This document shows positions 1 to 64,000 of a stretch of DNA of 64,000 nt, piece after piece. Each line of letters starts with the position of its first letter. Position 1 is the first letter of the stretch. The stretch lies in assembly GCA_013289695.1 (NCBI GenBank), contig JABCZK010000015.1, positions 1 through 64,000 of the forward strand. Reading direction: 5' to 3'. A model generated the notes under the pieces. The model searched no databases and had not been told where the DNA came from. It saw nothing but the letters and a program-made list of their open reading frames with translations. Made by a program: the position numbers and the translations under genes. This stretch comes from Acidobacteriota bacterium (GTDB lineage: Bacteria > Acidobacteriota > Terriglobia > Acidiferrales > UBA7541).

Positions 1-203
1 ACAACGTGCTCACCGCGCTGAAGCGCTTGGCGTTGCCAGCAAACTTATTGACGGCACGGCCCAAGCGACTGCGCTTTTTGATTTTCCATATGCCGGGTCG
101 CCTGGTGCATCATGCGCGACAGCTGAGCTTGCGACTGGGGACGGCCATCGCGGAACTGGCCATGTGCCTGGACGCCATGCGCTTATTGCCGGTTCCTGCC
201 TAG
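1..203 (+). CDS. transposase C-terminus (IS1380/IS4-like), cut by window edge
   Basis: About 66 codons of an open frame enter from the left edge and stop at TAG 201-203. The residues RPKRLRFLIF, then PGRLVHHARQLSLRLG, resemble the C-terminal tail of IS1380-type DDE transposases, where a basic RPKxLRF stretch is followed by a PGxLVxHARxxxLRL helix. This family call is from memory of the motif, and the catalytic domain lies outside the window. No terminal inverted repeat could be recognised just downstream. Whether the element is intact cannot be judged from here. Confidence 0.5.
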   Translation, partial: NVLTALKRLALPANLLTARPKRLRFLIFHMPGRLVHHARQLSLRLGTAIAELAMCLDAMRLLPVPA

Positions 204-557
204 GAGCGTGTAGTTTCTTATCGACGGATTTGCAGAGCGCTTTTTGGAGTGCTTCGAAAAATCACCGTCTGTCGACTTCCCGATTGACCTCACCAGCTTG
301 TACGCTTTGCACACCGACCCACAGGAGGAGTTCTGGCAGCGGATCCACTTCGCGCAACTCGCATTCGCGCTGCCGAGCACCCGTCACGGCTACCTTACGG
401 ACGGATTGGGGTCTGGCGGTCCCGCTCTGTGCGACCGCCGCGGCAAATTCAATGGCAAGTTCGACGGCCAAAGCCTGCCGAGATGCTGACGTAGGGGCGG
501 GTCTGGGACCTGCTGCTACGGATACAAATCCGTCGCCGCATTCGCAGATGCTGCGGT
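204..557. other. gene-free gap holding one dispersed repeat
   Basis: No convincing gene is present; the frames that cross it look like shadows. It lies between the transposase tail and the MFS gene and may include the outer end of the insertion sequence. A GTAGGGGCGGGTCT element sits at 491-508. Confidence 0.5.
491..508 (+). repeat. dispersed GTAG-type repeat, family E, copy 1
   Basis: The first 14 bases, GTAGGGGCGGGTCT, recur at 47625-47638. There they continue into a perfect inverted repeat ending GACCCGCCC. Here the second arm is degenerate (GGGACC). The GTAG tetranucleotide in front of a palindrome is the hallmark of REP-type elements. Confidence 0.5.
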
Positions 558-2060
558 TCACTGCGCAATATCTTCTAGCGCGAGGCCGCGGGTGCGCGGG
601 CCGAAGATGCTGATCGCCAGCACGACGACCACCATGGCCGCGGCGATAAATGCGAAGACGCCGCGCGTACCGTAATGGCGCAGAAAGAAAGCTATAAGGA
701 AGCTGGTGAAGATGGCGCTCAGGCGGCTCCAGGAATAGACGAAGCCGACTGCTTGGGCGCGGATGCGCGTGGGAAATAATTCCGCTTGATAGGCGTGGAA
801 GGCGATGGACATGCAATTGTTGGCGCAAGTGAGCAGCACGCCGCAGGTGATGAGCCAGACAGGATCGTGATGGCGCGCGAACAGCAATCCGAAAATCGCG
901 ATGCACGCGGCGGTGAAAGCGATTTGCCATTTGCGTTCGATGCGATCTGCAACGCGGTATGCGAGCAGCGGGCCGAGCGGCGCGCTGAGAGCGATGAGGA
1001 AAGAATATTGCAGGCTGTTGGTGATGGTGATGCCGGTCGCGATCAGCAGCGTGGGGACCCAGGACGCGAAACCGTAATAGCCGATGGTTTGGAAAAAATT
1101 GAAGACCATGAGCATGAGCGTACGCTTGCGATAAGGCGGGCGCGCTAGTTCGAGCAGGCTGCCGCGAGCTTCCGGGGAATGCCCGGCGAGAAGCATTGCG
1201 CTGGCGATTGGCGGCGACTCAAGCCCGCGTGCCGCTTGGCGTTTGCGGTCTTGCTGGACGCGCGCTTCCATCGCGGCGGTGACCCGCTCCGCTTCGTCGA
1301 ATTTCCCATGCGCCATCAGCCAGCGTGGACTTTCCGGCAAGCCGCGGCGAACAAACCAGATGAAAATCGCGCCGAGCGAACCTGCGAGCACGACCCAGCG
1401 CCAGCCGTCCAGGCCGAGCGGTTTCTGCGGAACAAGCCACCAGGAAAGCAGCGCCACCGCAGGCAACGCGGTGAAGCCGACTATCTGGCTGAGGGCGATG
1501 GCGCGGCCACGCAGTTGTCGCGGCATCAGCTCGGTAATGTAGGTGTCTATGGTGACCAGTTCGACGCCTATGCCGACGCCGGCGATCATCCGCCACACCA
1601 CAATGCCCTGCGCAGAGTGTTGAAAGGCCATCACAACGGTAGCGGCGGTGTACCACAACAGCGACGTTGTGAAGATCAAGCGACGGCCGAAACGGTCGGC
1701 GGCGAAACCGAAGAGCAGCGTGCCGACCAGCAGTCCCGCGAAAGTGGCGGCGACGAAGCCGGCGATGCCGTTGAAACCGAAGAATGCCGCGGAGGTGCTA
1801 GTGAAAAGGCCGCTGCGCACCAGGCCCGGACCAACGTAGGCGGTGAAAAACAAATCGTAATATTCGAACCAGCCGCCTAGGGAGAGCAGCAGTACGAGCG
1901 ACCAAATGTAACGCGTGGCGGGCAAGCGTTCGAGGCGGAAGCGAATAGCGGTGACGCGATAGGCGGCTGCGTCGCGATGAGGCGGGTTGGGCGTAAATGG
2001 AGGAGGTGGAGACGACGTCGGCATCGTCGTCAGACTAAACGCTCGCGAGGGCTGAGACAA
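558..2060 (-). CDS. MFS transporter, sugar/organic-acid porter type
   Basis: A 500-residue inner-membrane secondary transporter with about 12 hydrophobic segments. The loop 2-3 signature reads GFAADRFGRR, and PESPRWL after helix 6 is typical of the sugar-porter and related metabolite:H+ symporter branch. A tyrosine-rich WFEYYDLFF stretch sits in helix 1. The substrate cannot be read from the sequence. The start used is TTG at 2060, which has AAAGGT five bases upstream; an ATG at 2024 without a clear ribosome site would give a protein 12 residues shorter. The N-terminus is proline rich and cytoplasmic. It is transcribed alone, away from the DinB gene upstream. Confidence 0.85.
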   Translation of the reverse strand: MSQPSRAFSLTTMPTSSPPPPFTPNPPHRDAAAYRVTAIRFRLERLPATRYIWSLVLLLSLGGWFEYYDLFFTAYVGPGLVRSGLFTSTSAAFFGFNGIAGFVAATFAGLLVGTLLFGFAADRFGRRLIFTTSLLWYTAATVVMAFQHSAQGIVVWRMIAGVGIGVELVTIDTYITELMPRQLRGRAIALSQIVGFTALPAVALLSWWLVPQKPLGLDGWRWVVLAGSLGAIFIWFVRRGLPESPRWLMAHGKFDEAERVTAAMEARVQQDRKRQAARGLESPPIASAMLLAGHSPEARGSLLELARPPYRKRTLMLMVFNFFQTIGYYGFASWVPTLLIATGITITNSLQYSFLIALSAPLGPLLAYRVADRIERKWQIAFTAACIAIFGLLFARHHDPVWLITCGVLLTCANNCMSIAFHAYQAELFPTRIRAQAVGFVYSWSRLSAIFTSFLIAFFLRHYGTRGVFAFIAAAMVVVVLAISIFGPRTRGLALEDIAQ

Positions 2061-2529
2061 GCGGACCTTTATTGATTATAAGGAGCGTTAGCGAGGTGGC
2101 GATGCAGCCGTACGGCGAGCCAGCAGCGAAAAACCGAGGCAGAGAGATGCGAAGTTAGCGGTTCGATTTGCTAAGACAAGGCCGCGCGGGATGTTGCAGG
2201 CATATGCGTACGGCACACGAGTGGCGGGGAAACCACTCGGTGTTGAGCAACTACTCGGAGGAAGGAGTTGGCGGGAGCGGAGAGCGCAGATGGGGCCCAG
2301 CCCTTAAAATTTTATTAATAAGGTTTCCCGACCTGCGCTCTCGTTCTCCCGTTGCGCATAATCGCGGAAACGTACTCATACGGCCATACAGTAAATACCT
2401 TAATTTTGACCTACGAAAACCCTGTGTTGGGTTGGCACCTTTTGATGATGTGCTGAGTCGGGCGGCGCCCGGCGCCGTGCGGGCTGGCGCACCGCGCGAA
2501 GCGTGCATGGCATCTTGCGACACGCACGT
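2061..2529. other. gene-free gap
   Basis: No supported gene. An AT-rich stretch around 2305-2325 stands out from the GC-rich surroundings and could hold promoter elements for the MFS gene, but no clean -35/-10 pair was assigned. Confidence 0.4.
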
Positions 2530-3135
2530 TCAGCGGACTTGCAGGCCGTGTTGTTGTGTTGGCGGCGGGACGATGCCGTTAAGCCGCAGGTAATAGGCGG
2601 TTTGGCCGTAATGACCGGCGATGTGCCATAGCGCGATTGCCGCTATGCCCAGCTTGGTCTTCGGGCCGCCGTAGCGGCCTTCCGCGCGGTCCATCGCGTT
2701 CTTCTCGTCGATGCTGGCCAGAACGTTGTTGCCGTAGTCGAAGCAATCGCGCAGGTATTTCAGCAGCTCGCCTTTGGTCTTGGCGGGCGCGGGGACTCTC
2801 TTTTCGCAGCCGTCCGGCGGGGTTTTGCCTTCGATCTCATTGAAGAATGCGAAATTCGCGCAGGCCAGGTGCTTCACCTGTTCGGCGAAGGAGCGCACGC
2901 CATCGAATTTTCCGCCCGGCGCGCTGGGGATGTAGGAATATTTTTCGGCAGGCATCGCTTCGGCGACCGAGAAGAATTGATCTTCTGTATATCTCAGAAT
3001 CACGCCGATGCTTTCGGCTGTGGTCCTGGGGACTTCTCGTTGTTGCGCGCAAGACGGCACAGCAACGGTGGTGACGGATGCGAGCGTGACGGCTGCGGCC
3101 AGCAGAAATCGCGCGGATAGGGATGCGGATTCCAT
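2530..3135 (-). CDS. exported DinB-family protein
   Basis: 201 residues: a signal peptide (about 1-30, ending near PSCAQ) followed by a DinB/YfiT-like four-helix bundle. Metal-ligand candidates are the His in EQVKHLACANFAF and the pair in LWHIAGHYGQTAYYLR. That last motif, an HxxxH near the C-terminus before a YLRxN, is the usual DinB end. The family includes thiol-dependent metal enzymes and many members of unknown role; no substrate can be assigned. Export to the periplasm is unusual for DinB proteins but common in acidobacteria. Two other DinB genes lie in this window, at 3863 and 37051, and are cytosolic. Confidence 0.8.
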   Translation of the reverse strand: MESASLSARFLLAAAVTLASVTTVAVPSCAQQREVPRTTAESIGVILRYTEDQFFSVAEAMPAEKYSYIPSAPGGKFDGVRSFAEQVKHLACANFAFFNEIEGKTPPDGCEKRVPAPAKTKGELLKYLRDCFDYGNNVLASIDEKNAMDRAEGRYGGPKTKLGIAAIALWHIAGHYGQTAYYLRLNGIVPPPTQQHGLQVR

Positions 3136-3212
3136 GGTGAGGGCCTGCTGAACCTACGCGAGAGGATACGCGAGCGATGCGGAAAATTGAAGTGCGGATG
3201 CGGCGGTTAGGC

Positions 3213-3650
3213 TTAAACGGGCGGGGCGGATTTGAGCCAGCTCTCCATTTCGTTGTGGTCCACCAATCCAGGTTGTTGCATCACCGTGAGGCCACGGTAG
3301 AGAACCACGAAGTTGGGGATGCTGCTCACCTGGAAGCGCCCTGCGACTTGCGGATATTTCTCCGTATCCACTTTCACAACGATCGCTTTGCCGGCCATGT
3401 CCGCGGCGGTGCGCGCGACTTCGGGCGCGGCCGCGACGCACGGCCTGCACCAGCCCGCCCAGAAATCCACGAGCACTGGAACGGGGCTGTTCTGCACGAT
3501 TTCATCGAACAATTGGTCGTCGACCGCGAGGGGTTCTGCGAGGGGCGGCAGCGGCGACTTACAGAAGCCGCAACGGCCCGCGCTGGCGAGAAACTTGGCG
3601 GGAACGCGATTCTGCTTTCCACAGTGGCTGCAGGCGCGAATAACAGGCAA
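3213..3650 (-). CDS. trxC: TrxC-type thioredoxin with N-terminal zinc ribbon and WCRPC active site
   Basis: 145 residues. Cys7, Cys10, Cys27 and Cys30 form the two CxxC knuckles of the thioredoxin-2 zinc ribbon. A thioredoxin fold follows, with active site WCRPC (Cys68, Cys71) and the cis-proline in SSIPNFVVLYRG. Family members reduce protein disulfides in the cytosol and often serve oxidative-stress responses. The residue between the cysteines is Arg, where the classic motif has Gly (WCGPC), which should alter redox potential and partner choice. The start used is TTG at 3650, six bases after GGAGG; a TTG 15 bases upstream is possible. It diverges from the DinB gene at 3863. Confidence 0.85.
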   Translation of the reverse strand: MPVIRACSHCGKQNRVPAKFLASAGRCGFCKSPLPPLAEPLAVDDQLFDEIVQNSPVPVLVDFWAGWCRPCVAAAPEVARTAADMAGKAIVVKVDTEKYPQVAGRFQVSSIPNFVVLYRGLTVMQQPGLVDHNEMESWLKSAPPV

Positions 3651-3789
3651 GCAAAACCTCCACAAACGTCAATTCCGATTCGACGCGAACGATAGGATGC
3701 CACGAACCATACCAAAGTTCCCCTGGGATCGGCCAGAGACGGTACCGGTGGCGCGCCATGCCGGTCGCTGGGCGGGCAAATTGCCTGTG

Positions 3790-3818
3790 TTGACTTTCGC
3801 TTTTTGTTCGCCTACACT
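3790..3818 (+). promoter_or_regulatory. sigma70-type promoter for the DinB gene
   Basis: TTGACT at 3790-3795 and TACACT at 3813-3818 are separated by 17 bases. A good ribosome site (GGAGG) stands just before the ATG at 3863. This is a sequence match to the consensus only. Confidence 0.6.
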
Positions 3819-3862
3819 TTCTGGCGTTGTGACCCCAAACCGCTGAACACTTTGGAGGATTT

Positions 3863-4372
3863 ATGGCACTGAACGAAGCGCTGTTACCCGAATTCGACGC
3901 CGAGATGGCCAATACGCGCAAGACGCTGGAGCGCGTGCCGACGGACAAGTTTTCCTGGAAGCCGCACGAGAAGTCCGGAACGATGGGCTGGCTCGCGAAT
4001 CACGTGGCGGACGTCCCGGAGTGGGCGGTGTACACGCTGCAGCAAGAGTCGCTGGACATGGCTCCTAACGGAGTCGCGCCCACGCCGCCTCCACCGCCCA
4101 AAACCACGCAGGAGCTACTGGCGAAGTTCGACAAAAACGTAACGGCTGCCCGCGCGTTGTTGGCGAAAGCCAGCGACTCCGAGATGCACAAGACGTGGTC
4201 GCTGCTGAGCAATGGGACGACGATCATCGCTATGCCGCGTATCGCCTGTCTGCGTACATGGGTGATGAACCACGGGATCCACCATCGCGCGCAACTGGGA
4301 GTGTATCTGCGGTTGAACAACATCGCTGTGCCGGCGATCTACGGGCCGTCGGCTGACGAAAGCGGGATGTGA
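3863..4372 (+). CDS. cytosolic DinB-family protein
   Basis: 169 residues without a signal peptide. The DinB bundle is recognisable from the start (LLPEFDAEMANTRKTLERVP, then KFSWKPHEKSGTMGWLANHVAD) to the C-terminal WVMNHGIHHRAQLGVYLRLN. The likely metal-binding histidines are in ANHVAD and MNHGIHHRAQ. The ending GVYLRLNNIAVPAIYGPSADES is the standard tail of this subfamily. The function is unknown; some relatives are bacillithiol or mycothiol S-transferases. GGAGG lies six bases before the ATG, and a consensus-like promoter lies 45 bases further upstream. Confidence 0.85.
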   Translation: MALNEALLPEFDAEMANTRKTLERVPTDKFSWKPHEKSGTMGWLANHVADVPEWAVYTLQQESLDMAPNGVAPTPPPPPKTTQELLAKFDKNVTAARALLAKASDSEMHKTWSLLSNGTTIIAMPRIACLRTWVMNHGIHHRAQLGVYLRLNNIAVPAIYGPSADESGM

Positions 4373-4726
4373 GCGCGGCCGCATTGTCGGTGGGGAATGA
4401 GTTCCCCGCTCCACCGGGGGTGGCAGAGTTCCCGTTAGTTTCCTAGGTCTGAACGAGCACACGGGAGACGACGGAGATGCTTTACCGCCCGCCGGTCATC
4501 TGAACTTTTTGCGACAAATTCGACGGATCACGCCAAAACGCTCGCAAACCGCCGGAAAAGTCCGGCTGGGGTACGGCCGCTGCGGACACGCATACCGCTC
4601 GCGCGACCCGAGTCGGTGTTGACGCAAACCTTAGGTCAGGCATATCGGTACTAACGGCCCATTCCCTGGTGCCGCCGCGACCGCTATTGTTCAGGCGGGT
4701 CATCGGCTGCCGCCACAGGTAGCACA
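4373..4726. other. gap with a strong hairpin
   Basis: No gene found. GGGGAA (4392-4397) pairs with TTCCCC (4402-4407), and outer CGGT pairs with ACCG across a bulge. It may end the DinB transcript but lacks a T tract. The rest is the leader of the histidine kinase. Confidence 0.35.
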
Positions 4727-7000
4727 ATGGGCATAAAGATCCTTTCGACTTATTTTCGCTTGCTGGGCCTATCGAACTCGGGGTTAGCGAAGGCGCGCCT
4801 GCGCACTAAGCTCCTGATTCCGCTGACGTTGCTCATCGCTGCGCTTACCTTTGCCACGTTAGCGGTGGTACGCCATGCCGCCGAAGCACAGGTGCGGACG
4901 GCGGTAGAGCAGGATGCCCGCAATTCCGTATTGACCTTTCAGAATTTGCGCAAGGAACGCCAGATTCAACTCGACCGCACCGCCGAATTGCTTGCCACCC
5001 TGCCCACGTTGAAGGAAATGATGGCGGATGAAACGCTCGCGCGCATTCAGGATGCTTCCGAACAGATCTGGCGTTCGGGCGACACCGAACTGTTCGCGCT
5101 GGCCGATTGGAAGGGAAAAATCGTCGCGCTGCACACGTCGCTCCCCGGATTTCCACGCGAAGCGGCCGAGAGCGCACTGGCACATTCGTCCGGCGCGAAG
5201 GGCGTGGGAGGCTGGTGGTTTGGACATGGTCATCTATACCAGGTAGCGGTCCACCCGATTGAGCTGGGCGGCCCGTCATCGAGGATGTACTTGGGCACGG
5301 TAATCGTCGGACGCGAGATTGATTCGAGTGTGGCGGCCGAGGTGGGCCGAATCGCGTTGTGTCAGGTGGCGTTCCGCTACGGCGATCAGGCGGTGGTCAG
5401 CTCGTTTTCCACGATGGATGACGCGATGGCGGCGAATCGACTGAAGTCCAACGCCGGCACAAACAAAATTGAAATTAATAATAAGAGTTATCTGATCAGC
5501 TCGGTGAATTTAACGCCCGGGTCGTCCCCACCGCTTACTTTGACGGTGCTCAAGCCGTATGACGACGCGATGGCGGTGCTCACACGATTGAATCACACCC
5601 TCATAACCCTGGGATTTCTTGGCGTATTCGCGGGCGGAGCACTGGTGTGGGTGCTTTCGCGCACATTTACGCGCCCGCTGGAATCGCTGGTGCAAGGCGT
5701 GCGCGCGCTGGAACAGGGGAATTATGACTATCCGCTTGGTCCGGACGGCGGAGACGAGGTTTCGGAGGTGACCGCCGCGTTTGACCGCATGCGCGGAACG
5801 CTGCAGAAAAACGAGGAGCAACGCCATTCACTGGAAAACCAGCTGCGGCAAGCGCAGAAAATGGAAGCGGTGGGCAGACTAGCGGGCGGCGTGGCGCACG
5901 ACTTCAACAATCTGCTCACGGTGATCAAAGGCCACAGCGATCTGCTGGAAATGAGGTTGGGGACGCTGAGCCCGGCGCATCAGAACATCGCGCAAGTGCG
6001 AAAAGCCGCGGACCGCGCCACGGCGCTGACGCGGCAACTGCTAGCTTTCAGCCGCATGCAAGTGCTGCAACCGCGCGTGCTGGATCTGAACGCCCTGATT
6101 TCCGACGTGAGCAAGATGTTGCCCATGTTGATCGGCGAGGAAATTGAATACACCTTCCGTCCGGGCCATTCCTTGGCGCGAGTGAAAGCCGACCCTTCGC
6201 AGATCGAGCAGGTGCTGGTGAATCTGGCGGTGAACGCGCACGACGCGATGCCTAAGGGCGGCAAGCTAACCATTAGCACCCAAAATGTGGTCCTGGATGC
6301 TGCCTACACGCAAAGCCACCCTCCCACGGTCGAGGGGCGTTATGTGTTGCTGACGGTGGCGGACACCGGCTGCGGTATGGACGAATTGACCAAGGCGAAA
6401 GTGTTCGAGCCGTTTTTTACAACCAAGGAACTGGGCAAAGGCACGGGGCTTGGTCTCGCTACTGTATACGGCGTGGTGAAGCAAAGCGGCGGATATATAT
6501 GGGTGGACAGCGTACCGGAGCAGGGCACGCGCTTTGAAATATTCTTGCCGCAGAGCACGGCCGCGCCACAGCTTCCCTGCGAGGACGAACCCGCCGCCAA
6601 ATATTCGCGCGGCGTCGGGACCGTGGTGCTGGTGGAAGATGAGGAAGGGGTTCGCGAGCTGGCGGGCGAATTTCTACGCTCGAGTGGATACCAGGTGATT
6701 GCGGGCAAAGACGGTTTGGACGGGCTGGAGAAAGCGGAACAGGAAACGGGAGCCATCGATGTTTTGGTGACCGACGTGGTGATGCCACGCATGCGCGGCA
6801 CCGAGCTTGCACGGCGGCTGAAACGCGCGCATCCGCGCATGAAAATTGTGTATATGTCCGGCTACCTGCAGCACAACTCCGATGAAGCCTTCGTCCCGGA
6901 TTCCGGGCACTTGCAAAAGCCCTTCTCGCGCGATTCGTTATTGAGAAAAATGCGCGAGGCGCTGGGACAGGAAGAGGAACAGCCGCTTCAGACGATCTAA
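4727..7000 (+). CDS. hybrid sensor histidine kinase with C-terminal receiver
   Basis: 757 residues. TM1 is at about 29-48, a large extracytoplasmic sensor spans about 50-285, and TM2 is at about 288-312. A HAMP domain (FTRPLESLVQGVRALEQGNYDY) follows, then a HisKA domain with phospho-acceptor His391 in GGVAHDFNNLLTV. The HATPase has an N box around VNLAVNAHDAMPKGG and G boxes DTGCGMD and GKGTGLGLATVYG. The receiver (about 632-750) carries its Asp in VTDVVMP. The receiver is probably the second relay domain or a feedback module. No response regulator is adjacent, so the output partner is unknown. The signal sensed by the periplasmic domain cannot be predicted. Confidence 0.92.
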   Translation: MGIKILSTYFRLLGLSNSGLAKARLRTKLLIPLTLLIAALTFATLAVVRHAAEAQVRTAVEQDARNSVLTFQNLRKERQIQLDRTAELLATLPTLKEMMADETLARIQDASEQIWRSGDTELFALADWKGKIVALHTSLPGFPREAAESALAHSSGAKGVGGWWFGHGHLYQVAVHPIELGGPSSRMYLGTVIVGREIDSSVAAEVGRIALCQVAFRYGDQAVVSSFSTMDDAMAANRLKSNAGTNKIEINNKSYLISSVNLTPGSSPPLTLTVLKPYDDAMAVLTRLNHTLITLGFLGVFAGGALVWVLSRTFTRPLESLVQGVRALEQGNYDYPLGPDGGDEVSEVTAAFDRMRGTLQKNEEQRHSLENQLRQAQKMEAVGRLAGGVAHDFNNLLTVIKGHSDLLEMRLGTLSPAHQNIAQVRKAADRATALTRQLLAFSRMQVLQPRVLDLNALISDVSKMLPMLIGEEIEYTFRPGHSLARVKADPSQIEQVLVNLAVNAHDAMPKGGKLTISTQNVVLDAAYTQSHPPTVEGRYVLLTVADTGCGMDELTKAKVFEPFFTTKELGKGTGLGLATVYGVVKQSGGYIWVDSVPEQGTRFEIFLPQSTAAPQLPCEDEPAAKYSRGVGTVVLVEDEEGVRELAGEFLRSSGYQVIAGKDGLDGLEKAEQETGAIDVLVTDVVMPRMRGTELARRLKRAHPRMKIVYMSGYLQHNSDEAFVPDSGHLQKPFSRDSLLRKMREALGQEEEQPLQTI

Positions 7001-7070
7001 CGCTGGCGGGCTTCCAACTTTGCGTCAGCCCCGTCAGTGTCGAGGAAGCCTTGATTGACTTGGAGAAGAT

Positions 7071-8072
7071 TCAGCGCGATCCGACACCGTGGCCGGGCGT
7101 GAGCCGCATTATCAAGGCGAGTAGGACGATGACGGCTGCAAAATAGACGGCGGTCGGACGGCTGGGCCGCTCGGGAATATCGTTAGTGAACAGGCGCCAG
7201 CAGGCGCCGCCAGCGACCAGAGCGAATATGCCTTCGCCAAGCAACAGCCACAGCGCGAGACTAATCGTCAGAATCGCGATGCGCTCGATTTTGTTCAGGG
7301 CCAGCATGGCCTGGCCGCCGTCGAGCACCCATATCGGGATCAAATTCAGGACGTTGAGCCATGCGCCGGTGCGCGCAAGCGCCGCCCACAGGGGATCCGC
7401 GGTCTTGTACCAGATGATGCCGCATACCGCCGCGGAGATAAATCCGGCCAGCGGTCCGGCCAGGCTGATGAAGGCGCGGGTCACGGTGGACACTCCCAAG
7501 GCGCGCCATTTCACGTACGCACCGAAACCCGGCATGAACACCGGCATGTCCGCAGGAAGCCCGCGTCGCTTGATTTCGACATAGTGCCCCATCTCGTGGA
7601 TAAGTATGAGCACCGCGAAGCCAATCCCGAACCGCGTGCCGAAAAGTGCCCAATAGAATCCCAGGAAGGCGAAGAGGCTAAACAGAAAATTGAGCTTGAA
7701 GACCGTGAACAGCACCTTGGCCTTGGAAAGCGCGAGCACCACGGGAGCGAGCGGACCCAGTTTCTTAACCCACTGGTTTTTCGGCGGTGTAGACGCTGCG
7801 GCTCTTGCAGCAATTTCCAGCGAACGAACTCTCTGCTGCACCCATTCCGCTTGCGTGGAATCGGCTGGCAGCAACGGCAGGGTCTTCATCCACGCTTCGC
7901 GCGCCTCAGGCATTTGGTCGAGGTCCTCGTGTTCTTGCGCCCACGCCGATAACCGTTCGAGGTTTTCGGCGTGCACTAGTGTGTGACACTGGTTACACAC
8001 TAATGCTCCCGGAAGGAGCTGCAGGGAACATTGCTTGCATGGTTTTGTTAATTCGATCGGTGTTGAGGTCAC
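7071..8072 (-). CDS. M50-type membrane metalloprotease with N-terminal zinc ribbon
   Basis: 333 residues. Cys12, Cys15, Cys26 and Cys29 form a cytosolic zinc ribbon. Five to six membrane spans follow, with the zinc site HEMGH at 159-163 in the first conserved helix and LDGGQAM in the later one, which supplies the third ligand Asp. This is the site-2 protease / rhomboid-independent M50 layout, which cuts substrates within the membrane. Acidobacterial members of this compact group are rarely characterised. It sits head-to-tail with the zinc-ribbon membrane protein at 8127, 54 bases apart, so the two may be co-transcribed. Confidence 0.85.
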   Translation of the reverse strand: MTSTPIELTKPCKQCSLQLLPGALVCNQCHTLVHAENLERLSAWAQEHEDLDQMPEAREAWMKTLPLLPADSTQAEWVQQRVRSLEIAARAAASTPPKNQWVKKLGPLAPVVLALSKAKVLFTVFKLNFLFSLFAFLGFYWALFGTRFGIGFAVLILIHEMGHYVEIKRRGLPADMPVFMPGFGAYVKWRALGVSTVTRAFISLAGPLAGFISAAVCGIIWYKTADPLWAALARTGAWLNVLNLIPIWVLDGGQAMLALNKIERIAILTISLALWLLLGEGIFALVAGGACWRLFTNDIPERPSRPTAVYFAAVIVLLALIMRLTPGHGVGSR

Positions 8073-8126
8073 GGCAATCTGTTCGTAAAATCGGGTTCGG
8101 CGAACACAGGCGCTCCGGCTGAAATA

Positions 8127-8906
8127 TTAGTTCTTGAAGGGCCCCAGCACCGCTTTGGCACCAGAATCATCCGTCATCTGCCACGCAATCCGGATTCCGA
8201 CAAAAAGTATTACCAGGCCAATCGTTGTCGAGAGTGAGGGGCCATTTCTATAGAATTCCGAAAAGGGTGACGCCAGTCCCGCAAGCAATAGAGAGCCGAG
8301 GATCGCTGGGAAACTTACGGGATGACGTGCCGGAATAGTGGGTGGGGCTTGAGCCGCGTTCGGAGACGACGCCGAATCATCCCCGCCCTCCGAAGAAGGA
8401 TGTTCGCTGCTAGGTCTTTGAGTCAGCGGAGCATGTGCCGCTGCGCGATGTGCGTCTCGGGCCTTCACGTACTGCGCAATGCCCATGGGGACGGCGGACA
8501 TCGATACGGCTACATAGGTCAGCAGCGCTGCGGCGATTTGATAGCGCTGTCCACCGACTCCCCCGGAGCCGATTTTGATGGCTTTCGCAACAACGTAGCC
8601 GACCGCGAGCGCCACATACCCGATGATCAGGCCGGTGAGGATGCCAACTGTCGCGTACAAAATCATCCCCAAAATGGCGCCGCCTACGCCGAACGCAACG
8701 CCGCGCACGAATGCCACGTGACTATCTTTCGGCAATTTCAGCGCGGCCAGCTGCGCGCAATTCTGACAAGCTAGCACGCCGTTGATCCGATAGTACTCCG
8801 CGCCAATCGGTTGATTGCAGGACTTGCAGCATTCGGGACCGCCTCGGCTCGCATACTCGGCCGTTCCGAACTGAGGGGCATTTTTAGAGAAACCGGGTCC
8901 CGGCAT
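8127..8906 (-). CDS. zinc-ribbon membrane protein of unknown function
   Basis: 259 residues. An N-terminal CxxC...CxxC knuckle (CCKSC at 26-30 and CQNC at 47-50) is followed by about four transmembrane helices, with a polar Ser/Pro-rich linker near 165-195. The knuckle resembles a B-box or LIM-like ribbon often fused to membrane domains. Its stop lies 54 bases upstream of the M50 peptidase start on the same strand. That makes an association with the peptidase possible, as substrate, adaptor or regulator, but this is inference from position. No named family is recognised with confidence. Confidence 0.6.
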   Translation of the reverse strand: MPGPGFSKNAPQFGTAEYASRGGPECCKSCNQPIGAEYYRINGVLACQNCAQLAALKLPKDSHVAFVRGVAFGVGGAILGMILYATVGILTGLIIGYVALAVGYVVAKAIKIGSGGVGGQRYQIAAALLTYVAVSMSAVPMGIAQYVKARDAHRAAAHAPLTQRPSSEHPSSEGGDDSASSPNAAQAPPTIPARHPVSFPAILGSLLLAGLASPFSEFYRNGPSLSTTIGLVILFVGIRIAWQMTDDSGAKAVLGPFKN

Positions 8907-9396
8907 GCGCGGGAAGGTACCACAGTAGCCTATTGTCGAAAAGCAAATATTCGCGCACCGAGCGGATCGCGATTACCGATCGCTGTGATCGAAAAGGCGG
9001 CTACAGGCCGTTCGGTTTTATATACTCTTAGGACAAACTTGGGGTAGAGCTTGCGCCAGCACTCGCCAGAAGCGGTATGTTTGCAGTTGCGGGCCTGCAT
9101 AGGCACACGTTCAGGAATTCCACCGCGGCGTGCGGCTCGCCATCGAACCGATACTTTTTGGAGCTGTGAGTGAGAGGGGGCCGAGCCCAGGGAAAGCACG
9201 GTCTGCGCGAGCCGGAGCGTTCGCGCAGCAGGGGCGCGGGACAGGCATTCACTCGGGTTTGGATCTGACTGCGCCACACGCAATTTAAGATTTTACTGGC
9301 AACGACGGGAGTTGCCCGCCCGGCGAATGGCGCCCCGCGCGCGGCTTTCCGGGTGCACAACGTGACGACGCGGCCGGCGTCGCTGGCGAGGTAGCG
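8907..9396. other. gene-free gap between divergent genes
   Basis: It separates the leftward zinc-ribbon gene from the rightward cupredoxin-like gene, so it should hold promoters for both. No repeat or RNA structure stood out. Confidence 0.4.
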
Positions 9397-10236
9397 ATGA
9401 ACGAGCAAACGAAACTTTCCGTCGTGCGGGCCTCTTGTATCCTGCTTTTGATAATTTGCCTTTGCGGCGGGCGAGCGACCGCGCAAACCGATTACACAGC
9501 GATCACCGTGCAGAACGGAGGCGCTGTAGCAGGCACTGTCACTTGGACGGGGCCAGTCCCCAAGATCCCCAAACTTCCTATTACCAAGAATCCGGACGTC
9601 TGCGACCCCGAAGGCCTGAAGACGCGAGATCTGGAGCGGCTGTTGATTAATCCCGACGGCAACGGCGTTGCCAACACCGTCGTGTTTCTGCGCGGCATCA
9701 CTAAAGGCAAGGCCATGGACCTGCCGCCCAATCGTATGCAACTGGATCAGAAAACTTGCCGCTACATCCCGCACATCATGATCGTCCCGGAGGCGGGCAC
9801 GCTGAAGATCGAGAGCGAAGACCCCGTCCTGCATACCGTGCAGATGTTTGGCGTCGCGACGAACAACGTTCCCTTCCCTTTTCAGCATCAGTTCATTCCG
9901 GTCACGTTGCAGCGGAATGGAGTGGTGGAACTGAAATGCAACGCGGGGCACGTGTGGATGAACGCGAACTTGCTGGTGGTGAAGCATCCCTACTATGCGG
10001 TGACGGACGACCGTGGCGGTTACAAGCTCTCGGACGTTCCACCGGGAGAATACGAAATTGTGGCTTGGCATGAGGGCTGGCAGGTTCTATCGGAAGCGCG
10101 TGTACTGGACGTCGGGGCGCAAGTGGAAGTCAAGCGGCCGATGTACAGTTCGCCGGCCAGTTGGGCGAAGAAGGTGAATGTGAAGGCGGGTGAACCGACG
10201 GTAGTGGACTTCACGATTTCGGAGAAGCACGAATAG
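9397..10236 (+). CDS. exported cupredoxin-like protein with carboxypeptidase-regulatory-like beta domain
   Basis: 279 residues with a signal peptide (about 1-30, RATAQ). The middle resembles a cupredoxin: His146 in VLHTVQMF and the cluster Cys181-x3-His185-x2-Met188 in KCNAGHVWMN have the order and spacing of type 1 copper ligands. A short beta-sandwich follows (DDRGGYKLSDVPPGEYEIVAWHEGW), typical of CarboxypepD_reg-like domains. Cys69 and Cys121 could form a disulfide. A periplasmic electron-transfer or copper-handling role is inferred from the ligand pattern. The gene stands alone, with GAGGTAG just before the ATG. Confidence 0.7.
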   Translation: MNEQTKLSVVRASCILLLIICLCGGRATAQTDYTAITVQNGGAVAGTVTWTGPVPKIPKLPITKNPDVCDPEGLKTRDLERLLINPDGNGVANTVVFLRGITKGKAMDLPPNRMQLDQKTCRYIPHIMIVPEAGTLKIESEDPVLHTVQMFGVATNNVPFPFQHQFIPVTLQRNGVVELKCNAGHVWMNANLLVVKHPYYAVTDDRGGYKLSDVPPGEYEIVAWHEGWQVLSEARVLDVGAQVEVKRPMYSSPASWAKKVNVKAGEPTVVDFTISEKHE

Positions 10237-10411
10237 AGTCGTTGTCCTGGTGATGCATCCGGTCTCTTGACTGTACCGCGTCCGCGTGACTTACGACGCG
10301 ACTGCTCGCAGGTCCACGCCGCTCCGGCGGCTTTGTCGCCGCTACGATTTCCTCCAGCTGTCTGAACTTATCCCTACGCACAGACGTATCATAGAAATAG
10401 GAGGCGCGCGC

Positions 10412-11008
10412 ATGCTGCCCGTGCCGTTTGCCGGCCATCTGGGATATGACGCGATATTCATCGTCACCTACGCGGCTTGGCTGCTGTTTGAAATCGTGAC
10501 GGGCCGGTCGCGGAGATCAGCCGATCCCACGAAAGCGCGAGACCGCGGCTCTTTCCGGTTTTTGATCGCGATGATCTGGGCGGGACTGGCGCTGGCGTTT
10601 ACATTTTGCTTCGGTCTTCAGCAGGCGGCCATACCCTGGATGCGCACGCAACTCTTCTTTGTGGGAATCGCGCTAATGTGGGCGGGCATTGGATTTCGCT
10701 ACTACGCCATGCGCGTGCTGGGGCGGTATTTTACATTTCAAGTTGACGTGCATTCGGGACAAACAGTGATTGAGGCGGGACCATATCGCTACGTCCGGCA
10801 TCCTTCGTACACGGGCGCGCTGATCACCGTGATTGGCCTGGGGCTGGCGCTGGGAAATTGGGCCAGCATTCTTGGGACGCTCGCGTGCATTTCAGCCGGC
10901 TACGCGTACCGCATCCACGTGGAGGAGGCGGCGCTGGTCGCCGCCCTGGGCCAGCCCTACAGGGAATACATGAGCCGTACGGCGCGCCTGGTGCCGTTCG
11001 TGCTTTAG
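10412..11008 (+). CDS. isoprenylcysteine carboxyl methyltransferase (ICMT)-family membrane protein
   Basis: 198 residues with four to five transmembrane helices. The C-terminal signature is GPYRYVRHPSYTGAL, followed by an EEAAL...YREYM end, which binds S-adenosylmethionine in ICMT and related phospholipid methyltransferases. Bacteria lack prenylated CAAX proteins, so the real substrate is unknown; a lipid or a small membrane-soluble molecule is likely. The start at ATG 10412 is chosen because AGGAGG lies seven bases upstream. A GTG 126 bases earlier would add a low-quality extension. Confidence 0.82.
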   Translation: MLPVPFAGHLGYDAIFIVTYAAWLLFEIVTGRSRRSADPTKARDRGSFRFLIAMIWAGLALAFTFCFGLQQAAIPWMRTQLFFVGIALMWAGIGFRYYAMRVLGRYFTFQVDVHSGQTVIEAGPYRYVRHPSYTGALITVIGLGLALGNWASILGTLACISAGYAYRIHVEEAALVAALGQPYREYMSRTARLVPFVL

Positions 11009-11086
11009 TACGTATTCAGGAAATCCGATGATTCCCCGGGTTTCGACGCCAGATTCGCTTGAGCTCTGTCGTGCCCTGTCCGCAAT

Positions 11087-12316
11087 TCAAGCCGCATTCC
11101 CGGTCAAACGCGGAATGAGCAGGCGGAAGAAGCGGTCGGGATCGACCCCTACTGCGACTTGCGCGTTGGGCTTGAAAGGTACTTCCGAGGGCTGCGGTTC
11201 GGGCGCGCTGGTTTCCATCGGCGGCGATTTGCGGACTGGGCCGTGGCCGTCGAAGCCGAGCGTTTGACCTGCGGTCCATTCCCCGGACGTTTCCACTTCG
11301 ACGTAGTAGTCCTTCCGCGTGATCACGCCGGGGTCAATCAGCGAGGCGACCGCTAGGGCGTCGTGCAGAGCAATTTCCGTGACTTCTCCGCCATGGCGCA
11401 TGCGTTCGTAGGTGGCGCGCATGATTTTTCCGGCGGCCTGGCTCACGGGGTTGCTCGCGGCTTCCAGCTGCTTGATGTGTTGCTCGCTTACCAGGCACTT
11501 ACGGGTCACGTCCAGGCCGACCATGGTGAGGGGGATATTCGCATCGAAGACGATGCGCGCGGCCTCCGGGTCCACGTACAAATTAAATTCGGCCGCGGGC
11601 GTGATGTTGCCGCCGGAAAGCGAACCGCCCATGATGGTGACCGCGGGAATCATGCTCGCCAGCTCGGGATCTGCGCGCAAGGCCATGGCGACGTTGGTCA
11701 ATGGACCGACCGCGACGATGGTGATCTCTCCGGGATTTTCGCGCACGATGCGGCGAATGATTTCCGGCGCGGTCTCGTGAACTGGCTTAATTTTCGGCTC
11801 GGGAAATTCCACACCGGCCAAGCCGTTGACGCCATGAACGTGGCCGGAGGTAACGAGGCGTCGAACCAGCGGATGGCTTGCGCCCGCGGCGACGGGAACA
11901 TCGGTGCGACCGGCGATTTCCACCAGGCGCAGTGCGTTCGGCAGAGTTAGGTCCAGAGGGACGTTGCCGCAGACAGGCGTGATCGCCTCGACCTTCAGCT
12001 CCGGTGAACGCAGCGCGAGAAAGATGGCCATCGCATCGTCAATGCCGGGGTCCGTATCAATGATGATGCGACGCGGTTTGCCCGGCGTCGGGTTGGATAC
12101 TAATGACTTCGTTGCGCTTCCGCGTGCCATCATTTCATGAGCCGACAGCGGATGATTTCCCGCCAAGCCGCTGATCGCGCCGGCGACGGCAAACCCTGTC
12201 GAATTCGCTAAGAACTCGCGACGGCTCCACGCGGCTCGCTCCCTATCGGCGGACCGGGAACCACCACAGTTCTTTTTCTGCTCAATCTCCTGCTCTGACT
12301 TCGGGTCGCGGTTCAT
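11087..12316 (-). CDS. Tat-exported nucleoside hydrolase (IUNH family)
   Basis: 409 residues. A twin-arginine signal (WSRREFLANSTGFAVAGA) precedes the inosine/uridine-preferring nucleoside hydrolase fold. The calcium-binding motif DTDPGIDDAMAI, the VGPLTNVA segment, EFNLYVDPEAARIVF and the late HDALAVASLIDP with its catalytic-region His are all present. Such enzymes split ribonucleosides into base and ribose; export suggests scavenging of external nucleosides. The start at 12316 follows GGGAGG by ten bases; an ATG 18 bases upstream lacks a site. The Ca-dependent fold fits Tat export of a pre-folded protein. Confidence 0.88.
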   Translation of the reverse strand: MNRDPKSEQEIEQKKNCGGSRSADRERAAWSRREFLANSTGFAVAGAISGLAGNHPLSAHEMMARGSATKSLVSNPTPGKPRRIIIDTDPGIDDAMAIFLALRSPELKVEAITPVCGNVPLDLTLPNALRLVEIAGRTDVPVAAGASHPLVRRLVTSGHVHGVNGLAGVEFPEPKIKPVHETAPEIIRRIVRENPGEITIVAVGPLTNVAMALRADPELASMIPAVTIMGGSLSGGNITPAAEFNLYVDPEAARIVFDANIPLTMVGLDVTRKCLVSEQHIKQLEAASNPVSQAAGKIMRATYERMRHGGEVTEIALHDALAVASLIDPGVITRKDYYVEVETSGEWTAGQTLGFDGHGPVRKSPPMETSAPEPQPSEVPFKPNAQVAVGVDPDRFFRLLIPRLTGNAA

Positions 12317-12548
12317 GCCGATGTTGCCTCCCATTGCGAATAGTAGTGCCGCGGGATTCTAGCGCGACGCGGAAGCTATAAGCCAAGGGAAATTGCTTGC
12401 CGGACTGCCAAGTCTCGGCTACCCGCGTTGGCCGCGATTGACGGGCGCGTACGGGGCGAGTAGACTTCCTTGCAAGATACGAGTGACTGAGTCGTAATTG
12501 GACGGAACACGCGGGTTCCGCACAGAGGCGGCGGGCGGGAGTGGCCGA

Positions 12549-14837
12549 ATGAGTACCTTTGCGGGCGGTTGTGCGTCGCGTGGGGGGGCAGCTAGGCGCA
12601 CTGTCCGCTTGGTTCGTGCGCTAGCGTTTTGCGCGGCTTTGGGCTGCGCTATCCAATGGCTCGAGCGACCTTGCCAGGCTCAAGCTGCGGCCCCGCAGAA
12701 TACGACGCCTCCTGCTACGCCCGACGACCCGCCGCCCTCACTGATCAAGCACCCGAAACCTCAACCAGCGCCGCCACCGCAACCGGCTGCAACCCCGGCA
12801 CCACAATCTGGTTCGAAATCGCCGCCTGCGGAGCAAGCTCCTGCGCCACCAGCGGACGCCACGCAAGGTGCGGCGGGGCCGGTGAGTTCTTCAGCGCCGC
12901 CGTCTGCCGGGCAAAATCCCGCCACTGCGCAGTCCGCCGCGCCGCCTGCATCTGCCCCCAGTGTGTCGCCGACCGCTGGAGGCGAGATATCCACGAGGAG
13001 TGCGCCGTCACCCAACAACGCTCCAGCATCCGGGGGAAGTCAGTCGCCCGCAGCGCAGTTCGCTGCGCCGTCCTCGACGGCTCCGGCTGCCGCCGGGCCC
13101 GTCTCCGCCTCCACGCCTTCCCCGCCCGAAATTAACACGCGCACTTCGCCGGTGCCGCTGGAGTCGCGCGCGAATCTAGTTCCAGTGCGCGTGGTGGTAC
13201 ACGATTCAACCGGCCACGCGGTGGAAAATCTGCACAAGGACGATTTCCAGATCAAGCAGGACGGCAAGTTGCAATTCATCACGCATTTTTCAGTGGTGAC
13301 TCCGGGGAGTGCGGAGAAAGAACTGGCGCGCGGTGAAGCGATTCCGCTGCCGCCGGACTCGACGTCCTATGCGATTTCAGATTCCGCGGGCGAAGCAGCC
13401 GGAAGCGCTAGTCCTGCCCCGCCCGGCGCTCTCGCGATGCCTTCGCGGTTTGTGGCCCTCTTGTTCGACGACGCGCATATCGACGTCGGCGACCTTTCGC
13501 GATCGAAAGTCGCGGCATTACGGTTCATAGCAACGTCGGTAAAACCGAATCAGCGGCTCGCGGTGTACACCGTGTCCGGACACCACGAGCTGGATTTTAC
13601 CGATGACCAGGCGAAGATTCGCGCCGCCATCACTGCGCTCATCGCCAGCCCGGTAGGCGCCTTCGATCCCGCCACGCAGCATGGCTGCCTGCAGATTACG
13701 TATTACCAAGCGGATTTGATTCAGAACAGAAATGATCCGCAGGCGCTCGCTGCGGCTACAGCAGATGCGGTGGCCTGCATTACAGCCGAGACCGGGGCGA
13801 GTGCAACCCAAGCCCAGCAACAGGCTACTTCGACGGTTGCGTCCACGGTGGCGGAGGACCTGGCCGCGGGCGAAATCAACACGCAATACTCGGTGCGACG
13901 ATTGGCGGAAGTGGTGCGCCGGGTTTCCGCCCTGCCAGGGCAACGCAGCATTGTGCTGGTTTCCCCCGGGTTCCTCACCTCAACTTTTGAGTACGACGTG
14001 TCAGAGGTGATAGACAAGGCCAACCGTTCGAACATTTTCATCAACACACTGGATGCGCGCGGACTTTACACCGTGGATCCGATCGGCGACATCACACAGG
14101 ACGCGCCGCTGCGAGCGAATGCCGCGACTTCGGGACTCTCGCTGCAGTATCGCCTTGACGAGCAACGAGAACAGTCCGACGTGCTCTCTGATCTGGCATA
14201 CAGCACGGGCGGTTTTTATTTTCACAACAACAATGATCTCGACGCAGGCTTTCGCACTACGACGGCGGAGCCAGAAGTTTCCTATCTGCTGGCGTTTGTT
14301 CCATCGAATCTGAAGAACGACGGCAAGTTTCATACTCTGGGCGTGAAGCTGGTGACCAAGGAAAAGTACACGGTGCAGGCGCGGCGGGGATTCTTTGCGC
14401 CAAAGCGGGGCGAGACGCCGGAACAGCTGGCAAAGCAGGACATCGAGGACGCGTTGTTCTCACAAGAGGAGCAGCAGAGCTTGCCTATTCAGCTCCATTT
14501 GCAGTATTACAAGTCCGACGCGAACAACGCGAAGCTGTCCGTGTTGACGCATGTGGATCTGAGTCACGTGGGATTCCAAAAATCGCAAGGCCGCAATTGG
14601 GACGACCTGACAATCGTGGCCGCGCTCTTTGATCGCAACGGCAATTTCATCACCGGCACGGAAAAGACTTTGGAATTGCGATTGAAGGATTCGACGCTAG
14701 AACGGCTAAACCAGACGGGCGTGACTTTGAAGACTAACTTTGACGTGAAGCCCGGCGGGTATCTGGTTCGCCTGGTGGTGCGCGATAGCAAGGCCGCGCA
14801 GCTCTCCGCACGCAATGGCGTGGTGGAGATTCCCTAG
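12549..14837 (+). CDS. exported VWFA-related protein (acidobacterial type), first of a pair
   Basis: 762 residues: signal peptide, a long Pro/Ala/Ser/Gln-rich linker (about 40-200), then the domain typical of acidobacterial VWFA-related proteins. It opens with VPVRVVVHDSTGHAVENLHKDDF and runs through a von Willebrand A fold (FVALLFDDAHIDVGDL as the MIDAS region, GQRSIVLVSPGF later) to YLLAFVPSNLKNDGKFHTLGVKL and a beta-rich tail. The metal site DDAHID departs from DxSxS. The role is unknown; the family may bind proteins or surfaces outside the cell. ATG 12549 has GGGAG eight bases upstream, while a TTG 51 bases earlier is weaker. The second gene follows after 53 bases. Confidence 0.8.
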   Translation: MSTFAGGCASRGGAARRTVRLVRALAFCAALGCAIQWLERPCQAQAAAPQNTTPPATPDDPPPSLIKHPKPQPAPPPQPAATPAPQSGSKSPPAEQAPAPPADATQGAAGPVSSSAPPSAGQNPATAQSAAPPASAPSVSPTAGGEISTRSAPSPNNAPASGGSQSPAAQFAAPSSTAPAAAGPVSASTPSPPEINTRTSPVPLESRANLVPVRVVVHDSTGHAVENLHKDDFQIKQDGKLQFITHFSVVTPGSAEKELARGEAIPLPPDSTSYAISDSAGEAAGSASPAPPGALAMPSRFVALLFDDAHIDVGDLSRSKVAALRFIATSVKPNQRLAVYTVSGHHELDFTDDQAKIRAAITALIASPVGAFDPATQHGCLQITYYQADLIQNRNDPQALAAATADAVACITAETGASATQAQQQATSTVASTVAEDLAAGEINTQYSVRRLAEVVRRVSALPGQRSIVLVSPGFLTSTFEYDVSEVIDKANRSNIFINTLDARGLYTVDPIGDITQDAPLRANAATSGLSLQYRLDEQREQSDVLSDLAYSTGGFYFHNNNDLDAGFRTTTAEPEVSYLLAFVPSNLKNDGKFHTLGVKLVTKEKYTVQARRGFFAPKRGETPEQLAKQDIEDALFSQEEQQSLPIQLHLQYYKSDANNAKLSVLTHVDLSHVGFQKSQGRNWDDLTIVAALFDRNGNFITGTEKTLELRLKDSTLERLNQTGVTLKTNFDVKPGGYLVRLVVRDSKAAQLSARNGVVEIP

Positions 14838-14890
14838 AATTTGACCGAGCAGATGGACATTCGAAAACGTTTGCTGCAGGAAGGTGAAAA

Positions 14891-17464
14891 ATGAACCGGC
14901 GACGCGTAGCTTCCATTTTCACGATGCTGCTTTTGTTTTTGGCTGTTGGCGGACTCCTCTGGCGCGCGATCCAATCGCCTGCGATCGTGCGCGCGCAGCA
15001 ATCGTCGTCCCCTCCGGCGCCCCAGCCACAGACTTCGCCGCAACAGGAAACAACGACCGCAACTGCACCGCAGGCGGCGCCCCCTGCTGCGTCGCAGCAG
15101 GCGCAAACGCCGGCTGGAGGCACGATCAAAGCGGAAACACGCGAAGTCCGCGTGGACGTGGTGGTGACCGACAAGAAGGGTAACTACGTACAAGACCTGA
15201 CCACCAAAGATTTTCGGCTCTACGAAGATGACAAACAACAGTCGATCAATTCTTTTTCTTTCGGCGCAGACCCCAATGGCCCGATCGAAGCGAAACGCCA
15301 CTACATGGTGCTGTTCTTCGACAACTCCTCGATGGATCTGGGAGACCAGCCTCGCGCGCGGGCCGCAGCAGGAAAATTTATTGACGCGTATGCGGGGCCT
15401 GACCGCGTGATGGCGATTGTGAATTTTGGCGGTTCCTTGCAGTTCGCACAAAACTTTACGATGGATGTGAACCGCCTGAAGCAGGCGGTTTCTGGCATTT
15501 CCAGTTCCTCCGTGTCGCCCAATGCCGGCGCATCCAATGGCGGAAACATTGCTACGACCTCCGGGAGCGCGATCAATGCCGATCTACCGACGGCGGGGCT
15601 GCAAACTGGGCTGCCGAGCTTGGGAAACGCCGAGGGCGACTTCGGCGCGTACACCTTGCTGCTTTCGCTTCGGCAATTGGCGAAGAGCCTTACCCCAATT
15701 CCCGGCAGAAAGAGCTTGATTCTTTTCACCGCGGGATTTGAACTCAACTCCGAACGCTATTCAGAATTAACCGCGACGATTGACGCCTGCAACAAGGCCA
15801 ACGTGGCGGTGTATCCACTGGACGTGCGCGGCCTGGTAACGCCGTTTTCGCAAATGCTCGGCAGCGGAACGCAGCGGACATGGGCCAGCGAACGGGACCG
15901 CTCACCAGATTGGATAGCGGCGCGATCGGGCGGTGCCTCAGCATATGCAGCGCCTGTTGCCGCAGCAGCGCAATCTTCGCAGCCTGGATTACAGCTTGCG
16001 GCGTATCATCCGGCTGCTGCGTTAGTTGCCGCTCCGCAACATGGCGGCGGAGGCGGTGGTGGAGCCGGCGGAGGACACGGCGGCGGTACGGGAGGTGGCG
16101 GCGCCGGCGGTGGTGGGACAGGAGGCGGAGGAACGGGCGGAGGTAAGGGCGGTGGGACGGGCGGCGGTACCGGTGGCACCGGCGGCGGCAGGGGCGGGCC
16201 CGGAGGTGGCACGGGAGGCAGGCCTGGTGTCGGCAGCCCGTACAGCAATTCTCCCTACAACCAGGCACGGCAGATTGTTCCGCCGTTTCCTCCATCCGCG
16301 TCCACCAATCAACAGGTGATGTATGCGCTTGCGACTGGGACGGGTGGATTCCCAATCCTGAATACGAACGACCTCATGTCGGGGCTGGAGAAGATTGCGC
16401 GCGAACAAAGCGAATATTATTTGTTGGGATACGCACCCGCGGAATCGCCGGCGGGAAGCTGCCACACGTTAAAAGTGAAAGTAGAACGCAGCGGTACGAA
16501 CGTTCGCGCGCGCAGCGGATTCTGCAACATAATTTCCACGGATATGCTGGCCGGTAAACCGATCGAGAAGGAGATGGAATCGCGCGCATCGGCGTCCGGA
16601 TCGGCTGCTGGGAATGCGGCGGCAAGTGCGACGAGCGCCAGTGGCGCGGCTGCTGCAGGCTCGCTGCAGGCGCCATTTTTCTACACGGCGCCGAACGAGG
16701 CGCGCGTGCATCTGGCAATGCAAGTTCCGACGGCTTCGATCGACTGCCCCAAGGTGAAAGGAAAATATCACGCGGATGTGAACGTGCTGGGAATCGCCTA
16801 CCGCCCGGACGGAACCGTCGCGTCGCGCTTCAGCGATGAAGTGACGCTGGACATGGAAAAAGATCAGTGGGAGAAATTCACGCAGGCGCCGATGCAATAT
16901 CAAAACCAATTCTCCGTCGCGCCCGGCCAGTACCGTCTGAGCGTGGTCGTTAGCGGCGGCGGCGAAAAATTCGCCAAGTTTGAAACTCCCCTCACCGTCG
17001 ATGCCTATGACGGAAAGAAATTCAGCCTCAGCGCGGTAGCGTTGAGCGATCAATTCCAGCCGGTTTCAGAATTGGGCAGCTCGCTGGACGCGGATTTACT
17101 GGCGGATCGCGCGCCGTTGGTCGTTCGCAACCTGGAGATAACGCCTTCCGGAACCAATCACTTCAAGAAATCGGACAAGGTCGCAGTCTACGCGCAAATT
17201 TACGCGCCGCAGCTCGCGGATGCGAATCCGCCGACCGTGAAGTGCACCTACGTCATTGCTGACCCGAAGACCGGTAAAACGCTGGGGTCAATGGCGGGAA
17301 TTGACATGGCGACCTACATTCAGAAGGGCAACACCACGATTCCGGTAGCGCTAAAGCTGCCGGTGGAGAACTTTCCTCCAGGCGAGTATGTGCTGAAAAT
17401 ACAGGCCAGCGAATCGGGCGGGAGCCTGACGCAGATCCGCAGCGTAAATTTCGTGGTGGAGTGA
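14891..17464 (+). CDS. exported VWFA-related protein with glycine-rich insert, second of a pair
   Basis: 857 residues: signal anchor (about 8-30), a Gln/Pro/Ala-rich linker, and the same VWFA-related module as its upstream neighbour (VRVDVVVTDKKGNYVQDLTTKDF; MIDAS region VLFFDNSSMDLGD; PGRKSLILFTAGFEL). A glycine-rich block interrupts the VWA region at about residues 383-447. The C-terminal third is beta rich. GGAAGG lies just before the ATG. With the 53-base spacing it is probably co-transcribed with the 12549 gene. The paired, diverged copies suggest an ancient tandem duplication. Function unknown. Confidence 0.8.
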   Translation: MNRRRVASIFTMLLLFLAVGGLLWRAIQSPAIVRAQQSSSPPAPQPQTSPQQETTTATAPQAAPPAASQQAQTPAGGTIKAETREVRVDVVVTDKKGNYVQDLTTKDFRLYEDDKQQSINSFSFGADPNGPIEAKRHYMVLFFDNSSMDLGDQPRARAAAGKFIDAYAGPDRVMAIVNFGGSLQFAQNFTMDVNRLKQAVSGISSSSVSPNAGASNGGNIATTSGSAINADLPTAGLQTGLPSLGNAEGDFGAYTLLLSLRQLAKSLTPIPGRKSLILFTAGFELNSERYSELTATIDACNKANVAVYPLDVRGLVTPFSQMLGSGTQRTWASERDRSPDWIAARSGGASAYAAPVAAAAQSSQPGLQLAAYHPAAALVAAPQHGGGGGGGAGGGHGGGTGGGGAGGGGTGGGGTGGGKGGGTGGGTGGTGGGRGGPGGGTGGRPGVGSPYSNSPYNQARQIVPPFPPSASTNQQVMYALATGTGGFPILNTNDLMSGLEKIAREQSEYYLLGYAPAESPAGSCHTLKVKVERSGTNVRARSGFCNIISTDMLAGKPIEKEMESRASASGSAAGNAAASATSASGAAAAGSLQAPFFYTAPNEARVHLAMQVPTASIDCPKVKGKYHADVNVLGIAYRPDGTVASRFSDEVTLDMEKDQWEKFTQAPMQYQNQFSVAPGQYRLSVVVSGGGEKFAKFETPLTVDAYDGKKFSLSAVALSDQFQPVSELGSSLDADLLADRAPLVVRNLEITPSGTNHFKKSDKVAVYAQIYAPQLADANPPTVKCTYVIADPKTGKTLGSMAGIDMATYIQKGNTTIPVALKLPVENFPPGEYVLKIQASESGGSLTQIRSVNFVVE
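16039..16230 (+). repeat. glycine-codon low-complexity tract inside the second VWFA gene
   Basis: About 190 bases of GGN-rich codons with interspersed Thr, Ala, His, Lys and Arg encode a Gly-rich loop. It reads in frame without a stop. Such tracts arise by slippage and probably vary in length among strains. Confidence 0.8.
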
Positions 17465-17843
17465 CGCGGCACCGCCAGACGGCTTGGAAAGGTGTCGATT
17501 AGGATAGTCCTCGGCCCTGTGTGTTCTGCAACTTACAGGCACATCGAATCGCCGGAGCGACGATTAGGAATTGCCATTGGTGTTTTTCGCGACAAGCGCT
17601 TAGTTGGTTCTGCACAGCCAAGACCTCCCGGATTACATCCCAGTACGAGGCCATTTTGACCTGCAACTTTGGGGTTGGATTGGGGTTAAACCCTTAGGAG
17701 TCATTCGTCTCTGACGAGGTGGCCCTGGCAGCTTCTACAGCGATTCATCGCGCTCCTTGCTTACTCTTAGAGATGCGCCCCGTCCAGTTCGCAGTCAAAA
17801 TACCAAGGGGGAATTCTAGGCGGACGCGGTCCGGAGGAATCAT
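17465..17843. other. gene-free gap
   Basis: No gene or clear hairpin terminator was found between the second VWFA gene and the next exported protein. The last 20 bases carry the GGAGGA ribosome site of the downstream TTG-started gene. Confidence 0.4.
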
Positions 17844-19424
17844 TTGTTAGCGAGACGACCGTTGCGTTCGAAAAACCTGCGGGCATCGGCGGCGTTGCTG
17901 CTCGTGCTCGGCCTGGCGGACTTATTGATGCCACCGGCGCATGCCGATGCCGGGGTGGTGTTGAACGAATCGCTCGATACCAGCGTTGCGCGGATCACTG
18001 GCTCCGGCCACAGCGCGGTTTATCTGTCGCGCATCTGCCCCGACAATTCACCGGTAAAAATGCGCCTGTGCCGGCCGGGCGAACAAGGCTCGGTACTAAG
18101 CAACTACACAACGCTCGGTGAAGATCAGCCCTACGAATGGAACATTGTTCCGCTGAGCGTTTATTTATATGGCGTGGAGGACCCGGGCGATCGTCCGCTG
18201 GTCAGCTCGAAGGCCATCAAAGCAGCGCTGGAAGAACGCTACCGCGACAAATATCTGGCGGCGATCTGTACCGAACAGCGCTGTCGCACCGGGAAGAGCG
18301 CCGAGTGGCGCGAGATGGTGGGGGCGACGCTCGAGCGCAGCCTGTACATGTTCGTGGTAAAGACGTCGGTCAAACAGGACCGCGCGTTGATCGCCGAGTT
18401 CAATTCCCTGCCCAACGTGAATCACTTCAACGGCATCACGCGCAACTGCGCCGATTTCACGCGGCGCGTGCTGGACACTTACTATCCCGGCGCTGTGAAG
18501 CCCGATTACCTAAACGATTTTCTAATGACCACTCCGAAGGCCGCGGCGCGCTCACTCACTCATTACGCCGAGAAACATCCCGAAAGCGAATTCCGCGTGC
18601 TGCATTTTACGCAAGTGCCGGGCACGATCAAGCGCAGCAGTGAATGCCGCAGCGGCACGGAACAGCTGTATCACTCCAAGAAACTGGTGGTTCCGCTCGC
18701 GGTTTTCGCATGGCAAGGAGTTCCGGCGGTGGCCGCGTCTTACGCGATTACGGGCCGCTTCAATCCAGAGCATCAGTTCGAAGCGCATGCGTCGGCCGAA
18801 GCGGCTGGAAGCGCCGGCAACCAAAGCCCGGAAATTGGCAACGGATCTACGGTCAGCGTCCAGGAACTTGCGGCGGAAGGCAGCCTAGAACGCGAAACGA
18901 TTGTCGGCACCAACGGCGAATGGAAACAATATCAGGACCGACTCGACGCGGCGGTTGATGAAGCCATTCGTAACGAAGTGATTCCTGATCGCATTTATTT
19001 GAAGCGAGTCTTTAAGAAGTTGGGCGAAAGCAGCACGATTTCGGTTGACGCCAACGGTTCGCTGTGGATGAATTTTCGCGGCCAGCAGCCTCCGCTGCGC
19101 GTGGGGATCAGCGCCAGCAACGTCTTCGCGGTCGATTCAGACGGGCAATTTGCCTACCAGATCATGCTCGCGCGCATGGCAGACGAACTCAGAAGCCCCA
19201 AGCACAGCCGCGAGACCATGCTGGATTTTAAACAGGATTGGACGCTGCTGGCGGACATTCGCGGGAGGGGGTTGCAGACTGCGGCCGAAAGAAGCGCGCA
19301 ACCAGAGCCGCGGCATTCTACCGCGGATACAAGTAAAGCTGAGTCGAGCTTAGCCACCCCGGCGTCGGCCGCTGCGCCGACGATTCAGCCCGTCACGCGC
19401 GGTGGTCACAGCACCCTCCCGTAG
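17844..19424 (+). CDS. exported protein of unknown function with a possible permuted NlpC/P60-like Cys/His site
   Basis: 526 residues with a signal peptide (about 1-36, AHADA). I do not recognise a named family. Two motifs suggest a cysteine-peptidase fold: GSGHSAVYLS (His56) and TRNCADFTRR (Cys202). The order His-then-Cys matches circularly permuted NlpC/P60 (LRAT/YaeF-like) proteins, where NC begins the helix carrying the nucleophile. Cys65, Cys76, Cys142 and Cys147 may be structural. The C-terminal half is unassigned and ends in a Ser/Ala-rich tail. The TTG start has GGAGGA six bases upstream. Peptidase or acyltransferase activity is inference only. Confidence 0.6.
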   Translation: MLARRPLRSKNLRASAALLLVLGLADLLMPPAHADAGVVLNESLDTSVARITGSGHSAVYLSRICPDNSPVKMRLCRPGEQGSVLSNYTTLGEDQPYEWNIVPLSVYLYGVEDPGDRPLVSSKAIKAALEERYRDKYLAAICTEQRCRTGKSAEWREMVGATLERSLYMFVVKTSVKQDRALIAEFNSLPNVNHFNGITRNCADFTRRVLDTYYPGAVKPDYLNDFLMTTPKAAARSLTHYAEKHPESEFRVLHFTQVPGTIKRSSECRSGTEQLYHSKKLVVPLAVFAWQGVPAVAASYAITGRFNPEHQFEAHASAEAAGSAGNQSPEIGNGSTVSVQELAAEGSLERETIVGTNGEWKQYQDRLDAAVDEAIRNEVIPDRIYLKRVFKKLGESSTISVDANGSLWMNFRGQQPPLRVGISASNVFAVDSDGQFAYQIMLARMADELRSPKHSRETMLDFKQDWTLLADIRGRGLQTAAERSAQPEPRHSTADTSKAESSLATPASAAAPTIQPVTRGGHSTLP

Positions 19425-19438
19425 CTGCCGATCGTTCG

Positions 19439-22285
19439 TTACTCCGCAGTCAGCGTTACGGACGTGGTGTGGCTGACTTTGCCGGCGGTGCTGGTGCCGG
19501 TGATGGTGACGGCCACGGGCTCGACTACGTTGGGTGGAGGCGGCGGGGGCGGGGGGTTGGAGCTGCTGCTGCCACCACCACATGCAGCGATGCCGAGCGC
19601 CATCAGGAAGACGGTGCAGGCTGCGGCGGTGCTCCAGCGGCGATTCTTGCTGGCGGAGATGAGTAAAATAATCGCGATCGCGAATGCGCAGACGAGAGAG
19701 GCTAGTGTGTCGGCGGTCCAGCGGCCAGAACCTAGCGGCCGGACAGCGGGCGGTGCGGCGGCCGCGGCAGCCGTTGTGATAGTGAGCGTGGTTGTTCCGT
19801 TCGCGCTGACCGGCGAGGTGGTGAAGCTGCAGGTGGCGCCTGTCGGCAGGCCGGAGCAGCTGGAGGGGCTGAACGCGACAGTGTCGTTAAAACCGTTGAC
19901 GGCAACGACTGTCAGCACCGTGTTGCCGGTGCCGCCGGCGGTGCTGACGGTGACTGCCGCAGGGCTCGAGGAGATTACGAAGTCCGCCCCACCGCTGCCG
20001 ACGTTCCATTCGTTGACGAGACTGGCGACGTTGAGCGAACCAAGACCCGTCGCTAGGTTGTAACCCGGGCCGGCGTTGTAAGCCAGGGCCTGGTTGGTCT
20101 GATAGGTTTCGCCGATCTCGTCAGTATTGACCAAGACATCGCAACCCGTAGCACCGTTTCCCGCAGTGAGTATGACGTCGCAAGGCATCGCGATCGTGCC
20201 GCTGGTAACCTGATTGAAAATGCAAGCGCTGGTCTGCGCGCCCCCAGATTGACAATTGGCCCAGGTTTGGCCCGCGAGCGCATAGAGATTCGTGTTCACA
20301 AGGCCCTGGGCCGAGCCGGTGCTCTGATTCAGGAGGGCCACCATTCCGGCAAAAACTTCGGCGGAAACTGAAGTACCGCCAACCATTTGAATGTCCGGGT
20401 AAGGAGATGAGCCGCTGCCGGACGTTAGGCTGCATGCCGCGCCCTGCGGGTCAAAGTCCGCCTCGCAATAATCGTAGAAATTCTGAACCGTGCTATCGCC
20501 GGCGAAGATTGCGAAATCCGGCAAATCGCGTTTGCCGTCCGAGATGGTGAGGGCCGTTTGCCAGGAGGGCTTGGCATACCCGCCTGAGCAGGTACTGAAA
20601 AGGCCAGTCTGATTCGTCGTATTGTAGTCAGACGTTGTGCACGCACTCACTCCGCCACTGCCGCCGCCGGGCGCCACAAGAAAGTTCAAGTTAGCTTGCG
20701 TTGCCAGCTCGTTGCAGTCCGTCTCAATATCCCCGCCCAAATCGAGCAGGGCCTCGATAATCGTGTTGGTGCAAGTGTCGTTGTAGGTGACTTCCGGAAT
20801 GTAGCCCTTTACGGAAGCTTGGGTCGTCGCCGAGGGGTTCGAGGAATTCCAGTACGTGGTGGGATTGGTCGCATCGTTGAAATCGGTGCCGCCAACGGCG
20901 ACGTTGTACGGGGTGGAAGCGACACCGTTCACGGCGATCCCGTACTGCGCGATCGGCTCGGTATCCGAATCGCAACCGGCCGAACCCGTGTCACCGGTCG
21001 AGACAACGACGGTGATGCCTTCCGCCGCGGCTTGTTTCCATTCACCGACGGAGTCCTTCAGCGTCGGGGTGCCGCCGTAGAACGCGTTTCCGGCAGTGCC
21101 AAGAAAGAATTCGCACTCGCCGTAGCTATAGCCGATGATTTTCGCGTTATTGACTTCCGCGGGGTTATCAATGATGAACTGAGCCGAGATGTCGCCACCG
21201 AACGAAGCACCAGTCGCCGAAATAACGAGGTTAATGCTAGCTCCCGGAGCCACCGCGCCTGACCATTCCACATCAATGTCTGCCTCACACTCATCGCCAG
21301 TGGGCAGGCTGCAAGGTTGTATGCCCGGATTTGAACTGCTGAAGCCGGGCGTGTAAGTTCTCGTAAAGTTAGCCGCAGGAAGACCAAACAACGAGCGGAA
21401 ATTCGTGAGGTCCGCGGGATTGATGTCGCTATCGGAAACGATGGCGATGGTCTGGCCCGTGCCTGTGATGCCGGCATTCCACAGCGGCAGGATGTTGTAA
21501 ATCGTTGCAAAGTCGTAGGGCGCGACGCCGTAGCATTCCGAACCGGTGGTGCCTTGGCAACCGGAGGCGTATGTAAATTGCGGCTTGACGGCCTTCAGCT
21601 TTCCGGTGGCCATATCTCGCGTGAACGTGCCGGCCAAGCGGTGCGCCGCTCGCCTGGGGAAATTGTTAAGCGAAGCTACGCCAGTAACAGCAGGCATCAA
21701 GGCCGCGGGGATGGACGGGTCGCTCGCGTTCGCCCAATGTTCCTGCGAATTGACTGTGTATTTGTGAATTGCAGTGTGAAACGCGGACTGTACCTGCCCG
21801 GCGTTGCCGGAGAACTGGATCACGTTTCGACCGTTGGCGACGCTATCTATGTGGAATCCGTGCGCTGCCAGCCACGAAGTGATCTTTTGGATGTCCGCAT
21901 CGGACACGCCAAACTGGGCGCCGAATTCCTCGGGCGTCAGCCACTTGTGGTAATTCGGGGATGAGCGATCCTGTTGTTGTGCCAGCAAAGTCTCGAGCGC
22001 CGCTCCCAGCGCGGAGGTGGTTTTGAGCACGAGCATCATGCGGTCCATCGCGAGGCTGGCGGGCGCTGGGCCCTGATCGTACTTGGCCCGGGCTAGCGGA
22101 TGGGTATTGCCCGGGAGCATGACGAGCCTTCCTTCGTCAATCGGCTGAGTGATCAGCGACGGGGCGATGGTGGATTGTCCGGCGCTGCGCTGTGAAAGGA
22201 AGGCGACGGAAAGGACTGCGAGTAGGCAAGCGCACACAAGAAGTGGTTTGATACGCATTCGGCCCCCCAGGAGATTTGGCTTCAT
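19439..22285 (-). CDS. S53 (sedolisin/kumamolisin-type) peptidase with pro-domain, Ig-like domain and C-terminal anchor
   Basis: About 948 residues. A signal peptide is followed by the pro-kumamolisin activation domain (LDRMMLVLK to SAFHTAIHKY), then the catalytic domain. The Glu/Asp pair is in ECEADIDVEWSGAVAPGA. The nucleophile region reads GGTSVSAEVFAGMVALLN; the family pattern SGTSxxxP keeps Gly-Thr-Ser, but Pro is replaced by Glu. An Ig-like domain and a C-terminal hydrophobic helix with a Pro/Ser-rich stalk suggest surface anchoring. S53 enzymes are acid-active endopeptidases that self-cleave the pro-domain. The ATG at 22285 was chosen over an upstream GTG. Confidence 0.88.
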   Translation of the reverse strand: MKPNLLGGRMRIKPLLVCACLLAVLSVAFLSQRSAGQSTIAPSLITQPIDEGRLVMLPGNTHPLARAKYDQGPAPASLAMDRMMLVLKTTSALGAALETLLAQQQDRSSPNYHKWLTPEEFGAQFGVSDADIQKITSWLAAHGFHIDSVANGRNVIQFSGNAGQVQSAFHTAIHKYTVNSQEHWANASDPSIPAALMPAVTGVASLNNFPRRAAHRLAGTFTRDMATGKLKAVKPQFTYASGCQGTTGSECYGVAPYDFATIYNILPLWNAGITGTGQTIAIVSDSDINPADLTNFRSLFGLPAANFTRTYTPGFSSSNPGIQPCSLPTGDECEADIDVEWSGAVAPGASINLVISATGASFGGDISAQFIIDNPAEVNNAKIIGYSYGECEFFLGTAGNAFYGGTPTLKDSVGEWKQAAAEGITVVVSTGDTGSAGCDSDTEPIAQYGIAVNGVASTPYNVAVGGTDFNDATNPTTYWNSSNPSATTQASVKGYIPEVTYNDTCTNTIIEALLDLGGDIETDCNELATQANLNFLVAPGGGSGGVSACTTSDYNTTNQTGLFSTCSGGYAKPSWQTALTISDGKRDLPDFAIFAGDSTVQNFYDYCEADFDPQGAACSLTSGSGSSPYPDIQMVGGTSVSAEVFAGMVALLNQSTGSAQGLVNTNLYALAGQTWANCQSGGAQTSACIFNQVTSGTIAMPCDVILTAGNGATGCDVLVNTDEIGETYQTNQALAYNAGPGYNLATGLGSLNVASLVNEWNVGSGGADFVISSSPAAVTVSTAGGTGNTVLTVVAVNGFNDTVAFSPSSCSGLPTGATCSFTTSPVSANGTTTLTITTAAAAAAPPAVRPLGSGRWTADTLASLVCAFAIAIILLISASKNRRWSTAAACTVFLMALGIAACGGGSSSSNPPPPPPPPNVVEPVAVTITGTSTAGKVSHTTSVTLTAE

Positions 22286-22514
22286 GACATCACCCTTTGC
22301 TTCACAGGACTTTGGCTCGCGGTTATTAGGTCGGCGACGCCTTGCTAGGCCGCAATCAACCCGGCTCCACACGCAGTCCCTTCGCTCAAACTCTGACCCG
22401 CATTCTTACGCCGCATGCAGTCGTCTTGGATGCGGCGGCAGGCACTTAAGTTAGCTTGCCGCGGATTGCTCCCGGCCGCATTTTTACGCCTGGGGCTGTG
22501 ATTCCGTTACGCGG

Positions 22515-23009
22515 TCAGAGGCCGGGACCGGGGTCACCGGGACCGCCTGCGCCACCACCTTCATCGCCGCCGCGACCACCACGGCCACGCGGTCCGCCAC
22601 GTCCCATATCTTGCTGCATCTGCGAATATTTGGTGCGCTGATCCGGTGTGAGCAGCTTGTAGATCGCCGCGTCCGTCTTGGCGCGTGCGAGGGTGCTCTG
22701 CGCGGTGAGACTGCCGATGGTGGTTGCGGCTTGTTCCATCGCGGCAGGATCACCTGCTTGTGCGGCCGCGTTCAGACTATCGTGCGCTGCTTTCATGCTG
22801 GCGCGGGAAGTTGAGCTATTGGCGTCGGCAGAGTTGAGAATCGCAGTGATTTCTGTTTGCTGCGCCGACGTGAGCGACAGTCTCTCGGCGAGCAACGCTA
22901 CGCGGCGCTGTACGCCGTTGCCTCCGCCCGGCGCGTCTGGGCCTTGCGCGAATGCTGCTGGAGCCGAGCAGATACATGCAACTAGAAGTGCGATGGCTGC
23001 CTTTTTCAT
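22515..23009 (-). CDS. small periplasmic LTxxQ (Spy/CpxP-like) protein
   Basis: 164 residues. A signal peptide (MKKAAIALL...AFAQ) precedes an all-helical core with two LTxxQ-type motifs, RLSLTSAQQTEI and KLLTPDQRTKY, the signature of the CpxP/Spy periplasmic chaperone fold. The C-terminus is a Gly/Arg/Asp-rich low-complexity tail. Such proteins dampen envelope stress signalling, protect unfolded proteins or bind metals; which applies here is unknown. The start is set at 23009 because AGGAGG lies upstream at good spacing. No envelope-stress kinase is adjacent. Confidence 0.75.
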   Translation of the reverse strand: MKKAAIALLVACICSAPAAFAQGPDAPGGGNGVQRRVALLAERLSLTSAQQTEITAILNSADANSSTSRASMKAAHDSLNAAAQAGDPAAMEQAATTIGSLTAQSTLARAKTDAAIYKLLTPDQRTKYSQMQQDMGRGGPRGRGGRGGDEGGGAGGPGDPGPGL

Positions 23010-23257
23010 TTTACAGAAGCCTCCTGGTTCATTCAGTGGCCGAGAAAAACTTGCCGTCTTTACTTTGATTTGGCCCATCAGTGAAACTCGGGGTACACGC
23101 CCACAACCCCACGCCGTGCGCACAGGTGATTGCCAAATATCGGCAAAAAAGTTCCCGCAATTTCGAACGAGTGGGCGAACCGCAGGCTGGAGCTTTCTGG
23201 TGGTCGGCGGGATGCGCAAGCCGCAGCGCCGATTGGTGATTGCCGCGGCGAGCGTAA

Positions 23258-25279
23258 TTAGTTCAGCAGAAACTGCTGGATGAACAGGACCGTGGCGTAA
23301 AACTGGTAATCCACATTTTTCTTCTTGCTGAAGCCGTGTCCTTCATCCTTGGCCATCAAGAACCACACCGGGGCGCCGTTCTTGCGGACCACGGCGACCA
23401 TCTGCTGGGCCTCGGTCCAGGGAACGCGCGGATCGTTCTTGCCTTGAATGACGAAGAGGGGCTTCGAGATTTTCTGCGCGTTGTTGGCCGGCGCGATGCG
23501 TTCCAGAAACGCTCGCATTTTAGGGTCGCGCTCGTCGCCGTACTCGACGCGACGCAGATCCTGGCGATAGCCAGAGGTGTTCTCGAGGAACGTCACTAGA
23601 TTGGATGGGCCGACGATGTCCACCGAGCAGCGTAGCCGGTCGTTGTAATTGGTAGCCACGGCCAGAGTCATGAAGCCGCCGTAGCTTCCACCGGTGACCA
23701 TCACGCGGCTCGCGTCGAGATCCGGTTGCTGCGCGATCCAATCGAAGAGCGAGTTGATGTCCTTGTAGGAATCCTCGCGCAGGAATCCGTTGTCCAGGGT
23801 GAGGAAGGTCTTGCCGTAACCCGTCGAGCCGCGCACGTTCGGGAAAATCATGGCGATGCCCAGTTCGTTCATATAGTAATTGTTGCGGCCGAGAAACGCG
23901 GGACGGAACTGCCCTTCGGGTCCACCGTGAATATCAATGATCACCGGCCGCTTGCCGGTGAAACGCGCGGCGGGACGATACAAGAATCCGCTGATGGATT
24001 TTCCGTCGAACGTTTTCCAGTGCACCAGCTCCGCTTCGGAAAAACTCTCCGGATTTAAGCCGCCCGTTTCGCTGCTGGTCCAGCGATCCACTTTTCCGGT
24101 CGGGACGTCTATGGAATACACATCGGAAGGCGAACGCGAGCCGGTGACTCCGAAGGCGAGGTCGCGGCCGTTGCGGTGCCATTTCACGCCGAAAATCAGA
24201 CCGGCGGGGAGTTTGGGCGCGGGCTTTTCTTTTCCGCTCTTGGTGTCGAGTAAGTGCAAGACGCTGAAGCCGTCTTCATTTGTGGTGAAGGCGATGGCTT
24301 TGCCGTCGGGCGTGATGTCGAAGTCCTCAACGTCCCAGTGAATATGTGCGGTGAGAAAGGTGTATTTTTTCGACGAGAGGTCCAGATAGGCGAGGCGCTG
24401 AAATTCGGAGTCTTTGTCCGTGGTGAGGTAAATTCCCTTCCCATCTTTGCTGAACTTCGCGCTGGCGTAGGCAATTTTCTCAGCGCCGCCCTTCGGAGTG
24501 AGCAGAGTCTTTGCGCCGGTGGTAGAGTCCACCAGCCAGACATACGTTTCGTTCGCGGAGATTTCTTCCAGGAGTAGAAGCTGCTGGTCATCGGGCGACC
24601 AGTCCAGCGCGCCCCAGCCTCCGCCGGTCATTTGCGCGAGCATGCGGTTGGTCTTGGGATCGTCCGGGTGCGCGGGTTCGCTGAGCCAGATGTCCACGTC
24701 TTTGCCGTCGCGGCGCGTAGAGCTGTAGGCCATTTGTTTGCCGTCATTCGACCAGACTTCGCCGATGTTACGGGATTTTCCGTCGGTTAGGAGCGTCATG
24801 GCGCCGGTGGAATCATCGTAACGATAGAGCTGATAGAATTCGCCGCCGCCAATGTCTTTGCTGAATACGAAGGAGTCGCCGCCTTTCGGCGGATACTGTG
24901 CGCCGCGCACGTCGTCAACGTAAAAGGTGAGCTGTGTTCGAGCGCCTGCCGGCATTTTCACTTGGTGGATCTGGAAAGTATCCGCGAAGCGCGTGGCGAT
25001 CAGCATCTCGCGCTTGGTGGGATGCCAACTGGCGAAAAATGCCGAACGAAAATTCGTGTAACGGTCCGCCTTCTCGGCCAGCGCTTGCGGAATCGGCGGC
25101 ACGCCTTCCACGATGAGATTTTCGTTGGGCGCCACTACGGCCTCCTGAGACGAGTTTGCACTTTGCGCGAGCGTTGGCCGCGGCGAGGAAAAGACCAGCG
25201 CGGCCAGCGAGACAATCAGTGCGACGCACATCGCAACCCACAACAATTTTACATGACAAAATGCGCGCACGAGCTTCAT
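23258..25279 (-). CDS. exported S9 family prolyl oligopeptidase-like serine peptidase
   Basis: 673 residues. A signal anchor is followed by an N-terminal beta-propeller (TolB/WD-like repeats ending in D-x-W style blades, about 60-420) and a C-terminal alpha/beta-hydrolase domain. The catalytic triad is readable: Ser532 in GGSYGGF, Asp616 in GKNDPRVP and His648 in EGHGF. The propeller gates access to the active site in this family, so short peptides are the expected substrates; the exact S9 subgroup (acylaminoacyl- or dipeptidyl-type) is not settled. AAGGACGG precedes the ATG. It is transcribed alone. Confidence 0.9.
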   Translation of the reverse strand: MKLVRAFCHVKLLWVAMCVALIVSLAALVFSSPRPTLAQSANSSQEAVVAPNENLIVEGVPPIPQALAEKADRYTNFRSAFFASWHPTKREMLIATRFADTFQIHQVKMPAGARTQLTFYVDDVRGAQYPPKGGDSFVFSKDIGGGEFYQLYRYDDSTGAMTLLTDGKSRNIGEVWSNDGKQMAYSSTRRDGKDVDIWLSEPAHPDDPKTNRMLAQMTGGGWGALDWSPDDQQLLLLEEISANETYVWLVDSTTGAKTLLTPKGGAEKIAYASAKFSKDGKGIYLTTDKDSEFQRLAYLDLSSKKYTFLTAHIHWDVEDFDITPDGKAIAFTTNEDGFSVLHLLDTKSGKEKPAPKLPAGLIFGVKWHRNGRDLAFGVTGSRSPSDVYSIDVPTGKVDRWTSSETGGLNPESFSEAELVHWKTFDGKSISGFLYRPAARFTGKRPVIIDIHGGPEGQFRPAFLGRNNYYMNELGIAMIFPNVRGSTGYGKTFLTLDNGFLREDSYKDINSLFDWIAQQPDLDASRVMVTGGSYGGFMTLAVATNYNDRLRCSVDIVGPSNLVTFLENTSGYRQDLRRVEYGDERDPKMRAFLERIAPANNAQKISKPLFVIQGKNDPRVPWTEAQQMVAVVRKNGAPVWFLMAKDEGHGFSKKKNVDYQFYATVLFIQQFLLN

Positions 25280-25483
25280 CGTCGCCGTCCTTCAGGCGTT
25301 TCCGCGCGCCGCACCGGCACACGTACACGCCGACGCCATCTGGAAACCGGCCGAAATATTTCAGTGTACGGTCTCCGCGCGGTAAAACTTACTTCACACG
25401 CGCGGAGACTGTCAACGAAACTCAAACCTTTTCGTTCATGAATCGGGTATAAAGCCTGGCAGAAGACTTCTCGGGAGGAACAC

Positions 25484-26206
25484 ATGCGGTTTTTCTCTGA
25501 CCAACGATTTCTCGCGATTTATTCGGGAGTTCTCACCATCGTTTTCGCCCTCAGCGTGCTTTGCGGATTCGCGGCGTTGCGTAGCCAATCGTTCGACCAA
25601 CTCACGGTGCACCGCATCAATTTCGTCGAGCCGGACGGCACACCGCGCCTGATTATTTCCGATCGCGCCGAATTTCCCGGCGCGTTTATGCGCGGAAAGG
25701 AGTATCCGCGGCCGGACCGACGTGATGTTGCGGGCCTGCTGTTCATGAATGACGAAGCGTCCGAAATGGGAGGTCTGATTTGGGCAGGGATGAAGGACAA
25801 GGACGGCAAAATCCAAAATGACGGCCACCTAAGTTTCGATCAGTACGAGCAGGATCAGATTTTTGCGATTGATTCCGGCCAGGAGGACCAAGATAAGTTT
25901 TCCGCGATCCGTATCGGCGAACGCGGAGATTACCCGATTCAGCAAGCAATCGATGCCAAGTTGCAGATCCGCAAACTGCCCAAGGAGCAGCAGGATGCGG
26001 AATGGAAAAAATTCTTCACCACTCATACCGGTGACGCGGATCGAATCTATCTGGGCCGGTCACCCGACAAATCCGCGTCTCTGCGGCTTAAGGATGGACA
26101 GGGTCGCAATCGCCTAATCATCCGCGTCGACGCCGAAGGTAATCCCGTGATCCAGTTTCTCGATGAAGGCGGTAAGGTCAGTAAGGAGATACGCGCGGAG
26201 AACTAG
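25484..26206 (+). CDS. membrane-anchored protein of unknown function
   Basis: 240 residues. An N-terminal hydrophobic helix (about 12-33) anchors a mostly beta-sheet extracytoplasmic domain. Two stretches look alike: VEPDGTPRLIISDRAE near the start, and VDAEGNPVIQFLDEGGKV near the end, with LRLKDGQGRNRLIIRV before it. They suggest repeated beta hairpins built on a D/E-G-x-P turn. No catalytic motif or cysteine pair is visible. The ribosome site GGGAGGA is near-ideal. No family is recognised with confidence; it reads like an acidobacterial conserved hypothetical. Confidence 0.6.
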   Translation: MRFFSDQRFLAIYSGVLTIVFALSVLCGFAALRSQSFDQLTVHRINFVEPDGTPRLIISDRAEFPGAFMRGKEYPRPDRRDVAGLLFMNDEASEMGGLIWAGMKDKDGKIQNDGHLSFDQYEQDQIFAIDSGQEDQDKFSAIRIGERGDYPIQQAIDAKLQIRKLPKEQQDAEWKKFFTTHTGDADRIYLGRSPDKSASLRLKDGQGRNRLIIRVDAEGNPVIQFLDEGGKVSKEIRAEN

Positions 26207-26317
26207 ACGAAAGCGCTCGGGGCGCCAGTCTCGCCGAGGGCAACGAGTTTCAGCCACACCCCTAGACGCTCGCTAAGCGTCACTGAGAGTGCAAGCGCAG
26301 GGCTGGGAGCGCGCCTG

Positions 26318-26596
26318 TTAGATAATCGCCAGGTACTGCCACTGGCCATCAACGGACTTCAGTTGGTGCACGCGGCCGTCGTCGGCGTGGAGGAAGTAGC
26401 TTCCGTCCGGGATCGGGTGATGGTGCGCCGCACGCACGGAACACCGCGTCCACCTGCCACCGCGCGCAGCTCCCCATCCGCCGCCATGTTCTCTGGCTTC
26501 CTCGGTGAGTTCGATGCCATACTTTACCTTGTACTCGACGCCGGTCAACCGTGTCGGCACCAACCTTCCACTACCCTTCAGCTGTTCTTTGCTCAT
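26318..26596 (-). CDS. small conserved-looking hypothetical protein
   Basis: 92 residues, soluble, no signal peptide. The C-terminal half, PDGSYFLHADDGRVHQLKSVDGQWQYL, has the feel of a short beta-meander (DGxY...DGR...DGxW). A His-rich AAHHHPIP lies at the join. No family is recognised. It convergently faces the gene at 25484. The start is ATG at 26596; upstream Shine-Dalgarno support is weak. Confidence 0.5.
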   Translation of the reverse strand: MSKEQLKGSGRLVPTRLTGVEYKVKYGIELTEEAREHGGGWGAARGGRWTRCSVRAAHHHPIPDGSYFLHADDGRVHQLKSVDGQWQYLAII

Positions 26597-26983
26597 GATC
26601 GAATTAGACGCGGCTACCTAGCGAAAGGTTTCGCCGGTCCCCTCAGACAATTAAAGTGTCACTTAAGATTAGACCTCTTTCCACTACGATAATAGCACAT
26701 GTCGGTAAGAAGCGCTAGTCCCGGTTTTGCGACGGGTTTGGGCGTGCGATCACACGCGACCTTCCCTGCAGAGACCCGTACAGTGCTGAGCTGATGAGAG
26801 ATAGGGGCGATACGCTGCTTGCCGCCCTGTTGCTGCCTACGAACTCGATGCCATCAGCCAAGATTTCATGCACTCGAGGCCCATCGGGCTCCAACCCTTG
26901 AAGTTCGAGCGCGATGCAACTAATGATGTTCGCTGAGAGGCGCCCCGCGTTGTGCTACTATCCGCTTTCCCGCAGGCATTGTG
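26597..26983. other. gene-free gap between divergent genes
   Basis: An AT-rich segment at about 26655-26700 probably holds the promoter of the small leftward gene. Nothing else was recognised; the long leftward frame over 26837-27385 is a shadow of the hydrolase gene. Confidence 0.4.
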
Positions 26984-27823
26984 ATGCGCTCTGCTATTTA
27001 TTCCTTTTCGCTCGTCCTCGCCGCCGTCCTTGCCGGTGGCAACGCGATGCCGGTGCGTTCGGCGACGCTTTTGCGGATCGCGCGGCTCGCTTCTCCCGGG
27101 CCTGGAAATCTCGCCGCTAGCGCAGAATCCTCGAAACCGGGCGGCCAAATCATAGTAATCGGGTTCGTCGGCGGATTTGTGCGACACGATGATTTGGTGC
27201 ACAGCGGCGTGCAACTCGCCGCGCGGCTGCGCGAGGACTACCCTTCCGGCGTTTACGTATACACCTTCGGAAATCATCAGGGTGAGCAGGCGCACCGCCA
27301 GGTTCTGAGGCTTCTCGATACCGACCACGACGGAGCGCTCTCCGCTGATGAAAAACGCAATGCTCGCGTGGTGATCTACGGACATAGCTGGGGCGGCTCG
27401 GAAACCGTTACGCTGGCCAACCAGCTCAATCGCGACGGGATTCCGGTGCTGCTAACCATCCAGGTGGACAGCGTCGCGAAATCAGGCGAGGACGATTCGG
27501 TGATTCCAGCGAATGTCGAGCAAGCCATCAATTTCTATCAGAGCGACGGACTGCTTCACGGACGTCCCGCGATTCGCGCCGCAGATCCAGCGCGCACCCG
27601 CATACTGGGAAATTTCCGGCAAGACTACGCCGTGAAACCCATCCGCTGCGATGCGTACCCTTGGTGGGATCGAATATTCATGAAGTCGCACATCGAAATT
27701 GAGTGCGACCCGCGGGTATGGAAACAAGTTGAATCGCTCATCCGCTCGAAATTGCCTCCACCGACTCGCGCTACTTCTGCACGGAGCGCTCCGGACCTCG
27801 CGTTCGCTGAGTCAGCCGAATAG
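26984..27823 (+). CDS. exported alpha/beta-hydrolase-like protein carrying an EF-hand
   Basis: 279 residues. A signal peptide (about 1-25) is followed by a lipase-type core (IIVIGFVGGFVRHDD; nucleophile elbow GHSWGG with Ser135). Just before the elbow lies a textbook 12-residue EF-hand loop, D-T-D-H-D-G-A-L-S-A-D-E, residues 112-123, with Ca2+ ligands at positions 1, 3, 5, 9 and 12. Calcium-dependent activity or stability of a secreted esterase/lipase is a reasonable inference. The acid and late His of a triad cannot be placed surely; HIEIECDPRVW may hold the His. The start (ATG next to a GTG) lacks a strong ribosome site. Confidence 0.65.
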   Translation: MRSAIYSFSLVLAAVLAGGNAMPVRSATLLRIARLASPGPGNLAASAESSKPGGQIIVIGFVGGFVRHDDLVHSGVQLAARLREDYPSGVYVYTFGNHQGEQAHRQVLRLLDTDHDGALSADEKRNARVVIYGHSWGGSETVTLANQLNRDGIPVLLTIQVDSVAKSGEDDSVIPANVEQAINFYQSDGLLHGRPAIRAADPARTRILGNFRQDYAVKPIRCDAYPWWDRIFMKSHIEIECDPRVWKQVESLIRSKLPPPTRATSARSAPDLAFAESAE

Positions 27824-28012
27824 AGAGAGTCAGGGCGCCGGCGGCGAATGCGAGCCGAACCGCACGAAACGACCGGCGATTCCGGCGAACGGCGGTGAAT
27901 TCGGCGGAAACGCGCTCGTCAACACGGAATGCGTGGGCGAGTTAGGGGGTTGCGAATTGCGCGCAGGCGCGGCGGCTCCGCTCAGCAGCGGCACAGCGCA
28001 AAATGTTGAAAA

Positions 28013-28483
28013 TTAAGACTGTTTCGTGCGCGGGGGCCAGGGCTCTAGGAGCTGTTCTTTGCGATGGATCAGGGCGTTGATGTTGTAGGGGGCGAGTTCG
28101 ATGCTGTGGCCGTGCGTGATCGCGTCGGTGGGGCACGCTTCTACGCAGTAACCGCAAAAAATGCAGCGCGAGTAATCAATATTGTAGACCTTCGCATAGC
28201 GTTCGCCCGCAGAAATACGATTGGCAGCCGTATTTTCGGCGGCTTCGATGTAGATGCAGTTCGCAGGACAGGCCGCGGCGCACAGAAAACAGCCTACGCA
28301 CTTTTCGTAGCCGTGCTCGTCGCGCTGTAAAACATGGATGCCGCGGTAGCGCGGTTGTACGGTGGGCGGCGCGTCCGGAAAGCTTTCGGTGGTAGTTTTG
28401 CGAAACATCGTACGTAGCGTCACGCTGAAGCCCTTGTAGAGGGTGAAGAATGTTTCGCCGACTTCCTGGATGAGCGAGGCCAT
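28013..28483 (-). CDS. nuoI: NADH-quinone oxidoreductase subunit I (2x[4Fe-4S]), orphan copy
   Basis: 156 residues. Two ferredoxin motifs are present: CVGCFLCAAACP and CIFCGYCVEACP. The N-terminus (LYKGFSVTLRTMF) is the usual amphipathic helix before TESFPD...RYRGIH, a classic NuoI opening. NuoI passes electrons between clusters within the peripheral arm of complex I. No other nuo gene is present here, while NuoI is normally inside a nuo operon. This copy is therefore displaced or a paralogue serving another enzyme. ATG 28483 is preferred to a TTG 36 bases upstream. Confidence 0.88.
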   Translation of the reverse strand: MASLIQEVGETFFTLYKGFSVTLRTMFRKTTTESFPDAPPTVQPRYRGIHVLQRDEHGYEKCVGCFLCAAACPANCIYIEAAENTAANRISAGERYAKVYNIDYSRCIFCGYCVEACPTDAITHGHSIELAPYNINALIHRKEQLLEPWPPRTKQS

Positions 28484-28693
28484 CGTATTCACTTTAGCAG
28501 AGTCGGCAGAGGCGAGCAATCGGAGCGTGGCCGATGATTCGTGAGTAGTGGCAGGTCATGAGTGTCCGGTTAAAAGGTGAACATTTGCAATCGGTTGTGG
28601 ATGTCCGGTGGTTCGGGGTGCGCCGCCCGCCGAGACGTGACGAGGCTAAGCGAGACGTCAAGATGCTGAGAGAGCCGACCGTGCTACAAAAAG

Positions 28694-28728
28694 AAAGGCG
28701 CCACGACCTTGCGATCGTGGCGCCTTTT
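28694..28728 (-). terminator. strong hairpin terminator of the YXWGXW gene
   Basis: A perfect 13-bp stem (28694-28706 with 28715-28727) and an 8-base loop. Read leftward, the second arm runs into TTTCTTTTTG, a good T tract. It lies about 45 bases past the stop of the gene ending at 28773. Confidence 0.85.
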
Positions 28729-28772
28729 GCTGGAGGCGGCTGCGTTGCGGCGGACGCCCTGGGGGTTAAATG

Positions 28773-29891
28773 TTAACGACGGCTGTGGTCACCGCCGTTG
28801 CCGCCGTGTGAGCCGCCGCCGCTGGACCTCCCTGCCTGTGGTGCGCTGCCGCGCGATCCGCCATTGCTGTGTGATTGCTGAGGAGCGGCTGATCGAGCGG
28901 GGCGACTTTGCGCACGCGTTGTGTTGGAACGGGTAGCCGGCCGCGAGGCCTGCTGCCGAACTGCGGGACGGGAAGACTGCCGCGCGGTGTTGGACGAGCG
29001 CGAATTAAAAGCGTGCGCGTTGTTTTGTTGGACGTGAGTTGAGTTGTTGTGCGAACGCGAGACAGCATTTTGGCGTGTCGCATTGCGGGACTTCGTAGCG
29101 CTGTCCGAGGCTCGCGCGGTGTTATTGGCGTTCGGGCGCGCGAGGTTCGAGCCGCGGTTGGAGTTGTTCGATGCTGTTGCGCCGCGGCCGGAAAATTCTC
29201 CGGACCGCGCGCTGGCCGCCGTTCGCGGCTGACCATGATTCACGGAGGCGAACTGCGCGCGGTTGGTGCTGGCGAAATGCTCCTGCTGCTTCTGCATTCC
29301 GGTGGCACCGATGTGATGATCGCGATTCGCCGCCATTTCCGCGGACGTGGGACGCGCGTTGACGCCGCCGCGGCCACCGTTGAAGCTGACGCGATTCGCA
29401 TCGCGGTTGTTGATCACTGTGCGGTTGTAAACGTTGTGGACGTTATGGATGTCCACGTTGTTTACGCCGCGATTGTAGAAGAAGTGGCCGCCGTGCCAGT
29501 AGCCGCCTTCGTAACCGAAGCCGCCGTAGCCGAAGCCATAATTAATTCCGCCATAGAAGCCGACGTGCGGGCCCCAGTAACCGGCGTGCCAGAAATATCC
29601 GCCGCCGCCCCAGCCCCAGTATCCTGGAGTCCAGAGAAATCCGATTTGCGGCGCGATGACCCACGTGCCGGGGACCCAGAAGTAGCCGTCGGGACCATAG
29701 GCCCAATACCCCGGCGTCCAAATGTATCCGTCGCCCGGGCAAACGGGCTGTGCGTACACCGGGAGGGGCGGAGGAGCGATGGTGATGGCGACTCCGAAAC
29801 CAAATGCGGCCGACGCGGTGGGCGCAGTGGCGGGAATCGCCATGAGAACCAGCGCGAAAAGCACAACACGGATGATGAGAGTCTTGCGCAT
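28773..29891 (-). CDS. exported YXWGXW-repeat protein with disordered Asn/Arg/Ser-rich tail
   Basis: 372 residues. A signal peptide (to about residue 29) is followed by repeats of the YxWxPGxW type: YIWTPGYWAYGPDGYFWVPG, then FLWTPGYWGWGGGGYFWHAG and more. A Gly/Tyr-rich segment with GYGGFGYEGGYWHGGHFF follows, and the last ~200 residues are low-complexity Asn/Arg/Ser/Gln. The repeat is named in Pfam, but its function is unknown; an envelope or matrix role is likely. AGGGGGA precedes the ATG. Two overlapping hairpins lie directly upstream (29902-29930), and a strong terminator follows. Confidence 0.85.
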   Translation of the reverse strand: MRKTLIIRVVLFALVLMAIPATAPTASAAFGFGVAITIAPPPLPVYAQPVCPGDGYIWTPGYWAYGPDGYFWVPGTWVIAPQIGFLWTPGYWGWGGGGYFWHAGYWGPHVGFYGGINYGFGYGGFGYEGGYWHGGHFFYNRGVNNVDIHNVHNVYNRTVINNRDANRVSFNGGRGGVNARPTSAEMAANRDHHIGATGMQKQQEHFASTNRAQFASVNHGQPRTAASARSGEFSGRGATASNNSNRGSNLARPNANNTARASDSATKSRNATRQNAVSRSHNNSTHVQQNNAHAFNSRSSNTARQSSRPAVRQQASRPATRSNTTRAQSRPARSAAPQQSHSNGGSRGSAPQAGRSSGGGSHGGNGGDHSRR

Positions 29892-30192
29892 GTTGTCCCC
29901 CTTTCAGTCTGCTGAAACCCGAAAGGTTTCGAGCGCTGAACCGTCTTTGTACTGAAACCTCCGGCGGTTCTTGCGCCTATCCAGTTCAACACGGGAGCGG
30001 GGCGAAAGTCGCTGGTGAAAATCCCTCAGAATCGTCGAGAATTCACCTGATTTTGCGGCAAGGAAAAGCGTAGTATTTGAGGTCGCGAATTCGCAGGCGC
30101 GGGCGCAACGCTGAGCGAGGCTGGACTTTTGGGGCGTGCGGATTGCACGTAAACCCTCAGGCGCAAAATTCTGATGGCGGGGAGAAGTTCGA
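29892..30192. other. divergent promoter region with overlapping hairpins
   Basis: It serves the leftward YXWGXW gene and the rightward DUF885 gene. The part next to the YXWGXW start has repeated GTTTCAG-like units; see the regulatory entry at 29902. No gene found. Confidence 0.45.
29902..29930 (-). promoter_or_regulatory. two mutually exclusive hairpins in the YXWGXW leader
   Basis: TTTCAG (29902-29907) pairs with CTGAAA (29912-29917). Separately, GAAACC (29914-29919) pairs with GGTTTC (29925-29930). The shared GAAA means only one can form at a time. The proximal hairpin abuts the ribosome-binding AGGGGGA. Regulation is inferred from geometry only. Confidence 0.35.
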
Positions 30193-31974
30193 GTGCGCAA
30201 ATTCATTGGAGCCTTTATGTGGGTGATGGTGGCATTGCTGATGATGGCGCGTTCGGAATCCACACGAGCGCGAATGGCGCCACAGGCGACGAACGAAAAA
30301 CAGGCTGCTTGGGATAAGTTGGCCGACGAATATTTCGACCAAGTGTATTTCAAATTCGCGCCGAGCAGCGCCACGAGCGCCGGATTTCATCAATACGATG
30401 CGTTGCTGGAGGATTATTCGCGCGCGGGAATGGGCGCGAATGTTGCGGCATTGACCACATTCGGAAAACGCGTGGCCGAGGTGGACCCGCGCGGTCTAGA
30501 CGAAACGCGTGCGGCGGACCGCGAACTGGTGCTGGCGAATATTCGCGGCGCGTTATTGACGCAGGAAACCATCCGGCCTTGGGAGAAGAATCCGGATTTC
30601 TATTCGAGCGGGGTCAGCAACAGCGTGTACGTGATCATGATCCGGAAGTTTGCGCCTGCGGATGAGCGGTTGCGGTCGGTGGTGGCGCGCGAAGAGAAAA
30701 TGCCAGAGGTGTTTGCGGCGGCGCGCGTGAATCTGAAGAATCCACCGCGGATTTACACGGAAATCGCGCTGGAGCAGCTGCCGGACATCATCAGCTTTTT
30801 TCAGAACGATGTGCCGGCGGCTTTTGCGAGCGCGAGCGATCCCGCGGTGAGAGCCGCGTTTGCGAAATCGAACGGCGCGGTGATCGCGGATTTGCAGAAC
30901 TACGCGGCGTGGCTGAAATCGGAAGTGCTGCCGCGGTCCAATGGAGATTTCCGCATCGGTGCGGAGACGTTTTCGAAGAAATTATTGTACGACGAGATGG
31001 TGGATACGCCTCTGGATCAGCTGCTGGAAATCGGCCGGGCGGATTTGCACAAGAATCAGGCTGAGTTCAAGCGCGTGGCTGCAGAGTTGGAGCCGAATAA
31101 GTCGTCGAGCGAGGTGCTGGCGGAATTGATGGCGGATCATCCGGCGCCGGATCATCTGCTGCAGAGTTTTCGCGATACGTTCGACGGGCTGATCGCTTTC
31201 ATTCGCGCGAAACACATCATTACGATTCCTTCGGATGTGCGGCCGATTCTGCAGGAGACGCCGCCGTTCATGCGGGCGACGACGTTTGCCTCCATGGATA
31301 CTCCGGGACCGTTCGAGAAGGTGGCGCAGGAGGCGTATTTCAACGTGACGCTACCGGGAGCGCACGACACGGCGGAGGAAATCGCGGGGCGCATGGCGGC
31401 TTTCAACGTGGGGACCGTCGTGAGCACTGCGACGCACGAGGCGTATCCCGGTCACTACGTGCAGTTTCTGTGGGTGCACGAGGCGCCTACGAAAACACGG
31501 ATGCTGTTGGGCGCCAGCTCGAACGCGGAAGGCTGGGCGCATTATTGCGAGCAGATGATGCTCGACGAAGGATTTGGGCAGCCGGGTACGGGCGCGAAGG
31601 ACGCGCGCGAAGCGAAACTGATTCGCCTGGGGCAGCTGGAGGATGCGCTGTTGCGCGATGCGCGCTTCATCGTGGGAATTGAAATGCATCGCGGCAAGAT
31701 GAGCTTCGATCAGGCGGTGGAATTCTTCGCGCAGGAAGGGTATCAGACGAAGGAGACGGGGTTGGTGGAAACGAAACGCGGCACGGCGGATCCGACCTAT
31801 CTTTATTACACGTTGGGGAAGCTCGAGATTTTGAAGCTGCGCGCGGATGTGAAAAAGAAAGAAGGCGCGGCGTTTTCGCTGGAGCAGTTCCACAATAATT
31901 TCATGCGGCAGGGATTTCCGCCGATCAAAATCGTGCGCCGGGCGATGCTGGCAGATGATTCGCCGACGCTTTGA
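30193..31974 (+). CDS. exported DUF885-family protein (putative metallopeptidase)
   Basis: 593 residues. A signal peptide (about 1-27) precedes the DUF885 domain that fills the protein. The central motif THEAYPGHYVQ is the conserved HExxxGH of this family, thought to bind zinc. WAHYCEQMMLDEG further on has the E-containing helix, and FxGxxxHRGKMSFDQAVEFF closes the domain. Carboxypeptidase-like activity is suspected in the family, but the substrate is unknown. The start is GTG at 30193; an upstream GGGGAGAAG is the likely ribosome site. The gene stands alone. Confidence 0.85.
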   Translation: MRKFIGAFMWVMVALLMMARSESTRARMAPQATNEKQAAWDKLADEYFDQVYFKFAPSSATSAGFHQYDALLEDYSRAGMGANVAALTTFGKRVAEVDPRGLDETRAADRELVLANIRGALLTQETIRPWEKNPDFYSSGVSNSVYVIMIRKFAPADERLRSVVAREEKMPEVFAAARVNLKNPPRIYTEIALEQLPDIISFFQNDVPAAFASASDPAVRAAFAKSNGAVIADLQNYAAWLKSEVLPRSNGDFRIGAETFSKKLLYDEMVDTPLDQLLEIGRADLHKNQAEFKRVAAELEPNKSSSEVLAELMADHPAPDHLLQSFRDTFDGLIAFIRAKHIITIPSDVRPILQETPPFMRATTFASMDTPGPFEKVAQEAYFNVTLPGAHDTAEEIAGRMAAFNVGTVVSTATHEAYPGHYVQFLWVHEAPTKTRMLLGASSNAEGWAHYCEQMMLDEGFGQPGTGAKDAREAKLIRLGQLEDALLRDARFIVGIEMHRGKMSFDQAVEFFAQEGYQTKETGLVETKRGTADPTYLYYTLGKLEILKLRADVKKKEGAAFSLEQFHNNFMRQGFPPIKIVRRAMLADDSPTL

Positions 31975-32046
31975 TCGGCGCGAAGGCTAAAACGCGTGAG
32001 CCGTCGGCTATTGCTCGCTGGCGGTCTCATAGAACCTGTTCTGCTT

Positions 32047-32282
32047 CGGCGCCGCCCGTAATTTAGACGACGCCGGCTCAGGTGCCGCCCGCGACCGCGA
32101 ACGTTGCGTACAGCTTCACCTTCCACGGTTCCGGATTCGCCCCGCTTAGCTGGAGCACTGCTCCGGCGCTTAGCGACGCCCTCTCGATAAACTCGAGCAC
32201 CGGTGCAGTGACGGGCACGCCGACGCCGGCAACAACACTGAACTTCAGCGTCTCGCTAACCGATGGCCTCGGGGCTGGTTAG
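32047..32282 (+). pseudogene. fragment of a putative-Ig-domain gene, with in-frame stop
   Basis: 32055-32274 aligns without gaps to 34525-34744 in the intact Ig-domain gene at 33349-36837, about 90% identical by eye. The codon TCG (34534-34536) is TAG here (32064-32066), and no start or signal peptide precedes it. It keeps one He_PIG-type repeat (FHGSGFAPLSWST...SINSSTGAVTGTPTP...LTDGL) and then runs out about 60 bases before the transposase gene. It is best read as a remnant of a duplication or of a former longer gene. Confidence 0.8.
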
Positions 32283-32341
32283 ATGACGTTATCGGCTCTG
32301 TTAAGGGACACTTCTAGCGATGGTGCGCAACTGTGGCCCAG

Positions 32342-32881
32342 ATGATAAGTCACAAGCTGGAGCGGCGCTACGGTCAGCGGCACTTGCATTTTATTACGTG
32401 TAGCTGTTACCCACGCCGGCCCCTGCTGGGAACGGCGCGGAAGCGGGACGTGTTTCTGAGGATTCTGAATGCGGCGCGCGAGCGCTATCAATTCTGGCCG
32501 GTCGGCTATGTGGTGATGCCCGAGCACGTTCATCTGCTGATTTCGGAGCCGAAAGTGGGCACGCCTTCGACGGTGATGCAGGCCTTGAAGCAGCGCGTGG
32601 CGCAGTGCTTGCGACGAAAGAGGCGACAGCGATCGAATAAGAATCAAATGCGATTGTGGACCGAGGCACCGGCAGAGGCGCCGCGGAGTTTCTGGCAGCG
32701 GCGGTTTTATGATTTCAATCTGTGGAGTGCGAAGAAGAGGATCGAGAAGTTAAACTATATGCACAGGAATCCGGTGAAACGCGAATTAGTCGCCGAGCCG
32801 GGGATGTGGGCTTGGAGCGGTTATCGGTTTCACCAGTATGGGGAGAAGAGTGCGTGCACGCCTGACCGCAAACCGAAATAG
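32342..32881 (+). CDS. REP-associated tyrosine transposase (RAYT, IS200/Y1 family)
   Basis: 179 residues. HuH motif: His62 and His64 in MPEHVHLLI. Catalytic Tyr139 lies in KLNYMHRNPVKR, the position equivalent to the RAYT tyrosine that forms the 5'-phosphotyrosine link. WQRRFYDFNLWSAKK is also typical of the subgroup. RAYTs are single-copy domesticated transposases that bind, cleave and rejoin REP palindromes. Palindromic repeats start within 40 bases of the stop (32914 onward). The ATG at 32342 is preferred to a GTG nine bases upstream. No flanking element ends were found, so the gene itself looks immobile. Confidence 0.88.
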   Translation: MISHKLERRYGQRHLHFITCSCYPRRPLLGTARKRDVFLRILNAARERYQFWPVGYVVMPEHVHLLISEPKVGTPSTVMQALKQRVAQCLRRKRRQRSNKNQMRLWTEAPAEAPRSFWQRRFYDFNLWSAKKRIEKLNYMHRNPVKRELVAEPGMWAWSGYRFHQYGEKSACTPDRKPK

Positions 32882-32913
32882 AAGTCTTACGGGACGGCTG
32901 TCGCGAGGTCGCA

Positions 32914-32954
32914 TCTAAACCCGCACCCTCGCCTGCGGCGAGAGTGCGGCACCC
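32914..32954 (+). repeat. dispersed palindromic repeat, family B, copy 1
   Basis: A 41-base element starting TCTAAACCCGCACC. It carries a hairpin of CGCAC-x-CTCGCC with GGCGAG-x-GTGCG. A copy at 47952-47992 differs at two of 41 bases. The first 13 bases recur alone near 46497. Confidence 0.8.
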
Positions 32955-32970
32955 GACAAGCAGGATCTCA

Positions 32971-33051
32971 GGATGAATCGCGCGTTCGCGCCAACCCTTC
33001 TAACCGGCACCGCCGGTTCTCGGGATGAATCGCGCTGTGGCGCGATTCACA
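32971..33051 (+). repeat. dispersed palindromic repeat, family A, one and a half copies
   Basis: A full palindrome, TGAATCGCGC (33026-33035) with GCGCGATTCA (33040-33049), and a half copy at 32974-32984. The right arm is preceded by GTGG. Upstream CAACCCTTC...GGCAC is shared with the copy at 45466-45520, so the homologous unit is about 70 bases. Confidence 0.8.
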
Positions 33052-33348
33052 GGTCAACGACAAAGGCCAAGAGCCGGTGAGGCGTCGGCAGGCCGGCGCT
33101 ATCGGACGGCCCTCGTTACTTCTTTTGAGTGGAAGGGTGGACCAACTGGCATTTGTTATTAAGGATACAGACGCGCATGCGGACGCCCGCAATGAGCGAT
33201 AGTACTTTAGGCACAACGTTCACGAAGTACTGTTGTAAGTTTCTTATCAAACCGCCATCTTCGGTTCGCCACAGGGACCACTTGTAGAGCGGTGCTCCTT
33301 CCTTGCACGTTAATCAGATTGGCATCTGAACCAAAGGCGGAAAAATCG

Positions 33349-36300
33349 ATGAAGAATTTGTCGCTCGTTTTTGCTGTCGCTATGGTATTCGTGTTGTCGA
33401 GTTGCAGCTCTTCCACTCCACAGCCCAGTGTTACGCTATCTCCAAGCGCAGCTCAGGCGATCGACCTGGGGCAACAGAAGGTCTTCACCGCCGCGGTAGC
33501 CAACGATTCAACCAGTGCAGGAGTGAGTTGGGCTTGCGCCGGTGCGGCCTGTACGGCGCTGGCAAACGTCTCTACGACATCCGCGACATTCAGCGCGACC
33601 GGGACAGCAGGAACGGCGACGATCACTGCGACTTCGATAAAGCTGACCACAGCAGCTTCCAGCGTGACAGTCACGGTCAGCGCTCTGCCGACTATATCCA
33701 CCACACAAGCTCAAGTGACGGCAGCACCGGCTACCGCCGGCGTCGCTTACAGTTTGGCATTGGCAGCGGCAGGCGGCGCGGGAACTCTTACATGGAGCGC
33801 CGTAGGTCTGCCCGCCAATGGGCTCTCGATCAACTCAACCACCGGCGCAATTACCGGAACACCCACAGCCAAAGGGACAGTCAGCTTCACGGTCACGGTG
33901 ACGGATTCGAGCACGGCTGGTGCAAAGCCAGCATCAACACTACTTATCATCACGGTTAACAACCCGGCCCCACCGACGATCACCACCACCCAGACGCAGG
34001 TGACGGCAGCGCCGGGTACAGCCGCCTCTGTGTATGGCTTCACCTTCCATGCCAGCGGAACTGGCGCACTTACGTGGAGCGCGACAGGTCTTCCTGCCGA
34101 TGGGTTGTCACTAGCGGCAGGCACGGGCATCGTTTCCGGCACTCCGACTTCGAAGGCGACGGTTAGTTTCACGCTGACCGTAAGCGATTCGTTCGGACAG
34201 TCTTCCGCCGCAACAGCATTCGTACTCACCGTTAACAATCCGACCGCACCAGCAATCACGTCGACGCAGGTCCAAGTGACAGCAGCGCCGGGCACCGTCG
34301 GCAGCGTTTATAGTTTTGCATTCCATGCTACTGGCACAGGCACGCTCACTTGGAGCGCAGTAGGTCTTCCGGCTGATGGGTTGTCACTTGCCGCAAGCAC
34401 GGGCATCGTTTCCGGAACGCCGACTACGAAACAGAGTGTCGCTTTCACCTTGACCGTGAGTGATACGTTCGGCCAGGCTTCGGCTGCGACGGCGTTCAGC
34501 ATCACCGTGAACAATCCGGCAGCGCCTGTAATTTCGACGACGCCGGCTCAGGTGCCGTCCGCGACCGTAAACGTCGCGTACAGCTTCGCGTTCCACGGTT
34601 CCGGATTCGCCCCGCTTTCCTGGAGCACTTCGCCGGCGCTTAGCGACGGCCTCTCGATAAATACGAGCACCGGTGCAGTGACGGGCACGCCGACGACGGC
34701 AACGACACTGAACTTCAGCGTCTCGCTAACCGATGGCCTCGGGCAAGTAACTACTGTGAACGGATTCTCGATCGTGGTCAGCATGGAGAGCATCGCATTC
34801 ACGCCCTCGGCGCCCTCTACGGTAACTGCCGGCGGCACACTGAGTGTCAATGCGACGGTATCCAATGACGCCGGAGCTGGAGGCGTGAATTGGTCGGTGA
34901 CGTGTTCCAGCGCACCCTGCGGGTCGTTCACCGCAAGCCATACGGCGAGCGGAACTGCGACGACCTACGATGCGCCGCCCCAACCGCCTACTGGTGGAAC
35001 CGTGACGATCACTGCCACCGCGGCTGACGCTCCGTCGCCGATCGTGTCTGCAGTCGTCACCGTCAATGCGCAGCCACTCAACTTCACAACCAGTTCGTTG
35101 CCCAACGGCACCATCAACACCGCCTACAGCGCGACCATCACCGCCAGCGGCGGCGTTCCACCCTACACTTTCAGCCTGGACGCGGCTTCCAGTGCGCTTC
35201 CGACACCGTTGACGTTCAACGCAGGCAGTCCATCTGCGACGATCACTGGCACACCCACGGCAACCAGCACAACGAACAACATCGTCGTGGACGTCAAGGA
35301 TTCCGAAATCGTTCCGATGACCGCGCAGATGACCTTCTCGCTAACAATCAACGCCGTTAGTGCCGCCTGCGGTTCGGGCAGTGAGTCTCTCTTGAACGGG
35401 CAATATGCCATCGCAATGCGAGGATTTGATGGTAGCGGACCCGCAGGTATCGGCGCCACATTCGATGCGGATGGCGCAGGACATCTCGCCAAACTGGTTG
35501 GCATCGAAGACATCAACACCAATGCGGGTATCGGACCACAACTAAATCTGTCCATTACCTCAGCGAGTAGTTCCTACTCCGTGGGATCAGACCACCGCGG
35601 GTGCCTGACCCTTGCAACTTCGGCGGGAACTCAGAAGTTCCGCTTCTCGCTGGGCGCAATCTCCGCAGGTGTTGCCTCGAACGGGCAGATAATTGAATTC
35701 GACACTACGGGTTCCAATACTTCCGGTGTACTCCGCAAGCAGAATACCCTAGATTTCTCCACCGCGCAGATCAGCGGGAATTTTGCCTTCGGCGTATCCG
35801 GTGCCGAAATCGGGGGAGGGAAATTTGCGGCGGTTGGGATGCTTTCTTTGAACGGTGGCGGCGGCTTCAACGCTAGTCCCACCAGCGTTGTGGATTTCAA
35901 TGACAACGGGAACGTAGACAATAATGGGCTCGTTTATCCCGCGAGTCCTGTTTCTCTCAGCCAAGGCGCATACACCATCTCGTCGGCGAGTGGACGTGGC
36001 ACTCTTTCCTTCCTTCCCGGCGGTGGTGGCGGTTCGACAGTGCACGCTATCGTTTACGTCGTGTCGTCTGCCGAACTACTCATACTGAGTTCCGACATTC
36101 AGTCCACGGATAATCTGTTCGTCGGATCGGCCCTGCAACAGACTGTGGCGTCGTTCAGTGGCACATCCTTGAACGCGGCGAGCGTCCTCTATACCAGTGG
36201 CCTGGGAAACAACGGCGGGACAGCTGTCAGCCGTGTCTCTGCAGGTATTTTGACGCCGAGCGGCGGGGCGAATTTCTCGTTTTCCGGCCAACAGAACAGC

Positions 36301-36837
36301 GGAGGCGCGATTAGCGCGCAGAGTGCGACAGGCACTTACAGCGTTGCCTCGAACGGTCGCGTCACGCTCGCGGGCGGAGGTGGTGGGGGTGCCCCCATCA
36401 TCTATCTGGTCGGCGCAAACAAAGGGTTGCTGTTGTTCACCGACGGATCCACCCCGGGCCATGTCGAATCCGGCTTTCTCGAGCCGCAAACGGGTAGCCC
36501 CTTCTCCGGGTCATCCACGCACACTACTTATGCATTCGGGACCATCCAGCCCGATGAATTGAATGTAAATGACGAAGCGGGTGTTGCAATTTTCAATGGG
36601 GCGGGAAATATCACTGGAACTAACGATAAAAACCAATCAAATGGAACCTTGATTGCCAATCAACCGATCACAGGCACGTACTCGATTGATTCAACTGGCC
36701 TGGGAGTGATACCTGCCAATTGCACCCTGGGGACAAACTGCGGGAATTTCTTCTTCGTCATTTCACCGACGAAGATAGTGCTTTTGGGCGCGGATCAAAC
36801 CAATACCGACCCGGAGCTCGAGGTCGCGGAACAATAA
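33349..36837 (+). CDS. large lipoprotein with tandem putative-Ig (He_PIG) domains
   Basis: 1162 residues. A lipoprotein signal ends VFVLSSC. A Big-like domain is followed by four near-identical He_PIG repeats of about 90 residues, each with WSAxGLPADGLSL...GIVSGTPT...VSFTLTVSDS; a fifth diverged one has SGGVPPYTFSL. The remaining ~500 residues are a beta-rich region with Gly-rich hairpins. Such proteins are adhesins or surface scaffolds. The start at ATG 33349 follows AGGCGG; an upstream ATG would put a charged extension before the lipobox. A strong terminator follows. A broken copy of one repeat lies at 32047. Confidence 0.85.
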   Translation: MKNLSLVFAVAMVFVLSSCSSSTPQPSVTLSPSAAQAIDLGQQKVFTAAVANDSTSAGVSWACAGAACTALANVSTTSATFSATGTAGTATITATSIKLTTAASSVTVTVSALPTISTTQAQVTAAPATAGVAYSLALAAAGGAGTLTWSAVGLPANGLSINSTTGAITGTPTAKGTVSFTVTVTDSSTAGAKPASTLLIITVNNPAPPTITTTQTQVTAAPGTAASVYGFTFHASGTGALTWSATGLPADGLSLAAGTGIVSGTPTSKATVSFTLTVSDSFGQSSAATAFVLTVNNPTAPAITSTQVQVTAAPGTVGSVYSFAFHATGTGTLTWSAVGLPADGLSLAASTGIVSGTPTTKQSVAFTLTVSDTFGQASAATAFSITVNNPAAPVISTTPAQVPSATVNVAYSFAFHGSGFAPLSWSTSPALSDGLSINTSTGAVTGTPTTATTLNFSVSLTDGLGQVTTVNGFSIVVSMESIAFTPSAPSTVTAGGTLSVNATVSNDAGAGGVNWSVTCSSAPCGSFTASHTASGTATTYDAPPQPPTGGTVTITATAADAPSPIVSAVVTVNAQPLNFTTSSLPNGTINTAYSATITASGGVPPYTFSLDAASSALPTPLTFNAGSPSATITGTPTATSTTNNIVVDVKDSEIVPMTAQMTFSLTINAVSAACGSGSESLLNGQYAIAMRGFDGSGPAGIGATFDADGAGHLAKLVGIEDINTNAGIGPQLNLSITSASSSYSVGSDHRGCLTLATSAGTQKFRFSLGAISAGVASNGQIIEFDTTGSNTSGVLRKQNTLDFSTAQISGNFAFGVSGAEIGGGKFAAVGMLSLNGGGGFNASPTSVVDFNDNGNVDNNGLVYPASPVSLSQGAYTISSASGRGTLSFLPGGGGGSTVHAIVYVVSSAELLILSSDIQSTDNLFVGSALQQTVASFSGTSLNAASVLYTSGLGNNGGTAVSRVSAGILTPSGGANFSFSGQQNSGGAISAQSATGTYSVASNGRVTLAGGGGGGAPIIYLVGANKGLLLFTDGSTPGHVESGFLEPQTGSPFSGSSTHTTYAFGTIQPDELNVNDEAGVAIFNGAGNITGTNDKNQSNGTLIANQPITGTYSIDSTGLGVIPANCTLGTNCGNFFFVISPTKIVLLGADQTNTDPELEVAEQ
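33706..34750 (+). repeat. tandem repeats of about 270 bases encoding Ig modules
   Basis: Four in-frame repeats with shared blocks such as CAGGTGACGGCAGC and GGCATCGTTTCCGG. High similarity at DNA level favours recombination between copies. Confidence 0.75.
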
Positions 36838-36884
36838 CGATCCGATTCACCTTAACTAGACTCAGCAGATTCATAGAGTGAACG

Positions 36885-36913
36885 AAGGCCGGCGCCAGAA
36901 GCGCCGGCCTTTT
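36885..36913 (+). terminator. hairpin terminator of the Ig-domain lipoprotein gene
   Basis: AAGGCCGGCGC (36885-36895) pairs with GCGCCGGCCTT (36901-36911), followed by TT. The loop is five bases. It lies 48 bases past the stop. Confidence 0.8.
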
Positions 36914-37050
36914 GTCATTGTGCTGGTGCGATGTGGATGCGATTGACTGACGGCGACAGGCGGTGATCCCTCCGCGGTAGTCGCCGTAGAGCCTGATGGG
37001 CGTGAAACCTTCGGCGGCGGTCTGCAACAGGTCCAACAGACCCGGCGAAC

Positions 37051-37557
37051 TTACAGCTCCTCTTGCTCGCGCCGCGGGTAGCCGGATTCCCGCGGCTCCG
37101 TGACTGCCTTCGACAAGTAAATTATTTGGCCTACGTGATGGTAGGCGTGGGCGGCCATGCGCAGGAATACGGTGAAGCGGTCGTGGGCTTGTGGTTCTAG
37201 CGCGGCGGAGTAGGGGGCGGCGAAATCTGCGGCGGATTGCTCGCGGATGGTGGCGGCGACCATGTCGATCGTGCGGTCGAAATCGGCGAGGACTTGCTCC
37301 TTGGGTAGCTTGCTCGGTTCGTTGAATTCGCGGTCGCGGTCGCGCACGTAGCCGGTGCCGGCAATTTGCGCGCCGATGTAGTAATTCAGATTGCCGGTGA
37401 GATGCAGGAGCAGGTGGCCGATGCTGTTGCCGTAGGGGTAGGGCTTGCGCCAAAGCTGGTCGATGGAGAGCGGCGCGACCCATTGGTGCAGGCGTCCGCG
37501 AACTTCTTCGTAGTATCCGGCGAGAGAGGAAGCAACGAGTGCGCTGAGGTCTGGCAT
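37051..37557 (-). CDS. cytosolic DinB-family protein (DUF1572-like)
   Basis: 168 residues forming a DinB helical bundle. Signature segments are YYEEVRGRLHQWVAPLSIDQLWRKP, NSIGHLLLHLTGNLNYYIG with a metal-ligand His pair, and the C-terminal AAHAYHHVGQIIYL. The order H...H...HH is the standard divalent metal site. Unlike the 2530 gene there is no signal peptide. Substrate unknown. ATG at 37557; no strong ribosome site is visible. Confidence 0.82.
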   Translation of the reverse strand: MPDLSALVASSLAGYYEEVRGRLHQWVAPLSIDQLWRKPYPYGNSIGHLLLHLTGNLNYYIGAQIAGTGYVRDRDREFNEPSKLPKEQVLADFDRTIDMVAATIREQSAADFAAPYSAALEPQAHDRFTVFLRMAAHAYHHVGQIIYLSKAVTEPRESGYPRREQEEL

Positions 37558-37983
37558 TGGAGTCTCGTCTTTCTGGCGCCTCGCTCATGTGCGCCGGCCG
37601 CTGGCGGCGTTAGTCGAGACGCGTCGCTTAGCCATTCGCGGAGTTTTGTATTCGTGTCCGAGCGTGGCCCTCGGTGCTGCACGACGCCGGATGATACCAC
37701 TGCCGCGCTGCGATTGACTGGTCATTCCCCTGGGTGGCAGGAACTGCGGCAGCCCGTTGAGCCAAATCTGTATTCGGCGCCGCTCTTGCGACGAATTTCC
37801 TGGCGCATTTTCCCGCGTCCTGCTCCGAATCCACGCACATCGTGCATACTAATTTTCGCAGCTTTTTGCGCGTGTACGAAAACTCGTACGCGGTCGTGTG
37901 GTTCATAATGTTTTTTGCGTGGCGCGCCGATAAATGAATGCGTGTGGCTTACGGATTACAAATTGCGGCGTCCTTACTGAATT
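37558..37983. other. gap with an inverted repeat
   Basis: No gene found. CGTGTACGA (37871-37879) faces TCGTACGCG (37884-37892), one mismatch, about 90 bases before the aspartyl-protease-like gene. It could be an operator or an RNA hairpin; there is no further evidence. Confidence 0.35.
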
Positions 37984-39294
37984 ATGCGAGTCCGCCGACG
38001 CATCGTGTTTATCGGGCTGCTTTTCTTTGCGGGCACTTCACTTCTTGCCGCTGCCGCGCTCGACCGCGCCGATGCGTTGTTCGCAAATGGTTATTTCCCG
38101 GAAGCGGAAGCCGCGTACCTGGAGGAGCTGCACAAGAATCCCGGCGACCTGAAAGTCAGCACGCTGCTCGGTATGATTGATCTGTTCTCGAATCGCCTGG
38201 ACGAGTCGGAAAAATATCTGCGGCGCGCGGCGCAGACGGGGCCATTCGAAGAGGCAGCGAAAAATCTGCTGGGCGAGATTTATTACCGGCGCGACCAATT
38301 TCCGGAGGCTGCGCGATGGTTTCGCGCCGCGGGCAGCGCTGAGCGTGCTGAGCCGCTGGAACTTTTCGGCACCGCGGCGCCGTACGCGATTAGTGGGCCG
38401 CCGGACGAAACGCGGCTGCCGTTCGTCGTCACCGATCCGCTTCCGCTTGTGCGCGTACGTGTGAACGGTGGCGAGGCGGCGGAGTTCCTGATTGATACGG
38501 GCGGCGCCGAAGTGCAACTCGACGCTGATTTCGCGAAACGAATGAATCTCAGTGCGGCTAGCGGAATTTCGACGATGCTTCTCGACGGGAGCCAGACAGA
38601 GATGCGCCACGGGCGCGTCGCTTCGCTGCAGTTGGGCGATTTCAACGTGCAAAACGTGCCGGTGGGGATTCGGCCGCTGCCCGTTCTTGCGGGACGCAAG
38701 CTGGATGGCGTGCTGGGAACTGTGCTGCTGTATCACTTTCTCGCTACGCTCGACTATCCGAACGGTGAGTTGATCCTGCGGCGCAGGTCGGCGGAGGTTT
38801 TGCGCGCTTTTAAAACAAGCGCGCTGGCGGAAAAACAAATCGCGATGCCTTTTTGGCTGGCGAGCGATCACCTGATCGTGGCGCGAGGGCGTGTGAATCA
38901 GGCGCCACCCGCGCTGCTGTTCGTGGCCACAGGCTTTACGTCCGGATTCGCTTGTCCGGAGTCTATGATCGAGCAGGCTTCGCTCTCGTTTGATCGGCAA
39001 GGCTCGATTCTGCCGGCGACGGCGCGGCGCACCAACCTTGCGCCATTTGTTGTGAGCGACTTGTACCTGGGCGACGCGCGGCAGCAGAACCTTGCAGGGG
39101 TCGCCGGCGCGTTTCCGGCGGGGCTGGAACACGAGTACGGCTTCCGGATCGGCGGGTTGATCGCGCATCATTTTTTCCGGCCGTATGTAGTGACGTTTGA
39201 TTTCACCGGGATGCGTTTGTACCTTAGCGGTCCGGCGCCGAAGCCGCTCAACAAGACTCCGATAGATGTGCAGACGGCGTTGCTACCGCGGTGA
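37984..39294 (+). CDS. exported retropepsin-like aspartyl protease with N-terminal TPR repeats
   Basis: 436 residues. A signal peptide is followed by two to three TPR-like helices (DALFANGYFPEAEAAYLEEL; LDESEKYLRRAAQ; RRDQFPEAARWFRAAG) and a beta-rich region of the retropepsin/pepsin-like type. FLIDTGGAEVQLD holds the D-T-G motif. A second half-site, usual for the duplicated fold, is not obvious, so it may act as a dimer. TPR-aspartyl protease fusions are frequent in acidobacteria; no substrate is known. Start at ATG 37984; the leader has no strong ribosome site. Confidence 0.7.
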   Translation: MRVRRRIVFIGLLFFAGTSLLAAAALDRADALFANGYFPEAEAAYLEELHKNPGDLKVSTLLGMIDLFSNRLDESEKYLRRAAQTGPFEEAAKNLLGEIYYRRDQFPEAARWFRAAGSAERAEPLELFGTAAPYAISGPPDETRLPFVVTDPLPLVRVRVNGGEAAEFLIDTGGAEVQLDADFAKRMNLSAASGISTMLLDGSQTEMRHGRVASLQLGDFNVQNVPVGIRPLPVLAGRKLDGVLGTVLLYHFLATLDYPNGELILRRRSAEVLRAFKTSALAEKQIAMPFWLASDHLIVARGRVNQAPPALLFVATGFTSGFACPESMIEQASLSFDRQGSILPATARRTNLAPFVVSDLYLGDARQQNLAGVAGAFPAGLEHEYGFRIGGLIAHHFFRPYVVTFDFTGMRLYLSGPAPKPLNKTPIDVQTALLPR

Positions 39295-40214
39295 TGGATA
39301 TGGCGCTCCTCAACTTTTGACATTTGACCTCGTACTCTCGCCGCAGCTCGGCCCGCATTCGAAAAGCAAATAAGGCTGAATAATTCAACGCGCGTTGAAC
39401 CGTTCAGCACTAGGGAGGCCGCCGATTCCCGCTGCGGTTTGCGGGTCCGCCGCCTAAGTCCCGTGGCACCTGGGAATCGCCGTCTTCGCCTGAATGAAAC
39501 GTTCGGTCGCCGAATTGCACTACTGCGTTGTATAGCGCGGAAGCCAGGGAGGCCGGCGACGAGGAGTACCCGACCCTGGGCTCGTAAGTCACTAAAAAAT
39601 AAGGCAGTTTCGCCAGTCAACCCCCTGGTCATATATCGACCTTTTCCGTACGGTCGTAAGTGGCGGAAGGCCGTTGGATGTAACGGGAAACAATTTGGTC
39701 CAGGCACCGCGGTGCCAGCCCTCTACGGGCCCTGATTTGCAAGCGTTGGATAGCTGGCTGGACGCTGATCGCAGTACGAACCACGAGGAGATTAATAAGC
39801 CCAGATGAATCAGCCGAACGCAATGCCGCAAGATTCGTTTGAAAAAGCCCGCAGCGCATTTTTTGGGAAGGCAAACGCAACGTCGAACCAGAATGCACCT
39901 GCAGCCGGCGCGATGACGCTGCGCAACGAAGGCGCTCAAGAGCCCGCAGCACAGCTGCCTGGCGCCTCGGCTTCCAGCTAGCCCCCAACGCTTCTTTCGA
40001 TCGCCTCGGTGATAGCTTCGAGGCTCGAAATTCCACTACTCCTACCCATCGCACGGACTCACGTCGCGAAGGGTGGGTTCCCGCGACATCCCGAGACACA
40101 TCGTTAACATCCCACGTTGCGGCTTGGCGCTTGCGCCTCGCAGCGCTGTTTCTTGCAAAATGGTGTCGATTAAAAATTGGTGCGCTCTTTGTTTTCATTG
40201 GGTTGCGGCGTTTT
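39295..40214. other. 920-base gap with one possible small gene
   Basis: Long frames on both strands here look like shadows with Arg/Pro-rich composition. The only plausible coding sequence is a 58-codon frame at 39805. No RNA gene or repeat copy was recognised. Confidence 0.4.
39805..39981 (+). CDS. possible small hypothetical protein
   Basis: 58 residues, Ala/Gln/Asn/Ser-rich, with no hydrophobic stretch: begins MNQPNAMPQDSFEKARSAFF and ends ASASS. GAGGAG lies 14 bases before the ATG, longer than ideal. The composition is less shadow-like than the alternatives on the other strand. No family recognised; it could be spurious. Confidence 0.3.
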   Translation: MNQPNAMPQDSFEKARSAFFGKANATSNQNAPAAGAMTLRNEGAQEPAAQLPGASASS

Positions 40215-41156
40215 CTAATCGCCGCGACCGTCGATTATTGTTTGCGTGTCTATGCTGATGGTGTCCGTAAGCCTACTGATTGCAGTGGGATGCTGTCGGT
40301 TTGGAGATTCTGGTTCGCGCACTGGCGCTTGGAGTTCGGGGGCGGGCGCCGCTGGATTGACGCTCGGGGAAAAAATGACGTGCTTGGGTGGCTCGACCCA
40401 AACGCCTTTGCCGTTCAGGCGGGCGCAGATTTGGATGGCGCGGAGGATGGTGTCGGGGCTGGGTTCGACCTGGTCGGCGTATTCGATTAGTAGCTCGGCG
40501 GCAAAGCGCAGGTTTTCGCAGCGGCGTTGGTAGAGGCCGGCGGCGCGGGCGTGGGTGTAGATAGTGCGGAAATTCGGGAGATCGTAATCGATCTGGATCA
40601 GCTGGGCATTGCGCCAGGAAACGAAATCCTCTTCGAGGTCGGCGCGTTTGGGATGATTGCGGATGGCGCACTTGCGAGAGTGATGCTCGAGGGTGACGGG
40701 ATCAGAAGCACCGTCGCGGTGTAGGGAGACGGATTTGGTGATGCGCCGGTCGAATATTTCGGAGACGTACTGGGCCGCATCACCGGCTGGGACGACTTCG
40801 GCGATTTGGACCCGGTTGGCGTGGGTCATGCGTTTGCGGCTCGGGTCGCGCGCGGTTTTCTGTGGCGGCCTGGATCGGGCGCGCTTCCCCGCTGCTTTGC
40901 GCACCGGGACAATGATCTGGGTGGTGTGGAGCTTCGGCGGCTCGGCTATTAGATCGGCGGGCTGATTGGCGGTGACGGGCTGTCGGTGCGGTGCGGCTGG
41001 CGCTGGAGCTGAGCGATTTTCGGATACGTCCGGCTGGTGTTGGAGAGCTAGTTGCGCGGCTTGGATCAATTCGACGAGGGTGAGGACTTCACAGAGAGGA
41101 TTTTGCAGGGCGGTTAGCGCGAAACGCGGGCCGCGAAACTTTCGAAAATGTTTCAT
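40215..41156 (-). CDS. protein of unknown function with basic Pro-rich N-terminus
   Basis: 313 residues, soluble. The first half is disordered: Ala/Pro/Gln-rich and then basic (KAAGKRARSRPPQKTARDPSRKR), suggesting nucleic-acid contact. The second half is folded and helical (IFDRRITKSVSLHRDG, DLEEDFVSWRNAQLIQID, TIYTHARAAGLYQRRCENLRFAAELLIEYADQ), with no catalytic motif that I recognise. ATG 41156 is nine bases after GGGAG; a GTG seven codons earlier is less likely. Transcribed alone. Regulator or RNA/DNA-binding protein is a guess from charge only. Confidence 0.55.
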   Translation of the reverse strand: MKHFRKFRGPRFALTALQNPLCEVLTLVELIQAAQLALQHQPDVSENRSAPAPAAPHRQPVTANQPADLIAEPPKLHTTQIIVPVRKAAGKRARSRPPQKTARDPSRKRMTHANRVQIAEVVPAGDAAQYVSEIFDRRITKSVSLHRDGASDPVTLEHHSRKCAIRNHPKRADLEEDFVSWRNAQLIQIDYDLPNFRTIYTHARAAGLYQRRCENLRFAAELLIEYADQVEPSPDTILRAIQICARLNGKGVWVEPPKHVIFSPSVNPAAPAPELQAPVREPESPNRQHPTAISRLTDTISIDTQTIIDGRGD

Positions 41157-41177
41157 GTTTTTGTTCTCCCGGTCCAC

Positions 41178-41499
41178 GGTAGCCGGAGGAGCGAGAAAGA
41201 ACAGCTGTACGAACGAACAGACGCGGTACAGAAACGGGACAGTGCTAATACTTAGTGGTTGAAATTAATTTTTGCGGATGTAATTTTGGAGATTGAGGTT
41301 CGAGTGGGTGCTGCGGAGTTTTTGTGATGCACGAAAAAACTTGTGCGGAGTTCGGGCGCTGCGGAGCGAGCTACAAATAGGGAAAGTCTAAACCCTCACC
41401 CTTCGCGTGAACCAAAAGCGCGAAGGATGGAGCAGCCGTAAAAACTCGCGGAGATCGATTGGGTGGTTTGGACGGGTGGGCCACCCGCCGCGTCGCAGT
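41178..41499. other. gap with a perfect inverted repeat
   Basis: Between two leftward genes. CCTTCGCG (41400-41407) pairs with CGCGAAGG (41419-41426) around an 11-base loop, preceded by a CTAAACCCTCACC stretch like the start of repeat family B. It could end the PEP-CTERM transcript but has no T tract. Confidence 0.5.
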
Positions 41500-42111
41500 C
41501 TATACGAGTCTCTTCCGACGCCAACCTACCAAACCCAGCACTCCGGAGCCGAGCAGCAACAGCGAGGAGGGTTCTGGCGCGGTGGCCGACGCGGTCGTCA
41601 CAGTTCCCTCGAGATTCACTCCCTCTAAAAAGCTATCCGTGCCTGTGATGTCGATAGACAGGGTGTTCGTCCCGACAACGAAATCGCCGCTGGGAACTGT
41701 GAAGGATTGGAGCGAGCCCCAATTGCCACCGCCAAGCGTCGCAACTACATTCCCGTTAAGGAGGAGTTCCCCACTGTCATCTAAGGTCCAACTTCCTGAA
41801 AGTGCCGCTGACGAAATATTGGCCGAGGTCAAAACGAACGTGGTGCTATAGTCACCAAGGCCGTTATCGCAGCAGTTAGTGGGGTTGTACGCAATCCAAG
41901 ATGAGCTCGAACTATTGGCGACCCAGCCTCCGTACCAGTCGGCGTCTGTGGGCGTGACCACCGAAGCTGTCGCAGTCGCGCCCAAGTTGTAGCCGTTTTG
42001 TTCCACCACGGTATAAGTGGCTGTGCCCGTGGACAGGTTTTGACCGTCTCCCAGCGCCGGAATAGACATGAACAAGGTCGCGGCAGCGACCACAAGCAAG
42101 CGCTTCATCAT
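41500..42111 (-). CDS. PEP-CTERM sorting-signal protein
   Basis: 203 residues. A signal peptide (MMKRLLVVAAATLFMSIPALG) precedes a beta-sandwich domain with repeated LDDSGELLLNG-type strands. The C-terminus is a PEP-CTERM signal: APEPSSLLLLGSGVLGLVGWRRKR, a Pro-Glu-Pro motif, a hydrophobic helix and a basic end. Exosortase (EpsH) cleaves such signals, and the proteins are linked to exopolysaccharide; no exosortase is in this window. AGGGGA lies eight bases before the ATG pair at 42111. Function of the mature domain unknown. Confidence 0.82.
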   Translation of the reverse strand: MMKRLLVVAAATLFMSIPALGDGQNLSTGTATYTVVEQNGYNLGATATASVVTPTDADWYGGWVANSSSSSWIAYNPTNCCDNGLGDYSTTFVLTSANISSAALSGSWTLDDSGELLLNGNVVATLGGGNWGSLQSFTVPSGDFVVGTNTLSIDITGTDSFLEGVNLEGTVTTASATAPEPSSLLLLGSGVLGLVGWRRKRLV

Positions 42112-42620
42112 GTTTTTCCCCTTGTTTTCGTGTCGAACTGAATCAGTAACCCCAACGTTCTCGCAATCGCCGCTCCAATTTGTGACTGGACAACACTGAA
42201 GGAAGACCTTGCACTTACTTGCCCCGTAATGCCCTTTCGTGTCCTTTCTTGTCCTTGCCTTGTGCCAGCATAGCCATGGGGCACCTAGCACTTCAGGGGA
42301 GCGGTATCACGACCCAAAGACCTCCGACCTGAAAGTGCTTGCACACTTCCGGCAGGGAAATTCCCAGATTTCGCACTTCCTAATCTAACGCTGGGCTCCT
42401 GTCCCGGCGCAGGTAAACTCCCTCAGCGACATGGCTATGTGCTTGTAAGTCACGTTACCGGAAATGTGAAGCAACACTTTATTTCTCCGATAACGGACTT
42501 GTCGGCCTGGGCTAAATAGCTTTGGCGCTTTGCGCGATTGCGGCCAGCGCCCGGATGGAAATGGTGTAGACTTGCGGCATTCGTCCCCCGAAGGAACTCC
42601 CATCTTAGGAGATTAAAAAT
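42112..42620. other. divergent leader region
   Basis: Separates the leftward PEP-CTERM gene from the rightward DsrE-like gene, so two promoters should lie here. No coding frame is convincing. AGGAG sits nine bases before the DsrE-like ATG. Confidence 0.45.
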
Positions 42621-43064
42621 ATGGCGCGACGTACGTTCCTGACTCAGTTGGCTGGTTTGCCTTTTCTAGCGTTGGGTCTGAAGGTCGAGGAGTCAAAAAA
42701 GCCTCTTAAAATTATGATGAAAAGCGCGTGGGGGCCGGACGACCCAACACGGGCAGCATTTCCGTTCGCGCACGGACTCGCGCTCGCAGAAGCGGGCCAC
42801 GAGGTACAAATCTTCCTTCTCGCAGAGGCCACTTCTCTGATGCGAAAGTCCATGGTGAACGCGATTCTGCCGGTTGGCTGGCCGCCGTTGAGCGAGACAC
42901 TCGACAAGGTTGTGGCAAGACACATTCCGATCTTTGCTTGAGGAGCCTGTTCCCGGGCCCGTGGGGTCACGGAAACAGACCTGAATCAATGGGGAGCAAA
43001 ATTTGGTAATCCGGCGATCTTTGTCTCGCTGGTGGAATGGTCAGACCGGATTATCGTAGAGTGA
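42621..43064 (+). CDS. DsrE-family protein, candidate selenoprotein (in-frame UGA at Cys position)
   Basis: Read conventionally it ends at TGA 42939-42941 after 106 residues (ending HIPIFA). The same frame then continues for 40 codons, GACSRARGVTETDLNQWGAK... to ...SLVEWSDRIIVE, and stops at 43062-43064. DsrE proteins have CGxC followed by xxARGxxExDL at this point, so the TGA sits exactly at the first Cys, giving U-G-A-C, and the conserved tail is intact. Full product: 147 residues. A hairpin with a GGGT loop lies 22 bases downstream. The N-terminus (ARRTFLTQLAGLPFLALGL) resembles a twin-arginine signal. AGGAG precedes the ATG. DsrE-fold proteins handle sulfur or redox chemistry. A nonsense mutation is the alternative. 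Confidence 0.72.
42947..42978 (+). promoter_or_regulatory. SECIS-like hairpin after the in-frame UGA
   Basis: Inner stem CCGTG (42959-42963) with CACGG (42968-42972), loop GGGT. Outer stem CTGTT (42947-42951) with AACAG (42974-42978). Between the UGA and the loop are 22 bases, inside the 16-37 range reported for bacterial SECIS elements, and the loop opens with G. The 5' side has a seven-base bulge. Confidence 0.55.
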
Positions 43065-43485
43065 AAAACAGGCAGTACGTCCAGGGCGGGTAAGATTTCG
43101 GCTGTCTCCGGCACACCGTCAACGTCTGATAAGGGTGATCTCAATGGGTCGACGCACCACGAGGCTAGAGCCCGCCCGGCATTGAGAACAAAAGCCAAAA
43201 TCGCTCGCTGAGGTCAGACCAGCAGGAAAGCTGCCCTGGCTAGGTTTTGGCCGAGTGCAGCCAAACAGATGGTTCTCCCGCGGAAGCATTGCCGAATCAA
43301 TCCACTGGCTGGTGTTGCGCTGACCGGTTGGGCTGGCAGCGTTAATCAATCAGGAGTTATCCTCCCGTACGTGAGGGTCCCGCTCAAAAAAAGGGCTGAC
43401 GAGTACATCTCTAAGTAAAACTTCGCTTTCCCGGTCACGGCGATTACCGGGGCTTGCGACGCTTCAAAGGCTCATGGCGAAGTGT
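43065..43485. other. gene-free gap
   Basis: No supported gene, repeat or RNA. Short frames here look like shadows. Confidence 0.4.
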
Positions 43486-43629
43486 TCATCGCGTTAAGTA
43501 CGCGACTGGGATTGCGGTCCCGATGACAATGGCGCACAGCACGATTCGCGGCCAGCGCGGGATGTATTCCCAGCCGCGGCCGCAGTTGCCGTTTGCGCGG
43601 GGTTCGGGGGCGACGATTTCGTGGGTCAT
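43486..43629 (-). CDS. small single-span membrane protein
   Basis: 47 residues: MTHEIVAPEPRANGNCGRGW, then a hydrophobic helix (RIVLCAIVIGTAIPVAYL) near the C-terminus. GAGAGGA precedes the ATG at good spacing. No family recognised; small acidobacterial membrane peptides of this kind are often unannotated. Confidence 0.45.
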   Translation of the reverse strand: MTHEIVAPEPRANGNCGRGWEYIPRWPRIVLCAIVIGTAIPVAYLTR

Positions 43630-43749
43630 GTGGTCCTCTCGGCGGGTAAAATCCGCGCGCAACCAAATGGCCGTACGGCTCGACATTTACATTGAGTACT
43701 TGTTCAGACTATTGGTCCGTGCGATACGGCTGGTGCGCTGTTATAGAAG

Positions 43750-43932
43750 TTATCGCGCCGGCGGTTCAGCCTCTGGCTTTCTGGCGGCCTGCTTGAAGCC
43801 TGTGACTTCGAAGTCTCGCAGCAGATCGGAACGTACGCCAATTTCCCAGCTTGCTTTCACAGCGGAAGACGCGGAGTCTGTCTCGGCTGGCTTCTCTATT
43901 TGCTTTTCAAGTAATTGTTTTCTGTCTGGCAT
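43750..43932 (-). CDS. small soluble hypothetical protein
   Basis: 60 residues, Glu/Lys/Ala-rich: begins MPDRKQLLEKQIEKPAETD, with a conserved-looking core EIGVRSDLLRDFEVTGFK. AAGGAG lies seven bases upstream of the ATG. The composition differs from the opposite-strand frame, which is Arg/Ser-rich, so this strand is preferred. Function unknown. Confidence 0.45.
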   Translation of the reverse strand: MPDRKQLLEKQIEKPAETDSASSAVKASWEIGVRSDLLRDFEVTGFKQAARKPEAEPPAR

Positions 43933-44032
43933 TGCCGTGCTCCTTTTCGAAAACATCCCGCGAGTCCCTGCGGCTTGTGCGTCAATGATAAGGCCAAACT
44001 GCAGGTGGATCACGCACTGAATCTGACTGGGG

Positions 44033-44132
44033 GGCGGCCGACCCTTCCACACCTCCGAGACGTAGCAGCTGGGTTTTCAGGGCGGTGCTCTGTCGTTTGA
44101 CTGCGGCGGGCGTGCTGTAGCGCGATTCACAA
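44033..44132 (+). repeat. composite dispersed repeat (families F and A-half), copy 1
   Basis: GGCCGACCCTTCCAC at 44037-44051, with GAGACGTAG following, recurs at 45371-45400. It is followed by CTGCGGCGGGC and then GTAGCGCGATTCACAA (44117-44132), the right half of family A, in the same order as at 45371-45520. Confidence 0.65.
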
Positions 44133-44200
44133 GCAGCGACGCTACCAGCGAGACCAAAATCGCGCGGCGAGTTGAGGTGGTCCAGCTGCCAACAGCGTTG

Positions 44201-44986
44201 CTACGGCTCCGGCGTGAGCGCGCCGGTGGAGCGGTCAACGCGGAAGTACGAAACGGTGGAATCTTGGAAATGTGCCACGGAAAGCCCTGTGCCAACCGGA
44301 TTGACTTCGACGCTTGAAGGTTTCGCGGGCGCTGGAAACGGTGAAGCGACAACGGGATTCAGTTCGCCGTTCTTCCAGTTAATGCTGAAAGCCGAAATAC
44401 TTTGGGAAGTGTGATTCACCACATATAGGTAGTGGCCAGAGGGATCGATCGCCAGCCAGCCCGGCCCATGTTCCGGCAGCACGGATAGCTCAGTCGCGGC
44501 CATGCTCTCGCCGTCGCGCGAAATCATCAGTGAATCTGCCAAACCATTCGCTGCGAATGTCATGTGCTGGCCCGTGTGTAGATTGGTGACGTGCAACACG
44601 CGCGAATCGCCTTGCACGGCGATGGCGACATTCGGGGCGGTCGTGACGGTCAAAAGCGTCTTTGTATTGTTACCGTGGTAGCTGGCCGAGACATTCGCCG
44701 TTCCGACGGCGACAGCTGTTGCCAATCCCGTAGAGTTGACGGTCACTACCGCCTTATTGTCCGATGCATACGTGGAGTCGCTGGTGGTTACGTTCGAGGT
44801 CTGGCCGTCGAGATACGTCGCGGTCAGAGCGAACTGCTGCGTGGTGGCAACCGCAATCGTCGGATTCGCCGGAGTGAGCTTGACGCCGGTGATGAACAGG
44901 TTGCTCACGTCCGAGCTGATGCAACTGGACAACCCAAGAATCGAAAGCACAGAAACAATTTGTACGAGCTGCTTAAACTTGAACAA
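44201..44986 (-). CDS. lipoprotein with Big_2-like domain and shortened beta-propeller (lactonase-like)
   Basis: 261 residues. Lipobox SILGLSSC near residues 15-22. A Big_2 (bacterial Ig-like) domain follows (VKLTPANPTIAVATTQQF...ATYLDGQTSNVT...GLATAVAVGTANVSAS). Then come blades of a YncE/6-phosphogluconolactonase-type propeller (WLAIDPSGHYLYVVNHTSQSISAFSIN; VEVNPVGTGLSVAHFQDSTVSYFRVDRSTGAL). The propeller has only about two to three blades where the family has seven, and the protein stops at TPEP. It is probably truncated at its 3' end; a family A half-repeat lies about 70 bases beyond the stop. TTG start with GGAG eight bases upstream. Confidence 0.65.
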   Translation of the reverse strand: MFKFKQLVQIVSVLSILGLSSCISSDVSNLFITGVKLTPANPTIAVATTQQFALTATYLDGQTSNVTTSDSTYASDNKAVVTVNSTGLATAVAVGTANVSASYHGNNTKTLLTVTTAPNVAIAVQGDSRVLHVTNLHTGQHMTFAANGLADSLMISRDGESMAATELSVLPEHGPGWLAIDPSGHYLYVVNHTSQSISAFSINWKNGELNPVVASPFPAPAKPSSVEVNPVGTGLSVAHFQDSTVSYFRVDRSTGALTPEP

Positions 44987-45826
44987 TGGATTGACTCCGC
45001 ATTCGCCCGCGCGAAAACCTTAAACCGGATTTTCGATTCGACTACCCGGCCGGCCGTTCCACTGCAACTGGTCAGCTGCTCAGTTGGGGATAACAGCTTG
45101 CAGCGATGCTACCACGGGCGGCATGGCGCCACATGGTTACAAGCTGGGCGGTTTCCAAGGGATTGGCAGAGGGAAACCCGAGAACCGACAATGTCGGGTC
45201 GAAGGGTTGGCGCTCCAGGGGGAGAGCCACCGCGCCGTAGGGCCAGCGTGCGAGGTGGAGTTCGACGGGACGGTTGCCGCGACACTGCGGGTAACCGCGG
45301 GATCGAGAACCGCGAGGTGACACACAAATCCAGGCGCAGATGTTGCACAGCCACGGTCTCGGTGGCGCGTGGCCGACCCTTCCACGCCTTCGAGACGTAG
45401 GCAGTAGGTTTTGAGGTTGCCGCATTCTCGCTTGCCTGCGGCGGGCAGGCTGCAGCGTCAACCCTTCGAACCCGGCACAGGCGGATTCTCAGGATGAATC
45501 GCGCAGTAGCGCGATTCACAAAGTAACAAGAGGCGAGCACAGGCAAGATTGATCGCCTGTGCCACGAAAACAGATTGTGGTGGTCGGACGATTGGGAGGC
45601 GGCGGAGCTCAGCGCGCCGGAAGTGATGCGGAGTGCGGCTCGATAAGGCTCACCGCGAGAGAGAGCCCTGTCTGCGGCGGGCAGGCATCACTGCGCTCCC
45701 TTCGCAAAATCATCCAGGGCAGGATGACGTACGAAGGAAGGAACTCGAGTGTCGGTGAAATCTTCGAATCGGAACTTGAGTGGCGTGGAGAAATGTGGCA
45801 TCCGGCCAGCGGGGAGAATCGCGGGG
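44987..45826. other. repeat-bearing gap of 840 bases
   Basis: Contains the composite repeat at 45366-45521. Frames present on both strands appear non-coding. Nothing else recognised. Confidence 0.5.
45366..45521 (+). repeat. composite dispersed repeat (families F and A), copy 2
   Basis: Family F is at 45371-45417, and the full palindrome TGAATCGCGC (45495-45504) with GCGCGATTCA (45509-45518) follows. The loop is AGTA, so GTAG precedes the right arm. CAACCCTTC...GGCAC upstream of the palindrome matches the copy at 32990-33010. Confidence 0.7.
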
Positions 45827-46090
45827 CTAACTGCTGCTCGCGGCGGTAGAGCCAGCACGCGCGGTCTTGCGCCCACCGAAAAAACCAGTTTGAAGTTGAT
45901 CGTCGGAAACGTGCACGCGTTCCATTTCAGTAATGGATAGCTCGAAGGGTTTCTGGCAAGCCGGACAGATCATTTCGATGGAAGCGGTCTCGGAATCAAA
46001 ACGTTTCTTGTCGGAGCCAAGCCTGGAAACGATGACGATGGCACCGCAGTTTGACCTGTCGCAAATCGCACATAACTCAATTACGTGCAT
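45827..46090 (-). CDS. small zinc-ribbon-like protein
   Basis: 87 residues. Cys7 and Cys10 in LCAICDRSNCGAIV, with Cys15, and later CPAC in MICPACQKPFELSITEMERV suggest a treble-clef or zinc-ribbon knuckle. The C-terminal tail is Gly/Ala/Ser-rich. AGGGGGAG precedes the ATG. No family assigned; regulatory or RNA-binding small zinc proteins are common in this phylum. Confidence 0.55.
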   Translation of the reverse strand: MHVIELCAICDRSNCGAIVIVSRLGSDKKRFDSETASIEMICPACQKPFELSITEMERVHVSDDQLQTGFFGGRKTARAGSTAASSS

Positions 46091-46695
46091 GCACTCCCCC
46101 TTTGCCTGTGTGGGGGGTCACAGGTCATAGCTACTGCAAAAATTATTCTACCCCGATTCGTCAACGCTTTGTTGCAGCTGTTTTAAATTTGTTGTGCGAA
46201 TTAAACAATTCAGCTGGTGTACGGCGGCGTACGGAACGACGTTGAAGTCGTGGCGTGAATACGGCCGCTACCACCGCTCGGGAATTTGGTGGACGTGAGG
46301 GGGCTCGAACCCCTGACCTCCTCGTTGAAAATGACAAATTAACTGTTCAGGATGTTCGCAACGTCCAGCATGTTCAACAAAACGCCCTCGGTGGCCACAA
46401 GCCGCTGACGGCGCTTTTGTTGGCCCGCTGGACACTGGATCGGACACCCCTGCTGATTTTGCGATTCTAAAAACGGCCGCAGCCGGTCCGTGGAGCGTCT
46501 AAACCCGCACTGTTCAAAACCGAACGGCGCGGTACCCGGAAATTCAACTGCGTTCAGTCGGGTCGTGTGGAACGGCGGCCAGCCGCCCGCGGATTGCATC
46601 TAACAGTACAGAGGTTGCACTCCGGGCTGCTATCGGGCATGCTGGCGGCAATCGGCCCGCGCGTAATCTCGATTGGTTGTGCTGTAGATGGATTT
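46091..46695. other. left boundary of the integrated element
   Basis: Contains the attachment-site copy of the tRNA 3' half (46287-46327). The remainder up to 46695 shows no supported gene; a frame across the tRNA antisense is spurious. The TCTAAACCCGCAC start of repeat family B recurs at about 46497. Confidence 0.5.
46287..46327 (-). repeat. distal attachment site: 41-bp copy of the tRNA-Ala 3' half
   Basis: Identical over 41 bases, in direct orientation, to 52841-52881 (CCA end through T-arm, variable loop and part of the anticodon arm). Bases diverge on both sides. This is the standard remnant left when an element integrates into a tRNA 3' end. Confidence 0.85.
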
Positions 46696-47580
46696 ATGAG
46701 TTCCTCCACGCAACTCGTTTTGAAGCCTTTTCCTGTCAAGAAGGCTTTGCTCATTGATGCCGATGAACCGACGCGCACGTTCCTGGCCAACGTTCTGGAT
46801 CCGAGCGAATGGAACATCCGGCACGCGCCGGATAATCAAACGGCGCTGGAATTGGCGCAGGCGACGCGCTTCGATCTGATTCTGACCAGCGAGAAAACTT
46901 CGGGAAAAGACGATATCGAATTGTTGCGCGAGCTGCGGTCGGCGCGGCCGCACACTTGTTTGATCATTCTGACGGACGAGAGCGCGCCTTCATATGTCAT
47001 TGATTCGATGCGCGAGCACGCCTTCAGCTATTTTTCGAAACCATTTTCGCTGGACGCGCTGACGGAAATGGTGCACCTGGCGACGGAGGCTCCTTGCTGG
47101 GACGACGGCATCGAGGTCGTGTCCGCCACGCCGGAATGGATTCGGCTGATGGTGCGTTGCGACCGGCAGACGGCCGACCGGCTGATTCAATTTCTGCACG
47201 AGATCGTGGATTTGCCGGAGTCGGAAAGTAATGCGGTGGCGATCGCGTTTCGCGAGATTTTGCTGAACGCCATGGAGCACGGCGCGAAATTCCAGGCGGA
47301 CCAGTACGTGCAAATTTCCTACGTGCGCGCGCGGAACATGGTGCTGTGCCGCGTCAAGGATCCCGGCGAAGGATTCACGCTGGACGAAATACAGCATGCG
47401 GCGGTGGCGAATCCGCACGGCGATCCGATTCGTCACGCGGCGTACCGGCAGGAGAGAGGGATGCGCCCGGGCGGATATGGAATATTGCTCGCGCAGAAAT
47501 TGGTGGACGAGCTTATTTACAATGAGGATGGGAATGAAGTGCTGCTGGTGAAATACCTTGATCGCGGTGGAAACGATTAG
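46696..47580 (+). CDS. pseudo-receiver fused to RsbW-like ATPase domain
   Basis: 294 residues. The N-terminal receiver-like domain has the acidic pair (DADEP, residues 21-23), Thr93 and Lys115 in SKPF, but the phospho-acceptor Asp is Ser65 (DLILTSEKTSG), so classical phosphorylation is not expected. The C-terminal half is an HATPase_c_2/anti-sigma-type ATPase with N box AFREILLNAMEHGAK and G2 GGYGILLAQKLVDEL. Such ATPases bind or phosphorylate STAS anti-sigma antagonists. No anti-sigma antagonist is adjacent. It is the first gene inside the tRNA-flanked element. ATG 46696 is preferred to the upstream extension. Confidence 0.75.
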   Translation: MSSSTQLVLKPFPVKKALLIDADEPTRTFLANVLDPSEWNIRHAPDNQTALELAQATRFDLILTSEKTSGKDDIELLRELRSARPHTCLIILTDESAPSYVIDSMREHAFSYFSKPFSLDALTEMVHLATEAPCWDDGIEVVSATPEWIRLMVRCDRQTADRLIQFLHEIVDLPESESNAVAIAFREILLNAMEHGAKFQADQYVQISYVRARNMVLCRVKDPGEGFTLDEIQHAAVANPHGDPIRHAAYRQERGMRPGGYGILLAQKLVDELIYNEDGNEVLLVKYLDRGGND

Positions 47581-47624
47581 AATTACGCATCGCGCGCTAC
47601 CGCGCATCAGGTTCGCTGGGATCC

Positions 47625-47650
47625 GTAGGGGCGGGTCTAAGACCCGCCCG
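47625..47650 (+). repeat. dispersed GTAG-type repeat, family E, copy 2
   Basis: GTAG is followed by GGGCGGGTCT-AA-GACCCGCCC, a near-perfect inverted repeat. It shares its first 14 bases with 491-504. Confidence 0.7.
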
Positions 47651-47664
47651 CTTCCGTTGAATTT

Positions 47665-47698
47665 GTAGCGGCCAGCTTCAGCTGGGCGCCTTTGACTT
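47665..47698 (-). repeat. dispersed GTAG-type repeat, family D, copy 1
   Basis: GTAGCGGCCAGCTTCAGCTG followed by GGCGCCTTTGACTT. The palindrome is CCAGCT-TC-AGCTGG directly after the GTAG. The same element runs in the opposite direction at 55428-55463 and 60226-60262. Confidence 0.75.
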
Positions 47699-47951
47699 CG
47701 CTTTGCTCTTCGCGCGCTCGGCACCCTGGCCGCCGCGGCCCAGCGCCCGCAGACACCATCGCCAAGCGCGCGCCCGGCCAGCCAAACCCCTCGCCCGTGC
47801 CCCATGCTCCATGTCGCGCCCTCAGCAGCGCCGAAAAGCGCCCCGACTCACGCTAACACATTCGCGAGGCGCTGGAATTCGTAGAAATACGCACGGGGTA
47901 AACGATAGAAAAGATGGGGTGTACTTTGCTGTGTCGGTCGATGGTTGAGCC

Positions 47952-47992
47952 TCTAAACCCGCACCCTCGCCTTCGGCGAGAGTGCGCCACCC
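47952..47992 (+). repeat. dispersed palindromic repeat, family B, copy 2
   Basis: Two differences over 41 bases from 32914-32954, with the same hairpin. Confidence 0.8.
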
Positions 47993-48064
47993 GTAAAATC
48001 AACGGCGCCGGCTCCGGTGACATGTCAGGCTTAGCCACCCGGTCGCTACGATCACGCCAAACGC

Positions 48065-48096
48065 AAAAGGGGACAGGGCAGAACCTGTCCCCTTTT
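48065..48096 (-). terminator. hairpin terminator of the DUF11 gene
   Basis: AAAAGGGGACAGG (48065-48077) pairs with CCTGTCCCCTTTT (48084-48096), 13 bp around a six-base loop. Read leftward, it ends in TTTT. It lies 50 bases past the stop at 48147. Confidence 0.85.
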
Positions 48097-48146
48097 CGCG
48101 CTGCTACGGAGGCATTCCGCTGCCTCCGCCGTTCTTCACTTCACCG

Positions 48147-50810
48147 TCACTTCTTCGCTATACACACGGTTGAGCTATTATTCGTCGCATTCGGGTCTGG
48201 CGTGCCTGCCGAGACGGTTCCCGAGTCACAGACTGAGCCAACGGCAGACCGCCAAGAATCACTGATTGTCACGTTAGCGCTGGCCCCGAACGCGAGGCTT
48301 GCCCATGTACAGGTCACTGTAGAAACCCCAACTGTGCAGGTTCCACCTGTGGTTGTATTGATCTTGGGCGCTGGACCTGTGAACAGGCTCGAGTTCGCCA
48401 CAAGGGAAATGTTCTGACTGTCGCTTGGGCCGTTGTTGGTGACGGTCAGAGCGAAGGTCGCAGTTCCGTTTCCGGGAGAGCCGATCTTGCTGGCTGTTTG
48501 CGTCAACGCAAGATCAGCGGAGCTCTGCACCGTTCCGCAGGTCTGCGAGGAGTTGTTGCTGGGTAAGGGATCGAGGGTCGCGGAAGAGATACTTGCCCCA
48601 TTACAGAGCTGGCTGCCATTCGCGACAGACGGGCTCAAATGGACGACAAGTGTGAAGGTTGCTGCCGCACCTGCCACGACGGTCGCGGTTGTACACGATA
48701 TCGGCCCATTCATCCCGACTGGCGGCGTGGTGCAGCTCCAGCCTGAGGGGACTGCAAGCGACACGAAGGTTGTACCGGCCGGCAGAGTATCGGACACAGA
48801 TACGGTTTGCGCGTCACTCGGCCCAAGGTTCGTGCCTGTCAGAGTGTAGCTTACGTTATTTCCTGCGATTGGCGCGGAGGGTCCGGTTTTCGTCAGGGCG
48901 AGGTCCGCCTTGGTGTTGACGGTCGCTGTGACCGTGGTGGTGTTGTTGCCAGGGTTGGGGTCCGACGTCGTCGAACTAACGGTTGCCGTGTCGGTGATTG
49001 TACCAATCGCCCCTGAGGGTATGTGCACGGTCACCGTGATCGAGGCGATGGCGCCCGCTCCGACGGTGGCTTCCGTGCAGGTAACGGGCCCACTGCCAGT
49101 GCAAGTGTATCCCCCACCGGGCGTGACTGACACAAGCGTCGTCCCCGATGGCAGAGTATCGGACACAGACACGGATTGCGCATCGCTCGGTCCGTTGTTC
49201 TCCACATCAATGGCATAGGAGAAGTTTGCTCCTGCGTATGCCAGCCCAAGCGCCGACTTCGAGATGGTCATGTCCGCCGACGCGGTCACCGTTGCGGAGG
49301 TAGAACTGGTCTTACTAAGGTGGACGTTACTCGCCGAGTCGTAATCAGCGGCATATTTTCCGTCCCATGTGATTGTCCCGGTATTTCCGACCACCGACCC
49401 GTCCGGCGTGCTTGGTGTCACCCTTACATTCACGTCGAAACTTGCCGTGTCGCCGCTGTTCATAAATCCGTCGTTGGCGAGGGCATTGTCAGTCCTGAAG
49501 CAATCAATGCTGCCGCCGGCGCCAACCGTAGGCGTGTTGCACGCCCAGCCAGCCGGGATGCTAATGCCCTCAAACTGCAAACTGGCGTTGAGCGGATCAG
49601 TGAAGTGTGGCGTTTCAGCGGTCGGCGCGGTGTTGCTCTTCACGTCGATCGTGTAGTCAAAGGTCGACCCAGCAAACGCACTCGGCGGCCCGCTCTTGGT
49701 GATGTCCATGTCCGCGGGAAGATACGCGTGGGTGCACCCGCTCCCGGCTACTCCTCCTAATGCTGTGAAAGTCGCGTTGCTCCACTCCGGCTGTGTGTTG
49801 TAGGGGTTCCCGTGCAGCGTGAGGTTGCTGCCGTCCGCATTCGTTTGCCCGCTGTGAAAATTGTACGCGCACTTGTCGCCGATCTCACCGCATACGACGC
49901 CGCCGCTGCAGTTACCGTCGGTCCACGTTGCATTCGGGTATGGATCGGTGATCGCTTCCGACATCTCGTGCGAGAACGTCGAGATTTCATAGTCCGCGTC
50001 GCCATCTATGGCGCTGTTCGGCTGCCCACTGGTGTTGTTGCAATCCCAACCCGTGGAATTGACGAAAGGCATGTTCGCGTAGATGCGGTTATTCAATATG
50101 TTGTACCAGTTGTGGTAAGCGCAATACTCATTGCCACCGGGCACAAGTGGCGTGCAATTGCCCGAGCCGTCGCAGCTTTCAATTCCCTTCTCTGTGAAAA
50201 CAGCGAACAGATTCCCGTTTCCGGTTGGCCAGCTGTTAACGGAAATTGCGTGATCGACCTCGCTTTGGATGTCGCTGTCCTGCAGCGGACTCGCCGGTGT
50301 CCCCAAATCAGCACTGTTGTAGGCGTTGTAGGCAGTGCTGGTATCGATGTAGCTGCCGCCGAACGTGACCACATTTTGTATGTAATTGTTTGAGATGAGG
50401 CTGTTGTCGTAGTACTGCGTCAGGATGTTCAGATATGGCGTGCCGCCCACATCCTGAACAAACCGCTGGAGCAGGCTTTCGTACCCTGTGGTGATCGTGT
50501 TGTTTGGCGTCCAAAAGATTAAGAACACTTTGGTGGTATGCATCACGAACCCAGGCAGGAGAGCTCCAGGGCCCGGTGGAAGGTTATCGGTCGGGGAAAA
50601 TATCGTTCCTCCGGTCTGATTCTTGCCGGCTGCCTGCTGCTCCTCATACCAACTCTGCGGATGGAAGAGGTGAGGCTGTTGCGTGGTCCCGGGGGTGAAC
50701 GGGGGCGAGGGCTGTTGGGCAGCAATAGTTCTGCAAAGTGGACCAAACTGCAAGAACGCCGCCAGACCGAGGGCCGGGAGTAATCCGTATCTCAGCGACC
50801 TGTATCTCAT
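48147..50810 (-). CDS. large exported protein: EXORDIUM-like N-terminal domain plus four DUF11 repeats
   Basis: 887 residues with a signal peptide. The N-terminal ~340 residues resemble the EXORDIUM/phi-1-like fold: MHTTKVFLIFWTPNNTITT, FTEKGIESCDG, and FSHEMSEAITDPYPNATW, the HExxE...TDP signature with a possible metal site. Four DUF11 beta-sandwich repeats follow, opening ADMDITKSG, ADMTISKS, ADLALTKTG and ADLALTQTA, each with SVSDTLPxGTT-like core strands. No C-terminal anchor is seen. DUF11 proteins are cell-surface or matrix components. ATG 50810 has GGAGGAAGG at ideal distance; a longer frame upstream is unlikely. It is the main cargo of the tRNA-flanked element. Confidence 0.78.
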   Translation of the reverse strand: MRYRSLRYGLLPALGLAAFLQFGPLCRTIAAQQPSPPFTPGTTQQPHLFHPQSWYEEQQAAGKNQTGGTIFSPTDNLPPGPGALLPGFVMHTTKVFLIFWTPNNTITTGYESLLQRFVQDVGGTPYLNILTQYYDNSLISNNYIQNVVTFGGSYIDTSTAYNAYNSADLGTPASPLQDSDIQSEVDHAISVNSWPTGNGNLFAVFTEKGIESCDGSGNCTPLVPGGNEYCAYHNWYNILNNRIYANMPFVNSTGWDCNNTSGQPNSAIDGDADYEISTFSHEMSEAITDPYPNATWTDGNCSGGVVCGEIGDKCAYNFHSGQTNADGSNLTLHGNPYNTQPEWSNATFTALGGVAGSGCTHAYLPADMDITKSGPPSAFAGSTFDYTIDVKSNTAPTAETPHFTDPLNASLQFEGISIPAGWACNTPTVGAGGSIDCFRTDNALANDGFMNSGDTASFDVNVRVTPSTPDGSVVGNTGTITWDGKYAADYDSASNVHLSKTSSTSATVTASADMTISKSALGLAYAGANFSYAIDVENNGPSDAQSVSVSDTLPSGTTLVSVTPGGGYTCTGSGPVTCTEATVGAGAIASITVTVHIPSGAIGTITDTATVSSTTSDPNPGNNTTTVTATVNTKADLALTKTGPSAPIAGNNVSYTLTGTNLGPSDAQTVSVSDTLPAGTTFVSLAVPSGWSCTTPPVGMNGPISCTTATVVAGAAATFTLVVHLSPSVANGSQLCNGASISSATLDPLPSNNSSQTCGTVQSSADLALTQTASKIGSPGNGTATFALTVTNNGPSDSQNISLVANSSLFTGPAPKINTTTGGTCTVGVSTVTCTWASLAFGASANVTISDSWRSAVGSVCDSGTVSAGTPDPNATNNSSTVCIAKK

Positions 50811-51187
50811 TTTTTCCTTCCTCCGTTTTCGCGCGGACGGACCATGTCCGTGACGATTGAGTTTTCGTCCTGAACTCAAAACCACGACGTGTTGCTGAAG
50901 GGACGAGCGAGCAAGGGTGCACCGCGCTGCGGGAGCGGTCAATTCCACGTAAGGGTTGGTTCGTTCGGCGGAACTCCAATAGGCCCGTCGGATCGGCGAA
51001 CCCGACCAATCTAGCCCGGAAGACTAATACGGGAAGGCTATGTCAGCGGTCAAACCTAGCCGAGGTCGAGCGGCTCGGTAGTTATGACGATGTCCTGATG
51101 CGATTAGGAATAGGAATGACTGATCGAAGCTGCTCAAGGACAGAACTTATGCTTGCATGAATGGAGAAAATTGGAGCTAGGGTAATC
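50811..51187. other. gap between DUF11 gene and regulator
   Basis: No gene. It holds the promoter and leader of the DUF11 gene and the 3' end of the LuxR gene. No repeat recognised. Confidence 0.4.
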
Positions 51188-51889
51188 CTACCGGGAGGGG
51201 CTAGCCACCATTAACTTGCCAAGGATACCCCACCGCGTGGTCACGCCCATCTTGCTCATGATTAAGCGAACGAACTGCTTTACCGTGTTCGGGCTGATAC
51301 CCATGCGTTGTGCGACATCCTTGGTCGTCAATCCATCGATCAGAAGCTCTACAGTTTCACCCTCTCTCCGGCTTAAATGAAAATAGCGGCTGACTTCTGA
51401 AAAATCGATTGGAACCCGGGGACGACGCTCCAGCACAAGGGCCACTTCGACCGGCAGCCTGCCGTCGTCTTGGGGTTCGACTAGGAACGATCGGCAGATG
51501 TAACGCCGCCGGCCCGAACGGAAGCTGATAGGTGCTAATCCCTTGATGAAGTGCTCTACCTGCAGGATGGATCGAATTCGTCCCTGAAGCATCGCCGAGT
51601 TGACACTCGCACGCAATCCGTCTGGGTAGCACAAGATGCAACTCGCGGCGTTGTTACTGTAGAGCGGTTTTAAAGTCCTGTCAGCCAGCAAAAATCCCGT
51701 GTTGCCTTGGCCTGCCTGCACGAACGGCAGGTTCAGCGAAGCATGGTCGATGGGTTGAGGCGCGCTTGGTCCTCCGGAGGAGGCGTGACCGTTCGCACGT
51801 CTGCTCGCTAAAGTCGCCGCTTTCGCAGCTTGCTCACGGATAGCGGGAATTGTTCGAGACCTATCGCAAGGGAGGTGATTGCGACGCAT
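51188..51889 (-). CDS. LuxR-family transcriptional regulator
   Basis: 233 residues. The N-terminal ~150 residues have PAS/sensor-like character but no recognised motif. The C-terminal HTH (HLSRREGETVELLIDGLTTKD to GISPNTVKQFVRLIMSKMGV) is the GerE/LuxR helix-turn-helix. No receiver domain is present. It lies upstream of and on the same strand as the DUF11 gene, 378 bases away, and inside the element, so it may control it. GGGAGG precedes the ATG by a few bases. The ligand is unknown. Confidence 0.75.
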   Translation of the reverse strand: MRRNHLPCDRSRTIPAIREQAAKAATLASRRANGHASSGGPSAPQPIDHASLNLPFVQAGQGNTGFLLADRTLKPLYSNNAASCILCYPDGLRASVNSAMLQGRIRSILQVEHFIKGLAPISFRSGRRRYICRSFLVEPQDDGRLPVEVALVLERRPRVPIDFSEVSRYFHLSRREGETVELLIDGLTTKDVAQRMGISPNTVKQFVRLIMSKMGVTTRWGILGKLMVASPSR

Positions 51890-52150
51890 GGGTAACTCCG
51901 TCTACCCTATAGTGCACTTCAACCTGAATTCGTATCATAAACGCCGTACGAAATTATCGCACGCAGTGGAAAATCACACCGATTGTGGACGGTTGAGTGG
52001 GAGTTGGAAGGCACCGACCAATAAAGAGTCTCCCTCGCCGACACAACGCGCTGCCGCAGGGAAAACAGATGCGACATCCTGAACTCGTCTCCGCATTGGT
52101 GTCAAGCGTTATCTGTTGTCGCCACGAACCCGGCACGCGGCGGCATCGGC

Positions 52151-52828
52151 ATGAAAGCGTTTAAGGAGCAGGGGCGGGTGCGTTACCTGGAAATGAACGA
52201 GGTCGAGGCCCTTTTGACTGCAATCCAAGCCAGAATCGCCAAGAATTCGTCAGACAGGATGAGGGCGTCTGCGCGGAAGTCTTGGCAATATCTCCACACA
52301 GCAGTCGTTATGGCATTACACACAGGCATGAGGAATCGGGAAATCCTCGGGCTGAGGTGGGAAAACGTCAACTGGGAACGGAAGACGTTGCTCCTGCTGA
52401 ATACGCAGAACGGCGAGTCACGGCGGTTACCGATTGACTCGATTTTGCTCCGCAAATTGTCTGAGCATCGAGGCCGCGTGAAAAACGAAGAATTGGTATT
52501 CCCCAGTTTCGACAACAACGGAAACGTCGTACCGATGGCAGACGTGAAGGGCAGTTTCGGTCGTGTGTTGAAAGACGGCGGTATCACGAACTTTCGATTT
52601 CACGAGCTGCGCCACGCGTTCGCGAGTCACTACATGATGAAGGGAGGGCAACTCTACGCGCTTTCGAGCATCCTCGGGCACAAGGACCTGAAGATCACGC
52701 AGCGTTACGCGAAGCTCTCTCCGAAGCACATGGATTCGCAGCGAGATCAAATGGACACTATTTGGACACCGGCGCCAATTCCCTCCCACGAAGCCCCGAG
52801 TCAAACACAAACTAAGTACGTGCAGTAA
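52151..52828 (+). CDS. tyrosine recombinase/integrase catalytic domain, N-terminally incomplete
   Basis: 225 residues. Catalytic set: Arg in TGMRNREILGLRW, HELRHAF (His and Arg), the LGH His, and Tyr in TQRYAKL. Homologues run 350-400 residues with arm- and core-binding domains before this. The frame in fact extends upstream of the ATG with SVVATNPARGGIG, which reads as the end of a core-binding domain (NPAR is typical), but no start or full domain can be found. It therefore looks truncated or frameshifted. It abuts the tRNA 3' end by 12 bases, as integrases usually do. Excision activity is doubtful. Confidence 0.8.
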   Translation: MKAFKEQGRVRYLEMNEVEALLTAIQARIAKNSSDRMRASARKSWQYLHTAVVMALHTGMRNREILGLRWENVNWERKTLLLLNTQNGESRRLPIDSILLRKLSEHRGRVKNEELVFPSFDNNGNVVPMADVKGSFGRVLKDGGITNFRFHELRHAFASHYMMKGGQLYALSSILGHKDLKITQRYAKLSPKHMDSQRDQMDTIWTPAPIPSHEAPSQTQTKYVQ

Positions 52829-52840
52829 ACAGAGTTGAAG

Positions 52841-52916
52841 TGGTGGACGTGAGGGGGCTCGAACCCCTGACCTCCTCGTTGCGAACGAGGCGCTCTCCCA
52901 ACTGAGCTACACGCCC
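52841..52916 (-). tRNA. tRNA-Ala(CGC), CCA encoded
   Basis: Full cloverleaf: acceptor GGGCGTG with CACGTCC (one G-T pair), anticodon loop TTCGCAA giving anticodon CGC, T loop TTCGAGC, A73 followed by encoded CCA at 52841-52843. The 3' half is duplicated at 46287-46327. Confidence 0.95.
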
Positions 52917-53020
52917 ATCGAATGAAGCTGAAGCAGCAAACATTCTAGCAAAGGCTGGTGGGAGCGCCAAACTTCGGTAGCTAAAGAATTTCCTAGCGTC
53001 GCTACTCGCCTGGGGCGAGT

Positions 53021-53494
53021 TCAGAGGTGGTGCGAGAAGGTGAGTGCCGCCAGGACTATCAATAGTGCGGCGGTGGAGGCGTGCAGGAGAATGTGGAGCG
53101 TGTTCGGGCGGATACCATTGTGCTCGGGAAGGAAGGCGTGGGCGGCGCCGCACATTTGCCGATAGCGGGCGGCGCGTGCGGGATCGGGGCGGAGTAGATA
53201 CGGGATCCACCAGGCGCGCAATTGGCCGAGAAATAGCAGCGCGTAACTGATCCACAGCCACCAGAAGAGCCAGTTCGGGTAGGGGCTGCCGAAGTAGATG
53301 ATGCTGGCTGCGAGGCCAAACGCGTAGGGCGCGGCGCTAACGAGCGTCGTGGTGAGGAGCTTGGCGCCGGGGTTTGCGGCGCGGACTCCCGCGAGGTTGT
53401 TGAACGAGCCGAGAGGAATCCAATCGTGCAGAGCGAGGAACAGCACGCTGAAGGTTTGCAGCGCGAGCAGCGCGTACATGGTGACTGGGCGCAT
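53021..53494 (-). CDS. four-span membrane protein of unknown function
   Basis: 157 residues with four hydrophobic helices (MYALLALQTFSVLFLAL; TTTLVSAAPYAFGLAASIIYF; WLFWWLWISYALLFL; ILLHASTAALLIVLAAL). Between helices 3 and 4 is a polar loop with RPDPARAARYRQMCGAAHAFLPEHNGIRPNT. Small heme- or metal-ligand candidates (His near the last loop) are not conclusive. The start is set at 53494; longer frames upstream have poor composition. No family recognised. Confidence 0.55.
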   Translation of the reverse strand: MRPVTMYALLALQTFSVLFLALHDWIPLGSFNNLAGVRAANPGAKLLTTTLVSAAPYAFGLAASIIYFGSPYPNWLFWWLWISYALLFLGQLRAWWIPYLLRPDPARAARYRQMCGAAHAFLPEHNGIRPNTLHILLHASTAALLIVLAALTFSHHL

Positions 53495-53649
53495 GGCGAG
53501 CTTGATTATACAAGAGAGTTTTCGTTGTTGAGCCGGCGCATGGTTTAGCCGCGAAAGGATGTACAGGATTTCCGGGATGGGAATCATTGTTTGTGTGGGT
53601 GGCCTGCGCGGAGGGATCACGGGAATGATTGGGGCGGGAGGAACTGCTG

Positions 53650-53907
53650 ATGCGAAATTTATTGCGGAATTTTGCGGTGGTGGTTTTGGCTGGAGCTTTG
53701 GCTGGCGCGGTGCTTGTGGTTAGTGGGTGCGAGGGGGAGGTGCGGTACTACGATGCTGATCACAACGACTACCATAGGTGGAATCATGGCGAGGTGGTTT
53801 ACTACAATAACTGGGAACATGAGACGCATCGGGACCACGTGGATTTTGCGAAGCGGGATGATGGGGAGAAGAAAGAGTATTTTACCTGGCGGCATAACCA
53901 GCATTAG
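53650..53907 (+). CDS. small lipoprotein rich in His, Tyr, Asp, Trp
   Basis: 85 residues. A signal with lipobox VVSGC is followed by a short acidic/aromatic tail (EVRYYDADHNDYHRW, YNNWEHETHRDH, FTWRHNQH). AGGA lies eight bases before the ATG. Many His and acidic residues suggest metal contact, but no family is recognised. Confidence 0.6.
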   Translation: MRNLLRNFAVVVLAGALAGAVLVVSGCEGEVRYYDADHNDYHRWNHGEVVYYNNWEHETHRDHVDFAKRDDGEKKEYFTWRHNQH

Positions 53908-54415
53908 AGTTCGCGGTTATGGCGCGTGAGCGGTGGTGTGCGGTGCAGATGTGAAAGTCAAAGGCATCACTGATAAACGCGGATGAATACCGAGAACGGC
54001 TGTGTGGTGGCGAAACATTAGGGCGAGAGTTCGCGGCGGGCGAGGCAAGCCTCGCCTGGGGCGTTTTGTTGCCAGCCGTTACGCTGCGACGAAAGCGGCG
54101 GCCCTTCGGCGCCGATTCAATCGGCGCCTCAGGACAAGCAAGCCGCCGCACCCCAAAATGGGCTGGGCGTGGATGCCTGATACCCATGCGAAAGATCGCT
54201 TCTTCGGCAGCGCCGAGTCCTAGGGGCCCGCCTGAAGGTGGCTAGCCTCTGGTCACGCGCGGCAAGATCGCAGGCTGAATCGCGGTGCGACGAGATTCAC
54301 AAATTCAATGGCAATCTAAAAAACCCTCCCTTTGAGAAGCGAAGCGTGAGCCCGTTGCAGTCATTTCGCATTCCGGTAGTCCCCGCCCCGTTTACGTGGC
54401 AGGACGCGACGATTT
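53908..54415. other. repeat-rich gap
   Basis: Contains family C copy 1 with an inserted 21-base palindrome and a degenerate family A copy at 54272-54300. No gene. Confidence 0.55.
54038..54164 (+). repeat. dispersed repeat, family C, copy 1 (with inserted palindrome)
   Basis: Two hairpins: GGCGAGGCAAGCCTCGCC, and an interrupted AGCGGCGG...AGCCGCCGCA, with GTTTTGTTGCCAG between them and AAAATGGGCT at the end. Relative to the other copies it carries an extra perfect 10-1-10 palindrome (54108-54128). Confidence 0.8.
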
Positions 54416-55102
54416 TTAGTTGCTTGGGTTATTTTGCGGTGACGAGGTGGGATGGAGCATGGCGCGGGCGCTCGCGACGAATTTGGAGAAGCGGTGGGCG
54501 AGGGTGAAGATGCGCTCGGCCTGGCGGAGGTGGATGGCGTCTTTGGGGATTAGTTCGCCGCCGATGCCGAGTGCTGCAGCGCCGGCGAGGATGAAATTTG
54601 CGGCGGTGTGCTGATTGACGCCGCCCGAGGCGACTAGCGGGAGAGTCGGGAACGGGGCCTTCAGGGCGCGGATGTAGCTGTCGCCGCCGACTTGCGCGCA
54701 GGGAAACACTTTTACGAAGTCGGCGCCAGCTTTCCAGGCGCGAGTGACTTCGGTGGGAGTGAGCGAGCCGGGCATGGCGACGACGGAGGCGCCGAGAGCG
54801 AATTCTATGATTTTCATGTCGAGGCCGGGGCTGGTGAGGAATTGCGCGCCGGCGTCAACGCATTGGCGGGCGACGTCGGAATCGAAGACGTCGCCCGCGC
54901 CGACGATCATTTTAGGGGCGTGTTTTACGAGGTGGGCGATTACGGCGATGGCGCCGGGGACCGTCATTTCGATTTCGACGATGGGGATGCCGCCGCGGGA
55001 GACGGCTTCGGCGGCGAAGAGGGCGTCTTCGGCGGAGGAGAGGCGGACGGCGGGGATGATGCCGATCTCTTCGATGCGGGAGTGGATTTCGTCGCGTTTC
55101 AT
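54416..55102 (-). CDS. eda: KDPG/KHG aldolase
   Basis: 228 residues, a TIM barrel. Catalytic residues: Arg20 in GIIPAVR, Glu43 in IVEIEMT, Schiff-base Lys131 in DFVKVFPCAQVGG. SPGLD and LVASGGVN line the phosphate site. The enzyme splits 2-keto-3-deoxy-6-phosphogluconate to pyruvate and glyceraldehyde 3-phosphate (Entner-Doudoroff pathway) or cleaves 4-hydroxy-2-oxoglutarate. It is not next to edd or a sugar-acid kinase. Start at ATG 55102; an ATG at 55138 adds 12 residues. Repeat family C flanks it on both sides. Confidence 0.9.
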   Translation of the reverse strand: MKRDEIHSRIEEIGIIPAVRLSSAEDALFAAEAVSRGGIPIVEIEMTVPGAIAVIAHLVKHAPKMIVGAGDVFDSDVARQCVDAGAQFLTSPGLDMKIIEFALGASVVAMPGSLTPTEVTRAWKAGADFVKVFPCAQVGGDSYIRALKAPFPTLPLVASGGVNQHTAANFILAGAAALGIGGELIPKDAIHLRQAERIFTLAHRFSKFVASARAMLHPTSSPQNNPSN

Positions 55103-55274
55103 TGAGGGGGCCTCGGGTGTATTGGCGCCTGGTGCCATTGGCGCCGCGGCGATTCTATCGGAATTGTGATGGCGCGGAGAAGGAAAAGAAATGAGCGCGG
55201 GGAATTGGGTTTGGCGGGGCGTCGAGAGCGGCGTTGATACCATCGCTAAGGCTTGGAAGCGACGGCGGAGGCCA

Positions 55275-55363
55275 GGCGAGGCAAGCCTCAACTGGAACGT
55301 CTTGTTGCCAGACTCGGAGTTTCGGCGAAAGCGGCGGCAAGCCGCCGCACTCCAAAATGGGCT
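55275..55363 (+). repeat. dispersed repeat, family C, copy 2
   Basis: GGCGAGGCAAGCCTC..., GTCTTGTTGCCAG and GCGGCGGCAAGCCGCCGC, ending CAAAATGGGCT. Clean uninterrupted hairpins. Confidence 0.8.
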
Positions 55364-55427
55364 CGGCTGACGTGTGAGCAAACTGAGCCGGACCGAGCAG
55401 CGCCCGGGCCATCGCGGAGGCAGAGGC

Positions 55428-55463
55428 AAAGTCAAAGCCGCCCAGCTGAAGCTGGCCGCTACA
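55428..55463 (+). repeat. dispersed GTAG-type repeat, family D, copy 2
   Basis: AAAGTCAAAG...GCCCAGCTGAAGCTGG then CCGCTAC; on the other strand it begins GTAGCGGCC. It matches the inverted copy at 47665-47698. Confidence 0.75.
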
Positions 55464-55522
55464 AAGTCAGAGGCACAGTCAACGGCGGCGATCCGCAACG
55501 CTTCAACAGGAGGTTGTAGATT

Positions 55523-58500
55523 TTAGGCTTCGAAGGACTCTTCCATTTCGGGGAGTTTGTCGCCGTCGCGGGCGATCCAGACGTAGAGAGTTGGGAGCAG
55601 GAAGACGCTCATCACCAGGGCGGAGATTAGGCCGCCGACGATTACGATGGCGAAGGGGCGTTGCGAATCGGAGCCGATGGCGTGGGAGAGAGCGGCGGGC
55701 AACAGGCCGAGCGTGGCGACGAGCATCGTCATCATGATAGGGCGGAGTCGCAGGACAGCACCTTCGATGGCGGAATCTTCGATAGAGTGGCCGCGTACAC
55801 GCAGCTGATTGATGTATTCGAGCATGATGACGCCGGTCTGCACGGAGACGCCGAAAAGCGCGAGAAATCCCACGCCGCTGGACACGCTGAAATGGGTGCC
55901 GGTAACTAGCAGGGCGAGCAGGCCGCCCAGCGGAGCCATGGCCACATTGGCGAGGATGAGGAGCGCCCACTTGGAGGTCTGAAACATGGTGTAGAGGATA
56001 ATGAAAATCATGAAGAGGGTGATGGGGAGAACGATCATCAGGCGCTTCGAGGATCTTTTCTGGCTTTCGTATTCGCCGGCCCAATCGAGATGGTATCCCG
56101 CGGGGAGTTTGACGTCGGACTGAACTTTCTTCATGGCCTCTTCGACGGTGCTGCCCAGATCGCGGCCACGCACGCTGTACTTGATGGCGACGTAGCGTGA
56201 ATTCTCCTCGCGGTAAATTTCGGAGGCGCCGTCGAGCATTTTCACATCGCAGAGTTGCGCGAGCGAAACGCGTTCGCCCGAAGGCGCGACCAGGCGAATA
56301 TTTTCGATGGCCTCTTTGGTGTCACGAAATGGGGCCTGGTAGCGCGCGACCAGGTCGTAGCGCTGTTCGCCTTGCAGGACTTGGCTGACGGCTTTGCCGC
56401 CGACGGCGGTCTCGATGGCGTCCTGCACGTCGGCGACGTTAATGCCGTAGCGGGCGGCTTTTTGCCGATTCACGGTGAAATTAAGGTTGGGCTGGCCAAT
56501 CACGCGGAACAGGCCGAGGTCCTCCACGCCCTTGACGCTTTGCATTACGTTGACAATGTGGTCGCCGGTTTGTTCCAGCAGCTTCAGATCATCGCCGTAG
56601 AGTTTTACGGCGAGCTCGCCTTTGATGCCGCTGACCGCTTCTTCCATGTTGTCTTCAATGGGCTGCGAGAAATTCCAGATCACTCCGGGGATCTTTTCGA
56701 GTTCCCTGCTCATGGCGGCGATCAGCGCATCTTTATTTTCGCCGAACGCCGGCCGCCATTTTTCCTTGGGCTTGAGGTCAACGAAATACTCAGTGTTAAA
56801 AAATCCGGCGGTGTCAGTGCCATCGTCGGGGCGACCGACCTGGGAAACGACTACGGTCGCTTCCGGGAACGAGGCGAGAACCACGCGCGCGTCGTTCATG
56901 ACGCGGATTCCTTCCGTGGGGCCGGCGCTGGGTGCGAGGGTGCCGCGGACCCAAATAGCACCCTCATCGAGATGCGGGAGAAATTCTGAGCCAATGACGC
57001 CGCCGAACATTAAAAATGCGGCCAGCGCGAGGCCCGCGAGAGCGGTGCCGACGGGAACCCAGCGATGTTCGATAGACCAACGAACTCCCTTGCGATAGCG
57101 ATCAATCAGGAAGGCCATGACCGGATTGTGCCATTCCTGAACGCCGTAGCGGAATGCGATGCTGGATATTACCGGGGCGATCAGCATGGAGAAAATCAAA
57201 GCGCCGAGAAGAGCGAATGCGACGGTCCAAGCCATGGGCTTGAACAAGCGGCCTTCCACGCGTTGCAAGGTGAATATGGGCATGTAAGCCGTGATGATGA
57301 TGCCGATGGCGTAAAAGACCGGGCGTTGGATTTCGTGCGCGGCATCGCGGATCGAGTTCATGGTGGTGAGCGGGTTATGCTCGCGGCGATTCAAATGGCG
57401 GACGATGTTTTCGACCATGACCACCGCGCCATCGACTACCATGCCGAAATCGAGCGCACCGAGCGATAGAAGGTTCGCGGGAATATTGGCCAAGTCCAAA
57501 CAGATGGAGGCGAACAGGAGAGCAAACGGGATGGTGAGCGCAACGATAAAGGCAGCGCGCACATTGCCGAGGAATAGAAAAAGGATGACGGATACCAGGA
57601 GAAATCCTTCGATGAGATTGTGCAATACAGTGTGCGTGGTGAAATGGACCAGCTCGCTGCGGTCCAGAAAAGGGACGATCTTGACGCCAGGCGGGAGGAT
57701 GCGCTCGTTGAGTTCCTTGACTTTCGCGTGAATGCCCTCGAGGGTCTCGTCGGAATTGGCGCCCTTGCGGAGCAAGACGATGCCTTCGACGACGTCATCA
57801 TCGTCAACAATTTTTCCGTCTTCGCGGTGAATGGCCTTGCCAATCTGGCCGAGGCGAATCTTGGGGCCTTCGACGACGGTGGCGATATCGCGCACGCGCA
57901 GGGGCGTTCCGTTTTGCGCTTTGATGACGGTCTGCTCGATGTCTTGAACGCTGGTGAATAATCCGACGGCGCGAATATTGATTTCTTGCTGCCCTTCCTC
58001 AACGAAGCTGCCGCCCGCATTGGTGTTGTTGGTAGCCAACTGCTGCTCGACCTGGCCGATGTTCAGTCCGTAGGCGATCAGTTTTTCGGGGTTTATGCGG
58101 ACCTGGTATTCACGCGTGGGCCCGCCAAAGCTGGAAACGTCCACGACGTTCGAAACCGATTTGAGCTCTTTCTCCAAGGTCCAGTCTTCGATGGATTTCA
58201 ATTCCATCAGGTCGTACTTAGGGTTGGTGCTGCGAAGCGTGTACCAGTAAATCTGGCCCACGGGACTCCAATCCGTGCCCATCTGCGGCTGGAGGCCATT
58301 GGGCAAGGTGACCTGCGAGAGCCGTTCGAGGACTTTTTCGCGATTCCAATCGTTGCTGGATTCATCGTCGAAGATGAGAGTAATGCTGGACAGACCAAAA
58401 AGGGAGAAAGAGCGCAGATGCGTGAGATGCGGAATGCCGTTCATCTGAATCTCGACGGGAATGGTGACTTGCTGCTCGACTTCTTCCGCGGCTCGGCCGG

Positions 58501-58660
58501 GCCATTGGGTGATGATTTGCGCGTAATTGTCAGCGACGTCGGGGTAGGCTTCCACGGGAAGGTTATGGAATGAGACCGCGCCCCAGACGAGCAGAAGCGT
58601 CGCGAGGGCTAGAACGATGAAACGGTTGTTCAGCGCGGCATCTACGAGTGCACGGATCAT
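55523..58660 (-). CDS. heavy-metal/cation efflux RND pump (CusA/CzcA type)
   Basis: 1045 residues. The RND architecture has 12 helices and two large porter regions. TM4 carries DFGMVVDGAVVMVEN, the heavy-metal efflux signature with its proton-relay Asp and Glu residues. The N-terminus (RFIVLALATLLLVWGAVSF, then PVEAYPDVADNYAQI) is typical. It exports monovalent or divalent metal cations from periplasm or cytosol; which metal is not resolved, since no diagnostic Met cluster is clear. It is downstream of its adaptor by 60 bases. No outer-membrane channel gene follows, so a TolC-like partner must be encoded elsewhere. Confidence 0.93.
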   Translation of the reverse strand: MIRALVDAALNNRFIVLALATLLLVWGAVSFHNLPVEAYPDVADNYAQIITQWPGRAAEEVEQQVTIPVEIQMNGIPHLTHLRSFSLFGLSSITLIFDDESSNDWNREKVLERLSQVTLPNGLQPQMGTDWSPVGQIYWYTLRSTNPKYDLMELKSIEDWTLEKELKSVSNVVDVSSFGGPTREYQVRINPEKLIAYGLNIGQVEQQLATNNTNAGGSFVEEGQQEINIRAVGLFTSVQDIEQTVIKAQNGTPLRVRDIATVVEGPKIRLGQIGKAIHREDGKIVDDDDVVEGIVLLRKGANSDETLEGIHAKVKELNERILPPGVKIVPFLDRSELVHFTTHTVLHNLIEGFLLVSVILFLFLGNVRAAFIVALTIPFALLFASICLDLANIPANLLSLGALDFGMVVDGAVVMVENIVRHLNRREHNPLTTMNSIRDAAHEIQRPVFYAIGIIITAYMPIFTLQRVEGRLFKPMAWTVAFALLGALIFSMLIAPVISSIAFRYGVQEWHNPVMAFLIDRYRKGVRWSIEHRWVPVGTALAGLALAAFLMFGGVIGSEFLPHLDEGAIWVRGTLAPSAGPTEGIRVMNDARVVLASFPEATVVVSQVGRPDDGTDTAGFFNTEYFVDLKPKEKWRPAFGENKDALIAAMSRELEKIPGVIWNFSQPIEDNMEEAVSGIKGELAVKLYGDDLKLLEQTGDHIVNVMQSVKGVEDLGLFRVIGQPNLNFTVNRQKAARYGINVADVQDAIETAVGGKAVSQVLQGEQRYDLVARYQAPFRDTKEAIENIRLVAPSGERVSLAQLCDVKMLDGASEIYREENSRYVAIKYSVRGRDLGSTVEEAMKKVQSDVKLPAGYHLDWAGEYESQKRSSKRLMIVLPITLFMIFIILYTMFQTSKWALLILANVAMAPLGGLLALLVTGTHFSVSSGVGFLALFGVSVQTGVIMLEYINQLRVRGHSIEDSAIEGAVLRLRPIMMTMLVATLGLLPAALSHAIGSDSQRPFAIVIVGGLISALVMSVFLLPTLYVWIARDGDKLPEMEESFEA

Positions 58661-58720
58661 GAAACCTTCACTTCAGTGATGTCCCGGGAGGCGTCGGGGG
58701 TTCTTGGCGTTGAAACGGCC

Positions 58721-59857
58721 TCATTGCTCGGAGCTGTTCTGCAATTCCAAGGCGTTCGTGACGACCTGGTCGCCGGGCTTTAGACCCGAGGCTACTTGCT
58801 GCATGTTGTTAGGCAGCATGGCGCCGGCCACGACCGCAATGCGCTTGAATTTATTGTCGCCCGCCGGGAGGTAAACCCAATCGCGATCGTGGAGATGCAG
58901 GATCGCCGAAGCGGGTACGGACGCATGGGATTCTTTCTTCTGTCCACGGAACGTGGCGGTGACGAACATCCCGGGCCGCATCTTGCCGGAGTTCTTTACT
59001 TCGATGCGAACTTTGGCGGTGCGAATATTGGGATCGAGGACCGCGCCGATATTGCTGATACGGCCGGTGACCACTTGATCGGGATAGGCGTTGAGGCGAA
59101 CGTCGGCTGAATCACCCAGGCGGACGTCCGACAAATCGTTTTCGTAAACGTCGCAGAGAATCCAGACGTAGGTGAGGTCTGAAATCGTGAAAGGGTTGGT
59201 GGAAGAGAGGCCTTGCACGCCGGCGGCGTTGGTGACTTGCTGGTCGGTGATGACGCCCGCGACCGGCGCGACGATATCCACGATGCCCGACGGATGATCG
59301 AGCGGAGAGCCCAGAACGCGCAGATGCTCGGCCGTGGTTTCAACGTCCACCTTTGCTTTGTTCTCGGTGCCTTCCGCGACCTGAAAATCATTCAAGGAAA
59401 TGGCGCCATGGTCATAGAGACCTTTCGCGCGCTCGAACTGGGTGTTGGCGAGAAGTTCGTCGGCGACGGCTTTGCGATAGTCGGAGTACGCGCCGGCGAT
59501 GTCGGCGCTTTGCACGCGGAGGAGGAGCTGGCCTTTCTTAACGGTGTCGCCGAGGCGGGCGCGAATTTCGACGACGCGCCCGGACGCGATGGAGATTACT
59601 GGAACGGTACGCGAGATGTCGGGTGTGACGACGCCCGTGACGGTGAGTTGCGGCGCGGCTTTATATTCGGCGGCTGTGGCTAGCGGAAACTGCGCGGCGT
59701 GTTCAACCTGTACGATGCTGGCGCCGCCGTCGTGTTCGACCTGCGCCGGCGGAGGGGCTTCCGCTGCAGCGTTTTTGCTCGCGTCTCCACTGCATCCTGC
59801 GAGGAGCAGGAGCGCTGCGAGCGAAAGGGGCAGTTGCATCGCGCCCATCCATTTCAT
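58721..59857 (-). CDS. efflux RND periplasmic adaptor (CusB/CzcB-type membrane-fusion protein)
   Basis: 378 residues. Lipoprotein signal AALLLLAGCSG (Cys at about 22). A barrel-sandwich/lipoyl hairpin core has VEIRARLGDTVKKGQLLLRVQSADI and VDIVAPVAGVITDQQVT. The beta-barrel region has VRIEVKNSGKMRPGMFVTATF. It links the inner-membrane pump with an outer-membrane channel. ATG 59857 follows GAGG by six bases; a GTG four codons upstream is weaker. Translation order adaptor-pump with 60-base spacing suggests one transcript. Confidence 0.92.
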   Translation of the reverse strand: MKWMGAMQLPLSLAALLLLAGCSGDASKNAAAEAPPPAQVEHDGGASIVQVEHAAQFPLATAAEYKAAPQLTVTGVVTPDISRTVPVISIASGRVVEIRARLGDTVKKGQLLLRVQSADIAGAYSDYRKAVADELLANTQFERAKGLYDHGAISLNDFQVAEGTENKAKVDVETTAEHLRVLGSPLDHPSGIVDIVAPVAGVITDQQVTNAAGVQGLSSTNPFTISDLTYVWILCDVYENDLSDVRLGDSADVRLNAYPDQVVTGRISNIGAVLDPNIRTAKVRIEVKNSGKMRPGMFVTATFRGQKKESHASVPASAILHLHDRDWVYLPAGDNKFKRIAVVAGAMLPNNMQQVASGLKPGDQVVTNALELQNSSEQ

Positions 59858-59869
59858 AGAAAACCTCAC

Positions 59870-60339
59870 GTTCGTTTGTGCGTTAGAGCAGGCAACGATT
59901 TACATAAAGAAGGCGTTACGACCGGGTAAGAATCACACAACCCGGTGCCTGTACGCCAGAGATACGCGCTTATCTGTTGAGACTGCAAAAGCTGTACTTC
60001 GGCGGTTAAAGCCGCACTGCATTTGCGGCGCTTCTCTGGCGGCCAAGCCACGAGCGGCAAAGCAAAGTCAAATACGCCAGCCTAAAAAACAGGCGGCCGC
60101 GACGAATTCAAAGGCAACACCGCGGTGCACATTCAAAAGCGACGGCAACGGCTGCCCGCTTCGGCGAACCTGAACCGGCCGCTACAAAACCAAAGGCAAA
60201 AGAGTCGACGGGACGCCGGCGCTACCAAAGTCAACGGCGCCCAGCTAGAGCTGGCCGCTACACATGCAGAGTCAACACCTTGGGGCGCGTGCGGGATGCG
60301 TTGCTCGCCCGCGGAGCGCTGCGTGATCGGAATATTTAA
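59870..60339. other. repeat-dense gap
   Basis: Degenerate family D-like units near 60140-60184 and a good copy at 60226-60262. Other Ala/Arg-poor frames are shadows. No gene. Confidence 0.55.
60226..60262 (+). repeat. dispersed GTAG-type repeat, family D, copy 3
   Basis: CAAAGTCAACGGCGCCCAGC, then TAGAGCTGGCCGCTAC: the other strand starts GTAGCGGCCAGCTCTAGCTG. Slightly diverged from copies 1 and 2. Confidence 0.75.
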
Positions 60340-60762
60340 TTAGATTCCAGGTGGGGGTGCGCGGCCGGAATGGCTTTCTTGCCGCGGAAGCGACGACATC
60401 GGCTTCGCTGCCGAAACGAAAACCGGGCTGACGGCGGATTCGGCGACACGGAGCGGTGCGGGAATTACGGCGACGCCTGGACCCGTCGGAAAATGCTCTG
60501 GCTGCTGCAAAGCGTGCGCGGCCGAACGGCAGTGTACGTGACGGCGGCAGTTTGTGGAGTCTTCGAGCACAATCAGTTCGGCGTGCAGATCGTCGGTGAG
60601 GGAGACGACGAAGAAGAGCAGGACCAGGGCGCAGGACATAGCGGTCCATTCGCGCCAGGGAGCGTCGCGGCGGGTGCGCGGCTGATTCGCCCAGCGCGTG
60701 CGCCAGAGAACCACGCCGCCGAGGGCGAGAAGAAGCCACAATATGTTTAGAACGAGTTCCAT
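60340..60762 (-). CDS. small membrane protein of unknown function
   Basis: 140 residues. Two hydrophobic helices (LVLNILWLLLALGGVVLW and WTAMSCALVLLFFVVSL) with a charged loop between, then a disordered Pro/Ala-rich C-terminal tail; DDLHAELIVLEDSTNCRRHVHCRSAA follows the second helix. ATG 60762 is preferred to a longer frame. No family assigned. Confidence 0.5.
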   Translation of the reverse strand: MELVLNILWLLLALGGVVLWRTRWANQPRTRRDAPWREWTAMSCALVLLFFVVSLTDDLHAELIVLEDSTNCRRHVHCRSAAHALQQPEHFPTGPGVAVIPAPLRVAESAVSPVFVSAAKPMSSLPRQESHSGRAPPPGI

Positions 60763-60990
60763 CGTCTTTGGATGTTCGTCCGCCGCGCATCGGTTGGTTC
60801 TGGCCTGGGCCGAACCCGGCGGCAATTTGCACGAGTAATTTACTATGCGTGGGGAGGTTTGGGCAATTGTTCGGGTGGCGTGGCTGCGTAGAAGGCGCGA
60901 TCGTCGGGATCGCTACGAATCGTGGGCCTGGGTAGCTCATACGCGCGCACGGCAGGCCGTGCCCCTCAATGTGCTGCGTTATGCTGGCGG

Positions 60991-61587
60991 TTATTTCTTT
61001 ACCATTTCAACGTCGAGGGTGATGGTTACGGTGTCGCCGATCATTTCGTCGCCACTGGGGAGAGTGTTGCTCATGTAGACGATGCCGAAATCCTGGCGAT
61101 TGATTTTGGTGGTGGCAGAGGCGCCGCGGCGCGTGCCGCCCATCACTTGGATGGGCTTGGTGGGGCCGGTCACGTCGAAGGTGACTTCTTTGGTGACGCC
61201 GTGGATGGTGAGGTTGCCGGTCATTTTGGCGGAGTCGTCGCCGGTCTTCCAGATTTTGGTGGACTGGAAAGCGATTGTGGGAAACTTGGCGACGTCGAAG
61301 AAATGATCGCTTTTGAGGTCGTCGTCGCGATGTTGCACCCGGGTGTCGAGGGAGGCGACGTCAATGCTTGCGGTGACCGCGGATTTGGAGATGTCCTGGT
61401 CGTCGAGATTGGCGGTGCCAGTGACTCTTGTGAATTCGCCTTGGACGTTGGAGATGCCGAGATGGCGGACGGAGAATTGGGCGTTGGAGTGGGCAGGGTC
61501 GAGTTGCCAAGTGGTGGTCTGGGCTTGAGCAGGGGCGGCGGCGCTTAGGATTGCGGTGAAGGCTGCGGCGATTAGAAAGTTTTTCAT
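60991..61587 (-). CDS. periplasmic YceI-like protein
   Basis: 198 residues. A signal peptide (to AQAQ) precedes the YceI lipocalin-like beta barrel: TWQLDPAHSNAQFSVRHLGI, then FTRVTGTANLDDQDISKSAV, and a late GTRRGASATTKINRQDFGI. YceI proteins bind polyprenoids (for example isoprenoid quinones) and are induced by alkaline pH in E. coli; no local regulator is visible. GGAGT lies upstream of the ATG. Transcribed alone. Confidence 0.88.
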   Translation of the reverse strand: MKNFLIAAAFTAILSAAAPAQAQTTTWQLDPAHSNAQFSVRHLGISNVQGEFTRVTGTANLDDQDISKSAVTASIDVASLDTRVQHRDDDLKSDHFFDVAKFPTIAFQSTKIWKTGDDSAKMTGNLTIHGVTKEVTFDVTGPTKPIQVMGGTRRGASATTKINRQDFGIVYMSNTLPSGDEMIGDTVTITLDVEMVKK

Positions 61588-61708
61588 TCAGAACTCCTTG
61601 GGGATTTGCTACCGAGAATGTTTTGAGTATTTAGCAACTGGGATTATAGCAGGGGTGGGGGTAGTACTGCAGAGACGCGGAGTGCGCACTGACAGGCCAC
61701 GGCGAGAC

Positions 61709-61797
61709 GGGCGAGGCAAGCCTCGCCTGGAACGTTTTGTTGCGGGACATTCGGCTTCGCCGAAAGCGGCGGAGAGCCGCCGCACTCCATATTGGCC
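61709..61797 (+). repeat. dispersed repeat, family C, copy 3
   Basis: GGCGAGGCAAGCCTCGCC, TGGAACGTTTTGTTGC and a second GC-rich hairpin AGCGGCGG-AGAG-CCGCCGC. Ends CTCCATATTGG, slightly diverged from the AAAATGGG of copies 1 and 2. Confidence 0.8.
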
Positions 61798-61839
61798 TGG
61801 GCTTGCTTGGAGCGCGATTATTGTGGCGGGTGCACTGCG

Positions 61840-63102
61840 TCAAGAATTCGCGAGGCGGGATTTGACGCGGGTGATGAAGGCGTCGGCTTGTTGCACGGAA
61901 CCTGGGAGTTGGCCTTGGGCGAAGTGTTTTGCGCCGCCGCCTTTGCCGCCGAATTCTTTTAGGGATTCGCGGAGGGTGGTGCCGAGGTCTTGCGCTATTT
62001 CTGGGGATCTCGCTGCTACTACGTGGCCGGATTCGCGGCTTAGGAGCAGGGCGATCACATTTTTTTCGGCGACGAGCTTGGCGGCGAGGAGCGCCAGGTA
62101 CGCCGGCGTCGCGTCGGGAGGTGTGGCGACGATCAACCGCGGCTTCGCGACCTGGTCGGTTCCCGCTGCGGAGCCGGACGCTTCCTGAAGCTGCTGCAGT
62201 AAGGCGCGGGCTTCGAGCGTGGCGAGGCGTTCTTCGAGTCGTTTGATGGCGGTGTTATTGCTGCGACGGTCTTCGATATTTTTTGTTATGCCGGCGGGGA
62301 CGTCGGCCGGCGCGCAGCTGAGCAGCGTGGCTGCTTGGGTTAGCGTGGCGTAGTCGGTGCGGGCGGCCGCCAGGGCGCGATAGCCTGCTAGGAATTCGAT
62401 GCGAAAGTGTTCACGACTTCTTTCCAGCTTGCGGAGAAGGATTAGGCCGGCTTGACCGGTGCGGGCCAGGTGCGTGCCGCCGCAGGGCTGGCGGTCGAAG
62501 CCGTCTATTTCGATGGCGCGGAGGATTCCTTCGCGCTCAACTTTTTTGCGGATGCCGGATTCGGCAAGCTCTTCGGCGGTGCCGAAGCGGATTTCGACGG
62601 GGCGGTCTTCTAAGATGATTTCGTTGGTGCGGCGCTCGGCTTCTTCGACCTGGCGTGGGACGACGGAGGGGGCACGGAGGTCAATCGTGGAAATTTCCTT
62701 GCCGAGATGAAAGGAGACGGTTTCAAAGCCGAATAGCTCGATAAAGGCGGCGGAGAGCAGGTGCTGGGCGGTGTGTTGTTGCATATGATCGATGCGGCGC
62801 GGCCAATCAATCTGGCCGTGGACGGGACCGGCGGGAACTGCGGCGGTGGTGTAGTGGACTACGCGGTGGGGATCGCCTGGATTGGAGACGTCTGGCCCAG
62901 CGCCGGCGTGCGCAGCGTCAACAACTTCCACTACTTGCGCTTCGCCTAACGTACCTAGGTCGTGCGGTTGGCCGCCGGAGGTGGGGTAGAAGGCGGTCTT
63001 ATTAAGGATAACTCTCCAGCGCGGGCCTTCGGGCGTGCAGGAAATGACCGTGGCGTCGAATTCGCGCAGGAAAGAATCGTGGTAATAGAGCCTGTCCGTC
63101 AG
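61840..63102 (-). CDS. AlaX-type alanyl-tRNA editing protein, probable CTG start
   Basis: 420 residues if it starts at CTG 63100-63102. Editing-site zinc ligands are in QQHTAQHLLS (His110, His114) and CGGTH (Cys207, His211). The C-terminal DHHA1 domain ends GGKGGGAKHFAQG. It hydrolyses Ser- or Gly-mischarged tRNA-Ala in trans. ATG/GTG/TTG are absent between an upstream in-frame TAG and residue 58, but the 57 codons in between encode LYYHDSFLREFDATV and FYPTSGGQPHDLGTL, which are conserved AlaX N-terminal blocks. CTG has AAAGGA seven bases upstream. Divergent from the HAD gene. Confidence 0.9.
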   Translation of the reverse strand: MTDRLYYHDSFLREFDATVISCTPEGPRWRVILNKTAFYPTSGGQPHDLGTLGEAQVVEVVDAAHAGAGPDVSNPGDPHRVVHYTTAAVPAGPVHGQIDWPRRIDHMQQHTAQHLLSAAFIELFGFETVSFHLGKEISTIDLRAPSVVPRQVEEAERRTNEIILEDRPVEIRFGTAEELAESGIRKKVEREGILRAIEIDGFDRQPCGGTHLARTGQAGLILLRKLERSREHFRIEFLAGYRALAAARTDYATLTQAATLLSCAPADVPAGITKNIEDRRSNNTAIKRLEERLATLEARALLQQLQEASGSAAGTDQVAKPRLIVATPPDATPAYLALLAAKLVAEKNVIALLLSRESGHVVAARSPEIAQDLGTTLRESLKEFGGKGGGAKHFAQGQLPGSVQQADAFITRVKSRLANS

Positions 63103-63179
63103 GTCAGTATCCTTTCGCTACGCGCAAGGATAGCATAGAGACTGAGGCGGAAAGGGCCGGGACACGGTAGAATCATTAG

Positions 63180-64000
63180 GTGCCCATCAAACTGATTGCC
63201 ATGGATATTGACGGAACGCTGCTGAACAGCAAGTCCGAAATATCCGAGAGAAATTCGGAAACGATTGCGGAAGCGGCGGCGCGCGGGATCGAAATTGTGC
63301 TGGTGACGGGGCGGCGATTTGATTTCGCTTTGCCGATCGCCAATGCCCTGCCGTGCGATTTGCATTTGATTGTGAATAATGGCGCGCTGGCGAAATCGCG
63401 GAACGGGACCACCCATTTGAGATACATGTTGCCGGCGGAGACGGCGCGGCAAGTGCTGGCGGCGACGCCGGAATTTCGCGGCAGCGCGGCAGTGATTTTT
63501 GACCGTCCCGGGGCGCGGCAGGTGATTATGGAGCGCGTGGATTGGGACGACCCGTTTCGCGGAGGCTATTTCCGGCGCAACCGCGAGTATATTGCGGAGG
63601 TCGAGCCTTTGAGTGATTGTCTGAGCGGCGGCGAGGATCCGATACAGGTGATGTACGCGGGCAATTGTGCGCCGATGCGCGCGGCGATGAAGAGCCTGAA
63701 AGGGCTGTCGCGAGCGCGGGATTTTACCTTGGCTTTGACGGAGTATGAGGGCCGCGATTTTTCGATTTTGGATGTGCTGCGGCGGGACGTCACTAAGGGT
63801 AAGGCGCTGGCGGAATGGACGCGGCAGCGCGGGTTTGCGCGCGAGAATGTGCTGGCGATTGGGGATAATTGGAACGACCGGCAGATGTTGGAGTTCGCGG
63901 GGAGTCCGGTGCTGATGGGAAATTGCATCGCGGAATTGAAGGAGTGCGGGTGGCCGATTACGCTTTCGAATGATGAGGATGGAGTGGCGGCGGCGATTTG
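63180..64000 (+). CDS. HAD-superfamily phosphatase (Cof-type), cut by window edge
   Basis: Open from GTG 63180 (right after an in-frame TAG) to the window end, at least 273 residues, no stop reached. Motif I MDIDGTLLN, motif II LVTGRR, VNNGA, motif III Lys in DVTKGKAL and motif IV IGDNWNDRQML with the C2 cap between: all fit Cof/YbiV-like sugar- or nucleotide-phosphate phosphatases. The exact substrate cannot be assigned. Its start overlaps no other gene; the leader carries no strong ribosome site. Almost all of the usual ~270 residues are present, so few codons are missing. Confidence 0.88.
   Translation, partial: MPIKLIAMDIDGTLLNSKSEISERNSETIAEAAARGIEIVLVTGRRFDFALPIANALPCDLHLIVNNGALAKSRNGTTHLRYMLPAETARQVLAATPEFRGSAAVIFDRPGARQVIMERVDWDDPFRGGYFRRNREYIAEVEPLSDCLSGGEDPIQVMYAGNCAPMRAAMKSLKGLSRARDFTLALTEYEGRDFSILDVLRRDVTKGKALAEWTRQRGFARENVLAIGDNWNDRQMLEFAGSPVLMGNCIAELKECGWPITLSNDEDGVAAAI

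Follow-up and report, generated by a model that had tools for sequence, protein, structure and literature searches.

We have identified a DsrE-family gene of an Acidobacteriota bacterium that very probably encodes a selenoprotein. The hairpin at 42953-42972 would recruit SelB and tRNA-Sec to read an in-frame UGA at 42939 as selenocysteine, and the product, a protein of 147 residues with the DsrE/DsrF fold and a putative redox role in the cell envelope, would carry U-G-A-C at its active site in place of the C-G-A-C of most relatives. All positions refer to the window, that is, the whole stretch of 64,000 nt that was analysed (Table 1). The selenocysteine reading had been proposed in a preliminary description made from the DNA letters; it is supported computationally by coding continuity and selection downstream of the UGA, by the exchange of Sec and Cys codons at position 107, by RNA constraint at the SECIS position and by the Sec machinery of the genome.

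Table 1. Features of the UGA-containing DsrE gene and related loci (window positions unless a locus is named)
Feature	Position	Strand	Remarks
Duplicated segment	42559..43344	+	84.6% identical (799 columns, ~0.8 kb) to L100:7644-8435 on the minus strand of contig C29
AGGAG, ribosome-binding-site-like	42607..42611	+	9 nt 5′ of the ATG; read from the sequence
DsrE-family gene	42621..43064	+	147 residues when TGA is translated as U, Sec at 107; PF02635 match, alignment and tree
N-terminal leader MARRTFLTQLAGLPFLALGLK...	42621..42695	+	Predicted twin-arginine-type signal; alignment consensus
Proposed Sec codon UGA	42939..42941	+	Opens UxxC (U107-G-A-C110); TGA or TGC/TGT only in aligned homologues
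Basal extension of hairpin	42947..42978	+	CUGUU 42947-42951 pairs with AACAG 42974-42978
Partner Cys110 codon of UxxC	42948..42950	+	Column invariant in the 42-row alignment
SECIS-type hairpin CCG-GGCCC-GUG-GGGUC-A-CGG	42953..42972	+	Loop GUG 42961-42963; A bulge; UGA-to-loop distance 19 nt
Further UGA-form DsrE gene in G399	L114 = G399:C6:31284-31724		
Formate dehydrogenase alpha, window's genome	L119 = G000:C3:64127-67000		
Formate dehydrogenase alpha, window's genome	L120 = G000:C9:38243-41095		

Sequence and translation confirm the coordinates given in the preliminary description, with the ATG at 42621, the internal TGA at 42939 and the final TGA at 43062. The internal TGA (42939-42941) is the sole interruption of this frame, which reads GACSRARGVTETDL beyond it and ends at TGA 43062-43064; standard gene calling stops the frame at 42941. 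Long open frames past a TGA are common in the window: of its 108 frames that span at least 100 codons and end in TGA, 40 (37%) have at least 40 open codons past the stop. The open frame was therefore rejected as sole evidence, and the case for the DsrE gene must rest on homology and constraint. Homology on both flanks of the TGA is beyond chance, as the PF02635 profile matches residues 38-145, spanning the stop, with 43.5 bits (cut-off 22.7), and the protein is kept on both sides in 45 aligned homologues. The gene falls below the equivalog cut-off of the NCBIfam DsrE2 sulfur carrier model NF047629 (12.8 bits versus 210), and an Rfam search of positions 42000-44000 gave no match. Upstream, a PEP-CTERM protein is encoded divergently (41500-42291, minus strand); nothing evident connects it with the DsrE gene. 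Conserved operon partners were not found past genus-level synteny, and no neighbours are shared across phyla.

A scan of 84,980 genomes yielded 48 relatives. Codon 107 is TGA in 15 of the 45 aligned homologues and TGC or TGT in 30, with no other codon present; this count takes in second copies and the UGA-form gene of genome G341, and codons were scored where the alignment was clean. The preliminary description had placed the TGA at the first cysteine of a CxxC motif and had proposed aligning homologues to look for Cys or UGA there; the alignment shows precisely these two states. Close homologues contain no internal stop besides the TGA at codon 107. No viral homologues were found among IMG/VR candidates.

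The same genome carries a second UGA-form copy of the gene on contig C29 (L100:7929-8372, minus strand), which retains the TGA, differs from the window gene at 36 of 444 nt and is 96% identical to it in protein sequence. Past the UGA, dN between the two copies is 0.023 and dS is 0.51, a difference that indicates translation of this stretch. In place of decay downstream of the UGA, which according to the preliminary description would speak against selenocysteine, there is purifying selection. These observations bear on the possibility that the gene is a pseudogene or encodes a truncated protein of 106 residues, the UGA being either a sequencing error or a real stop into which a Cys codon has mutated. 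Only one base separates TGC or TGT from TGA and gene calling does close the frame at 42941, but the TGA is common to 15 sequences, many of them from separate assemblies, and to both copies in the window's genome, selection past it is purifying, and the hairpin codons are synonymously constrained in TGA members only. Conservation past the UGA argues strongly against a pseudogene or truncation, which we regard as extremely improbable. Standard annotation would nevertheless end the protein at residue 106, with loss of the active site, in every UGA-form genome. G399 (the source of L017) is another genome with two DsrE genes of the UGA form; their identity to the window gene is 72% and 90%.

Downstream of the UGA lies a hairpin with a 5+3 bp stem and a GUG loop (MFE −14.7 kcal/mol for nt 10-41). 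It fits the published bacterial SECIS model, applied here as a loop of three with G first and a spacing of 16-37 nt: the 3-nt loop begins with GU and the spacing is 19 nt. The basal extension of the hairpin is not kept throughout the UGA members: all five pairs form in 6 of the 15, and 1 to 4 in the rest. Synonymous change collapses in UGA members solely in codons 110-118, at the hairpin, and Cys members have no such dip. In codons 108-119, pS among 11 UGA members is 0.254, compared with 0.69 upstream and 0.70 downstream; the corresponding values for Cys members are 0.73, 0.76 and 0.80. The lowest 8-codon synonymous window in UGA members is formed by codons 111-118 (rank test, p = 1.5e-5; p = 0.97 for Cys members). 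This dip is the expected signature of an RNA element needed by UGA members alone.

Pairing among homologues was compared for two overlapping registers. In the GUG-loop helix, 92.9% of cells are paired (14 distinct sequences), while slid-partner controls give 20-63%; its two compensatory changes, each a single event, are C-G to G-C in L018 and G-C to A-U in the second copy of G399. One apical-stem mismatch is present in each of L019 and the second copy of the window gene, so efficiency there may be lower; in the latter, a G-to-A change breaks one apical pair and leaves the stem of the GGGU register unharmed. The preliminary description had named the GGGU-loop hairpin, and it does exist, as CCGUG-GGGU-CACGG at 42959-42972 with the loop 22 nt past the UGA. 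It could be the SECIS element of a UGA that is still read as Sec: in the window its 5-bp stem has no mismatch, pairing reaches 87.1% of cells, its loop also satisfies bacterial SECIS rules and it stays intact in the second copy, where the GUG-loop hairpin has its mismatch. However, it shows no compensatory changes, a count no different from shuffles, against two in the GUG-loop helix, and pair 24-31 fails to form in 5 of 14 sequences. Among these are all members of the distant UGA group (G341, L053 and L054), in which 4-5 of the 5 apical pairs of the GUG-loop helix are retained. Covariation and the distant members thus favour the GUG-loop register, and the GGGU loop is a rather unlikely SECIS element. 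We prefer the GUG-loop register, although the two might alternate.

The window's genome, an assembly of 64 contigs and 4.5 Mb with 87% completeness, contains everything that the preliminary description had suggested looking for, selA, selB, selC and selD: selA (557 bits), selB (362) and selD (369) each score above the NCBIfam cut-off, and a tRNA-Sec with anticodon UCA was detected at 63 bits. Two genes for formate dehydrogenase alpha are present as well; in each, one in-frame TGA occupies the canonical Sec position of QAR(V/L)-U-H(G/S)PTV (QARL-U-HSPTV and QARV-U-HGPTV), which is independent evidence of Sec use in this genome. These FdnG-type genes serve as a positive control, with UGA at the canonical Sec site, although the protein is unrelated to DsrE and the hairpin sequence is different. 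They are two more selenoproteins that standard annotation would split. Reading of the DsrE UGA without selenium, as Trp or Cys or by a near-cognate suppressor, is highly unlikely in view of this machinery (tRNA-Sec with UCA, selA, selB and selD) and of the two UGA formate dehydrogenases; moreover, Cys is the only residue at position 107 in sense relatives and a SECIS-type hairpin is conserved.

Among 12 UGA-form genomes, selB scores above the cut-off in 11, selA in nine, and a tRNA-Sec of at least 63 bits is present in 10. In G396 and G341 selA is not above the cut-off, G404 has no tRNA-Sec, and G405 (1.7 Mb) lacks selA, selB and a convincing tRNA-Sec. The simplest reason for these gaps is that the assemblies are incomplete. 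The genome of G341, whose UGA-form DsrE gene is L101 (G341:C96:70174-70539), is 97% complete and has selB and tRNA-Sec; here selA above the cut-off may be missing because of an assembly gap or because the Sec synthase is divergent. The Cys-form genomes of Edaphobacter, Granulicella and Chitinophagaceae that were checked have neither selA nor selB above the cut-off and no tRNA-Sec above 50 bits. Overall, selB occurs in 11 of 12 UGA-form and 17 of 31 Cys-form genomes (Fisher p = 0.03). Since many Cys-form genomes own selB, the association with UGA is modest, and selB co-occurrence was rejected as strong evidence.

The AlphaFold2 model of the protein (pLDDT 85.6) has the DsrE/DsrF fold. The closest solved folds are the DsrE/DsrF-like structure 3mc3 (Z 12.8) and YchN (1jx7, Z 12.4), both scoring well above unrelated structures; a sequence-only search of PDB gave best E-values of 0.24 and 0.67. 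In the model, Sec107 sits between a strand (104-106) and a helix (108-114), and in a phmmer alignment of the UxxC motif with the CxxC of YchN it matches the first Cys. YchN and 3mc3 differ from the window protein in having Cys for Sec and no leader, and identity is ~20% or less. The sulfur-relay proteins TusBCD (2d1p, Z 10.7) and DsrEFH (2hy5, Z 10.6) share the fold as well, but they are subunits of hetero-oligomers, whereas the window protein comes from a stand-alone gene.

The N-terminus has the consensus MxRRxFLxxLAxLPF in the 42-row alignment, and the model is of low confidence there (pLDDT 50-68 before residue 30). The conserved MxRRxFL motif suggests Tat export, in which the leader would direct the protein, already folded, to the cell envelope. 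DsrE/DsrF-fold members of known role relay sulfane sulfur on cysteine. By analogy, the window protein would be an envelope carrier of persulfide or of thiol redox equivalents, in which Sec107 and Cys110 may form a selenenylsulfide/persulfide or a thiol-disulfide redox pair, and the Sec form might outpace the Cys form in carrying sulfane sulfur or in reducing a thiol substrate. The leader motif and family resemblance are the basis of both the proposed location and the proposed substrate. A cytoplasmic sulfur relay similar to TusD or DsrE, with an N-terminal RR that is no export signal, is possible but doubtful. Such a location would agree with that of characterised DsrEFH, which PMC3397948 describes as cytoplasmic, with the lack of a clear cleavage site in the window leader and with the G341/L053/L054 branch, which has no obvious leader; it is harder to reconcile with the leader consensus, MxRRxFL and then a hydrophobic stretch, which Sec and Cys forms share in both Acidobacteriota and Verrucomicrobiota.

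The preliminary description was right in recalling that bacterial surveys had reported DsrE-like selenoproteins. DsrE-like UxxC selenoproteins were described from the Sargasso Sea in 2005 (PMC1088965) and in Desulfovibrio vulgaris (PMC1794560), DsrE 1 and 2 selenoproteins were listed in the GOS survey (PMC2398784), and WP_014524487.1 appears as a DsrE-like selenoprotein in reviews of 2022 and 2026 (PMC9312934, PMC13188914), the latter of which calls the functions of the group mostly uncharacterised (PMC13188914). With the first descriptions dating from 2005-2006, the window gene adds to a known family. It shares with the published members PF02635, homologues with Cys, Sec as the opening residue of UxxC and a SECIS soon past the UGA; its likeness to the WP_014524487.1 subfamily is one of Pfam family and UxxC motif, taken from published descriptions alone. 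The published members come from marine bacteria or Desulfovibrio, whereas the window gene belongs to Acidobacteriota, has a twin-arginine-type leader and is present in two copies. The additions made here are the acidobacterial host, the predicted leader, the duplicated gene and a Sec-to-Cys reversion; a limited literature search found no acidobacterial, leader-bearing, duplicated DsrE selenoprotein. The range of DsrE-type selenoproteins is thereby extended to Acidobacteriota, a major soil phylum.

The protein tree requires at least three Sec/Cys changes. L027, a Cys form, nests in the main UGA clade with 3 of 5 apical pairs left, and reads as a Sec-to-Cys reversion whose hairpin is decaying. 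L053, L054 and G341 make a second UGA group apart from the main clade; the AU test rejects a single clade of all UGA members (p = 0.0064); the tree contains a long branch. Tentatively, the genes may represent an exported stand-alone Sec-DsrE subfamily of soil Acidobacteriota, distinct from the Desulfovibrio and marine proteins and possibly serving as an envelope carrier of persulfide (or selenium), in which Sec would have been gained or lost repeatedly and the SECIS would be decaying at L027. Together these sequences offer a natural series for Sec gain and loss: the UGA form with its hairpin intact, the UGA form with a mismatch in the hairpin (the second copy) and the Cys form after hairpin decay (L027).
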